This document shows, in pieces, positions 1 through 40,382 of a stretch of 40,382 nt of DNA. The notes below the pieces were generated by a model that was not told where the DNA came from, did no database searches, and saw only the letters and a list, made by a program, of their open reading frames with translations. The DNA is from a virus. The DNA lies in the IMG/VR virus record IMGVR_UViG_3300031539_000114, positions 1-40,382 of that record, one strand, 5' to 3'. The translations under genes were made by a program, and so were the position numbers. Each line of letters starts with the position of its first letter. Position 1 is the first letter of the stretch.

Positions 1-2
1 GG

Positions 3-212
3 CTGACGTTGCCGCAGAGCATCGGCGGCGCGCTGTACCTGGACGGCCTGACGAGTGCCGAGGGGCTGACCTTGCCGCAGAGCATCGGCGGCTGGCTGGA
101 CCTGCGCGGCCTGACGAGTGCCGAGGGGCTGACCTTGCCGCAGAGCATCGGCGGCGCGCTGTACCTGCGAGCAAGCGTTCGTGCCGAACTGGCTTCGAGA
201 GCTGACGAATGA
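3..212 (+). CDS. Repeat protein, C-terminal part (5' end outside window)
   Basis: The frame is open from the window edge, so only the C-terminus is seen. It consists of near-identical 21-residue repeats (63-bp DNA period, units beginning at 3, 66 and 129) of the pattern LTLPQSIGG-x-L-x-L-x-GLTSAEG, then a short unique tail. The periodic leucines and glycines suggest a beta-solenoid or leucine-rich-repeat-like fold; repeats of this type occur in phage accessory proteins of unknown role. The very low divergence between units implies recent unequal recombination. The stop overlaps the next start by 4 bases. Function not known. Confidence 0.6.
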   Translation: MTLPQSIGGALYLDGLTSAEGLTLPQSIGGWLDLRGLTSAEGLTLPQSIGGALYLRASVRAELASRADE

Positions 213-412
213 CCGACGAACCTATCTTCTGCGCCGAACTGGACCGCCACGGCCTCCGGGCCTGGTGGCAGTGCCCGGTCTGCGGCGCCTGCTACCCTGC
301 CCGTGAGCCCTTCAACCTGGACAACCGCAGGCTGGCGGCGAAGTGGTGCTGCCAAGTGCCGACCGGCCATGCCTGGCTTGCCCGCCTGATTGCCGATGCG
401 GAGGCAGCATGA
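209..412 (+). CDS. Small zinc-ribbon-like protein
   Basis: A 67-residue product with a CPVCGACY knuckle (about residues 22-29) and a CC pair near residue 47, which could together bind one zinc. It overlaps the genes on both sides by ATGA junctions, so it is translationally coupled. No family recognised; probably a small phage accessory protein. Confidence 0.6.
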   Translation: MTDEPIFCAELDRHGLRAWWQCPVCGACYPAREPFNLDNRRLAAKWCCQVPTGHAWLARLIADAEAA

Positions 413-678
413 CTGACAGGTGCCCAAGCGCCGAACTCCAAGAGGCTATCGGGGAACTGATTCTCGCCGCCCGCGTAGTCGCCGGCAAAACGAGGATACG
501 CACTTCGGAACCGGCTCCCGCTACTCTTCTTCGAGACCGCCTGCGTGCGGCGGCTGAGAAAGCTGAAACCCTCTGGCGTATCTACTTCGAGATCGCCAGC
601 GAGGCCGTTGGAGAAGGGGAAGTAAACAGGCAACGGGAGAAGCGCATCAGCGCCGAACTCGCGAAGGAGAAGCCATGA
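409..678 (+). CDS. Small helical protein, relative of the MTDKCP family
   Basis: The ATG at 409 overlaps the upstream stop. The 89-residue product starts MTDRCPSAEL, resembling the N-terminus of the downstream MTDKCPxCG paralogues but without their second cysteine pair. The rest is predicted helical and charged. An earlier in-frame ATG at 343 lies inside the previous gene and is less likely. Function unknown; it may be a degenerate member of the tandem family at 675-1978. Confidence 0.55.
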   Translation: MTDRCPSAELQEAIGELILAARVVAGKTRIRTSEPAPATLLRDRLRAAAEKAETLWRIYFEIASEAVGEGEVNRQREKRISAELAKEKP

Positions 679-986
679 CCGACAAGTGCCCAGAGTGTGG
701 GGTCGAAGGCCGCCGCCCGCAGAGCGCCAAGAACTTCTTGAATGTCCGTGGCCCCAACGGGAAGTACTCCCACATCTACGGTGGCCTGACCTGCGTGCAA
801 CACCAGCTCGCCCAGCGGGACAAGCAACTTGCCGAGGCCCAGGCCGAGAACGAGCGGCTGCGAGCCATCGTGGACAAGTTGCGAGAGCAGGCCGACTTCG
901 TTGACCATGTTCGGGATTGGCCTGAGGGTTTCGACCTCGTAGTGATGTGCCGCGAGGCGGCCGAGGCAGCGAAGGGGAAGCCATGA
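675..986 (+). CDS. Zinc-ribbon/coiled-coil protein, tandem paralogue A
   Basis: A 103-residue product starting with a CPECG knuckle, followed by about 40 conserved residues and a heptad-like helix (LAQRDKQLAEAQAENERLR, about residues 45-63), ending in an EAAEAAK tail. ATGA junctions on both sides. The next gene is a close copy over the first 70 residues, at DNA level too, so this is a tandem duplication. The architecture suggests a small dimeric protein with an N-terminal zinc finger; the partner is unknown. Confidence 0.7.
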   Translation: MTDKCPECGVEGRRPQSAKNFLNVRGPNGKYSHIYGGLTCVQHQLAQRDKQLAEAQAENERLRAIVDKLREQADFVDHVRDWPEGFDLVVMCREAAEAAKGKP

Positions 987-1408
987 CCGACAAGTGCCCC
1001 GAGTGTGGGGTCGAAGGCCGCCGCCTGCAGGGCGCCAAGAACTTCTTGGATGTCCTTGGCCCCAACGGGAGGTACCCCCACATCCACGGTGGCCTGATCT
1101 GCGTGCAACACCAGCTCGCCCAGCGGGACAAGCAGTTTGCCGCCGCCCAGGCCGAGAACAAGCGGCTGCGGGCCATCGTGGACAAGCTCCCAAAAGACGC
1201 TACCGGGAATCCATGCCTGCCCGGCGACGAACGGTATCACGCCGACTTCCCCGGCAGAATGGGAATTGTGCGCATCCGCGATTGGGAGGATGACGACGCA
1301 GGGGTCGAGTTCTATTTCCACCAGGCGAATTGTTGGGAATACCGGCCTGTCGGGGAGTGCTGGCCAAGTCCAGAGGCCGCCGAGGCAGCGAAGGCCGAAG
1401 GAGGCTGA
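983..1408 (+). CDS. Zinc-ribbon/coiled-coil protein, tandem paralogue B
   Basis: The 141-residue product repeats the CPECGVEGRR start, the conserved middle and the coiled coil of the preceding gene. It then has a different 60-residue insert (about 75-130, rich in W, D and F) before the same EAAEAAK tail. The ATG at 983 overlaps the upstream stop. The conserved ends around a variable middle suggest cassette exchange by recombination in the flanking repeats. Function unknown. Confidence 0.7.
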   Translation: MTDKCPECGVEGRRLQGAKNFLDVLGPNGRYPHIHGGLICVQHQLAQRDKQFAAAQAENKRLRAIVDKLPKDATGNPCLPGDERYHADFPGRMGIVRIRDWEDDDAGVEFYFHQANCWEYRPVGECWPSPEAAEAAKAEGG

Positions 1409-1409
1409 C

Positions 1410-1640
1410 ATGAAGCTGTTCACTGTCGAAAATTTCCCCACGACAGATGAGGAAGCCGTCTTGGGGCTGCCCGACGCCGATCCGGTTCTCCAGCAAGCCT
1501 GCCGCGGTCTGTACCTGTGCCGCCGCCTACAGGGCAGGACAATCGCGGAAGCGATGGGCGATGTTTTGACAAAGTTCATCGAAGCCCAAGAGCGGCACCA
1601 GGTCGCCGAGGCGGCGAAGGCCGAAGGGGAGCAGCCATGA
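1410..1640 (+). CDS. Small hypothetical protein
   Basis: A 76-residue product starting MKLFTVENFP, with an excellent Shine-Dalgarno (AAGGAGG) 6 bases before the ATG at 1410. Mostly helical; it ends with the same EAAKAEG-type tail as its neighbours although its body is unrelated. The next gene overlaps it by ATGA. No family recognised. Confidence 0.6.
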   Translation: MKLFTVENFPTTDEEAVLGLPDADPVLQQACRGLYLCRRLQGRTIAEAMGDVLTKFIEAQERHQVAEAAKAEGEQP

Positions 1641-1978
1641 CCGACAAGTGCCCAAAATGTGGAGCGGATCGCGTCACCAGCGAAGATGCCTGGGAGATGT
1701 ACGAGTACGGGTCAGACAGCAACGGCTCCATCACCGTTCCTTGCCTGCGCGGCCAGCTTGCAAAGCGGGATGCGGAGATTGCCCGGCTGCGGGGAGCGCT
1801 GGCGCGGCTAGGCCGGGGGTACGCAGCCCTTGGCGAGCATGAAGCGAAGGCGGGGCAGGAAGCGGTGTTTGAGCAGCCCGGCGGCATTCGAGCATCTGCC
1901 GACTACTTGGCAGCCGTCGATGAGATTCTGTCGCTGGCCGCCGAGGCAGCGAAGCCCAAAGGGGACAAGCCCGAATGA
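1637..1978 (+). CDS. Zinc-ribbon/coiled-coil protein, paralogue C
   Basis: The 113-residue product begins MTDKCPKCG, has a further cysteine in the TVPCLRGQLAKRD segment and a helix of coiled-coil character (about 38-60), and ends in AAEAAK. It is more diverged than paralogues A and B but shares their order of elements. ATGA overlaps on both sides. Function unknown. Confidence 0.65.
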   Translation: MTDKCPKCGADRVTSEDAWEMYEYGSDSNGSITVPCLRGQLAKRDAEIARLRGALARLGRGYAALGEHEAKAGQEAVFEQPGGIRASADYLAAVDEILSLAAEAAKPKGDKPE

Positions 1979-2313
1979 CACAGGCCGCCCACAAGCCGCT
2001 GCGTTACCCCGAATGGCTGTTCTGCCGCTGGTGCGGCCGGGTCTGCCGGGCCGATGCGCCGGAGCTTTTCGAGCATCGCGGCTACACGCCGGGCGGCTAC
2101 TTCGGCAGGATTCCGGTGGACGGGCCCCGGTGCCCGAAATGCAACAGCGGCGAGTTCGGCGAAGCCTGGACGCGCCAGGACGCCGTGACTGAGGCTGAGG
2201 ACCTGGGACTCAGAGGATACCCCCCGCGTCCGGCGAGCCGGACCCTCGCGGACCAACGCCGGCAAGCCGAGAGGACGACTCCGGCCGACGGGCGCGGGGA
2301 AGGGAGAGAGTGA
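1975..2313 (+). CDS. Small protein with two zinc knuckles
   Basis: A 112-residue product with CRWCGRVC (about residues 17-24) and CPKC (about 53-56), probably one zinc-ribbon, followed by a basic, proline-rich and probably disordered C-terminus. It overlaps its upstream neighbour by ATGA. No function can be assigned. Confidence 0.6.
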   Translation: MTQAAHKPLRYPEWLFCRWCGRVCRADAPELFEHRGYTPGGYFGRIPVDGPRCPKCNSGEFGEAWTRQDAVTEAEDLGLRGYPPRPASRTLADQRRQAERTTPADGRGEGRE

Positions 2314-3377
2314 TGGGACGGAAACTAAAGCGCCAATACAAGTATGGCTATCTGAACCTGGCCGGGCCTGCTGGCCACCAAGTAGAGGTCGTTTACGACC
2401 CGTCTCACTGCCAGCAGTGGGCACCGGCGGGCAGTGTGCCGGATGACTGGTTTGAGCACCCGAAGGGCGTTCATGACTGGCTGTATCTCTACTACCCCTT
2501 CCCCGCCAGCGACTGCCCCAAGGAGAAGGCGCTGGAACACTCGCTTCAAAAGTGGCGTGGGCTTCGGAAGGAGGTGCTCGACGAGCACGGGCTCTGGGCA
2601 TCGACCTGTCAGGTTGAGGACGCCGAGGGGCAACGGGTGCTGGAGATCAACACGGAGAGTTGTGCGCTGTGCCTGTATTACCGTGAAGGCTATCTCCACT
2701 GCCCCAACTGCCCCATCGCGGAGGTCACGAGGTGCTGCACGGGCTACAGCCTACCGTGGCGGGCGTGGATGGGGGACAGGGACCCCGAGCCGATGATTCG
2801 CGCTCTGGAGGCGGCGGTGGAGGGAGAGAAGGCGAAGGTGGAGAAGAAAGGCTTCCCGCGGTTCTTCGCGCCCGTCACTCCTGACATGGCCACCTCGCGC
2901 GCAACAGTCTATATTCGCATCGATGGCCTGCACGACCCGGTAAGGCGCGTTGCTCCTGACGGCTCAGAATCCACGCATTGGTGGACGTTGGGAAATGCGA
3001 TGGCCGCAGAGGCGAGTGGGGGCTGGCGCGAAATCACCGAGGCCGAGGCCAAGACCCTTATCAAGACCCGAGAGCAGTCTGCCCGCGAAGAGCGCGAGGC
3101 CAGGGCCAGGGACATCGTTTCCCGGCTGACCGCTGGCGAGGGGCCGTGGGTGCGGGTGGTGAACATCCCGATATTGGGCTGCACTGGTATGTGCCTGCCC
3201 AACGATAAGCACGCAGGCCAGGTCGGTCGATTTTGCGGCGATGCAAAGGATATTAGCTGTAGGGTGCAGTTCGCCGACGCCGACGTTGCTCGTGAGGGCC
3301 ACAACCTCGAAATCCTCACCGCCGAGCAGGCCGCTGAGGCCCTGTGGGCGGCGCGGGATGCGGAGGGCAAGGAATGA
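2313..3377 (+). CDS. Cysteine-rich hypothetical protein, 354 aa
   Basis: The start is ATG 2313 behind AGGGAGAG; GTG 2310 is an alternative one residue longer. A cysteine cluster at about residues 117-142 (C117, C120, C130, C133, C141, C142) probably binds metal. The C-terminal third has a strongly charged helix (about 245-275). It is the largest gene of the first 7 kb, but I do not recognise a family. Its stop overlaps a 36-codon membrane-protein gene. Confidence 0.65.
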   Translation: MGRKLKRQYKYGYLNLAGPAGHQVEVVYDPSHCQQWAPAGSVPDDWFEHPKGVHDWLYLYYPFPASDCPKEKALEHSLQKWRGLRKEVLDEHGLWASTCQVEDAEGQRVLEINTESCALCLYYREGYLHCPNCPIAEVTRCCTGYSLPWRAWMGDRDPEPMIRALEAAVEGEKAKVEKKGFPRFFAPVTPDMATSRATVYIRIDGLHDPVRRVAPDGSESTHWWTLGNAMAAEASGGWREITEAEAKTLIKTREQSAREEREARARDIVSRLTAGEGPWVRVVNIPILGCTGMCLPNDKHAGQVGRFCGDAKDISCRVQFADADVAREGHNLEILTAEQAAEALWAARDAEGKE

Positions 3378-3484
3378 TCCGCTTCTGCTGGCAGACAATC
3401 GCCTGCCTTGGCCTGATCGGCTGCATTCTGCTTCTGCTGATGCGGGCTGAGGCGAGGCGTGAGTACAGACGAGAGATTGGCTGA
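3374..3484 (+). CDS. 36-residue membrane micro-protein
   Basis: An ATGA overlap couples it to the upstream gene. The product has one hydrophobic segment (about residues 7-23, ending GCILLLLM) followed by a basic tail (RAEARREYRREI), giving an N-out/C-in prediction. Single-span phage micro-proteins are often lysis accessories or membrane effectors, but nothing specific supports this here. Confidence 0.5.
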   Translation: MIRFCWQTIACLGLIGCILLLLMRAEARREYRREIG

Positions 3485-3509
3485 CCGGCGCTAGGCCGGG
3501 AGAAAGGAA
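3485..3509 (+). promoter_or_regulatory. Leader hairpin plus Shine-Dalgarno (module 1)
   Basis: CCGGC (3485-3489) pairs with GCCGG (3495-3499), loop GCTAG, directly followed by AGAAAGGAA and the ATG at 3514. First of a series of similar modules. Confidence 0.5.
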
Positions 3510-3513
3510 CGAC

Positions 3514-3900
3514 ATGGACGCTGCACAGGTCAACACGGTAATCGACAAGCTGGCTGACAAGCTCGGAGTGGCGGCAGATAAGCTCCGGCCGCTGGGGGAG
3601 CAGGCGATTCGGGAGTTTCAGCGGCAGGCGGTTGCGGGGGCCGTAACAGACGGGCTTCTACTGGTGGGCTTTGGCCTTGCCCTCGCCCTGTGTGCTCGGA
3701 CGCTACTACGCAACGTCGCCACTGCGTGCGACGGAGACGAACAGGCCTCGCCGCCGGCTGTCGTCCGGTGCGTTGTTTCGGCAATCCTGGGCATGATCAG
3801 CGCGATTGGGCTACTGGTCTGCGTGCTTGAGTTGCCGGGCGACATTCGCTGCGCCTTCTCTCCCACCTACCATTGCCTTCTTGCCCTGCTTCGGAGCTAG
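3514..3900 (+). CDS. Two-span membrane protein, possible holin
   Basis: The 128-residue product has an amphipathic helical N-terminus (1-42) and two hydrophobic spans (about 46-64 and 82-106) separated by a polar loop. Size and topology fit a class II-like holin, but membrane proteins of this shape have other roles and the lysozyme-like gene is 9 kb away. It has its own hairpin leader and Shine-Dalgarno. Confidence 0.6.
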   Translation: MDAAQVNTVIDKLADKLGVAADKLRPLGEQAIREFQRQAVAGAVTDGLLLVGFGLALALCARTLLRNVATACDGDEQASPPAVVRCVVSAILGMISAIGLLVCVLELPGDIRCAFSPTYHCLLALLRS

Positions 3901-3916
3901 CGCCGCCGGCAACATC

Positions 3917-3943
3917 CCCGGCGCTGAGGCCGGGAGAAAGGAA
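3917..3943 (+). promoter_or_regulatory. Leader hairpin plus Shine-Dalgarno (module 2)
   Basis: CCCGGC (3917-3922) pairs with GCCGGG (3929-3934), loop GCTGAG, then AGAAAGGAA and the ATG at 3949. The stem-loop is identical to that at 4358-4375. Confidence 0.5.
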
Positions 3944-3948
3944 AACCC

Positions 3949-4344
3949 ATGTCTACTGAGCGAATTGGGCTGATGGACAATACGAGAGACATAGTTACCA
4001 AGCTCGCAGAGGGCAATCCGGGTGCAACGCGCGTTTGCTGTGAGCTGCTAACGTTCGGAGGCGAGATTGACCCCGATAGCGCGCTGGGGGGATTGGGAGC
4101 ATTGCTGGAACTTGACAGCCAAGGCATCTACGGTCCTCGCATTTGGATGCTCTACAAGGACGTTTGCGGCGAGAGCCTACTACAAACCGTGGCAGCGCTC
4201 CGAGCCGCGCAGCTTGGCCTGTTGCCAGATACGGAGTTGTCGCACGCAATTGACCACTACGGGAGCGGCGTTGATCCGGCCAAGGTGCTGGACTTGGTGC
4301 GCACGCGCCTGCCGCGATTTGCGGCAGAGAATCCTGCTGCGTAG
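3949..4344 (+). CDS. Hypothetical protein, 131 aa
   Basis: A soluble, helical, leucine- and acid-rich product starting MSTERIGLMDNTRD. An internal ATG (LMDNTRD) is an alternative start, but the first ATG has the better Shine-Dalgarno, AGAAAGGAA. It looks like a genuinely conserved phage protein (balanced composition, well-formed helices), but no function is known to me. It is the last gene before the structured RNA region. Confidence 0.6.
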   Translation: MSTERIGLMDNTRDIVTKLAEGNPGATRVCCELLTFGGEIDPDSALGGLGALLELDSQGIYGPRIWMLYKDVCGESLLQTVAALRAAQLGLLPDTELSHAIDHYGSGVDPAKVLDLVRTRLPRFAAENPAA

Positions 4345-4357
4345 ATAGGCCTGCGGC

Positions 4358-4375
4358 CCCGGCGCTGAGGCCGGG
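4358..4375 (+). promoter_or_regulatory. Hairpin upstream of the non-coding region (module 3)
   Basis: CCCGGC (4358-4363) and GCCGGG (4370-4375) with loop GCTGAG, the same stem-loop as at 3917-3934. Here it is followed by AGCATCTTTGAC and no gene, so it precedes the structured RNA instead of a Shine-Dalgarno. It could be a processing or stability element, or a weak terminator for the gene before it. Confidence 0.4.
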
Positions 4376-4407
4376 AGCATCTTTGACAACCGAACAGCGA
4401 CGAAATA

Positions 4408-5306
4408 GGTGCTGGCGGGCGGCGGCGCAGACCTGGGCTGATCTCATTGAGTGAGCCGCCGGGCAACCCCGGGGGCCGTGTTGCGGCCCCCGCCCCGCCA
4501 GCACCATCAGCATTGCCCCTCTGCGGCGTGGCAGCGCCTAGCTCGTCCCGGAACTGCCAACTTCCGGGAAGCCGGTAGGCTTGCGGTTCAACCGGGAATC
4601 CGGCCAGGGGGGCAACAGTATTGCCCCGTGCGAGACGAGGGAAGCCGGTGAAGCGTACAACCCTAACAAGGTTGCGTGGGCCTCGCGGAACAGCGGAACG
4701 CTGCACCCCCGGTTGGACTATCGGGGGAGTTGCCGCTGATAACCCTGACTTGACAGGGCGCCGCAACAGACCGGCCACGGGGCACCAGTAGCTTGCCCGC
4801 CACGTTGCGGGTGGAGTACCGATTCCGCCTACGGGTGGAATCTGCATCAAGCGGCGTGCGGCGCGGGACAACCGCGAGGCGGCCTCTGATCCAGCAGGGA
4901 AGATGTGTTCAGCCGAAAGGCCCGCGTACTGGACGATGCCGGTGAGAGACCGGCACGCCGCCTTACCGCGAACCGGCGAGTCGCGGGATAGCAAGTAACC
5001 GCCGGCGCATCGCATCTCCTTCTTCGGTTCGCCGTCGTCAGAGATGGCGGCGGCGGGCTTACAACGCCGTGGCCCCGAGGCGACATTTCGGGGCTCGCGG
5101 CAGTGGAAGAGGTATTTCCTCAATCGCGGCGTGGCCGCAAGGAGATGAGGCGATGAACCGTGCCGGGGAAAGCCCGGCGAGTACCCGCCGTCGAGGGACA
5201 CCCCGGCGGCGGGCGTCTGCGGAACGCCGCGCTTGACTTGTTTGTGGCAGGGCCGGCAGGCCCACCAGGCGTGACCTTCGGCGCCGTTCCAGAGTGAACG
5301 GGCAAT
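4408..5306 (+). ncRNA. Large structured non-coding RNA, family not assigned
   Basis: About 0.9 kb without a credible gene but dense in helices. A 12-bp long-range stem (GGTGCTGGCGGG 4408-4419 with 4494-4505) encloses CGGCGGC 4420-4426/4455-4461 and an 8-bp hairpin 4471-4491. CTCGTC 4542-4547/4634-4639 encloses hairpins 4548-4568 and 4609-4627. GCGG+AAC 4685-4691/4729-4736 closes a three-way junction. Further hairpins include 4821-4842 (9 bp with a UACG tetraloop), 4937-4955, 4966-4986, 5072-5094, 5162-5178 and 5284-5301. Large ornate RNAs such as GOLLD and ROOL occur in phages next to tRNAs, so one of these or a new class is plausible. The 5' and 3' ends are estimates; no promoter is convincing. 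Confidence 0.7.
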
Positions 5307-5415
5307 CGGGCCTTCGTCCAGAGAAGGATACCGTGCGACTGACCGATCCTGCTACTCGGCCGGGCGGCAGGGGTAGGGATGTACGGAGACGCGGGTTCAA
5401 TCCCCGCAGGCCCGT
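5307..5415 (+). tRNA. tRNA-like element with extended anticodon-position arm
   Basis: A 7-bp acceptor stem (CGGGCCT 5307-5313 with AGGCCCG 5408-5414) and a perfect T-arm (GCGGG, loop TTCAATC, CCCGC; 5391-5407) abut as in a tRNA. A 4-bp D-like stem (5316-5319/5326-5329), T at position 8, A at 14, a possible G15-C48 pair and a 4-base variable loop also fit. The anticodon arm does not: stem CCGTGC 5331-5336/GTACGG 5381-5386 carries a 44-base insert with an inner helix CCTGC 5348-5352/GCAGG 5367-5371. No 7-base anticodon loop and no encoded CCA. It is probably the 3' domain of the upstream RNA or a tRNA mimic rather than a working tRNA. Confidence 0.5.
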
Positions 5416-5417
5416 GT

Positions 5418-5600
5418 ATGGGACGAAACAGGACAAAATGGTGTGAACGGTGTGGCGCGGGCCGATGGTCCAAGGCGAGGTTCAGGGTCATTTTCTGGTA
5501 CGTCGGCGGCATTCGGGTCAGGGCCGAAGCGGTCTGCCTCGATTGCTTGTCCCGACTGCAAGTTCGTGACGCCCCTGAACTTGAGTACAGAGTGCGCTAG
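5418..5600 (+). CDS. Small zinc-ribbon protein
   Basis: The 60-residue product starts at ATG 5418, just after the tRNA-like element, and carries CERCG (about 8-12) and CLDCL (about 40-44), a minimal two-knuckle zinc-ribbon. No leader hairpin of its own is seen and the Shine-Dalgarno is poor; the frame stays open upstream through the tRNA-like element, but that part would be RNA. Function unknown. Confidence 0.5.
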   Translation: MGRNRTKWCERCGAGRWSKARFRVIFWYVGGIRVRAEAVCLDCLSRLQVRDAPELEYRVR

Positions 5601-5652
5601 CCCGGCCAGCTGCGGCCCGGCAAGCTGACAACGGCGCAGGAAAGGATAAACC

Positions 5653-5967
5653 ATGTACGATGACGAACCCTGTCAGAAAAAGGGCTGCACCCGTAGTGGC
5701 CCCAGAGTCGGCATAGCGGCTCTCGTTCAAGCCCACCTGTGCCCCGCGCATCGGCTCGCGGTGACTCGCTGGCTGAATGAGCAAGACGCATTTCACCATG
5801 TGGAAACCATGCGCCTGCAATGGACTGCCAGGCTGACCTGCGCGTCCGGGGGCGCCGTCTGGCACGCTTCGGACAAGGAGGCAGTAGAACTCGTTGCTGG
5901 CCAGCGCGACTTGGCCGGCCGTGTGCTGGGCTGGCTCGACACCCTGGACGAACCGACGGCAGCCTGA
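5653..5967 (+). CDS. Hypothetical protein, 104 aa
   Basis: Starts MYDDEPCQKKGC behind AGGAAAGGA. It has C7, C12 and a CPAH segment (about 30-33) that together could form a treble-clef-like zinc site, then a helical C-terminus. A weak GGCC/GGCC hairpin (5604-5617) lies upstream. No family recognised. Confidence 0.55.
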   Translation: MYDDEPCQKKGCTRSGPRVGIAALVQAHLCPAHRLAVTRWLNEQDAFHHVETMRLQWTARLTCASGGAVWHASDKEAVELVAGQRDLAGRVLGWLDTLDEPTAA

Positions 5968-5974
5968 CAACTGA

Positions 5975-5998
5975 CCCGCAAGGGCGGGAGGAAGGAAT
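5975..5998 (+). promoter_or_regulatory. Leader hairpin plus Shine-Dalgarno (module 4)
   Basis: CCCGC (5975-5979) pairs with GCGGG (5984-5988), loop AAGG, directly followed by AGGAAGGAA before the ATG at 6003. Confidence 0.5.
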
Positions 5999-6002
5999 CA
6001 TA

Positions 6003-6344
6003 ATGAAAAGCAGCCGCCGCAGATATGTTTGTCCGACGCCCCGAGCGGAATGCAGCGGGGCACCAACAATCGTAGACAGTCATGGACGGACGATAAAGGC
6101 TCATGGGTCCCACGGCGCAGCCTTTGACTGCTATGTCGCGTGGTTACGAACACAGGGATACATCCGAAAGTCAACGCGCGAATTCTATGCGCCAAACGGG
6201 GGACCCATTCTGGTTCTCACAAAAAAGCGTCGGTTCGGCGGCGCGATTCGCGGCGGCAAACGAGGCACAACCTCAGACAGCAAGCGGTTCAATGTTCCTG
6301 GCATTAAGGGGAGTGTTGGCCGTGCGCTGATCGTATCATCGTAA
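6003..6344 (+). CDS. Basic hypothetical protein, 113 aa
   Basis: Starts MKSSRRRYVCPTP; very basic at both ends, with a lysine/arginine/glycine-rich stretch at about residues 73-95. The composition suggests nucleic-acid binding, but no fold is recognisable. Preceded by leader hairpin module 4. Confidence 0.55.
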   Translation: MKSSRRRYVCPTPRAECSGAPTIVDSHGRTIKAHGSHGAAFDCYVAWLRTQGYIRKSTREFYAPNGGPILVLTKKRRFGGAIRGGKRGTTSDSKRFNVPGIKGSVGRALIVSS

Positions 6345-6350
6345 CACTGA

Positions 6351-6377
6351 CCCGTCACGGCGGGAGACGAAAGGGCA
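6351..6377 (+). promoter_or_regulatory. Leader hairpin plus Shine-Dalgarno (module 5)
   Basis: CCCG (6351-6354) pairs with CGGG (6361-6364), loop TCACGG, then GACGAAAGGG before the ATG at 6383. Shorter stem than the other modules. Confidence 0.4.
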
Positions 6378-6382
6378 CTCCG

Positions 6383-6712
6383 ATGAAGGACCTGCTGGTA
6401 GTCCGATTCGCACAGATTCGCAACGTCGTCCTGGCCGAAACGCTGCACATGCCGGAGGACCTGCGCGGCAAAGAATCGCTCGCTTCCTCAAGTGGATATG
6501 AAGTCGCTTCTTGCGGCGCTCCGGGCATCCTTGGCGGAAGTACCCTCTATCTACCCGGCAGGGACCGCGATCAGGACGGCAACCTTGCGGCCTGCGGTTT
6601 CCAGTCCGAAGCGAGGGCGGCCGCCGCAATCGACGCCTGGACGCAACTCATCAAGGAGGTCAATGCCAAGCGGCACATCTGGGAAGCCGTCCTTGCCCTA
6701 GCGCGCCGCTAG
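6383..6712 (+). CDS. Hypothetical protein, 109 aa
   Basis: Starts MKDLLVVRFAQIRN. Mixed alpha/beta composition with a glycine-rich middle (GAPGILGGSTLYLPGRD) and a C-terminal helix. No family recognised. Confidence 0.55.
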   Translation: MKDLLVVRFAQIRNVVLAETLHMPEDLRGKESLASSSGYEVASCGAPGILGGSTLYLPGRDRDQDGNLAACGFQSEARAAAAIDAWTQLIKEVNAKRHIWEAVLALARR

Positions 6713-6754
6713 GCTACCCGGAAGTCATTTGGGTAACGGTGCAGTAGGCCAAAG

Positions 6755-6780
6755 CCCGCGATAGCGGGATACGAAAGGAA
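6755..6780 (+). promoter_or_regulatory. Leader hairpin plus Shine-Dalgarno (module 6)
   Basis: CCCGC (6755-6759) pairs with GCGGG (6764-6768), loop GATA, then ATACGAAAGGAA before the ATG at 6787. Confidence 0.5.
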
Positions 6781-6786
6781 TCGGGC

Positions 6787-6984
6787 ATGACAGACCAGGC
6801 AAACTTCAGCGCAACTCGGCTGGCCGAAATCCGCAAGCAGGAGCAGATCGTCGCGGAGGCCGAGGACGATTGGGCGGACTGCAAGGAACGCGCCAAGGCC
6901 GCGCACGAGACATTCGATGGTGCGGTCTCTCGCCTGCGCGAACTTATCCGCGAGAAGGCGCCGCTGCTGGAAGGTATGGAGTAG
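6787..6984 (+). CDS. Small coiled-coil protein
   Basis: The 65-residue product is almost entirely one charged helix with heptad-like spacing from about residue 10 to 60 (LAEIRKQEQIVAEAEDDW onward). It is likely a dimeric coiled coil. No catalytic motif; role unknown. Confidence 0.6.
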   Translation: MTDQANFSATRLAEIRKQEQIVAEAEDDWADCKERAKAAHETFDGAVSRLRELIREKAPLLEGME

Positions 6985-6990
6985 GGCCAA

Positions 6991-7028
6991 GCCCGCCAGC
7001 CCTCATGCGGCGGGCGGATAGAAAGGAT
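6991..7028 (+). promoter_or_regulatory. Leader hairpin plus Shine-Dalgarno (module 7)
   Basis: GCCCGCC (6991-6997) pairs with GGCGGGC (7009-7015), the strongest stem of the series, followed by GGATAGAAAGGAT before the ATG at 7034. The loop is 11 bases. Confidence 0.5.
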
Positions 7029-7033
7029 AGGAC

Positions 7034-7297
7034 ATGGCAGAGGAACTGGTAATCATTGAGGCAGCGGCGAAGAAAGTGGACGGGCCGAAGGCGCCGCCGG
7101 TGATAGCGTTCGACGAGTGGGCGGTGTATTTCGTATGGGGGCACGGCCCGCACTGGGTGTTTGACAGCGCCAACACTTCTGAACACATAGCCCAGGCCGC
7201 CGCAAAGAGGCGCTTGGCGGAAGGCTCCCGCCACGTCTACGTCGTCCACACCCATCTGCCCGCCATCCCGGCGGAAGGGGGAAAGGATAGGACATGA
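7034..7297 (+). CDS. Hypothetical protein, 87 aa
   Basis: Starts MAEELVIIEAAAKK; aromatic-rich middle (WAVYFVWGHGPHWVF) and a C-terminal HVYVVHTHLP segment. The stop overlaps the next start by ATGA, so it is the first gene of the run into the recombination module. No function assigned. Confidence 0.55.
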   Translation: MAEELVIIEAAAKKVDGPKAPPVIAFDEWAVYFVWGHGPHWVFDSANTSEHIAQAAAKRRLAEGSRHVYVVHTHLPAIPAEGGKDRT

Positions 7298-7548
7298 CTG
7301 ACGACGACAACGCCGCCAAGGAAGCAGGAAGGGCCGTGATGCTCGCAGCGGCAGCCGCGCTGCTTGGCAGGGCAACTGATCTTGCCTTTGTTGCGGCCCT
7401 CTTGCCAAGCGGAGCCGACCATGATCGGTGTCTTGCCATTGGCGAGGGGTTGCACTCGCTGGCAACCAAGATGCAGCAGCATCCTGACAGAGTTCTGGCT
7501 GCAACGGAAACGGACACTGAGCCCACAGAGGGAAAGGGGATGACGTGA
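7294..7548 (+). CDS. Hypothetical protein upstream of the RecT-like gene
   Basis: An 84-residue, alanine-rich helical protein. It overlaps genes on both sides by four bases (ATGA, then GTGA), so it is co-translated with the annealing protein. Its position suggests an accessory of the recombination module; no motif confirms this. Confidence 0.55.
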   Translation: MTDDDNAAKEAGRAVMLAAAAALLGRATDLAFVAALLPSGADHDRCLAIGEGLHSLATKMQQHPDRVLAATETDTEPTEGKGMT

Positions 7549-8495
7549 GCACCGAGGCAATCCAAGAGGCAGCGGCGGAAGAGGTCAAGGCTCCCGAGTC
7601 CACCGGCCCGGTCAACGGCGAATTGCAGCGGCTGATGCAACAGCCCATACACCGGCCGTCTGCCGTCGAGATCGTGGCGCAGACCCCGCAGATCGAACGG
7701 CTGGCCGCAATGATGCACCGCTCGGGCCTCGCGCCTGCCGACTTACAGCGACAGGGCCAGGATGCCATAGAGGTCATTATGATTGCCGGCCTGGAGCTTG
7801 GCATTCCGCCCGTCCAGGCTGTGCGGGTTCTGCATCTGATCCGGGGGCGGATCGGCATGGCGGCGCAGGTCATTCTCGGCCTGTTCATGGCTCGCTGCCC
7901 CGGCGGCAAGGTCAAGCTGCTGGAATCCACCGACGAGCGCTGCACGATCTGGGCATATCGGCCCGGCCAGGACCCCATGCAGGAAACCTTTGAGATCGCC
8001 GAGGCGCAGCGCGCAGGACTGGTGAAGCAGGACGGCGGGTACGGTAAGTGGCCGAAGGACATGTGCTTTGCGCGGGCCGTGTCCCGCCTTGGCCGCCGCT
8101 ACTGGCCCGATGTGCTGATGGGCTACGGCTACACGCCCGAGGAACTGGACGCCGCCGACCTGCCCGAGCCAGCCGAGGTCCCCGCCATCTCCCCCGATGC
8201 GCCACAGGCCGCCACGCGGGCCGAGCGGCAGAAGGCGCCAACAGCAGCGCCGACCGTTGACCCTGCGCAGACCAGAATCAAAGACCTGGGCATCGCTTGG
8301 CAGGCCGTCTTCCCGCGCCGCGACCAGGAAACCGACGACGGTTACAAGGCGCGCTTCCTTGCCTGGGTCGGCGAGAACATGGGGCCGGGCTACAGCGCCA
8401 CGAACAGCGCGGATTACACCGTGGAAATGGTGACGAGCCTGCGCGCCACGCTGGACGCCATTGCGGCCGAGGATGGGGCGGAGGAACAGGGATGA
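7545..8495 (+). CDS. recT: RecT-family single-strand annealing protein
   Basis: A 316-residue product from GTG 7545. The central region (about 78-205) has the features of RecT-like annealing proteins: an ALxLGIPPxQA-type helix (GLELGIPPVQAVRVLHLI), a glycine-rich turn and strand, and a basic YGKWPKDMCFARAVSRLGRRYWPDV helix-rich end. The tail (from about 215) is proline/alanine-rich and probably flexible, ending in a small helical domain. It would coat resected single strands and anneal them to homologous DNA. The next gene, overlapping by ATGA, is its nuclease partner, the usual phage two-gene recombination pair. Confidence 0.8.
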   Translation: MSTEAIQEAAAEEVKAPESTGPVNGELQRLMQQPIHRPSAVEIVAQTPQIERLAAMMHRSGLAPADLQRQGQDAIEVIMIAGLELGIPPVQAVRVLHLIRGRIGMAAQVILGLFMARCPGGKVKLLESTDERCTIWAYRPGQDPMQETFEIAEAQRAGLVKQDGGYGKWPKDMCFARAVSRLGRRYWPDVLMGYGYTPEELDAADLPEPAEVPAISPDAPQAATRAERQKAPTAAPTVDPAQTRIKDLGIAWQAVFPRRDQETDDGYKARFLAWVGENMGPGYSATNSADYTVEMVTSLRATLDAIAAEDGAEEQG

Positions 8496-9706
8496 GCGAC
8501 CTGCCCGGCCTTGACATAGCCTTCGGCCTTATCCCGCCGCCGCCGAAGCCAGAACTGCTGGACCGCTCTTTGTTGGAGCGTTACAGCCGGTGTCCCTTCA
8601 TGGGATGGGCGGTCGAGACCGGACAGGTTCGGGATGTTTCCTTCGCGGCCGACTCCGGTTCCGAGTGCCATCGGGTGGTTTCCGAGGCCGTGGGGGAGTT
8701 CACGCGCGGCGGCGATGCCCTGGACTATCTCCGGCAGGAAGGGCCGAAGATGCGGCCGGACGTGCAACACGACGCCTGGCCCAACCTGCGGCGCTCCATG
8801 TATGGGATCGTCCGGGTTCTTCGGTATCGGGTTCCGCCCTCGGCCGACTTCCCGCAAGGAATCCTCAGACACCCTGACGACGTGGTGCGCTGGCAGGGTG
8901 GGCCGGCGAATGAAGACCCCGCGCTGAGTAGGTCCGGCCAGCTTGCCCGCGTGGCGCTGCCGGCTACCAAGAGCCGCGGCGACATGATTGTTACCAGCGA
9001 GATCGACCTGTTGTTGGCCGGCGAAGGTCGGAAGGAAATGGTGGAACTGGACTTCAAGCGGTGGGCATGTCTCAACTCAGACGAGATCAAGGCCAGCTTC
9101 CAGTTTCGTTTGCACGCCTGGCTGGTGTTCGGGCTGTATCCTGAATTGGAAGTGCTGCGGGTGTCGATCTGGTCTATCCCCCGGAATCTGCGAACGCCGG
9201 AAGCGGCGTTCACCCGGTACGACGCGGAGGACTTCGCCAGTTGCCTGTACGAGACGCTGCGGTATCGGGACGAAGCCTTTGCCAAGGTCGCCGAGGGCAA
9301 GCAGCCCGAGTGCTGGCCGCATCCTGACAAGTGCCTGCTCTGTCCCGCAATCCACATCTGCCCCCGTGCCCTGGACCCCGCATTGCGGCTGCGGGAAGAC
9401 CCGATCAAGTTCGCCCAGGACACGGCGGTTATGGCCATTGAGTTGGGCAAGCGGCAGGCCGACCTGCGCAAACTGGTTGACGAACAACAGCATGATATTG
9501 TCGGCGACGGCGTTGCCTTCGGCCTAGACAAGCCCAAGGCGGCCAAGAAGAACTCGGCGGCACAATACGGCTTCTACACCCCGATCCTGGACGGCGTGGC
9601 GGACGACGAGCAGCCCCCGGATGATGCCCAGGCACTACAAGACGAATTGGCCGAGGCACTGACGACGGAAAAGGCGAAACCCAATGCGAGGTGGGGCTGT
9701 GACTGA
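8492..9706 (+). CDS. RecB/Cas4-like PD-(D/E)XK exonuclease with Fe-S cysteines
   Basis: The 404-residue product starts at ATG 8492 overlapping the RecT stop. Nuclease core: H60, D172 in SEIDLLL, D187-F-K189 in VELDFKR, and Q204. One early cysteine (C34) plus C281, C284 and C290 form the 1+3 pattern of the 4Fe-4S nuclease clamp found in AddB and Cas4. It would resect double-strand ends to feed the annealing protein. The C-terminus (from about 330) is charged and includes a segment rich in aspartate, glutamate and alanine. High confidence for fold, moderate for polarity of digestion. Confidence 0.82.
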   Translation: MSDLPGLDIAFGLIPPPPKPELLDRSLLERYSRCPFMGWAVETGQVRDVSFAADSGSECHRVVSEAVGEFTRGGDALDYLRQEGPKMRPDVQHDAWPNLRRSMYGIVRVLRYRVPPSADFPQGILRHPDDVVRWQGGPANEDPALSRSGQLARVALPATKSRGDMIVTSEIDLLLAGEGRKEMVELDFKRWACLNSDEIKASFQFRLHAWLVFGLYPELEVLRVSIWSIPRNLRTPEAAFTRYDAEDFASCLYETLRYRDEAFAKVAEGKQPECWPHPDKCLLCPAIHICPRALDPALRLREDPIKFAQDTAVMAIELGKRQADLRKLVDEQQHDIVGDGVAFGLDKPKAAKKNSAAQYGFYTPILDGVADDEQPPDDAQALQDELAEALTTEKAKPNARWGCD

Positions 9707-10118
9707 CAGCGACAAGTGCCCACGTTGCGGTGTAGAACTCCTAGACGCTCCTCGTGAGGTGCCCGGCACCCGCACTACGACCTGCCAATGGCTCTGCGGG
9801 ACAAAGCGCCACACTCACCCGCGGCTGTCGAGGCCGTGTCTGATTATCAGCCGAGAGTGCCTCAAGGGCCAGCTCGCCCAGCGGGATGCGGAGCTTGCCA
9901 AGTTGTGGCTGATTGTGCGCCCGCTGGCCGGCTGGCTACCGAAGGTGCATGTGGGCGGTCCCATCGGTGCCCGGTGCGCCTTCTGTGCGTGCGCTTGGCC
10001 TTGTGCGGCGCCGGAGATGGAATTCGACACCTCTCGGCACGATCCGGCCTGTATTTGGCGGCTGGCGCGGGAAGCTGCCGAGGCTGCGAAGGAGCCCCCA
10101 TGCTCCCCCTCGCCCTAA
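9699..10118 (+). CDS. Zinc-ribbon/coiled-coil protein, paralogue D
   Basis: The start is chosen at GTG 9699 because it gives MTDSDKCPRCG, matching the paralogues at 675, 983 and 1637; this overlaps the exonuclease by 8 bases. The 139-residue product has extra cysteines (CAFCACAWPC, about 98-107), the ECLKGQLAQRDAELAKL helix, and the family tail EAAEAAK. It is dispersed from the tandem cluster by 8 kb. Function unknown. Confidence 0.6.
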   Translation: MTDSDKCPRCGVELLDAPREVPGTRTTTCQWLCGTKRHTHPRLSRPCLIISRECLKGQLAQRDAELAKLWLIVRPLAGWLPKVHVGGPIGARCAFCACAWPCAAPEMEFDTSRHDPACIWRLAREAAEAAKEPPCSPSP

Positions 10119-10156
10119 CCCTGCTCTGCCTGATCAGCGGGCCGAAGGATACATGA
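10100..10156 (+). CDS. 18-residue hydrophobic leader-like peptide
   Basis: ATG 10100 to TGA 10156, product MLPLALTLLCLISGPKDT. It resembles a signal peptide with no mature protein and matches the pattern LxxLIxGPxxD also seen at 11932-11991 and at the N-terminus of the lysozyme-like gene at 12815. It may be a remnant of a recombined secreted-protein gene. Confidence 0.35.
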   Translation: MLPLALTLLCLISGPKDT

Positions 10157-10212
10157 TGGAACTGCCTATCGACCAGATCATCGAGGGCGACTGCCTTGCA
10201 CAGAAAGATTGA
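10156..10212 (+). pseudogene. N-terminal remnant of a DNA methyltransferase gene
   Basis: Encodes only MELPIDQIIEGDCLAQKD before a stop. The first 14 residues match the starts of the methyltransferases at 10499 (MTLPLDTIIEGDSL) and 27531 (MTLPIDTIICGDCL). It also overlaps the start of the next gene, whose TTG lies inside it. Best read as the left end of a methyltransferase gene replaced by recombination. Confidence 0.55.
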
Positions 10213-10498
10213 ACAACTCCAAGCGGGCAAGACCATTGTCAGTCGAGAGCCCGGCAACTCGATGGTGCCGCTCATCAGGCATCGACAGCCGGTGCGGATT
10301 GCTCCGGCAACATGGGAAGATGTAGTCCCTGGCGACATTGTGTACTGCCGTGTGCGGGGCAATGTCTACACCCACTTGGTCAAAGCGAAGAACGCAAAGC
10401 GCGGCCTGTTGATTGGAAACAACCGGGGCGGGACAAACGGCTGGACAAAGCAGGTTTTCGGCAAAGTCGTAGAAATCCTACCTGCCGCTGGAGGCTGA
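10196..10498 (+). CDS. S24/S26 peptidase-like protein, probably not a peptidase
   Basis: A 100-residue product from TTG 10196, behind GAGGGCGA. The GNSMVPLIRHRQPVRI segment (about 20-35) matches the GxSMxP strand of LexA/signal-peptidase-type domains with S22 in the nucleophile position; VVPGDIVYCRVRG is the following conserved turn. The lysine of the usual KGDN motif is not clear: the equivalent segment reads LLIGNNRGG. It lacks a DNA-binding domain. It could be inactive or act on a small partner. Confidence 0.5.
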   Translation: MHRKIEQLQAGKTIVSREPGNSMVPLIRHRQPVRIAPATWEDVVPGDIVYCRVRGNVYTHLVKAKNAKRGLLIGNNRGGTNGWTKQVFGKVVEILPAAGG

Positions 10499-11935
10499 AT
10501 GACGCTGCCTCTTGACACCATCATCGAGGGCGACAGCCTTGAGGTCATGAAGGGCTGGCCCGACAACTGCGTTGACGCGGTGGTGACGGACCCGCCGTAT
10601 GGGCTGAAGTTCATGGGGAAGCGATGGGATGACCCTGGAGCTTTTGTTGAACGGCGACCCAATCGAGATGTGTCCTTTGACCGCATCGGTGGGAATCACA
10701 ATCCGACGTGTTCAAGCGATGGGGCTCGCACGCGGCATGTTGAGAATCGCCGTCAACAGGCATGGCACTTGGCATGGGCGCGGGAGGCGTATCGCGTCCT
10801 GAAGCCCGGCGGCCATCTGCTGGCCTTCGGCGGCACGCGCACTTATCACCGCTTGGCCTGCGCCATTGAGGACGCGGGGTTTGAGATTCGCGACCAACTC
10901 CAGTGGATTTACGGCAGCGGGTTTCCGAAAAGCCTCGACGTATCCAAGGCCATTGACAAGGCGGCTGGGGCGGAACGGGAAACCTTGCGTATTGATGCGT
11001 CTATTGCCCGAAAAGACGGACGCTGTGGGCAATCGCTGGGGCGGCAGCAAGGGCAAACGGGAGGAGTCACCGCCCCCGCCACGGACGCCGCCAAGCAATG
11101 GCAAGGCTGGGGCACTGCCCTCAAGCCCGCCCACGAGCCCATCTGCCTCGCCCGCAAGCCCCTTTCCGAGAAGACTGTCGCCGCGAACGTGCTGCGGTTT
11201 GGTACGGGGGGGCTGAATATCGACGGTGCGAGAATCGGCTATCTTTCAGAAGACGACAAGGCCAGCGCAACCCCCCAGGGCGCCTGTACTGCAAAATCGG
11301 GGAGGTTGGCCGGGAAATCCCAGGGCGGGGGCAATCGCGACGAGTTTGAGCGGCCCGAGCAGAAAGGAAGATGGCCCGCCAACGTCACCCACGACGGCAG
11401 CGAGGAAGTGCTGGCGGGGTTTCCAAGGACTCATGGGGCTGGAACATTTCGGCATGGCAGGGGGGCGATGTTTGGCGGGGGTGACGGGGAACCCCCCTCG
11501 TCGCAGCGCCGGGCAATTGATGCGGGCGGCACTACTGATCGCTTTTTCTACTGTGCCAAGGCAAGCCGGGCAGAGCGGAATGCGGGGCTGGAAGGGATGG
11601 CGGGCACAGCAAAGCCTGGCGTGTACGCCAGCGCCCGCGAATATGGCGGCAAGGTACACAACAGCACGATGGCAGCGAATCACCATCCCACCGTGAAGCC
11701 TCTCAAGCTCATGCGCTACCTCTGCCGGTTGATAACGCCGCCCGGCGGAATCGTCCTGGACCCCTTTGCGGGTAGCGGGTCAACCTGCATTGCGGCGATT
11801 CAAGAGGGGTTTCGATTTGTGGGCATCGAGAAGCAGGCGGATTACGTCAGCATTGCGCGCTGCCGAATAGAGCATGCCCATCGAAGCCGCGTTGCCGAAA
11901 TCGTTGGCGACCTCTTTGCAGGGGCCATGCCATGA
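10499..11935 (+). CDS. DNA adenine-N6 or cytosine-N4 methyltransferase
   Basis: The 478-residue product has motif IV DPPY at 31-34 near the N-terminus and motif I DPFAGSGST at about 420-428 near the C-terminus, the order of beta-class amino-methyltransferases. HHPTVKPLKLMRYL precedes motif I as in the family. The 260-residue middle (about 150-400) contains basic, glycine-rich segments that would hold the target-recognition region. No restriction enzyme is adjacent, so a solitary protective or regulatory methyltransferase is likely. Start ATG 10499 has a GGAGG Shine-Dalgarno. Confidence 0.88.
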   Translation: MTLPLDTIIEGDSLEVMKGWPDNCVDAVVTDPPYGLKFMGKRWDDPGAFVERRPNRDVSFDRIGGNHNPTCSSDGARTRHVENRRQQAWHLAWAREAYRVLKPGGHLLAFGGTRTYHRLACAIEDAGFEIRDQLQWIYGSGFPKSLDVSKAIDKAAGAERETLRIDASIARKDGRCGQSLGRQQGQTGGVTAPATDAAKQWQGWGTALKPAHEPICLARKPLSEKTVAANVLRFGTGGLNIDGARIGYLSEDDKASATPQGACTAKSGRLAGKSQGGGNRDEFERPEQKGRWPANVTHDGSEEVLAGFPRTHGAGTFRHGRGAMFGGGDGEPPSSQRRAIDAGGTTDRFFYCAKASRAERNAGLEGMAGTAKPGVYASAREYGGKVHNSTMAANHHPTVKPLKLMRYLCRLITPPGGIVLDPFAGSGSTCIAAIQEGFRFVGIEKQADYVSIARCRIEHAHRSRVAEIVGDLFAGAMP

Positions 11936-11991
11936 TACCGACCTGCTTGCTCTTGTTAGCCCTGATCGGCGGCCCGCTGCCCGACGAATGA
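11932..11991 (+). CDS. 19-residue hydrophobic leader-like peptide
   Basis: ATG 11932 overlaps the methyltransferase stop; its own stop overlaps the next start at 11988. Product MIPTCLLLLALIGGPLPDE, similar to the peptide at 10100 and to the N-terminus at 12815. It may couple translation between its neighbours or be a fragment of a signal peptide. Confidence 0.35.
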   Translation: MIPTCLLLLALIGGPLPDE

Positions 11992-12818
11992 GTGATACCG
12001 CAACAATTCGAGTCTTCCCGCGCCGGACGAAGGCAACGCCGGACGATAGGCTGGCTTTCGTCGGCGAACCGCCGCTGTTTCTGCCGAATTGGTACGGCCA
12101 GGTGCTCGTTTCCTGCGCTTTCACCTGGGACAGGCCGGAAGCGGAGCGATTGGCAAAAGAATGGCAATTCCGGTATCCCGAGGCAACGGTGCGGGTCGGC
12201 GGCCCCGCTTGCGACGATCCGGGCGGCGAGTTTGAACCCGGCCGCTTCCTCAAGATCGGCTACACGATCACTTCTCGCGGGTGCCCAAACCGATGCAAGC
12301 GGTGCTTCGTCCCACAGCGAGAGGGCAAGTTGCGGCTCCTTCCGATCCGCGACGGCTGGGACGTGCTGGACAACAACCTGCTGGCGTGCCCGGAAGACCA
12401 CATTCGGGCGGTCTGCGATATACTGAAGCGCCAGCCGCAGAAGCCGCGATTCACCGGCGGGCTGGAGGCGGCGAGGCTCACAAGGCCACTTGCCGAGTGC
12501 ATCCTGGAGACAAAACCCGATCGCTTGTTCTTCGCCTATGACCGGCCGGGGGAGTTGAAGTCGCTGCGGGAAGCGGCAAGGCTGCTAGAGAGAATCACCG
12601 CCTGGTCCCCAGGCCACATGCGGCACGTCGTCAGTTGCTACGTCCTTGTCGGCTTTGAGGGCGACACCGTTGCGCTTGCCGAAGCCCGCGTTGCCGAGGT
12701 CATGTCTCTCAACATGCGGGCGTATCCTATGTTCTACCGCGACGAGCAGTACACACGAAGGTCGCCCGAGTGGCACGATCTGATCGGCGGCGTGCTGGCG
12801 ATGGGGGGTGCGCGATGA
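11988..12818 (+). CDS. Radical SAM protein
   Basis: The 276-residue product has the radical-SAM cluster motif C99-x3-C103-x2-C106 (RGCPNRCKRC), which binds a 4Fe-4S cluster and S-adenosylmethionine. The region before it (about 34-85) resembles the Rossmann-like part of B12-binding radical SAM proteins (YPEATVRVGGPA). The barrel that follows includes FAYDRPGE and YVLVGFEGDT strands. The substrate is unknown. It sits next to a second CxxxCxxC protein (13219), so both may act in one pathway. Confidence 0.78.
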   Translation: MSDTATIRVFPRRTKATPDDRLAFVGEPPLFLPNWYGQVLVSCAFTWDRPEAERLAKEWQFRYPEATVRVGGPACDDPGGEFEPGRFLKIGYTITSRGCPNRCKRCFVPQREGKLRLLPIRDGWDVLDNNLLACPEDHIRAVCDILKRQPQKPRFTGGLEAARLTRPLAECILETKPDRLFFAYDRPGELKSLREAARLLERITAWSPGHMRHVVSCYVLVGFEGDTVALAEARVAEVMSLNMRAYPMFYRDEQYTRRSPEWHDLIGGVLAMGGAR

Positions 12819-13222
12819 CCGTCACCAGCGTTGTCGTGATGCTCTCGACCCTGATCGGTGGCCCGCGTGACGACGGCTGGCAAAGGTTCTTCGCCGCCAT
12901 CCGCGCTGTCGAATCCGTCAACGGCACGCAGCTTATCGGCGACGGCGGGCGCAGCCTGGGGCCGTACCATATTGGCCGCGCCTACTTCCAGGACGCCTGC
13001 GCCTACGGCAAGGTTCGGTGGGACTACACCCGTGTAGTCTGGTCCGAGCCCCACTGCCGGCAAATCATGCGGTGGTACTGGCAGCGCTGGGTTCCAAAGG
13101 CCTACGCCGCGCGCGACTGGCGGGTGCTGGCTGCTGTGCATCAGGGCGGGTATCGCGGGCATTTGAACTGGACGCCGCGCCGTCGGGAGTACTGGCGGCG
13201 AGTGAAGGGAGCGATGAAATGA
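12815..13222 (+). CDS. Lysozyme-like muralytic protein, endolysin candidate
   Basis: A 135-residue product from ATG 12815, overlapping the radical-SAM stop. It has a short hydrophobic N-terminus (about 3-16) that could be a signal or signal-anchor segment. The core AIRAVESVNG followed by IGDGGRSLGPYHIGRAY (E33; 42-57) follows the lysozyme/transglycosylase pattern of a catalytic glutamate and a GDGG-x-S-x-GPYxI turn, close to invertebrate-type lysozymes; AVHQGGYRG (about 107-115) matches the later conserved histidine segment. It would cleave peptidoglycan at lysis or entry. Its location away from a holin is unusual. Confidence 0.65.
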   Translation: MTVTSVVVMLSTLIGGPRDDGWQRFFAAIRAVESVNGTQLIGDGGRSLGPYHIGRAYFQDACAYGKVRWDYTRVVWSEPHCRQIMRWYWQRWVPKAYAARDWRVLAAVHQGGYRGHLNWTPRRREYWRRVKGAMK

Positions 13223-14247
13223 GCACCCGCCGACTCAAGCCGAGCAGAATCGGGTACACGAACGAACAGGTGCCGTGGCACTACGGCTGGAACCCCGGGG
13301 GCTACGGGTGTTCCAACAACTGTCCTCGCTGCTGGGCGCGCCGGCAGGGACGGCGCATGAAAGGCCGCTGTGACGACTGCGCTGAGTTCCGCGTCCACTC
13401 ACACCCCGAGCGCTTGTGCGAACCCGCGAACACGAAGAAGCCCGGCGTGGTGTTGTGCAACTTCACCTGCGACACGTTTGACCGCCAGCGGCCAGACGAG
13501 CAGATAGGAGCAGTGCTTGGCGCGGCCGACTATGCGCCACAACATACTTACGTCTGGCTCACGCAGCAGGCAGGCCGGGTCGCGGCGTTCCTGGCCGGGC
13601 GGCTGCTTGTTCGTGAATATCCGCAGAATTGGTATCTCGGCCTCACCCTCCGCACGCAGGGCGAGGCCGACGAGAAGTGGCCGGTGTTCTCGCAGATTCC
13701 CGGCAACCTGTGGATCAGCTACGAGCCCGCATGGAGTGGCATCGAGTTGCGGAAATGGGTCGGCGGCCCAGGCAACGATGGGCTGAGCGACGACCCGCAA
13801 GGCCACTGCTGGCGATGTGGCTGTGAGTGGGGCGACGACGACCATGAGTGCCCGGAGGGCTTCCAGAACGGGCTCTGCGGCGTGATTTGTGGCCACGACA
13901 ACCGCAAGGGCGCGCCAGGCACAGACACCCTGGACCACATCCGCTCAGTGGTCAGGCAGTGTGAGGCGGCCGGGGTCAACGTGTTTGTGAAGCAGATTTG
14001 GATTCTGAAATGTCGTCGGTGCGGGACGATCCACGATGAACGCCAATCCTTCCCCTCCGACAAGGGCTGGCCGGCAGAGCATCGCGAGAACGATGGCTGT
14101 CACGCCTGCATGGGTGCGCCTCTACGATGGAAGTTGCTCCGCGCCAGTCACCCCGACGAATACGCCCTATACCCCGCTGACCTGCGCCGCCGGGAGCTTC
14201 CCTGGCGGATGCCGGAGGATAGCACAAGGAGCAACCCCGATGTCTGA
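13219..14247 (+). CDS. Gp37/Gp68-type phage protein (DUF5131-like), radical-SAM-like
   Basis: The 342-residue product has WNPGGYGCSNNCPRCWA with C31-x3-C35-x2-C38, the family's hallmark, then CDTFD at about 80-84, a GLTLRTQGEADEKWPVF segment and a SYEPAWSGIEL strand in the order of Gp37/Gp68 proteins. A cysteine-rich insertion (about 195-235) and another (about 258-300) may bind zinc or a second cluster. The family is widespread in phages and its chemistry is not established. ATGA overlap with the lysozyme-like gene. Confidence 0.75.
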   Translation: MSTRRLKPSRIGYTNEQVPWHYGWNPGGYGCSNNCPRCWARRQGRRMKGRCDDCAEFRVHSHPERLCEPANTKKPGVVLCNFTCDTFDRQRPDEQIGAVLGAADYAPQHTYVWLTQQAGRVAAFLAGRLLVREYPQNWYLGLTLRTQGEADEKWPVFSQIPGNLWISYEPAWSGIELRKWVGGPGNDGLSDDPQGHCWRCGCEWGDDDHECPEGFQNGLCGVICGHDNRKGAPGTDTLDHIRSVVRQCEAAGVNVFVKQIWILKCRRCGTIHDERQSFPSDKGWPAEHRENDGCHACMGAPLRWKLLRASHPDEYALYPADLRRRELPWRMPEDSTRSNPDV

Positions 14248-14686
14248 TCGCCCCACTATCGTCTGTCTGTGTGGCTCGACGCGATTCATAGAGGCCTTTT
14301 TCGCAGCCGGATGGGAGTTGACCCTGTGCGGCCAAATCGTCCTATCCGTTGGCGTCTGCAAGCACGCCGACGCGGACGGTGCCCACGGCGGCGAGACGCT
14401 CGGCCCGGAAGTCGTCCGCGCCCTGGACGAATTGCACTTCCGCAAGATCGACTTGGCGGATTGGGTTCTGGTGCTGAATGTCAAGGGCTATTACGGCGAG
14501 AGTACCGCACGGGAAATCGCCTATGCAGAGAGTCTCAATAAGCCGTTGGAATATCTGTATCCGAACTGGGCGCGCCAGAACTCGCCGCCATTGGCAGATG
14601 ATATTGCCGAGCTATGGGACACGTTTCGGGGCGCTGCCCGCTGGGCGAATGACCGGCGCGGGCGGATGCCGGAGGCCAAGGCATGA
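14240..14686 (+). CDS. Nucleoside 2-deoxyribosyltransferase-like protein
   Basis: A 148-residue product from ATG 14240. IVCLCGSTRF (7-16) is the N-terminal strand-turn of the deoxyribosyltransferase/DUF4406-like fold. DLADWVLVLNVKGYYGESTAREIAYA (about 75-100) carries the conserved acidic pair and the catalytic-type glutamate in GESTxxEI. Relatives either transfer deoxyribose between bases or cleave nucleotides. It could feed a base-exchange or nucleotide-salvage step. Overlaps genes on both sides. Confidence 0.65.
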   Translation: MSDRPTIVCLCGSTRFIEAFFAAGWELTLCGQIVLSVGVCKHADADGAHGGETLGPEVVRALDELHFRKIDLADWVLVLNVKGYYGESTAREIAYAESLNKPLEYLYPNWARQNSPPLADDIAELWDTFRGAARWANDRRGRMPEAKA

Positions 14687-15438
14687 AAGACCATCCCCTC
14701 CTGTTCTCTGGCCCGATGGTTCGGGCGATTCTGGACGGCCGGAAGACGCAGACGCGCCGGGTGATGAAGCCGCAGCCCGATCCGCGCGAAACCGAATTCC
14801 GATTCAATGCCGATAACGGTTGCTGGTTCGGCGTCTGTCCGCGCAACCCTGAGACGGGCGGGCCTACTCGTGGCCGCGATTTCCGCTCCCCCTACGGGGT
14901 CCCCGGCGACCGGCTGTGGGCGAAAGAAGCCTGGGCCGTTCGGGCGGCCTCAACTGGTGGATCACTATCAGATTGCCCTGGCCGGCGCCTCGGATTCTGT
15001 TATCGGGCCAGCGGTGAACAGGCGGACGAAGACGGCCATGTCCAGATTCATCAGGAAGTTCAGGTTGACCGCGAGACGCAGCAGAAATACCGACGGCTGA
15101 TAACTGAGCCGAACTGGCGGTCTGCCCGCTTCATGCCCAAAATCGCTTGCCGTCTCTGGCTTGAGGTCCTGCGAGTCTGGCCGGAGAGGGTGCAGGATAT
15201 CAGCGAGGCGGACGCCCTGGCCGAAGGCATTCGGCGATTTGAGTACGGCACACAGTACGGCACTGCCCATATCAGCATTGGCTATGGAACCAGCCGCCTT
15301 GCTCTAGGCGCCATGGCGCCGACTGCGGCGAATGCTTTCTGCCGCCTCTGGGACTCCATCAACGCCGCCAGCGGGCACCCCTGGGCGAACAACGATTGGG
15401 TATGGGCCATCGAGTTCAAGAGGATCAACCATGCGTGA
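14683..15438 (+). CDS. ASCH/PUA-like phage protein
   Basis: The 251-residue product follows the common phage pattern: LLFSGPMVRAILDGRKTQTRRV at the N-terminus, PYGVPGDRLWAKEAW in the middle, then LEVLRVWPERVQDISEADALAEGI and a C-terminal WDSIN...WVWAIEFKR. Such ASCH-type domains are RNA- or nucleotide-binding, and some relatives hydrolyse modified nucleosides. It could work with the deoxyribosyltransferase-like neighbour. The stop overlaps the next start by 8 bases. Confidence 0.68.
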   Translation: MKDHPLLFSGPMVRAILDGRKTQTRRVMKPQPDPRETEFRFNADNGCWFGVCPRNPETGGPTRGRDFRSPYGVPGDRLWAKEAWAVRAASTGGSLSDCPGRRLGFCYRASGEQADEDGHVQIHQEVQVDRETQQKYRRLITEPNWRSARFMPKIACRLWLEVLRVWPERVQDISEADALAEGIRRFEYGTQYGTAHISIGYGTSRLALGAMAPTAANAFCRLWDSINAASGHPWANNDWVWAIEFKRINHA

Positions 15439-15736
15439 ACAGTGCCCAGAGTGCGAAGGGCAAAAGGGCGGGACGGCGATTGCCTGTCCGGGCGCGCGGG
15501 TCATTTGGGTTCCGTGTGGCCTCTGTGCTGGCGACGGCTGCGCGACGCCAACGCGACTGGACTGGTGGCGACGGGGAAAGCGTTGTCGCCAACGACGCAT
15601 CGCCGAGGAAGTGACGTTACGCAAGGCCGCCCAGTTGATGGGCATTAGCGCCACGGAATACAGCGACCGCGAGCGCGGGCGCGCAGACCCCGAGCCGCTT
15701 GAGCGGTTCCTGGATGGGATCGACCATGGACACTGA
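15431..15736 (+). CDS. Zinc-knuckle plus helix-turn-helix protein
   Basis: The 101-residue product has two CxxCxGxxG-type motifs (CPECEGQKGG at 5-14; CGLCAGDG at about 29-36), as in DnaJ-type zinc knuckles. A Cro/CI-type helix-turn-helix follows at about 60-85 (LRKAAQLMGISATEYSDRERG). It may be a small transcription regulator. The start ATG 15431 overlaps the previous gene. Confidence 0.6.
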   Translation: MREQCPECEGQKGGTAIACPGARVIWVPCGLCAGDGCATPTRLDWWRRGKRCRQRRIAEEVTLRKAAQLMGISATEYSDRERGRADPEPLERFLDGIDHGH

Positions 15737-16016
15737 CCGCATCGTCAAGCTACTAAACCGGATCGGCTGGCCGGAGTGGGAACTGCGCGGCCATGCGCAG
15801 AAGTTGCAATATGAGGCCCTTGCTGATGACTTCATAACGGGCTGGTGCATCGGAACGCCCAGGTACGCACCGGAGATTGCAGAACACGTCGCCCTCGCCC
15901 TGATCGAGAAGCACCTGCGGGAGTGGCTGGCGGCCAGGGACTTTTTCGTGAACGGCTTTGCCGACTATCTGGCCGTGCTACTCGAAGCCGTCGAGGACGT
16001 GCTGGCCGAGGAATGA
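15726..16016 (+). CDS. Hypothetical protein, 96 aa
   Basis: Starts MDTDRIVKLLNRIGWPEWE. Helical throughout, with aromatic and acidic residues, no cysteine cluster. Overlaps the helix-turn-helix gene by 11 bases. No family recognised. Confidence 0.55.
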   Translation: MDTDRIVKLLNRIGWPEWELRGHAQKLQYEALADDFITGWCIGTPRYAPEIAEHVALALIEKHLREWLAARDFFVNGFADYLAVLLEAVEDVLAEE

Positions 16017-16020
16017 TCCA

Positions 16021-16350
16021 ATGGGAATGTTTGACGACGTAAGACCGCTGTGCGAGTTGCCGCCGGGAGCGCCGGGACCGGATGCCGGCTGGCAGACAAA
16101 AAGCTGGCATCGCATCATGGCCCGCCTGGAAATCACGGAAGAGGGCCGGCTGCGGCACTGTCCATCTGAGGATGACATGGCTCTCCGCTCGCCGCATGAC
16201 GTGCATTTCCACGGTGTATTGAACTTCTACACCTCGGCAGACGATGGCTGCTGGTGGGAGTTTGATGCCAAGTTCAACGACGGGCAGCTTGAGGGACTGA
16301 TTCAGGTATCGCCCAAACCCGGCAAGAGCCCACAGGAGAATGAGACATGA
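16021..16350 (+). CDS. MGMFDD-type phage protein
   Basis: The 109-residue product begins MGMFDDVRPLCELPPG, the characteristic opening of a small protein found in many phages whose function is unknown. The remainder is beta-rich (NFYTSADDGCWWEFDAKF), suggesting a compact beta fold. The stop overlaps the next start by ATGA. Confidence 0.6.
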   Translation: MGMFDDVRPLCELPPGAPGPDAGWQTKSWHRIMARLEITEEGRLRHCPSEDDMALRSPHDVHFHGVLNFYTSADDGCWWEFDAKFNDGQLEGLIQVSPKPGKSPQENET

Positions 16351-16598
16351 CCCCCTACGAACTCCGCGCCCTCTTGGCTGACATCGGTGCGTATGGCGAC
16401 GCTGAATCCTACGCCAAGGGTGCCGCGCAGGCGCTCGCCAAGGTCGGCATTCTCTGTGAGAGCATTGAATTCGCTGCGGCGGCGAGAGAGCTGGACAGAC
16501 AGATTCGCCTGTCGCTACTACTCGAAGCCCACGCGCTGGAGAACGCTAGGGCAGCCGGCGCGGACGCCGGCAAGGAAGGCACGGATGGCACTAAGTAG
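16347..16598 (+). CDS. Small helical hypothetical protein
   Basis: The 83-residue alanine-rich helical product starts MTPYELRALLADIG. It overlaps the cytosine methyltransferase by 14 bases at its 3' end. No function assigned. Confidence 0.5.
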   Translation: MTPYELRALLADIGAYGDAESYAKGAAQALAKVGILCESIEFAAAARELDRQIRLSLLLEAHALENARAAGADAGKEGTDGTK

Positions 16599-18351
16599 TC
16601 CCTTCCGATACGCAAGTGCCTGTGACGGCATTTCTGCCGTGCGCGTGGCGTGGGCGCCCTTGGGCTGGGAGTGCGCCTGGGTATCTGAAATTGACCCGTT
16701 CTGCAATGCTGTGTCCGAACACCACCATCCCGGCCAAGCCAACCTCGGCGACATGGCGACGATCACGGAGGAAGAAGTTGAAAGACACGGACGAATCGGC
16801 CTTATGGTCGCCGGCACACCTTGCCAATCTTTCAGCGTCGCGGGAAAGCGAGCGGGACTGGATGATTCGCGTGGTGTCCTGGCCTTCGAGTTTCTTAGAC
16901 TTGCTGGCGTCTCACGGCCCGACTGGCTGGTCTGGGAGAACGTCCCTGGAGTGCTGTCCTCGAATCAAGGAGAGGACTTCGCGGCCATCATCCGGGCGGT
17001 GGAGGAACTCGGGTACGGGTGGGCCTACCGAATCCTGGACGCTCAGTACATCCGAGTGGACGGGCTGGAAAGAGCCGTCCCGCAGCGACGAAGGCGCGTG
17101 TTCGTTGTCGGATATCTTGGAGATTGGCGACCTGCCGCAGCGGTACTACTTGAGCGCGAAAGCCTGTCGGGGAATCCTCCGCCGCGCCGCCAAGCGGGGA
17201 AGGGAGCTGCCGCCGGCGTTACGGAGCGCACTCGAAGCGGCGGCAGGCAACTCGAAAGCCAGCCGGGATTAGCCTACTCGTTAGACAACCCCGGAGCGGG
17301 CGGGCGTTCACAGACGCGATTAGTTTCTGCTCCCCTTACGCGCGGGGCTGACAGCGCGGGCAGGGGGGGGTACGCAGGGCGACGGCGGGAAGACGACGAA
17401 AACCTAGTTGCGGGGAGCCTCAGTTTTGGCAGCAGAGGCGGAGGGCATTCGGCATGCAGGGGAGATTCCGGCGACAACCTAGTTGCCTACGGCGGCAACC
17501 GCACATCCGGCCCGATTGACGTGTCTCCGGCCTGCAATGCCCATCCAGGAGGTTCAAGACGGCTGGACTTTGAGAGCGAAGCCTTTGTCGCCCATTCCCT
17601 CCGCGCCGAAGGTTTCGATGCCAGCGAGGACGGGACGGGGAGGGGTACGCCTGTCGTGCCGATCGACATGCGCCAGGCCAGCCGTGGCGCGAAGATGACC
17701 AACAAGCGAGCCGAAGGCTCATCTGGTGGCCCCCCAGGAACCGGCATCGGTCAGGATGGCGACCCGTCCCCATCGCTCAGTGAAACACACCCGCCAGCGG
17801 TTGCGTTCCAGACCAGAATCGGGCGTAACGCCAGAGGCCAACCCGAGGACATCTGCCCCACCTTACAGGGCGCTGACGCCGGGGCGACCAGCGACATGAG
17901 GCCGTGCGTGGCCTATGGCGTCCGAAGCGCCCACAGCCACGACAAGGCCCGCCATGCGGCCAAGGTGGAACGAACCCGCGCACTGGACACCACCGGGGGC
18001 TTTGCCCCAAATCAGGGCGGCACGGTCGTCTCACAGCCACTTAGGCAGAACCCCTACAACAACAGTGACCGCGGCATGGAAGCGGAGATGCACATCCAAG
18101 AGGGCATGGCCGTCCGCCGGCTTACCCCCATCGAATGTGCCCGCCTACAGGGATTCCCCGATGATTACCTGACGCAAGTGGCCTGGCGCGGCAAGTGCCC
18201 GCCGGCAGATGGGTCGATGTATCGCGCGCTCGGCAACGCCATGGCCGTGAACGTCATGCGCTGGATCGGCCGTCGGATAGACATGGTGAGAGAGATTATG
18301 GAAGGCGCCACGGATGGCACTGAAGAGACGGACGAAGGCAGAACTGGCTGA
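16585..18351 (+). CDS. dcm: DNA cytosine-5 methyltransferase with large variable region
   Basis: The start is ATG 16585 because motif I (SACDGISAVRVAWAPLGW) follows at residues 11-28. The catalytic PCQ is at 79-81 (GTPCQSFSVAG), ENVPG at 118-122, QRRRRVFVVG at 167-176, motif IX-like RRLTPIECARLQGFPDDY at about 510-527 and YRALGNAM at about 546-553. Between 180 and 505 is a long glycine/serine/arginine-rich target region with repeating VA-x(n)-L/C-x-G segments; it may contain more than one recognition unit. At 588 residues it is longer than common cytosine-5 enzymes. No partner nuclease is nearby, so it is probably protective. Confidence 0.9.
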   Translation: MALSSPFRYASACDGISAVRVAWAPLGWECAWVSEIDPFCNAVSEHHHPGQANLGDMATITEEEVERHGRIGLMVAGTPCQSFSVAGKRAGLDDSRGVLAFEFLRLAGVSRPDWLVWENVPGVLSSNQGEDFAAIIRAVEELGYGWAYRILDAQYIRVDGLERAVPQRRRRVFVVGYLGDWRPAAAVLLERESLSGNPPPRRQAGKGAAAGVTERTRSGGRQLESQPGLAYSLDNPGAGGRSQTRLVSAPLTRGADSAGRGGYAGRRREDDENLVAGSLSFGSRGGGHSACRGDSGDNLVAYGGNRTSGPIDVSPACNAHPGGSRRLDFESEAFVAHSLRAEGFDASEDGTGRGTPVVPIDMRQASRGAKMTNKRAEGSSGGPPGTGIGQDGDPSPSLSETHPPAVAFQTRIGRNARGQPEDICPTLQGADAGATSDMRPCVAYGVRSAHSHDKARHAAKVERTRALDTTGGFAPNQGGTVVSQPLRQNPYNNSDRGMEAEMHIQEGMAVRRLTPIECARLQGFPDDYLTQVAWRGKCPPADGSMYRALGNAMAVNVMRWIGRRIDMVREIMEGATDGTEETDEGRTG

Positions 18352-18772
18352 GCGGCGCAGCAGACACCGCCGCGGCAAGTCCAATCTCCAGAAGGCCAAG
18401 GACAGGCCGGGGTCCAAGTATTGGCGGGCCAAAGCTGATGTGCTGTGGGGCCAGCTTATCCGCAAGAAGAACGGCGGATGCTGCATCTACTGCGGCGAGC
18501 CCGCCACGGACTCGCACCACCTGATCGGCCGCGACGTGGGCCACCTGAGACACGACCTCAACAACGGCATTCCGCTCTGCCGTCACCACCACCGGCTGAA
18601 CTCCCGCGTGAGCGCCCATGGGTCGCCGACGGCGTTCAATCAATGGCTTCTCGAACAGCGCCCCGAACTCTGGCGGTGGGTTCAGGAGCACAAGCACGAA
18701 CTGGGCAAGCCGGACTACCGGGCGGCCCATGAAGTCCTGGCGGCAGAACTGAAGCGAGGGGCTGATGCCTGA
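18314..18772 (+). CDS. HNH-type recombination protein, NinG-like
   Basis: A 152-residue product starting MALKRRTKAELAERRSRHRR. A zinc-bound HNH-type core lies at about 55-95: CCIYCGEPATDSHHLIGRD, then NGIPLCRHHHRLNSR. Basic N-terminus for DNA contact. Resembles the NinG/Rap group, which cuts branched recombination intermediates; a plain HNH nuclease is the alternative. It overlaps the cytosine methyltransferase by 38 bases, and the sequence around its start (CACGGATGGCACT) is repeated at the methyltransferase start. Confidence 0.65.
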   Translation: MALKRRTKAELAERRSRHRRGKSNLQKAKDRPGSKYWRAKADVLWGQLIRKKNGGCCIYCGEPATDSHHLIGRDVGHLRHDLNNGIPLCRHHHRLNSRVSAHGSPTAFNQWLLEQRPELWRWVQEHKHELGKPDYRAAHEVLAAELKRGADA

Positions 18773-18848
18773 CCGCAACAAGATCGTCCAGGGCAACGCC
18801 GCCAACCTCCAGGCCGCCTGCCCGCCGCTGTTGGAGGCCCGTCTGTGA
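18765..18848 (+). CDS. 27-codon open frame, possible gene remnant
   Basis: ATG 18765 to TGA 18848, product starting MPDRNKIVQGNAANLQ. IVQGNA resembles the IIxGD/NA start of methyltransferases, so it may be an N-terminal remnant joined to the Dam-type gene that follows with a GTGA overlap. It could also be a coupling peptide. Confidence 0.3.
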   Translation: MPDRNKIVQGNAANLQAACPPLLEARL

Positions 18849-19288
18849 ATCCGGCCCTGTTGACAAGCCGATCCGGCGAATGGGAAACGCCGCAGGATCT
18901 CTTTGAGGAACTGGACGCCGAGTTTGGTTTTACCCTGGACCCGTGCGCAACCGCCGAGAACGCCAAGTGCCCATGCTACTACACACAGGACGACAACGGG
19001 CTGGCGAAGCCGTGGTCTGACCACACCGTCTTTATGAACCCGCCCTACGGCCGCACAATCGCAAAATGGGTGGCGAAGGCATGGAGAGAGGCGCAGGGCG
19101 GGGCAACGGTCGTATGCCTTGTGCCGGCAAGAACCGACACCGCTTGGTGGCACGACTTCTGTGCCAGGGGCGAAGTCCGCTTCCTGCGTGGGCGGCTGTA
19201 TTTTCGGCGCGGAGACGGCCATACCGGGCGAGCGCCGTTTCCCTCTGCTGTCGTGGTGTTTCGCCGGCTGCTGGTGGAGACGAGCTGA
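18845..19288 (+). CDS. Phage Dam-type adenine-N6 methyltransferase
   Basis: The 147-residue product from GTG 18845 matches the small phage Dam family throughout: EWETPQDLFEELDAEFGFTLD (12-32), CATAENAKC (33-42), the catalytic NPPYG (about 65-69), ARTDTAWWHD (about 95-104) and a final PFPSAVVVF. It would methylate adenine in a short site in phage DNA. Single-domain size is normal for the family. GTGA overlap with the upstream open frame. Confidence 0.85.
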   Translation: MNPALLTSRSGEWETPQDLFEELDAEFGFTLDPCATAENAKCPCYYTQDDNGLAKPWSDHTVFMNPPYGRTIAKWVAKAWREAQGGATVVCLVPARTDTAWWHDFCARGEVRFLRGRLYFRRGDGHTGRAPFPSAVVVFRRLLVETS

Positions 19289-19410
19289 TGCCTGACATCA
19301 TCGTAACGACGCCGAAGTCACAGATGAAAGCTGCTGTTCAAGAGGCGGCTGGCTGGACCTGAAACCGGCGGCACCAGGCGAAAGCCCGCCGCTACTGAAA
19401 GGACAAGCTG
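19288..19410 (+). pseudogene. Internally deleted copy of the gene at 19619
   Basis: The first 36 bases match the start of the 19619 gene almost exactly (MPDIIVTTPKSQ), and bases about 19348-19410 match its 3' end (LDPKPAAPGESLPLLKGQ region). Everything between is missing, and the junction shifts the frame so translation stops at 19362 after 24 codons. This is clear evidence of a duplication followed by internal deletion. Confidence 0.75.
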
Positions 19411-19626
19411 ATGCCTGACAAGCCGGCCTATCGTGATGCGATCACGGCCCATGAAGAATGGAAGTGCGCCGACACCCGAGCCTTCGAGGCCGCATACATA
19501 GCAATGACGTGGTTGCAAGAACTGAAGCGCCTCCATGGGCGCTTATCGCCGCGACAACGGGCGGCCTTCCGCCGCGCTGCCCACGTTTCGTCGGCCGAAC
19601 TCAAGGAGATGCTGAGCCGTGCCTGA
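19411..19626 (+). CDS. Small helical hypothetical protein
   Basis: A 71-residue product starting MPDKPAYRDAITAHEEW; GAAAGGACAAG lies upstream as Shine-Dalgarno, inherited from the deleted copy's 3' end. Helical and basic toward the C-terminus. It is inserted between the deleted copy and the full gene it derives from. No function assigned. Confidence 0.5.
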   Translation: MPDKPAYRDAITAHEEWKCADTRAFEAAYIAMTWLQELKRLHGRLSPRQRAAFRRAAHVSSAELKEMLSRA

Positions 19627-20059
19627 CATCATCGTAACGACGCCGAAGTCACAGATTGCCAACGCTGCCCAGGAAGCCGCCGATGTCATTGCGGATGGCG
19701 GCGGTGAATACTTCCGACGGTTCCCTATCTGGCAGCGGCCGATTGTCAATCGCGGCGACCGCGTGTACTACGTCGAGGCCGGCTGGGTGCGCGGGTTCGC
19801 CGTTGTCAAGGATAGCTTCATCGCAGGGCCGCAGTGTTGTGACACGACGGGCAGAGAGTGGCCACCGGGCTTCTATGTGACGATGGACGCAACGACTTGG
19901 CAGTGGATCAAGCCTATCCGCATGACGGGCTTCCAAGGCTTCTGCGTAGCCGAGAGGGAGTTCAACAAGGCCGATGTACAGATCGTAGGCGACTGGCTGG
20001 ACCCGAAACCGGCGGCGCCGGGAGAGAGCCTGCCGCTACTGAAAGGACAAGAGTTATGA
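19619..20059 (+). CDS. Conserved phage protein, beta-rich, possibly PUA/ASCH-like
   Basis: A 146-residue product from GTG 19619. The middle (RGDRVYYVEAGWVRGFAVV, then CDTTGREWPPGFYVTMDATTW and PIRMTGFQGF) looks like a small beta-barrel of the kind that binds nucleotides or RNA. The assignment rests on pattern only. A truncated copy lies upstream at 19288. ATGA overlap with the next gene. Confidence 0.5.
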   Translation: MPDIIVTTPKSQIANAAQEAADVIADGGGEYFRRFPIWQRPIVNRGDRVYYVEAGWVRGFAVVKDSFIAGPQCCDTTGREWPPGFYVTMDATTWQWIKPIRMTGFQGFCVAEREFNKADVQIVGDWLDPKPAAPGESLPLLKGQEL

Positions 20060-20472
20060 GTGAATGCGTAGTTGAATGGACGCTAACGGTGGACACGGGC
20101 TACGTTTCCGAAGTTACCCACGCTCTTTGGGCGCATCCAGAACACGGCGAGAAGTGGCGGGACGAGTTCGTCCACACAAAGCAACTGATGTTCGACGACG
20201 ACCCGGACAGCGACGTGAACTTCGCCCTGCGGCCGGCAACCCTCAAGGAGTTGTGGGCCGCGCTCGCCGCTCTGGCAACTGTCAAGGATGCCCGGTACGC
20301 CCTGGGCCTCTACGCCAACCTCGAGGACGAAGCCAAGGGCGTCGGTGGGACTGTCTGCCTGGGGGATGATCGGAAGTTCCCGATCTCTGGAGAGATCTAC
20401 TTGGACGCCCGCGAGGACGCCAAGACGAAAGCGATGGAAGCGGCGCGGAAACTGCTTGCGGAGGCGCTGTGA
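20056..20472 (+). CDS. Hypothetical protein, 138 aa
   Basis: Starts MSECVVEWTLTVDTGYVSE. Alpha/beta composition with an acidic middle (FDDDPDSDVN) and a charged C-terminal helix. No recognised motif. The start overlaps the previous stop, and the stop touches the next start. Confidence 0.5.
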   Translation: MSECVVEWTLTVDTGYVSEVTHALWAHPEHGEKWRDEFVHTKQLMFDDDPDSDVNFALRPATLKELWAALAALATVKDARYALGLYANLEDEAKGVGGTVCLGDDRKFPISGEIYLDAREDAKTKAMEAARKLLAEAL

Positions 20473-20942
20473 TGCCTGACACAGACTACGCCACGATGCC
20501 GGCAGGTTTGGAGTTGAACGCCCTGATTGCCGAGAAGGTCATGGGGTGGCGCATCGTTAAGAAGTTGCGGCAGATGCCCCCTGTGACTTGTAACCCGACA
20601 AAGGAACCCGACCCGTCCATGTTCCCGTTTGTCTGGATGGCACCGCTCGACTGTTACCGCTTCAGGGACAATGGCGACTACTGTCACTATCAGGCGTGGG
20701 GGGAGGGGCTGGTCTGGTCCCCGTCCACCGACCCCGCCGCCGACTACGAAGTGCTGTGTCATGTGAGGGAGAGGTGGGACGCCGGCGCCAGGGACATTGC
20801 GGGCAGCGAGCTTGTCGAACTGCTGTCGTCGCGTGTCCCGGAAGCCTACACGCTAGACTGGGCGCCGCTGTGGTATCGCACCGGAGACTATGGGAGATCG
20901 GCCCTGATGGCCCTGGCGGAGATGGGAAAGGACAACGGCTGA
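20472..20942 (+). CDS. Phage ABA-sandwich-type protein
   Basis: The 156-residue product (ATG 20472; GTG 20469 is an alternative) contains LNALIAEKVMGW early and WSPSTDPAADYEVLCHVRERW in the middle, the paired signatures of the small phage ABA-sandwich family. Members are common in phage accessory regions and have no established role. Confidence 0.6.
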   Translation: MPDTDYATMPAGLELNALIAEKVMGWRIVKKLRQMPPVTCNPTKEPDPSMFPFVWMAPLDCYRFRDNGDYCHYQAWGEGLVWSPSTDPAADYEVLCHVRERWDAGARDIAGSELVELLSSRVPEAYTLDWAPLWYRTGDYGRSALMALAEMGKDNG

Positions 20943-20985
20943 GTGCGGCTGCCCGCGCTGGCCTGCTGGACGAAAGGGAGATGAG

Positions 20986-21336
20986 ATGACAACGCCGTGG
21001 GGCGATTTCGTTACGGCTGCCCTGATGTGGGGCTGTGACGACGACTGCAATTGCAGCGAGCCGCGAATCGCTATCTCCGGCCCGAATCGCATCGCCGGCG
21101 AGCCCTGGTGGCGACACGTTATCATCTGGGCGGGCAGATTTTGCTCGGACGCATCGCCAAGGGAATACCGCGAACAGCTTGACGAGTTGGCCGCTGAGGC
21201 CAAGGTCAGAAATATACCGATGCGGTGCGAGACCTACGGGTCGAGAGCCCCGACGAAAACAGAACTAGCGGAGTTTGAGGCAGCGGAGCAGCGCCACCGC
21301 GAGCGGATCATTGCGGAAGAGACCAAGGAGACATGA
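20986..21336 (+). CDS. Hypothetical protein, 116 aa
   Basis: Starts MTTPWGDFVTAALMWGCDDDCNC behind GAAAGGGAG. The CDDDCNC cluster (17-23) and a charged C-terminal helix (about 85-115) are the only features visible. No family recognised. Confidence 0.5.
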   Translation: MTTPWGDFVTAALMWGCDDDCNCSEPRIAISGPNRIAGEPWWRHVIIWAGRFCSDASPREYREQLDELAAEAKVRNIPMRCETYGSRAPTKTELAEFEAAEQRHRERIIAEETKET

Positions 21337-21337
21337 G

Positions 21338-21751
21338 ATGCCCGACGACCGAAACCTGACGATAGCGCTGGCGATAAGCCCAGACAGGAGCGGGTGGGCA
21401 TGGTCTACGTGCGGGCTCTGTCATGGCGCCGGCTGGGCGTGGCGCGGAGAGGTTGATCCGATAGGGCAACATGAGGAGCTGTCCGCCGGATACTCCCAGG
21501 ATGCGACCAAATACCGATGCCCTCGATGTTCGGGCACCGGCCAGGTGCCCATTGACCTCGCCGATCCGGCCCACACGCTGAAGCTGGTGGAGTGGGCGAG
21601 GGAGTGGGCTTGGGCCAGAAAGCGATTCCCGGAGTACCTGCTAGAGGACATCGCCGGCATCCTCAATGACCTAGCTGGTCGACAAGACATGTCTGCCGAG
21701 ACCGCCGCTGCCCGCATCCGCGACATGATCTACGAGGCCCTGAAGGAGTGA
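21338..21751 (+). CDS. Protein with two CxxCxGxG zinc motifs
   Basis: The 137-residue product has CGLCHGAG (about 25-32) and CPRCSGTG (about 63-70), together one DnaJ-type zinc centre, followed by a helical domain with WAREWAWARKRFPEYLL. The ATG at 21338 lies just after the upstream stop; ATG 21333 is out of frame. Probably a protein- or nucleic-acid-binding accessory factor. Confidence 0.55.
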   Translation: MPDDRNLTIALAISPDRSGWAWSTCGLCHGAGWAWRGEVDPIGQHEELSAGYSQDATKYRCPRCSGTGQVPIDLADPAHTLKLVEWAREWAWARKRFPEYLLEDIAGILNDLAGRQDMSAETAAARIRDMIYEALKE

Positions 21752-21754
21752 GCC

Positions 21755-22090
21755 ATGAGCGACCAGCAGGAGAACTGTCCGAAGTGCGGAGAGTCGGCCA
21801 GCGTTGTTGGCAAAATCGGGTGTCCCGATGAAATGTTGGGCCATTTGCCTGACGGAAATTCCTGCCTTCGCCGCCAGCTCGCCACGGCCAACTCGCGACA
21901 TCGGGCCTGGACGGGTGCCTTTGAGACAACCCAACTGACCCACGCCATGGCGAAGCTGGACGCAGCAAAGACCCGGACGCGGCTGGCCGAAGCCAAGGCA
22001 GACCGCTACCGCGAAGCCCTCCAATCCATCGCGTCAATACTGGTTGCCGGAACGGTTGCGGACATCGCCAGGACGGCGCTGAAGGAATAG
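21755..22090 (+). CDS. Zinc-ribbon/coiled-coil protein, paralogue E
   Basis: The 111-residue product MSDQQENCPKCGES repeats the architecture of the 675-1978 family: N-terminal CPKCG, a second cysteine in NSCLRRQLATA, then a long helix (about 60-95). It is diverged and at the far end of the accessory region, so the family is dispersed over more than 20 kb. Function unknown. Confidence 0.55.
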   Translation: MSDQQENCPKCGESASVVGKIGCPDEMLGHLPDGNSCLRRQLATANSRHRAWTGAFETTQLTHAMAKLDAAKTRTRLAEAKADRYREALQSIASILVAGTVADIARTALKE

Positions 22091-22107
22091 GAAAGGAGCG
22101 GCCAGGG

Positions 22108-22176
22108 ATGGTTGAGCAGGAAAAGAATCTGGGAATCCGACAAATGCACCTTGACTGCTTCCGCAGATCGCAGTAG
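22108..22176 (+). CDS. 22-codon open frame upstream of the pseudoknot
   Basis: ATG 22108 behind GAAAGGAG, product MVEQEKNLGIRQMHLDCFRR plus two residues. It lies directly before the structured leader of the gene at 22310 and could act as a leader peptide. Coding status uncertain. Confidence 0.3.
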   Translation: MVEQEKNLGIRQMHLDCFRRSQ

Positions 22177-22186
22177 GATAGAGAGC

Positions 22187-22288
22187 GCTACGAGATGATG
22201 CCTTCACGGACGAAGAGAACAACGCGGGCCGCACCGGTGAGCCATGCCCTCGGGCATTGTCTCGTAGCAGCCGGGCGGCCCGCGGCTC
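22187..22288 (+). promoter_or_regulatory. Pseudoknot-like structured 5' leader
   Basis: A long helix pairs 22187-22203 (GCTACGAGATGATGCCT) with 22252-22268, with a few G-U pairs. Inside its loop, GCGGGCCGC 22224-22232 is complementary to GCGGCCCGC 22275-22283, which lies outside the helix, giving an H-type pseudoknot order. GAGCC 22239-22243 with GGCTC 22284-22288 and the small hairpin ATGCC-CTCG-GGCAT (22244-22257) are competing alternatives, so the leader could switch. The 3' strand ends 9 bases before the AAAGGA Shine-Dalgarno of the gene at 22310. No known riboswitch class is recognised. Confidence 0.55.
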
Positions 22289-22309
22289 TTCACAGCAAAG
22301 GACTGCACA

Positions 22310-22885
22310 GTGACGACCGGAATCCCCACGTATTGTGACGGCTACCGCATGCGCTCTAGGCTAGAGGCAAGCTGGGGCCACTTCTTCGCTCTCTGCGGCT
22401 GGCATTGGAAGTATGAGCCCGTGGACCTCAGCGGGTACATCCCCGACTTCCTGCTGACATTCGCTCGCCGGCCATTGCTCATCGAGGTCAAGCCGGAAGG
22501 TGACCTCTTGGCCATGGGTGCCCATACGGAAAAGATCGACGAGTCTGGCTGGGACAAGAACGCCCTGATCGTCGGCACCGGCCCGCCCCGGCCCATCGAG
22601 GGCCTGCCCGTTATCGGCCTGATGCGGCAGTCCGACCCTATCATTTGCGGCTGGGATGCGGGCGTCCTCTTTCGCTGCATGGCTTGCCGGAAGGTTGGCA
22701 TCTACCACCAGTCTGGCTTCTGGGAGTGCCCGAACTGCGGCATGGCAGATGGCGCGTCCATTATCGGTCCGATATCTGCCCGCAAGATATACGAACTATG
22801 GGCAGAGGCCCAAAACTCGGCCCAGTGGAACACCCACACAGCAGAACCAGAACTAGGAATGGAACAATGCAGGCTTGGTACATAG
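22310..22885 (+). CDS. PD-(D/E)XK nuclease-like protein with zinc-ribbon
   Basis: A 191-residue product from GTG 22310 behind AAAGGA. RSRLEASWGHFFALCGWHWKYEP (about 12-34) is the helix that opens VSR/TnsA-type PD-(D/E)XK folds; YIPDFLL (about 43-49) and LIEVKP (about 56-61) supply D and E-x-K. A zinc-ribbon follows (C-x2-C at about 124-127, CPNC at about 141-144). Likely a DNA nuclease or nicking protein; it is the only nuclease near the methyltransferases besides HNH proteins, but not adjacent to any. Its leader forms a pseudoknot. Confidence 0.65.
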   Translation: MTTGIPTYCDGYRMRSRLEASWGHFFALCGWHWKYEPVDLSGYIPDFLLTFARRPLLIEVKPEGDLLAMGAHTEKIDESGWDKNALIVGTGPPRPIEGLPVIGLMRQSDPIICGWDAGVLFRCMACRKVGIYHQSGFWECPNCGMADGASIIGPISARKIYELWAEAQNSAQWNTHTAEPELGMEQCRLGT

Positions 22886-23733
22886 CCAGCTGGGCAGAAC
22901 GGTACGAGGTAACGGACCAGGGGCGGCCGGCGCGCAAAGGCCAGGCGGCGCGGGTTCGACCGCTGGCCTATGTCCGCCTCAAGGTCAACGGCTTCAGCCA
23001 GGGGCCGGGCTACAGGCGCCTACGCAAAGCTACAGGAACCTGTAGGAAGCTACAGGCCACGTTCGCGGTCTGGTGCAAGCTTCTGGAGTTGTCCGCAGAC
23101 CAGGTGCGCGAGCGGCGCGGCTGGATTTTGAACGACCAGGGCCTTCCGGCGAGCGCAGAGGACATCGCCTTTTATACTGGCTTTAGCGCAAGTGACATAA
23201 GGCAAGCGATGGACGTACTTTGCTCGTCAGAAGTGGCCTGGATTCGGCTAAAAACCTACAGGAACCTACAGGGGCCTGTAGGAACCTCCGCCTATACCTA
23301 TACCTATACCGATACCGATACCGAGACGGAAACAGAACCCCCCCCTACCCCCTCGCAGATTCCGCCGCAAGACGATCTGGCCTTGGCTGCTTTCGAGCGG
23401 TTCTGGTCGGCATGGCCCAAGCACCGTAGGCAGCGGGCCAAGAAGCAATGCCTCGCGGCATGGAGAAAAAGGCACTTGGCCAAGTATGCCGACCAGATCA
23501 TGGCCGTATTGGAGGCTGACAAAAAATCGCACGGCTGGACAAAAGACGGCGGCGAATTCATTCCTGCTCCGCTGGTGTGGCTAAACGGAGACCGCTGGGA
23601 TTGTGATTTGGATAGTCTGAATGCGCCTGCTACCGGCGAGATAGGCGGCCTGCCGGCGCCGCGGAACCCGACCTCTGAGGAATTGGACATAGCACTCGGC
23701 GAAGACCGCGTGCGGGGGCCGGATGAAACCTGA
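22867..23733 (+). CDS. Replication initiator protein
   Basis: A 288-residue product from ATG 22867. The N-terminal half (about 1-130) is a helix-turn-helix-type domain with AEDIAFYTGFSASDIRQAMDVL. A Thr-rich linker (YTYTYTDTDTETETE) comes from hexanucleotide repeats. The C-terminal half has FERFWSAWPKHRRQRAKKQC and FIPAPLVWLNGDRWD, the ending typical of phage replication proteins of the O/DnaD-like class that load the helicase. Iteron-like repeats lie within this gene, as in lambda O. It directly precedes, and overlaps by 11 bases, the primase-helicase gene. Confidence 0.75.
   Translation: MQAWYIASWAERYEVTDQGRPARKGQAARVRPLAYVRLKVNGFSQGPGYRRLRKATGTCRKLQATFAVWCKLLELSADQVRERRGWILNDQGLPASAEDIAFYTGFSASDIRQAMDVLCSSEVAWIRLKTYRNLQGPVGTSAYTYTYTDTDTETETEPPPTPSQIPPQDDLALAAFERFWSAWPKHRRQRAKKQCLAAWRKRHLAKYADQIMAVLEADKKSHGWTKDGGEFIPAPLVWLNGDRWDCDLDSLNAPATGEIGGLPAPRNPTSEELDIALGEDRVRGPDET
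23010..23326 (+). other. Candidate phage replication origin inside the initiator gene
   Basis: The heptamer CTACAGG occurs at 23010, 23030 and 23050 (exact 20-bp spacing) and at 23256 and 23266 (10-bp spacing); its complement CCTGTAG occurs at 23039 and 23275. Two pairs form near-perfect palindromes, 23030-23045 and 23265-23282 (CCTACAGG-GG-CCTGTAGG). Helical phasing fits initiator binding on one face of DNA. Six tandem hexamers (CCTATA x3, CCGATA x2, CCGAGA; 23291-23326) follow and are the most AT-rich part nearby, a possible unwinding site. Confidence 0.65.
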
Positions 23734-25534
23734 CCTGGACAAGTACCGTCGGGACGCTGACCTGCTCTTGTCAGAACTGTCGGCTGCTGGCGCGCGGGTG
23801 AAGTCCCGGCAGTCCATCGCTTGCCCGTTTCACGAGGACCGGCACCCATCTGCTGGGATATACGCCGACGACGGCATTTGGCGGTTCAAGTGTCATGCCG
23901 CAGGCTGCGGGTTCTGTGGTGACGTGTTCGACGTTCGGGCGAAGGCAACTCAGCGGCCTGTCGAGGATGTGATTCGGGAATGGGCCGGTAGGAATGGTGA
24001 AGGTAGGCCGGCCAAGAGGCAGCCTGTCTGGCCGATCCGCGAATACGAAGCTTGGCTGAACCGCGACGGGCGGCAGCATGAGGCGACTTACAGGTACACC
24101 AACCCAGACACCGGCGATCTTGACCTGGTGGTGTTCCGATACCGCGGCCCAGACGGACGGAAGCGATTCTCTCAGGCGACGGCGGTGCCCGGAGGCGTGG
24201 TGTTGAAGGCGCCGTCGGCGCCGCACCCGATCTACAACCGGACACGGATACGCTCGGCCGCCGAGGTGGTGGTGGTCGAGGGCGAGAAATGCGTCCATGC
24301 ACTTGCCAATATCGGGATTGTCGCCACGACTTCGCCGGGTGGCGCGGGCAAGGCAGCGAAGGCAGACTGGTCTCCCTTGGCCGGCAAGCGCGTCTATCTG
24401 TGGCCGGACAATGACCTGCCAGAAGCCGGCCGGTCTTCTGGTGGCCGGGAACACATGCGTACCGTGGCAAAGCTGCTTGAGGCCCTTCGGCCGGTGGCGC
24501 AACTGTTCTGGATAGAGCCCGACAACCTCAGCTTGGCCGACAAGGGCGATGCAGTTGACTTCCTAGCCATGTGTCCAACCGAAGCTCCTGGCGCTGGCCT
24601 GCGGGCGGTAGAACAGGTGTTGGCCCAGGCGATGCCAATGGGGCCGGGTGCCGAGGTCGCGGCCATCCTGGAGGCGACGATTGCCGGCGAACGAGAGTGC
24701 ATCCCGTGGCCCTGGCCCCAACTCAGCAGGCTGGCAAAGGCCCTGTTCCCCGGCACCGTAACCGTCGTTTGCGGAGACAGCGGCAGCAGCAAGAGTCTGC
24801 TGATGCTTGAAACCGCCATGCACTGGCACCGGGAGGGCCGCAAGGTCTGCATCTTCGAGCTGGAGGACGACCGGAGCTTTCACCTCTCGCGCGTTCTCGC
24901 ACAGCAGGCGGGCAATTCCCGGCTGATGGACGACGATTGGCTCCGGGCCAATCCCGACGAGGCGCGGCAGGCATATCAGGAACAGGCAGAGCTATTGGGC
25001 AGCTTCGGCCGCTGCATGAGCGAGGCGCCCGAGCGGCAGGTATCGCTTGACGCCCTGTTGGGTTGGCTGCACGAGAGGCTCGCCGAGGGCATAGAGATCG
25101 CGATTATCGACCCGGTGACGGCCGCAGAGGCGACGGATAAGCCGTGGATTGCCGACCTGAGATTCCTTATTGCCGCCAAGACCTTGATACGGCAGGCAGG
25201 CGCTCGGCTGATTTTGGTAACACACCCGAAGAAGGGCCGCAAGACGGCGATTGGCCTGGACGAGCTTGCCGGCGGGGCCGCCTATGCCAGATTCACCCAT
25301 ACCGTTTTGTGGCTGCAAACCTACTGGCCGGCGAAAAGCATGGTGGTTCAAACTCAATTCGGACCCGATAGCTTTGAGGTCAACCGGGTTCTCTATCTAT
25401 GCAAAACGCGGTGGGCTCGCGGTGCCGGCCTGCAGCTGGCCATGCACTTCGATCCGAATACGCTGACGTTCGGTGAAACGGGGGTCGTGATTGACCAGAA
25501 AGGAAAAGGCAATGCCAAAGCGCAAACCGAGTAA
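23723..25534 (+). CDS. Primase-helicase (CHC2 zinc finger, TOPRIM, RecA-like ATPase)
   Basis: The 603-residue product has a CHC2-type zinc finger (C34-x2-H37, C57, C62), a TOPRIM-type strand VVVVEGEKC with E186/E188 and DND at 229-231, then a RecA/DnaB-like ATPase with GDSGSSKS at 351-358 and Walker B IAIIDPV (D463). The P-loop is GxxGxxKS rather than GxxGxGKS, as seen in some phage helicases. It would prime and unwind DNA at the replication fork, loaded by the initiator encoded just upstream. The C-terminus ends in a basic Q/K-rich tail. Confidence 0.85.
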   Translation: MKPDLDKYRRDADLLLSELSAAGARVKSRQSIACPFHEDRHPSAGIYADDGIWRFKCHAAGCGFCGDVFDVRAKATQRPVEDVIREWAGRNGEGRPAKRQPVWPIREYEAWLNRDGRQHEATYRYTNPDTGDLDLVVFRYRGPDGRKRFSQATAVPGGVVLKAPSAPHPIYNRTRIRSAAEVVVVEGEKCVHALANIGIVATTSPGGAGKAAKADWSPLAGKRVYLWPDNDLPEAGRSSGGREHMRTVAKLLEALRPVAQLFWIEPDNLSLADKGDAVDFLAMCPTEAPGAGLRAVEQVLAQAMPMGPGAEVAAILEATIAGERECIPWPWPQLSRLAKALFPGTVTVVCGDSGSSKSLLMLETAMHWHREGRKVCIFELEDDRSFHLSRVLAQQAGNSRLMDDDWLRANPDEARQAYQEQAELLGSFGRCMSEAPERQVSLDALLGWLHERLAEGIEIAIIDPVTAAEATDKPWIADLRFLIAAKTLIRQAGARLILVTHPKKGRKTAIGLDELAGGAAYARFTHTVLWLQTYWPAKSMVVQTQFGPDSFEVNRVLYLCKTRWARGAGLQLAMHFDPNTLTFGETGVVIDQKGKGNAKAQTE

Positions 25535-25721
25535 GCGGTATCCGTGGTGGGAAGCGCGGTACGAGTGGGGCGGATTCGGTACGGACGTGTGGGACATGCT
25601 CGGCAGGGCATATCCTTCTCGCAAGCTCGCCATGGACGCTATCAAGCGGATGCGAAGAAGTTCGCACTACCGCAACATCCGCGGCCCCTTCCCCCTGGAC
25701 TACGCAGAGGAGAGACCATGA
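25512..25721 (+). CDS. Small basic hypothetical protein
   Basis: The 69-residue product starts MPKRKPSKRYPWWEARYEWG behind AGGAAAAGG and overlaps the primase-helicase by 23 bases. Basic N-terminus and aromatic residues suggest nucleic-acid binding, but no motif is recognised. ATGA overlap with the next gene. Confidence 0.5.
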   Translation: MPKRKPSKRYPWWEARYEWGGFGTDVWDMLGRAYPSRKLAMDAIKRMRRSSHYRNIRGPFPLDYAEERP

Positions 25722-26143
25722 CGACCACGACCCCGCCTGATCTCCCACGGTCAGAGCGAGACTTCTGCCGGTACTGCGGGGCAACTATCCCCCCGATTTT
25801 CGGCGAGGGGACTTGTCCGAAGTGCAATCCCCCCAACGAAGGCACCATGATACCTGCCGAGGCCGCGGCAATCGTTTTCACGGCGGACGCACCACGCCTG
25901 CTGTTGCCTCTCGGCGGCGAGATGCCGCTTCATGCCCTTGTGGCCGTCGGATGGTATGCCGCGCTTGGCAACAAGGAATTGGCCGCGCAGGTCATGGGCG
26001 AATTGGACGCGGCGATTGACGCCGCAGAGGCAGAGGAAGCAGGCGGCCAGGATGCAGCCGACGTTGAGGACGCGCAGAAAGCGCTCGGCGAGCCGGGGCC
26101 GAACATCCCGCTGGCGGACGTACTCAATCGACTAGACCAATAA
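25718..26143 (+). CDS. Zinc-ribbon protein with acidic helical C-terminus
   Basis: A 141-residue product with CRYCG (about 17-21) and CPKC (about 33-36), then an amphipathic middle (TADAPRLLLPLGGEMPLHALV) and an acidic alanine-rich helix (about 92-122). It is the last gene before the strong hairpin at 26149. Function unknown. Confidence 0.55.
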   Translation: MTTTTPPDLPRSERDFCRYCGATIPPIFGEGTCPKCNPPNEGTMIPAEAAAIVFTADAPRLLLPLGGEMPLHALVAVGWYAALGNKELAAQVMGELDAAIDAAEAEEAGGQDAADVEDAQKALGEPGPNIPLADVLNRLDQ

Positions 26144-26148
26144 ACAGT

Positions 26149-26191
26149 CCCCGCCCGGCGCTTGCCTTTGGCGAGACGGCGCCGGGCGGGG
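26149..26191 (+). terminator. Strong GC hairpin, possible terminator or processing site
   Basis: CCCCGCCCGGCGC (26149-26161) pairs over 13 bp with 26179-26191, with a nested CTTGCC/GGCGAG hairpin inside. It lies between two gene blocks and is not followed by a T-run, so a factor-dependent terminator or an mRNA-processing/stability element are the options. Confidence 0.5.
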
Positions 26192-26210
26192 CACAACTAA
26201 CGGAGCGTGT

Positions 26211-26666
26211 ATGATGCCAGGCGTATTAGCGGAGGTCAAGCGCGAAGATTCGCGGGATTTCCGGCCATGGCCCGCGGTGTTCCTGGAGGCCGTGGCCAAG
26301 CACCCGGATGGGACCATAGCTCTAATCAAAACGCTGGGAATCAGTACCAGCACCTTCTACGGCATGGTCCGCGGCAACGCCCCGGCGCATCGGCGGATTC
26401 GCGACCGGCTATGTGAAGTTCTGGGCCTACAGGAAACGGACATGCCGGAGGGCATTCCGCGGGTCGTCAGAAACTACCCGCCCGACTGGCCGAATCAGCA
26501 AGATGAACTCATGCGGGCGGGCCTACGGTTCATGGCTGACCTGCGGTGGTATCACACCTGCCCCAGCTCTGACCACCCTGGCCACGCAACCCGGGTTGCC
26601 AATCATGCCCAGCGGGTTCAGGCCGGCCTGCGGGCCGAGCGGCGACAGTTGGCGGAGGGCGCATGA
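26211..26666 (+). CDS. Helix-turn-helix protein, possible regulator
   Basis: A 151-residue product from ATG 26211 (a second ATG follows immediately). A Cro/CI-like segment lies at about 40-75 (ALIKTLGISTSTFYGMVRG, then IRDRLCEVLGL). The C-terminal half is rich in histidine, tryptophan and arginine (about 85-140) and unlike known repressor dimer domains. It is the first gene after the strong hairpin and could regulate the 26-30 kb block. Confidence 0.5.
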   Translation: MMPGVLAEVKREDSRDFRPWPAVFLEAVAKHPDGTIALIKTLGISTSTFYGMVRGNAPAHRRIRDRLCEVLGLQETDMPEGIPRVVRNYPPDWPNQQDELMRAGLRFMADLRWYHTCPSSDHPGHATRVANHAQRVQAGLRAERRQLAEGA

Positions 26667-27160
26667 TGCCGAGTACCCCTAAGCTCCTGATCGTCGGCTA
26701 CAGCGGCGTTGGTAAGACTGCCGTGGGCGAAATCCTTGCCGAGCTGACCAGCGGCAAGTGCGCGAACACCTCGGATTACATCATCGCGGACTATGCCCAG
26801 CTTTTGGGTCTGCCCGTGGCCGAGGTGCTGGCCAACAAGGTCAAGCTTCGGCGGAAGCTTTACGCCCATGCGACCCACATGAAGACCAAGGACCCGGCAT
26901 ACTGGGCGAGACTCGCCCTGTACAGCGGCGCGAACATCGTAACCGGCGTCCGCGACTCCGGAGAATTCGACGCTGCCCGGCCGCTGTTTGACCACGCCAT
27001 CTGGGTTCACCGGCACGGCTATGGCCCAAACGAAACAGACCGCGTGCATTCTCACGTTGCCGACAGGTTTGTGTTCGGCGGATATGAGGGCGGCCATTGG
27101 CGCCAGCAGCTTGAACGTCAATGCTATGCCCTATTACTCGATTTGGAGACGGAACTATGA
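26663..27160 (+). CDS. P-loop deoxynucleotide-kinase-like protein
   Basis: The 165-residue product carries Walker A GYSGVGKT at 12-19 and a lid-like arginine-rich segment (KVKLRRKLYAHATHMKTKD). NIVTGVRDSGEFDAA (about 92-106) resembles the phage dNMP-kinase type in which an aspartate and arginine bind the nucleotide. It could phosphorylate unusual deoxynucleotides. Overlaps both neighbours by ATGA. A general small-molecule kinase is the alternative. Confidence 0.6.
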   Translation: MMPSTPKLLIVGYSGVGKTAVGEILAELTSGKCANTSDYIIADYAQLLGLPVAEVLANKVKLRRKLYAHATHMKTKDPAYWARLALYSGANIVTGVRDSGEFDAARPLFDHAIWVHRHGYGPNETDRVHSHVADRFVFGGYEGGHWRQQLERQCYALLLDLETEL

Positions 27161-27534
27161 AGTTCTACGTTACTGGCCCCATGTCCGGCATGCCGGGCTA
27201 CAACCGGGAAGCCTTTGTTGAGATGGCGGAATGGCTGCGGGCGCAAGGCCACGAAGTCATTAACCCGGCCGAGCTTGACGACGGCGCGGAGCACGAGCCG
27301 TATGGGCAGTTGCTGGCCAGGGACGCCCACGTAATTCTCACAGACGAGGGCCTTGAGGGCCTTGTCCTCTTGCCCGGCTGGTCCGAGTCGGGCGGTTCCC
27401 GCATGGAGATAGCGGCGGCACAGGCTGTCCAGTTGCGGCTGTTCTTCCGCGACGGCGACGAGCTGCGGGAGATATGGGTTGCGGCGGAATGGGATGTTGA
27501 GGTGGTGATGGACGGCGACGGGGGCGATTCTTGA
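27157..27534 (+). CDS. DUF4406-type nucleoside deoxyribosyltransferase-like protein
   Basis: The 125-residue product starts KFYVTGPMSGMPGYNREAF with the glycine-rich substrate loop, then GHEVINPAEL and the strand LVLLPGW followed by SGGSRMEIAAAQ, whose glutamate is in the catalytic position of nucleoside 2-deoxyribosyltransferases. It is the second family member in the window (see 14240) and lies beside the kinase-like gene, suggesting nucleotide metabolism. Confidence 0.7.
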   Translation: MKFYVTGPMSGMPGYNREAFVEMAEWLRAQGHEVINPAELDDGAEHEPYGQLLARDAHVILTDEGLEGLVLLPGWSESGGSRMEIAAAQAVQLRLFFRDGDELREIWVAAEWDVEVVMDGDGGDS

Positions 27535-28217
27535 CCCTGCCCATAGACACCATCATCTGCGGCGACTGCCTTGAGGTCATGCGTGGCTGGTCGGATGGCT
27601 GCGTTGACGCGGTGGTGACGGACCCGCCGTATGGGATTGCTAAGGATCGTCACAGAACATTGACAGACGGTAGGATTTCGGCAACCGGCGCTGCCCACAA
27701 GGGGAATTGGTATAACGTCGTAGATGAATGGGATGCACAACCGCCACCCAGGGCTGCCTTCGACAGCATGTTGCGCCTGTCAGCAGTCCAGGTTGTCTTC
27801 GGTGGGAACTATTTTGCTCATATGCTTCCGCCGTCACCGGGCTGGATTGTATGGAACAAGGATAACGGCAACACAAAATTTGCTGATTTTGAGATGGCGT
27901 GGACATCTCGCCACGCTGCGGCGCGAATATTGCATTGGCGGTGGAATGGAATGCTGCAAGAGCCCGGGCACCCCAAAGATAAGCGGGTTCACCCAACACA
28001 AAAACCGCTTGGCCTCATGGCGTGGGTTGTGGCAAACTATACGAATGAGGGCGACGTGATTCTCGACCCCTACTGTGGCAGCGGCACGACCTGCGTTGCC
28101 TGTATTCAGCTTGGCCGCCACTTCATCGGCATCGAGAAAGAGCACAAGTACGTCGAGATCGCCCGCCGGCGGGTACGGGAAGCGCAGAACACCCTCTTTG
28201 CGGGGGCCACACCATGA
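27531..28217 (+). CDS. DNA adenine-N6 or cytosine-N4 methyltransferase, second copy type
   Basis: A 228-residue product from TTG 27531, in a TTGA overlap. Motif IV DPPYG at 31-35 and motif I DPYCGSGTT at about 178-186, beta-class order, with HPTQKPLGLM before motif I. The first 35 residues are nearly identical to the methyltransferase at 10499, including a shared DNA stretch around DPPYG, while the rest differs. This marks the N-terminus as a recombination point. It is less than half the length of the 10499 enzyme and probably has a different target. Confidence 0.85.
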   Translation: MTLPIDTIICGDCLEVMRGWSDGCVDAVVTDPPYGIAKDRHRTLTDGRISATGAAHKGNWYNVVDEWDAQPPPRAAFDSMLRLSAVQVVFGGNYFAHMLPPSPGWIVWNKDNGNTKFADFEMAWTSRHAAARILHWRWNGMLQEPGHPKDKRVHPTQKPLGLMAWVVANYTNEGDVILDPYCGSGTTCVACIQLGRHFIGIEKEHKYVEIARRRVREAQNTLFAGATP

Positions 28218-28468
28218 CCCTGCCTTCCGCCCTATCCTTCGGCCTGCTGATCTTGACGCTGATTGAGCGGGAACTGACGGCAAGGCGCCTATGGTGGGCG
28301 CCCATCGCCGGCCTGCTGATTCAACTGCCGTGGCTGGCATTTTCCATATGGCAAGAACTTTGGGGGATTGCCGCGCTGTCCGTGATTCTGGGGGTGATCT
28401 ACGCAAGGGCAATACCGAAATGGCGGGGGGAGAGAAAAGGAACCGAAGATGGCGAAACAACGGATTGA
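28214..28468 (+). CDS. Small membrane protein, two to three spans
   Basis: An 84-residue product with hydrophobic segments at about 5-17, 28-46 and 50-66, then a basic hydrophilic tail. The shape would suit a holin-like protein, but there is no lytic enzyme beside it. It overlaps the phosphoesterase gene by 20 bases. Confidence 0.5.
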   Translation: MTLPSALSFGLLILTLIERELTARRLWWAPIAGLLIQLPWLAFSIWQELWGIAALSVILGVIYARAIPKWRGERKGTEDGETTD

Positions 28469-29285
28469 CGCGCCGAATCTCGTGGTAGTCTCAGACCTGC
28501 ACTGCGGCTGCCGGCTGGGCCTGTGCCCGAAAACGGGCGTGCCGCTGGAGGACGGCGGAACCTACATGCCCAGCGCCCTGCAAAGGAAGCTCTGGGCCAT
28601 GTGGCGGCACTTCTGGGACAAGTGGGTGCCTGATGTATCTAGGGGCGAGCCGATTGTGGTGGTGGTCAACGGGGATGCGATAGACGGCGAACACCACAGG
28701 TCTAAGACGCCGTTTTCGCACAACATCGAAGACCACCGGAGATGCGCTCGCCTGTTATTGGCGCCGATTGCGAAACTCTGTGAGGGCCGCTTCTACATGA
28801 TAACCGGCACGGCGGCCCACGATGGCGAAGCAGGCCAGGAAGTAGAATCTCTGGCGCGGGAACTGGGGGCGATTCCCGACAGGACGGGCCGGCACTGCCG
28901 GTATTTCCTCTGGAAGACGGTCGGCCGCGGCTTGGTCCACATCTCGCATCATATCGGGACTACCCGGCGGGCGCACTATGAATCCTCTGCGCCACATGCC
29001 GAGCTTATCGCAGCCTTCACCGAAGCGGGGCGATGGCGCCGCCGCCCGCCGGATTTCGTGGTGCGCTCCCACAGGCACCGGCACATTCAAACCGAAATAC
29101 CGGCTGACGTGGGCGACGCCGTTTCGCTCGTTACGGCCGGCTGGCAGCTCAAGACGTCTTTCGTCCTGCAAAAGGGGATGACCGTCGAGCCGCCGCAGAT
29201 CGGCGGGGCCATCATCCGGCAAGGCCAGACGTACCTGTACACCCGCCACAGGGTCTGGTCAATCAAGGATTACGAGGTGGAGTAA
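28449..29285 (+). CDS. Calcineurin-like metallophosphoesterase
   Basis: The 278-residue product carries the metal-binding series: SDLHCG (D16, H18), NGDAIDGEHH (D76), GTAAHDGE (H124, in place of GNHD), VHISHHIG (about 163-170) and SHRHRHIQ (about 207-214). It lacks an obvious accessory domain. Phage members of the family act as nucleases or phosphatases in replication or repair; the target here is unknown. The change of N to A in the GNHD motif is unusual and could lower activity. Confidence 0.75.
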   Translation: MAKQRIDAPNLVVVSDLHCGCRLGLCPKTGVPLEDGGTYMPSALQRKLWAMWRHFWDKWVPDVSRGEPIVVVVNGDAIDGEHHRSKTPFSHNIEDHRRCARLLLAPIAKLCEGRFYMITGTAAHDGEAGQEVESLARELGAIPDRTGRHCRYFLWKTVGRGLVHISHHIGTTRRAHYESSAPHAELIAAFTEAGRWRRRPPDFVVRSHRHRHIQTEIPADVGDAVSLVTAGWQLKTSFVLQKGMTVEPPQIGGAIIRQGQTYLYTRHRVWSIKDYEVE

Positions 29286-29605
29286 TGGCAGGGAAGCTAG
29301 AAATTGGCATGGAGGAATGGTTGCGCGGCCTTGAACAGGCGGGGGTGCCCGTCCCCGGGGCCAGCGATGCGAAGGTTCTGTGTGACGCAGTTCTAGGCGG
29401 GGCTGACGATCTGGGCCTGACAGCAGCGGAAATCAGCAAGGCAACGGGCATGGCGCCCAGAACGGTGAGGACGCGCATTGCGGCCATGGTGCAAGCCGGC
29501 CAGTTCGTCAAGGGCCGCGCGCGCCGCCGGGACAGCCTGGGACACATGCAGCGCGTGGCCGTCTACCGGGCGGCAGCCTTGGTCGAGGGAGAGGGCAACG
29601 AATGA
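29285..29605 (+). CDS. Winged-helix protein
   Basis: The 106-residue product has a winged-helix region at about 43-75 (DDLGLTAAEISKATGMAPRTVRTRIAAMVQAGQFVKG), the helix-turn-helix and wing of a MarR-like or plasmid-regulator-like fold. It may control late genes. The stop of the phosphoesterase overlaps its ATG by one base. Confidence 0.6.
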   Translation: MAGKLEIGMEEWLRGLEQAGVPVPGASDAKVLCDAVLGGADDLGLTAAEISKATGMAPRTVRTRIAAMVQAGQFVKGRARRRDSLGHMQRVAVYRAAALVEGEGNE

Positions 29606-29697
29606 TATTGGCAGAGGCAATCCCGTGGCCGGTAGTTGTCCTGACACTGGCTGTCATGGGTCTCATTGGCTGGTGGTTGTGGCTGTTGCTCCGATAG
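29602..29697 (+). CDS. 31-residue single-span membrane protein
   Basis: ATG 29602 overlaps the winged-helix stop. Product MILAEAIPWPVVVLTLAVMG, then LIGWWLWLLLR: one tryptophan-rich transmembrane helix. Composition resembles small holin or lysis-regulator peptides. No further support. Confidence 0.4.
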   Translation: MILAEAIPWPVVVLTLAVMGLIGWWLWLLLR

Positions 29698-29770
29698 GTC
29701 GCCAACCGAGGCGATCTTCACAAGGCACGGCTTCTTTACCAGCAGCAGCAACTAGTCAAGGATCGCTTAC

Positions 29771-29872
29771 ATGCACCACCACCGCGACCCATCTGAGCTT
29801 GCACTAGAGGGCCTATTTGTTGCCCTGGCGATGCTGTGTGCCATTCTGCTGTTGGCGAGAGGATGCAACTAA
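29771..29872 (+). CDS. 33-residue single-span membrane protein
   Basis: ATG 29771, product starting MHHHRDPSELALEG with a hydrophobic helix (FVALAMLCAILLLA) and a short polar end. The Shine-Dalgarno is weak. Placed in a series of micro-membrane-protein genes before the packaging genes. Confidence 0.35.
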   Translation: MHHHRDPSELALEGLFVALAMLCAILLLARGCN

Positions 29873-29908
29873 AGGCTGGCACCCGCGCATAGGTACGGAC
29901 GAATTGTA

Positions 29909-30133
29909 ATGCCCAGAGACCCCCTCGTGGCAAAACGCGATACTGACAACCTCTGGGACACCCTGACGGCAACGCAGAAGCGGCGTTTACATCTTCGGCT
30001 TCGGGGCTATTCCTACCGGCACATTGCACGACTGGAGGGGGTCTGCCACAGGGCGATTCAGAAGTCGCTGGCGACCTGTGCGAAAAAAATACCCTCTTTG
30101 GGCGCCATGCTTTATAGCTGGGGCTATCGGTAA
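29909..30133 (+). CDS. Sigma-region-4-like helix-turn-helix protein
   Basis: The 74-residue product has LTATQKRRLHLRLRGYSYRHIARLEGVCHRAIQKSLATCAKKI, a helix-turn-helix of sigma-70 region 4 type (about 20-62). Proteins of this size upstream of the terminase genes, such as the RinA/ArpU group, often switch on late transcription. Location fits, identity not certain. Confidence 0.6.
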   Translation: MPRDPLVAKRDTDNLWDTLTATQKRRLHLRLRGYSYRHIARLEGVCHRAIQKSLATCAKKIPSLGAMLYSWGYR

Positions 30134-30147
30134 ATAGGTCGCCACCC

Positions 30148-30486
30148 ATGTCCTTACCTATAGAAGCTATGGGCGCATCCGAACAACCTGAGTATCCATA
30201 CGGCACCTCGGCGGCTGATTTTGCGAAATACCCCAAGCGGTTTCGTGAAGATGCGGTCCTGGAAGCGTGGCGGGCGTATCTCGGCGATGAAGACCCCATG
30301 GCCGCCGCAGGCCGTTATGTTAGGGCAGAGCGGCGGCACGAGAAGAACGAGATTGCCGTATCTCAGAGGGTTCCGGGCCTGGACGTGCACGATTTGCCCA
30401 TGTCAGAAGACGACTTCCCTCTGAGGCCGGAAGACATGGGCCTGCACCTCGACTCTTACCACGGCTGGTGCCGCGACGATATTTGA
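30148..30486 (+). CDS. Hypothetical protein, 112 aa
   Basis: Starts MSLPIEAMGASEQPEYPYGTSAADF. Acidic and tyrosine-rich, with an alpha-helical middle (about 30-65). The stop overlaps the next start. No family recognised. Confidence 0.5.
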   Translation: MSLPIEAMGASEQPEYPYGTSAADFAKYPKRFREDAVLEAWRAYLGDEDPMAAAGRYVRAERRHEKNEIAVSQRVPGLDVHDLPMSEDDFPLRPEDMGLHLDSYHGWCRDDI

Positions 30487-30716
30487 TGTTCACCTGCCCC
30501 GCCTGCGGTACAAAGGGCCTGCCTGACTACTATCGGGAGGGCAGCATCTGCGCCGAATGCCACGAGGCCGAACGCCTGCCGGCCAACGTCGAGCGGATGG
30601 AACACTACCGGTACGACAGCGCCATGGGCCAGGTCAACGCAAGGTGCCGCCTAAGCAGGCGGATTCCAACCAGCGAGCGGGCCGAGGTCTATGGGGCGAA
30701 GATCAGGCCACGATAA
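30486..30716 (+). CDS. Small zinc-ribbon protein
   Basis: The 76-residue product from ATG 30486 has CPACG (4-8) and CAECH (about 24-28) and a basic tail. Overlaps the previous stop. Typical of phage accessory zinc-ribbons; function unknown. Confidence 0.55.
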   Translation: MFTCPACGTKGLPDYYREGSICAECHEAERLPANVERMEHYRYDSAMGQVNARCRLSRRIPTSERAEVYGAKIRPR

Positions 30717-30908
30717 ATGCACTGGCGAGCCTATAGCGAATCCCGAGGCCCCGTACAGGGCGAGGTGGTGCTACGGTACGACCCCCAGGATGCGGCCGAT
30801 CCCTACCTGGACAAGCGGCGACGAGAGTATATCGCAGACGGCAAGGCCATCATCGAGAAGCCCCTTGACCCCGATATCAGACCCCCCAGGCCCGCCAGCG
30901 GCGGCTGA
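30717..30908 (+). CDS. Small hypothetical protein, 63 aa
   Basis: Starts MHWRAYSESRGPVQGEVVL directly after the upstream stop. Acidic middle and a proline-rich C-terminus. No function assigned. Confidence 0.45.
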   Translation: MHWRAYSESRGPVQGEVVLRYDPQDAADPYLDKRRREYIADGKAIIEKPLDPDIRPPRPASGG

Positions 30909-31021
30909 TGCCCAGGCGCCGCACGTCGGGGCAGTTCTCGCCCCTGCCGATTCGGGCTCGCCGCCCGGCGGGTTGGGGGACATGCAGTGCAGCGCCATGG
31001 AGTTTGCCTGCTTCCTGGTAG
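30908..31021 (+). CDS. Doubtful short open frame
   Basis: ATG 30908 overlaps the upstream stop and gives 37 codons, rich in arginine and proline. A competing frame gives MQCSAMEFACFLVGAGLACP from ATG 30982. Neither is convincing, so 30909-31108 may hold no gene. Confidence 0.2.
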   Translation: MPRRRTSGQFSPLPIRARRPAGWGTCSAAPWSLPASW

Positions 31022-31108
31022 GCGCTGGCCTTGCCTGCCCCCGGGGCAGCTGGCACATGGCGGGCGGGGCGCTGTGGGTTGCATCGCAAGCCTGATAAGG
31101 GAAGAGCT

Positions 31109-31309
31109 GTGGTGGCTAGGGCGATTGACACAGAGGGCGGCTGCCTTGTGCCGGCGGCGATGCAAGACGAGATGATTCGCATGCTGACGGCCGAGCCGGG
31201 GCAGGCATTCGTGGTTCCCCTGGTGCGAGTGCCCATTTGCGAGCTTGGCGGGGGGTACGTGATGTATGCCTTGCGTGTGAGCTGGCCGGATGGGCGGCGA
31301 GATTGGTAA
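31109..31309 (+). CDS. Small hypothetical protein, 66 aa
   Basis: GTG 31109 behind AGGGAAGAG gives the product MVARAIDTEGGCLVPAAM onward, with a VPLVRVPICELGGGYVMYALRV beta-rich C-terminus. No family recognised. Confidence 0.4.
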   Translation: MVARAIDTEGGCLVPAAMQDEMIRMLTAEPGQAFVVPLVRVPICELGGGYVMYALRVSWPDGRRDW

Positions 31310-31391
31310 CTGGCGGGAAATCTTTGAGAGTTTCAAGCCGGCATAGCAACACCAGCTTGTCTGGCCACCCGAACAGGGCAAGCGATGTCCT

Positions 31392-31676
31392 ATGCCGATG
31401 CGACTGCCCACCCATGCCGAACGAGAACGGGCCAAGCGCGAACGGCTGAGGCCAAGTGCGGGCGAGCGTGGCTATGATAGGACCTGGCGGCGCTTCCGCC
31501 TGTGGTATCTGCGCCGCCACCCGCTATGTGAGACATGCAAGACGGCGGGGGCAACCGAGGTGCACCACAGGAGGCGGTTGCGCGACTATCCGGCCGGCCG
31601 CCTCAACCCCGAGGCCGTGCAAGCCCTTTGTAAGTCGTGCCACAGCAGGGAGACGGCAGGGGAGGTGTTTGGATAG
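31392..31676 (+). CDS. HNH endonuclease beside the terminase
   Basis: The 94-residue product has a C-x2-C zinc pair (about 46-49), the HH dyad in EVHHRRRLRDYP, an asparagine in the helix before LCKSCHSRETAG, and a second C-x2-CH. This is the small HNH nuclease found immediately upstream of terminase genes in many HK97-type phages, where it supports terminase cutting at the packaging site. The basic N-terminus should contact DNA. Confidence 0.85.
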   Translation: MPMRLPTHAERERAKRERLRPSAGERGYDRTWRRFRLWYLRRHPLCETCKTAGATEVHHRRRLRDYPAGRLNPEAVQALCKSCHSRETAGEVFG

Positions 31677-31828
31677 CGAGACGGGGGGATATCGGGCGCT
31701 ATCAGTGGCTATGAGGCGATTGGCAAGCTGGGCAGGATAGGCAAGGGGGGTAGGGTGGGTAATCTCTGGGGGTTTGGCCGGGAGACCGGTTCAAAGGCAG
31801 GAGCGTTTTTCCGCACAACTGGAAGAAA
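31677..31828 (+). other. Intergenic region upstream of terS, packaging-site candidate
   Basis: No gene seen. It contains a G-tract cluster (31745-31772: GGGGGG-TA-GGG-T-GGG, then GGGGG after 8 bases), a near-match to a G-quadruplex pattern, and a small inverted repeat (GGCCGG-GAGA-CCGG). cos or pac sites often lie here, next to the small terminase gene. Confidence 0.35.
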
Positions 31829-32302
31829 ATGGGCAAAGGTCGTAAACCCATCCCGAGCAAGATCAGGGCACTGCGGGGGAATCCCGGCAAGCGCAAGCTG
31901 AACGCCTGGGAACCCCAGCCGCGCGCCGAAGTGCCGACGTGTCCCGATTGGCTTGTGGACGAAGCGAAGCGAGAGTGGAATCGCGTTGTTGGCGAATTGG
32001 CTGCCTGTGGGCTGATTACGGGGGTCGATAGGGCCGCCCTGGCCGCTTATTGTGAGTGCTGGGCGGTTTGGCGGGAAGCGAGAGGGCTTCTGGCCACGGG
32101 CGGGCTGACCACCACGAATGCCGATGGCGGGCTGAAGAAGCATCCGGCCGCGACCGTTGCCAATGAGGCCCTTTCCCAGATGCACAAGTTCCTGATCGAG
32201 TTCGGCATGACGCCGGCGAGCAGGTCCAGGATATCGGTCGGCGGGGAAAAGAAGGATGCCCTGGAGGATTTCCTGAAGGTTCATTCTGCCAAGGGCGCGT
32301 GA
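31829..32302 (+). CDS. terS: Terminase small subunit, P27 type
   Basis: The 157-residue product begins GRKPIPSKIRALRGNPGKRKL, the basic proline-rich start of the P27 family, followed by AREW-like helices (DEAKREWNRVVGELAACGLIT, then DRAALAAYCECWAVWREA) and a C-terminal linker. It recognises the packaging site and recruits the large subunit. The large terminase gene follows after two small genes. Confidence 0.85.
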   Translation: MGKGRKPIPSKIRALRGNPGKRKLNAWEPQPRAEVPTCPDWLVDEAKREWNRVVGELAACGLITGVDRAALAAYCECWAVWREARGLLATGGLTTTNADGGLKKHPAATVANEALSQMHKFLIEFGMTPASRSRISVGGEKKDALEDFLKVHSAKGA

Positions 32303-32314
32303 GAAGGGATCGCT

Positions 32315-32482
32315 ATGGGAGCGTGGCTGGCATGGATTGTCGTGGGCCTTGTCCTGATTGGGGCCTGGGCTGGCGTGGACAGTTGGCTGGTGAAGCGATA
32401 TGCCGCGTGCAAGCACATCAGCCGCTTTTTGGGGATGATAAAAGCGGCATTTTTGGAGCAGGACGGCCGCGCGAAGCCCTAA
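32315..32482 (+). CDS. Small single-span membrane protein, 55 aa
   Basis: ATG 32315, with a hydrophobic segment MGAWLAWIVVGLVLIGAWAG and a basic cytoplasmic tail (VKRYAACKHISRFLG onward). It lies between the terminase subunit genes, where a membrane protein is unexpected. Function unknown. Confidence 0.45.
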   Translation: MGAWLAWIVVGLVLIGAWAGVDSWLVKRYAACKHISRFLGMIKAAFLEQDGRAKP

Positions 32483-32488
32483 TCGGGA

Positions 32489-32746
32489 ATGCGGTATAGC
32501 CGGCCGCAATTGCTCATGCCGAAGGTCCCCGCGAAGTACATCAAGACCAAGGTAGATATGCGAGAAGGGAGCATGGCCATGACGCAGAGCGCGCTGGGGC
32601 TGTGGGCAGAATGGGTTGAGCCATATATGCGAATGACTTCGCCGGAAGCGAAAGAGCTCATGCGGGAAGTCGCCGCCGCCATGGCCCGAACGGGGGACGA
32701 ACTGTTCTTTGAGATGCTACACGGTTGCGATGCGAATCGGGCCTGA
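32489..32746 (+). CDS. Small hypothetical protein, 85 aa
   Basis: Starts MRYSRPQLLMPKVPAKY, or possibly at the internal MPKVPAKYIKTK. Helical with a methionine-rich C-terminal half. It sits between the terminase subunit genes. No family recognised. Confidence 0.45.
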   Translation: MRYSRPQLLMPKVPAKYIKTKVDMREGSMAMTQSALGLWAEWVEPYMRMTSPEAKELMREVAAAMARTGDELFFEMLHGCDANRA

Positions 32747-32758
32747 CCTGTTATTGCC

Positions 32759-34870
32759 GTGTGCGCGACACCACCCGAACTAATTCGCACCAAGGCAGAC
32801 GAGCGCGCCGTCGCGGACGGGTGCTGGGTTGACCTGGCTGCGGCCGAGCGAGTGCGGACGTTCTTCCGCAAGTTCCTACGGCACTCGAAAGGCGAGTGGG
32901 CGGGTCAAACCTTCGAACTTCTGGAGTGGGAATGGACCGACCTTGTTTTACCTCTGTTCGGCTGGATGCGGCCCGATGGTACACGCCGATTTCGCCGGGC
33001 CTATGCCGAGGTTGCGAAGAAGAATGGGAAGGCCCTCGCCCTCAATACGCCACTGCCGACACCTAGCGGCTGGGTGTCCATGGGGGATGTGGATGTCGGC
33101 GATGCGCTGTTCGACGAGAATGGCGACACATGTTCTGTCGTGGCCGTAACGGATGTGCTACTTGGGCGCCCATGCTACCGAGTATCATTCTCTGACGGAA
33201 CCAGCGTTGTTGCAGATGCAGAACACGAATGGGCGGTTCGCTCGCTATCCAAAGAGCGGTCACTCATATTGACAACCAAAGAGATTGCGGGGAGCGTTTC
33301 GACCCGAGCAGATGGAGCCAGGAATTATTCAATTCCCGTGGCTGGCAAACTGAACAGTCGGCCTAGCTCGCTTCGGAAGCAGGCAAGACTCAGGCCAGCG
33401 CCGCCTCGCCTTGCGCGCTCCACTACGCGGCAGATTACATCTGTGGAGCCGGTCGGGTCCGTGCCCGTTAGGTGCATCCAGGTTGACTCCCCGTCATCAC
33501 TCTATCTGTGTGGCGAGGGGATGGTTCCGACGCACAATAGTACCCTATGTGCCGGATTAAGCCTCTATCTGCTGATTGCCGACGGCGAGTCCGGCGCGGA
33601 GGTATACTCGGCCGCCGCTGACCGCGAGCAGGCGTCCATCGTGTTCCGCGAGGCCGCCAGCATGGTCGGGGCCTCGACGGAGCTGTCGGGCCACGTCCAG
33701 GTCATCCCGTCTACGAAGCGACTGGTGTTCCCGCGCACTGGATCATTCTATCACGCCCTATCCGCCGATGCGTACCGGCAGGAAGGGCTGAACATCCACG
33801 GGCTGATCTTTGACGAGCTACACGCCCAGAAGACGCGGGAGTTGTGGGATACCCTGACATACGGCGGCATCGCCCGCCGCCAGCCGCTGCTGATCGCCAT
33901 TACGACCGCTGGCGTGGACCGGGACTCGATTTGCCGCGAGCAGCACAAGTACGCCAAGCAGATTCTCGACGGGATTATCGACGACTGGTCGTTCTTTCCG
34001 TACATTGTTGCTGCCGATGCTGAAGACGATTGGACGGCGCCCGCCACCTGGCGGAAGGCCAACCCCTCATTTGGGGCAACGGTCAAAGAAGAGGAATTCG
34101 CCGAGGCGTGCGCCGAGGCACGGGCGAGCCCGGCGAAAGAGAACTCGTTCAAGCGGTATAGGTTAAATCTCTGGACGCAGCAAGAGGTGCGCTGGCTGCA
34201 ACTCTCGGCGTGGGATGAATGCGCTGGTCCCATAGATGACGCGGCGGTTAAAGACCTGCCCTGCTGGGGCGGGCTCGATCTATCCACGAAGCTGGATCTG
34301 ACGGCCTTTGCCGCAATGTTCCGCCGGCGGGACGGGCACTACCTCTGGCTTCCGTACTTCTGGATTCCCGAGGACACGGCGGCCGAGCGGGAGCGGAAGG
34401 ACAAGGTGCCCTATCTGACCTGGGCGCGGCAGGGACTTATCGAGTTGACGCCCGGCAACGTGATTGACTATGACCGGGTGGTCAAGCGCGTCTGTGAGCT
34501 TTGCCAGAAGTACGGCCTGCGGGACATCGGGGTGGATCGCTGGCAGGCCGAGCACGCCATGCAGAAGCTTGCTGGCCAAGGGCTAGATGTTGTGCCCTAT
34601 GGCCAGGGCTTTCACGATATGTCAGAGCCGACGAAGGAAATGGAAAAACTGATCGTGGGCAAGCAGATTTCCCATGGGGGCAATCCGGTTCTTCGCTGGT
34701 GCGCCAACAACGTCGCCGTGGATACGGATGCGGCCGGCAACCTGAAGCCGAACAAAGCCAAGTCTACCGAGCGGATCGACGGCATTGTGGCTGGCATCAT
34801 CGCCCTGGGGCGGGCCCTGGTGTCGCCGGACGGCAGCATCTATGACCGGCGCGGGGTGGTCTTTGTCTGA
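32759..34870 (+). CDS. terL: Terminase large subunit containing an intein
   Basis: The host protein is about 534 residues after removal of the intein. The N-terminal ATPase has AEVAKKNGK joined to STLCAGLSLYLL; together they form the P-loop KKNGKST. Walker B is in GLIFDELHAQ. The C-terminal nuclease has GGLDLSTKLDLTAFA and GVDRWQAEHAM, as in P27-partner large terminases. It packages DNA into proheads and cuts it. GTG 32759 has a poor Shine-Dalgarno. The intein must be removed for a working ATPase because it splits the P-loop. Confidence 0.88.
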   Translation: MCATPPELIRTKADERAVADGCWVDLAAAERVRTFFRKFLRHSKGEWAGQTFELLEWEWTDLVLPLFGWMRPDGTRRFRRAYAEVAKKNGKALALNTPLPTPSGWVSMGDVDVGDALFDENGDTCSVVAVTDVLLGRPCYRVSFSDGTSVVADAEHEWAVRSLSKERSLILTTKEIAGSVSTRADGARNYSIPVAGKLNSRPSSLRKQARLRPAPPRLARSTTRQITSVEPVGSVPVRCIQVDSPSSLYLCGEGMVPTHNSTLCAGLSLYLLIADGESGAEVYSAAADREQASIVFREAASMVGASTELSGHVQVIPSTKRLVFPRTGSFYHALSADAYRQEGLNIHGLIFDELHAQKTRELWDTLTYGGIARRQPLLIAITTAGVDRDSICREQHKYAKQILDGIIDDWSFFPYIVAADAEDDWTAPATWRKANPSFGATVKEEEFAEACAEARASPAKENSFKRYRLNLWTQQEVRWLQLSAWDECAGPIDDAAVKDLPCWGGLDLSTKLDLTAFAAMFRRRDGHYLWLPYFWIPEDTAAERERKDKVPYLTWARQGLIELTPGNVIDYDRVVKRVCELCQKYGLRDIGVDRWQAEHAMQKLAGQGLDVVPYGQGFHDMSEPTKEMEKLIVGKQISHGGNPVLRWCANNVAVDTDAAGNLKPNKAKSTERIDGIVAGIIALGRALVSPDGSIYDRRGVVFV
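33032..33538 (+). other. Mini-intein in the terminase ATPase P-loop, class 3 pattern
   Basis: Residues 92-260 of the precursor (169 residues) form an intein with no endonuclease domain. Block A ALALNTPLPTPSGW starts with alanine, not cysteine or serine. Block B EHEW has H156/W158; block F begins with C239 (RCIQVDS); the C-terminal junction VPTHN is followed by S261, with T258 and N260. This Trp-Cys-Thr set is the hallmark of class 3 inteins, which splice through a block-F cysteine. The insertion point between GK and ST of the P-loop is a common intein site in terminases. Confidence 0.8.
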
Positions 34871-35078
34871 CGCAGGCAATCATCCCCCACTGCTGGGTTG
34901 TCGATACTGGTGCCCGCAATGCGGGACTATTGAATCCGAAGGCGATGCTTCCCGGGGGATTTCGCCCGACCGCTTCAAGTGGGAAGAACTGGAATTGGCC
35001 GGGGGGCGCCTTGGCATCTGCCGAACCTGCCGCTGCGGCTATCAGTGGCTACAGGCCGTCTATGACAAAACCACCTGA
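34863..35078 (+). CDS. Small zinc-ribbon protein
   Basis: A 71-residue product from TTG 34863, overlapping the terminase stop by 8 bases. CPQCG (about 17-21) and CRTCRCG (about 52-58) form a likely zinc-ribbon. Between terminase and portal it is unexplained; some phages have similar zinc-ribbons there. Confidence 0.45.
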   Translation: MSDAGNHPPLLGCRYWCPQCGTIESEGDASRGISPDRFKWEELELAGGRLGICRTCRCGYQWLQAVYDKTT

Positions 35079-35085
35079 GGCGCCT

Positions 35086-35232
35086 ATGCCGCGAATCGCT
35101 TGCCTGATTGGTCTTGCCGGCGTTGCGATGGTGGGCATTGGCATGGGGTGGTGGCTTGGCTGGCCCGTGGGCCTGGCCGTCGCCGGGGCGCTTATTGTGC
35201 TAGACAGCTATATCGGGGGCCGCACCCCATGA
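35086..35232 (+). CDS. Small membrane protein
   Basis: A 48-residue product (alternative start ATG 35062 adds 8 residues) with hydrophobic segments IACLIGLAGVAMVGIGMGWW and WPVGLAVAGALIVL. One or two spans. GAGG lies five bases before ATG 35086. ATGA overlap with the portal gene. Confidence 0.45.
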   Translation: MPRIACLIGLAGVAMVGIGMGWWLGWPVGLAVAGALIVLDSYIGGRTP

Positions 35233-36911
35233 GTTTGATTCGTGGCCTCTGTGGCAAATCCGAACAGCGCGTCTATCCGCCCTCTTGGCTGGCGAATGCG
35301 CTGGGATATGGGAAGACCGGCTCGGGCATTGACGTTTCCGAGACGACCGCGCTCAAGTACACCGCATTCTTCGCGGCGGTAGACCATATCTCGCGGAGCG
35401 TGGCGCAGTTGCCCCTGATGGTCTATGAGCGGGTGTCTGACGACGAACGCCGGAAGGCCACGAACCACCCGATTTACGATCTGCTGCATACTCGGCCCAA
35501 TGTGGAACAAACTGCATACGTCTGGCGGCACACACAACAGGCGTGGATGCTGACATGGGGCAATGCTTATGCCGAGATTGAGCGGACACGGGCGGGGCAC
35601 CCTGTTGCCCTGCACACGATACCGCCGAACCGCATGTCCGTGGGGCGGGACAAGGCCAAGCGGCTTGTCTATCAGCAGGCGGACGAGAAGGGCAGGGCCG
35701 TCTCGCCGCCACTCTCCGCCGCCGATGTAATCCACATCCACGGTCTCGGCGACGGGATGATCGGATATTCGCCCGTCCGCCTGTTCCGGGAGTCCATTGG
35801 CCTGGCGCTTGCGGCCGAGAAATACGGGGCGGCGTTCTTCGGCAACAGCGCCCGGCCCGGCGGTGCGATCAAGCATCCGACCATCTTGTCGGACAAGGCC
35901 CTTGCGCGGCTGAGGGCATCGTGGGCCGGGGAGCACCAGGGCGCGGAAAATGCCCACAAGATCGGCATCCTGGAAGAGGGCATGGAATGGGTGCCGATGA
36001 CCGTTCCGCCCGAGGATGCACAGCTCCTAAGCAGCCGGCAGTTTCAGGTCCTGGACATCGCCCGCATCTTCCACTTGCCGCCGCACAAGCTGGCGGATTT
36101 GAGCCGGGCGACGTTCAGCAACATTGAGCACCAGGCTATTGAGTTCGTTCAGGACTGCCTCGGCCCGTGGCTGGTCGCATGGGAGCAGGAGCTTGACTAC
36201 AAGCTGTTTTCGCCCGCCGAACGGGGGCGGTACTACTGCGAATTTCTAATCGACGGGTTGCTGCGGGGGGATATTGGCAGCCGCTATGCGGCGTATGCCA
36301 TCGCGAGGAACAACGGGTGGATGTCTGCCGACGATGTTCGGCGGAAGGAAAACATGAATCCGCTGCCGGACGGACAGGGCAAGGTCTATCTCGTGCCTGC
36401 CAACATGATTCCGGCTGACCAACTGGGCAAAGGGCCCGCCGAACCGGCGCCAGCACCCGAGCCGGAGCCGAAACCCGAGCCGGAACCGCCGGACGATGAG
36501 GATGGCGAGCGCATGGCCCGAATCTGCGATGCCCAGAAGGCGCTGCTGCTGTGCCTGTGTCAGCGGATCGTCCGCAAGGAGGTTGCGGCGATGCGGAAAG
36601 CAATCAGGCGGCCGGAGACCTTCCAGATAGCCGCCGACCGATTCTTCGCGGACCACGCGGAGTATGTCTGTGAAGTCCTGGCCGCGGCCACCCGCGCCTG
36701 CGCGGCCGCACTAGACAGCTCGGTTGGCGCCGCAGAGTACATTGCGGAGTTTGCCCGCCAACATGCGGAAAGAGCCCGCGGAAGCCTCTGGCTGGTTGCC
36801 GAAAGCCACATTGAGGCGGTTTTGGAGCGCCGAGAGACAGAAATGCCGGCCGAAATGGCCGAACGCATTCTTGGAGACCTGAGAAATGCCGCTGCCGACG
36901 CCGAAGTCTGA
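35229..36911 (+). CDS. Portal protein, HK97 family
   Basis: The 560-residue product has the HK97-portal signature order: VSETTALKYTAFFAAVDHISRSVAQLPL (37-64), ADVIHIHGLGDGMIGYSPV (about 154-172), the region around FGNSARPGGAI (about 198-208), DIARIFHLPPHKLADL (about 277-292) and a clip/crown-type C-terminal part. A proline-glutamate linker (APEPEPKPEPEPP, about 405-420) joins a helical tail of about 130 residues not in the standard family, which could be a fused accessory domain. It forms the dodecameric channel for DNA entry. Confidence 0.88.
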   Translation: MSLIRGLCGKSEQRVYPPSWLANALGYGKTGSGIDVSETTALKYTAFFAAVDHISRSVAQLPLMVYERVSDDERRKATNHPIYDLLHTRPNVEQTAYVWRHTQQAWMLTWGNAYAEIERTRAGHPVALHTIPPNRMSVGRDKAKRLVYQQADEKGRAVSPPLSAADVIHIHGLGDGMIGYSPVRLFRESIGLALAAEKYGAAFFGNSARPGGAIKHPTILSDKALARLRASWAGEHQGAENAHKIGILEEGMEWVPMTVPPEDAQLLSSRQFQVLDIARIFHLPPHKLADLSRATFSNIEHQAIEFVQDCLGPWLVAWEQELDYKLFSPAERGRYYCEFLIDGLLRGDIGSRYAAYAIARNNGWMSADDVRRKENMNPLPDGQGKVYLVPANMIPADQLGKGPAEPAPAPEPEPKPEPEPPDDEDGERMARICDAQKALLLCLCQRIVRKEVAAMRKAIRRPETFQIAADRFFADHAEYVCEVLAAATRACAAALDSSVGAAEYIAEFARQHAERARGSLWLVAESHIEAVLERRETEMPAEMAERILGDLRNAAADAEV

Positions 36912-37764
36912 CGAAGAGCACGACGAGTTCATGGACCGCTGCATGGCGGACCCGATCATGAACGAGGAATACGATGACAACGATCAGCGCCTTGCCGTGT
37001 GTCAGACGCAGTGGGACGAGGCGCAGGAATCCGACGAGTCCAAGGCTGCGCCCGGGCCGAAGCCCGCGCCCGTGCGCGCGGTCGAGCGGCGCATCCTGTC
37101 CGGCGATGACATGGAGCTGCGGGTGGTGGACAGCAAAGACGGCAAACCTCCGCACATTCATGGCTATGCCGCCCGGTTCAACCGCGAAAGCGTAGACCTG
37201 GGCGGATTCGTCGAGCAGATCAGGCCCGGCGCCTTCACAAAGGCCGCAGAGAAGTCCGATGTGCGCGCCCTGAAGAACCACAACGCCGATCTGGTGTTGG
37301 GCCGGACGACCGCGAAGACATTGAAGCTCGCTGAGAATTCGCGCGGGCTCAAGTTCGACATCGCGGCACCCGACACTACGACCGGCCGGGACACCGTTGA
37401 AGAAATCCGTCGTGGCGACATTACGGGCTGTTCGTTCTCGTTCATGCTGGCCGACGGCGGCGACGAGTGGACGGAGAAGAACGGCGTCGTAATGCGGACG
37501 ATCCTGGAAGTGGACGAGCTGTTTGATGTGGGCCCGGTGACTTTCCCGGCCTACCCCGACACCTCTGTTGCCGTGCGGTCCCTGGAGCGGTTCCAGGAGA
37601 CGCGGCAGGCGCCACTGTCGCCAGAGGCGCCGCCGGCCGAGCCCGCCACGCCAACAGTGAGCCTTGACGATGCCCGCAAGCGCGTCGCCGAGGCCAAGCA
37701 CCGCGAGCAGGATGCACACTGCCGTGAAGCCCTTCGAGACCACGCGGCCCAGGCCAAAGCCTGA
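36886..37764 (+). CDS. Prohead maturation protease, S78-like
   Basis: The 292-residue product overlaps the portal by 26 bases. The N-terminal 65 residues (EEHDEFMDRCMADP and following) form a helical accessory part. The serine-protease core has GYAARFNRES (about 92-101), the histidine segment LKNHNADLVLGR (about 129-140) and GCSFSF (about 182-187), supplying His and Ser. It cuts the capsid N-terminal segment during maturation. The C-terminal tail beyond about 235 is proline/alanine-rich and helical. Confidence 0.85.
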   Translation: MPLPTPKSDEEHDEFMDRCMADPIMNEEYDDNDQRLAVCQTQWDEAQESDESKAAPGPKPAPVRAVERRILSGDDMELRVVDSKDGKPPHIHGYAARFNRESVDLGGFVEQIRPGAFTKAAEKSDVRALKNHNADLVLGRTTAKTLKLAENSRGLKFDIAAPDTTTGRDTVEEIRRGDITGCSFSFMLADGGDEWTEKNGVVMRTILEVDELFDVGPVTFPAYPDTSVAVRSLERFQETRQAPLSPEAPPAEPATPTVSLDDARKRVAEAKHREQDAHCREALRDHAAQAKA

Positions 37765-37771
37765 GCCGCTA

Positions 37772-37830
37772 GTTTGACCTGCCTTGCCCGCCGCCTCCGG
37801 AGGCCATCGCCTGACCAGCGGCAGGCAAAC
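37772..37830 (+). promoter_or_regulatory. Hairpin between protease and capsid genes
   Basis: GTTTG-A-CCTGCC (37772-37783) pairs with GGCAGG-CAAAC (37820-37830) over 11 bp with one bulged A; inside lies the palindrome GCCTCCGGAGGC. The whole 37765-37915 gap has no gene. It may set the capsid-to-protease expression ratio, for example as a processing site or partial terminator. Confidence 0.4.
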
Positions 37831-37915
37831 CGGACATTCACATCCCCCGAGGCGCTGCCCCAGCCGACGCTGAGGCCCGCGCCCCCAACACGACACATCA
37901 GATGGAGCGCATCTA

Positions 37916-39271
37916 ATGCGTGAGCAAATCGACCAACTCAAGGAGAAATGGACTGCCCTCAGCAAGGGCGCCGACGAGATCGTCCGCAATGCGGACGCCG
38001 AAGGTCGCGCCATGTCTGAGGACGAGGCCAATCGTTTCAACGCCCTTATGGAGCGGCACAAGGTTCTGGGCGCCGACATTGAGCGGCGAGAAGCCCTTCT
38101 GGCTGCCCAGCAGGCCGAAACCGTTTCTGAGCGGAAGACCACTCCCGCCAGTCCCGGCAGCCAGGCCACCAGCCTGATTGTCCCGGCCGGCACGCGGATC
38201 GAGGGATACCGCAGGCGGAAGCGCATGCGGGCCTTCATCGGCGAGCGCGCCGAAGAGCATGCCTACCGCAGTGGCATGTTCCTGCGAGCCACCCTGCTCG
38301 ACGACAAGAAGGCCCGGAACTGGTGCCAGGACCATGGCGTTGAGTTCCGTGTCCAGACCGAAGGCGTCAACACCAAGGGCGGCTTCCTGGTGCCCGACGA
38401 GTTTGAGCGGGCCGTGATCAACCTGCGCGAGGATTATGGCGTCTTTCGGCGGGAGTGCAAGGTGTATCCGATGAGTTCGGATCACGTGATTATCCCCCGC
38501 CGGACCGACGGCCCGTCGGCCAGTTTCGTCGGCGAAACGACCGCGATCACCGAGTCTGAGAAGACCTGGGATCAGGTTACGCTGACGGCCAAGAAACTGG
38601 GCGCCCTGACTCGCATGTCCAGCGACCTGGCCGAGGATGCTGTTATCGACCTGGCCGACGACCTGGCGGACGAGATGGCCTATGCGTTCGCCGCCAAGGA
38701 AGACGCCTGCGGCTTCAACGGGACTGGCGCCGCCGCCTATGGCGGCATGACGGGCATCCTGGTCAAGTTGTTCGACACCACGACCTATGCCGGCAGCGTC
38801 TACACCGCTTTCACCAACCATGACCAGTTCAGCGAGTACGACGCAGCCGACCTTGCGGGGACCATGGGGAAGCTGCCGGCCTATGCACTGCCCGGCGCCA
38901 AGTGGTTCTGCTCGCAGGTCGCCTACTCGCTGGTCTTCGAGCGCCTGTCCGTGGGTTACGGCGGGGCGACCATGCGGGAAGTCGAAGGCGGGATCAAGCC
39001 CTTCTATATGGGCTATCCCATCGTGATTTCCCAGTCCATGCCCACCAGCACCGCGGACATTTCCGGCTACATCGCGCTTCTGTTCGGCGACCTGTCCCAG
39101 GCCGCCACGCTGGGCGACCGGCGCGGCATCACCATCAAGGTGGATGACAGCCGTTACCTGGAGTACGACCAGATCGCCGTGCGGGCTACCCAGCGTTTCG
39201 ATATCAATGTCCACAATATCGGCAACGCCACCACCGCCGGCTCCATCATCGGTCTTGAGGCCGAGACGTAA
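37916..39271 (+). CDS. Major capsid protein, HK97 fold
   Basis: A 451-residue product: a helical N-terminal delta-like domain (about 1-70, coiled-coil pattern) and then the capsid core from VNTKGGFLVPDEFERAVI (about 143-160), with FVGETTAITESEKTWDQVTLTAKKLGALTRMSSDL (about 200-235) and a C-terminal GRRGI-type loop (about 401-406). The delta domain should be removed by the protease upstream. Conserved order portal-protease-capsid confirms the call. A spacer with a hairpin precedes it. Confidence 0.9.
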   Translation: MREQIDQLKEKWTALSKGADEIVRNADAEGRAMSEDEANRFNALMERHKVLGADIERREALLAAQQAETVSERKTTPASPGSQATSLIVPAGTRIEGYRRRKRMRAFIGERAEEHAYRSGMFLRATLLDDKKARNWCQDHGVEFRVQTEGVNTKGGFLVPDEFERAVINLREDYGVFRRECKVYPMSSDHVIIPRRTDGPSASFVGETTAITESEKTWDQVTLTAKKLGALTRMSSDLAEDAVIDLADDLADEMAYAFAAKEDACGFNGTGAAAYGGMTGILVKLFDTTTYAGSVYTAFTNHDQFSEYDAADLAGTMGKLPAYALPGAKWFCSQVAYSLVFERLSVGYGGATMREVEGGIKPFYMGYPIVISQSMPTSTADISGYIALLFGDLSQAATLGDRRGITIKVDDSRYLEYDQIAVRATQRFDINVHNIGNATTAGSIIGLEAET

Positions 39272-39322
39272 GCCAGCCCGCGACGACTCAGCTTTCACCT
39301 TCACAGTTGTAGGAGTCTGCAT

Positions 39323-39769
39323 ATGCTTCCTCAAGGGAAACATGCCCTCATGATTCGAGGCCTGACGGCCAGCAATGGCGGGACGGAGATCATGGGGTAC
39401 ATCGACACCCTCGGCGCTGACTTCGCGACCATCGACGTGTTTATGACCACGGCGGATGCCGCGACCAACAACCCCTCCACCTTTAAGATCGGCGACAGCG
39501 CAGATACATATCTGACCAACGCCACCGACATCACCGCTCTGGTTGGTGATGGCACCGGTGGCTGGACGATTCCCAGCTTCAGCACCGCAACCACCACGAA
39601 CAACATCGTGAAGTTCAATGTGGATTGCTCGGCGACGAAGCGCTATCTCCATCTGGAGATCGTCCCGCTGCTCAGCCAGACCGCCTGGGCTTTCGCCAAT
39701 CTGTTCCGCAACGAGCAGGCGCCCGACAGTTCGACGGACGCCGGCGTTATCGCCCTGGTCGCCGGCTAG
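39323..39769 (+). CDS. Small structural protein, possible capsid decoration
   Basis: A 148-residue, serine/threonine/alanine-rich beta-type product starting MLPQGKHALMIRGL. Its place directly after the capsid gene, small size and beta-rich nature fit a head-decoration or head-stabilising protein, but no specific family is recognised. The start codon has only a modest Shine-Dalgarno (GTAGGAG). Confidence 0.5.
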   Translation: MLPQGKHALMIRGLTASNGGTEIMGYIDTLGADFATIDVFMTTADAATNNPSTFKIGDSADTYLTNATDITALVGDGTGGWTIPSFSTATTTNNIVKFNVDCSATKRYLHLEIVPLLSQTAWAFANLFRNEQAPDSSTDAGVIALVAG

Positions 39770-39780
39770 GCGACACCGAT

Positions 39781-39855
39781 CCCTTCTCACCTGGCCCCGT
39801 CCGCGCGGGCGGGCGGGGTCGGGTGGGATTGCGGATCGCAGACAGACGAGAAGGG
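39781..39855 (+). promoter_or_regulatory. Leader stem that hides the Shine-Dalgarno of the next gene
   Basis: CCCTTCTC (39781-39788) is exactly complementary to GAGAAGGG (39848-39855), which contains the AAGGG Shine-Dalgarno of the TTG start at 39864. A second hairpin, CCCCGTCCGC 39795-39804/39809-39818 with a GCGG loop, forms inside. Together they make a compact RNA that could reduce translation or end the structural transcript. Confidence 0.45.
39795..39818 (+). terminator. GC hairpin after the head genes
   Basis: A 10-bp stem (39795-39804/39809-39818, one G-T pair) with a GCGG loop. No T-run follows, as with the hairpin at 26149, so intrinsic termination is uncertain. Confidence 0.4.
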
Positions 39856-39863
39856 TGGAGACA

Positions 39864-40382
39864 TTGCTTCCGATAATCGCCGGGCGCTTGCCGCCGCCGA
39901 TTACCGCAGTCGTCCTGGGCGCGCGAACCATAGCCGGAGCATGCGCGCCGCGATACGCTCGGCTGCCGGACGACATTCCGGGGTCGCGCATCATCGCGGT
40001 AGACATCGAGCCCGATGGCAGCTACCCGGATGGCTGGGAATTCTGCCCGGCAGTTATCGGCAGGCGCACAGAAACCCGACCCTTTTACCGCGGCAACAGC
40101 CCCGCGATAAGCTCCCTGTATGAGATCAACTGGGCATTACTGACTCAGTACACCGGGCTTGAGGTGTACTCCACAACTCATATTGAAGAAGTGCAGGCGA
40201 TCAGCCTGGATGAATTCACCGAGTCCCGGCGGCCGGTGCACTTTATTGCCGCCGATATCCAGGGGGCCGAATTGGAGGCGATAGAGGGCGGCGATGCAAC
40301 GCTGGCCGACACCCTGATGTTCGTAACGGAGTTGTGCTTTGCTCCGCTCTACAGGGCCGCCCCGCCGTGGCGCGAATTGGAT
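39864..40382 (+). CDS. FkbM-family methyltransferase, N-terminal part (3' end outside window)
   Basis: The frame is open from TTG 39864 to the window end (173 codons). A Rossmann strand (RIIAVDIEPDGSY, about 49-61) is followed by EEVQAISLDEFTESRRPV, HFIAADIQGAELEAIEGG (about 131-148) and FVTELCFAPLY. DxQGxE and ISLDEF are the FkbM signature. FkbM enzymes mostly O-methylate sugars. In a structural module it may modify a phage surface glycan or host polysaccharide. No glycosyltransferase is visible inside the window. Confidence 0.75.
   Translation, partial: MLPIIAGRLPPPITAVVLGARTIAGACAPRYARLPDDIPGSRIIAVDIEPDGSYPDGWEFCPAVIGRRTETRPFYRGNSPAISSLYEINWALLTQYTGLEVYSTTHIEEVQAISLDEFTESRRPVHFIAADIQGAELEAIEGGDATLADTLMFVTELCFAPLYRAAPPWRELD

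Follow-up and report, generated by a model that had tools for sequence, protein, structure and literature searches.

The stretch from about 4378 to 5414 on the + strand of the window (the whole 40,382 bases analysed, viral record IMGVR_UViG_3300031539_000114) is best read, from folding and comparison, as an untranslated structured RNA of about 1 kb that is absent from Rfam and would be GOLLD/ROOL-like in character. No recognisable protein is encoded there, the computed stability exceeds that of shuffled sequences and of other parts of the phage, the + strand is preferred, and the 3' end has the shape of a tRNA. That this represents a real structured RNA on the + strand is very likely given the fold predictions; that it is a free-acting large phage RNA with a boxA-like 5' signal and a tRNA-like 3' module is, on balance, the favoured account. 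The original prediction of a large structured phage RNA at 4408-5306 is upheld by the energy relative to shuffles, the strand asymmetry and the absence of coding, but the suggested GOLLD or ROOL identity is not, and the interval, while real, belongs to a longer unit running from the boxA-like motif at about 4378 to the tRNA-like end at 5414.

Phage setting and absence of coding

Protein family searches identify the record as that of a tailed phage, with terminase, portal, prohead protease and HK97-type capsid proteins; it also codes for a RecT-like annealing protein, a PD-(D/E)XK nuclease, DNA methyltransferases and a radical SAM protein. The terminase large subunit (32759-34870) is split within its Walker A motif, between GK and ST, by a sequence resembling a mini-intein that ends in HN; relatives align around this insert. 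The RNA region sits between a 131-aa gene and a probable small gene (Table 1), within one cluster of genes that all lie on the + strand. The ATG at 5418, three bases past the tRNA-like element, is probably the start of this next gene, and no firm protein family was found for the ORF that contains it. Short GC hairpins fused to a ribosome-binding site precede successive genes of the window (3496, 3916, 4357, 5983 and 6359). The copy at 3916-3936 lies directly upstream of the start of the preceding gene, with a similar element at 3496, and unlike these copies before a start codon the hairpin at 4357-4377 runs into the RNA.

The claim that an otherwise gene-packed phage has no credible gene for about 1 kb is borne out, as Pfam, PHROGs and GC periodicity agree that 4345-5414 lacks one on the + strand. 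ORFs over 4346-5378, read in both directions, gave no match in Pfam or PHROGs, so that these searches found no conserved protein in the interval, and coding-type GC periodicity, clear in most but not all flanking genes, is gone from about 4250 to 5500. Given that the frames are negative by all three measures, a protein-coding reading is rejected.

Fold, tRNA-like element and boxA-like motif

Positions 4400-5306 (907 nt, + strand) fold at about -490 kcal/mol versus -428 +/- 9 in dinucleotide shuffles (z -6.8), none of which was as stable. The reverse strand reaches -453 (z -4.5), and this weaker value favours the + strand, the same as that of the neighbouring genes; moreover, 15 of the 194 pairs with probability above 0.9 in the RNA are G-U pairs, which would be lost on the opposite strand. 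Ten other 907-nt phage windows served as controls, and nine of them fell between z -0.6 and +1.0. The tenth (38000-38906), a coding window over the capsid gene, is itself unusually stable at z -4.5; this, and the stable folding of very GC-rich sequence in general, count against the reading.

Two helices singled out at the outset reappear with high pairing probability, namely the 12-bp stem 4408-4419/4494-4505, which is perfect (0.93), and the 9-bp hairpin 4821-4829/4834-4842, whose UACG loop is closed by a C-G pair (0.97); many further helices exceed 0.9. The proposed closed multi-branch junctions fared unevenly, since some are recovered (4673-4683/4918-4928 and 5008-5021/5139-5155) but closure of the big domain depends on the model. 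A closing helix, 4512-4518/5300-5306 (ATTGCCC/GGGCAAT), forms when 4400-5306 is folded alone, but in longer context the local helix 4513-4523/4605-4615 wins over it (P 0.79), and closure of the whole predicted 4512-5306 domain is uncertain. Neither a promoter nor a terminator was recognised near the RNA.

Table 1. Features in and around the structured RNA (window coordinates)
Feature	Position	Strand	Remarks
Upstream gene, 131 aa, unknown function	3949..4344	+	common to 18 other viral contigs
Intergenic hairpin CCCCGGCGCTGAGGCCGGGAG	4357..4377	+	21-nt exact repeat; second copy 3916-3936
boxA-like motif CATCTTTGACA	4378-4388	+	8/11 positions of consensus
Extension of boxA-like motif to ...ACCGAACAGC	ends 4398	+	
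5' domain closed by perfect 12-bp stem	4408..4505	+	pairing probability 0.93
GGCGGC/GCCGCC helix inside 5' domain	4421-4426/4455-4460	+	pairing probability 0.98
9-bp hairpin inside 5' domain	4471-4479/4483-4491	+	pairing probability 0.98
Large structured domain	4512..5306	+	z -6.8
Robust helices (1)	4673-4683/4918-4928, 4743-4747/4895-4899, 4706-4713/4720-4727, 4821-4829/4834-4842	+	mean pairing probability at least 0.91
Robust helices (2)	4937-4943/4949-4955, 5008-5021/5139-5155, 5026-5040/5045-5059, 5184-5193/5204-5213	+	mean pairing probability at least 0.91
tRNA-like cloverleaf	5307..5414	+	abuts 3' end of large domain
Acceptor of tRNA-like element	5307-5313/5408-5414	+	perfect 7 bp
D arm of tRNA-like element	5316-5329	+	
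Long arm of tRNA-like element	5331-5386	+	56 nt, at place of anticodon arm
T arm of tRNA-like element	5391-5407	+	loop TTCAATC
Probable next gene, small protein with cysteine pairs (weak)	5418..5600	+	ORF 5379-5600, GC periodicity

The original prediction drew on giant RNAs that often lie beside tRNAs, and in the ordinary sense this does not apply here: ARAGORN finds zero tRNAs in the window, and a tRNA-like cloverleaf adjoins the 3' end instead. Across 100 shuffled versions of the window, the descriptor of this cloverleaf gave a single match, and a covariance model made from the element picks true tRNA genes in another phage contig (L030; E 2e-4). Acceptor, D and T arms are all present, but a CCA end, the D-loop GG and an ordinary 7-nt anticodon loop are missing, so that, as read, this is no decoding tRNA. 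Neither ARAGORN nor Rfam detects the element. The long arm is the probable cause, and ARAGORN calls the element only once that arm is shortened in silico; neither ARAGORN nor the Rfam tmRNA model gave a tmRNA match. A rival pairing of 4654-4664 with 5375-5385 (P ~0.49) would break the long arm. Descent from a tRNA gene as an attP relic is disfavoured, since the 5' acceptor strand and the D arm are present and no integrase occurs among the proteins tested. Further tRNA-like matches in L003-L005, L016 and L017 were set aside; those in L003 and L016 resemble ordinary tRNAs with long variable regions and are not the same element. A separate observation concerns L034, where three tandem tRNA genes (4649-4765, 4862-4977 and 5076-5198) have anticodon loops grown to about 55-60 nt, which carry a common insert, AATCGAGACTTG...AAACTGCAA, and where similar hairpin spacers lie between the genes.

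The motif at the 5' end, spotted by eye, agrees with the gamma-proteobacterial boxA consensus GYTCTTTAANA (PMC5725501) at 8 of 11 positions and lacks its first two bases. Its extended 18-mer is present in 31 viral contigs, no more than a few-fold excess over the 7 or so that chance would give (our estimate, made from the collection's size). The sites lie mainly outside genes, with 2 of 23 in a same-strand ORF versus 55% of random places. The 300 nt that follow have more stable folds than controls (mean z -2.7 vs -0.8; Mann-Whitney p 5e-5). Together with the tRNA arrays or hammerhead ribozymes near some of the sites, these findings support, but do not prove, that the boxA-like motif marks untranslated structured transcripts. 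A genome scan with the window's boxA-like sequence returned three loci, all unrelated; across 149 genomes from the phylum to which the Pirellula locus belongs, the motif is rare and therefore is not a general ribosomal boxA there.

In L030 (877-13900) the motif is followed by a long tRNA array with 17 tRNA matches and kb-long spacers that have no other Rfam match, and the 260-kb contig L043 holds the same motif region. Type II hammerhead ribozymes follow the motif at distances of about 100 and 640 nt in L036 (1164-1236, - strand) and L042 (1955-2021, + strand), respectively. Tandem copies of about 300 nt, each opening with the boxA-like motif and a near-perfect -35/-10 pair, occur in L031, L032, L047 and L059; these four loci fold at z -5 to -9.5, their repeats have no Rfam match, and in L031, L032 and L059 no 90-aa ORF occurs over 1.8 kb.

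Known RNA families and the search for relatives

Rfam gave no match for the RNA at gathering thresholds. The covariance models of GOLLD and ROOL, the families to which the original prediction had pointed, match neither at the gathering score nor in a relaxed search to E 10, and the RNA is consequently not filed with them. The likeness is one of character. GOLLD is a phage RNA of more than 800 nt with an elaborate fold and an association with tRNAs, which sometimes lie inside its linker (PMC12286853). A homo-oligomeric cage is a further hallmark of GOLLD. Phage origin, a length above 800 nt (the unit here being about 1 kb) and an elaborate predicted fold are found here, and the tRNA-like element may stand for the tRNA association, but there is no covariance-model match and this single element is unusable as a tRNA as read. 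ROOL is likewise an ornate RNA of phages and prophages, often near tRNA islands (PMC12286853), and differs in that no covariance-model match is obtained, ROOL env-120 measures 659 nt against about 1 kb, and no tRNA island is present here. By analogy with both, the RNA may work in the GOLLD/ROOL manner.

Two further comparisons concern layout. Mammalian MALAT1 and NEAT1, which RNase P cuts at mascRNA and menRNA, are described as being alone among lncRNAs in their maturation by tRNA-processing enzymes (PMC12941219); a long noncoding RNA with a tRNA-like end is common to them and the phage RNA, but organism and sequence are unrelated and the analogy is one of layout only. The leaders of boxA-antiterminated ribosomal RNAs similarly place a boxA motif before a long untranslated structured RNA, but the phage motif, at 8 of 11 consensus positions, is a candidate NusB/NusE site by sequence. 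A weak partial match to the Twister-sister ribozyme (RF02681; 4908-4994, 24.9 bits, E 0.011) was rejected: it lies below the gathering score of 34, the conserved internal-loop strand GCUCAU is mostly deleted or changed in the alignment, and the P4 loop differs.

The RNA is known from a single metagenomic contig. No homologue was found by blastn in phages and plasmids, nor by BLAST in the 18 records that share the 131-aa neighbour and 15 that share other proteins; the 18 hold no detectable copy of the RNA. Covariance model R1, built on the domain 5008-5155, found no relative in the collected loci or in 32 and 19 viral records. The exact motif GAAGATGTGTTCAGNNGAA occurs at 8 loci in viral contigs, none a relative (in L106 it is a chance 17-mer beside a gene), and two further exact patterns had zero matches there. 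A contig of only 11.5 kb with an identical terminase (L065) gave no match to the RNA region. One phage that shares the 131-aa gene (L012, IMGVR_UViG_3300027896_000001, 174,649 bp) carries another unclassified structured RNA (5650-6210) about 2 kb downstream of that gene, within an 870-nt stretch (5421-6290) of z -11.8 (10 shuffles) and with a hairpin and T-run near its end like an intrinsic terminator; even a relaxed Rfam search gave it no credible match, and no relative was found.

Proposed role and competing explanations

To our knowledge, only a few giant bacterial RNAs have been described; GOLLD and ROOL are those borne by phages, and their function is unknown. For the transcription, antitermination, cutting and function of the present RNA, we infer the following. 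It would be read on the + strand together with the flanking gene cluster, and the boxA-like 5' signal would let RNA polymerase pass through the untranslated region of about 1 kb without being stopped by Rho. In ribosomal RNA operons, boxA-type signals provide for such passage. Inside the infected cell the RNA might then be active as a free molecule with its own fold, as is thought for GOLLD and ROOL, and the tRNA-like element could help to process or stabilise the 3' end, with a putative RNase P cut at 5306/5307. The full extent of this idea, a new large phage RNA class with a built-in 3' tRNA-like module freed by host tRNA-processing enzymes and with boxA antitermination, a phage counterpart of MALAT1/mascRNA, is speculative and must be considered unlikely.

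The region might instead work in cis, as a long untranslated leader or operon spacer through which expression or processing of the downstream genes is steered, and have no independent function. The single + strand gene cluster, the end of the tRNA-like element just before the probable start at 5418, and the genes 300-700 nt downstream of other boxA-like loci all fit this lesser but appreciable possibility; against it, phage leaders are usually far shorter and simpler than a region of about 1 kb with many closed domains, and Rfam, including the relaxed search, yields no riboswitch family. A remnant of a tRNA region, in which a decayed tRNA gene at 5307-5414 and a GC-rich spacer have no present function, would account for the tRNA-like shape, for the score of true tRNAs with the model of the element, and for the kb-long spacers of the tRNA array in L030. 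Decay, however, would be expected to disrupt the stems of the acceptor, D and T arms, all of them intact, and neither z -6.8 nor perfect helices of 9-15 bp are expected of a spacer, all of which makes a remnant distinctly improbable.

Strong divergence from GOLLD or ROOL is very doubtful: size, phage origin and a tRNA-like neighbour agree with the published description (PMC12286853), but the covariance models are silent even at permissive settings. Nor do the GC-rich inverted repeats make a palindrome-rich DNA feature, such as a replication origin, packaging or recombination site, anything but extremely improbable, given that the stability depends on strand and includes G-U pairs and that iteron-like repeats are absent, similar hairpins occurring as a single pair.

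A free-acting large phage RNA thus remains the preferred reading, and as a single sequence without relatives it represents a candidate, not yet a family. If it proves to be a further, unrelated large phage RNA, this would suggest that phages evolved such RNAs repeatedly. More broadly, the tRNA-like module and the boxA-like leader, if true, would provide an entry to how giant RNAs are made, through RNase P and Nus factors.
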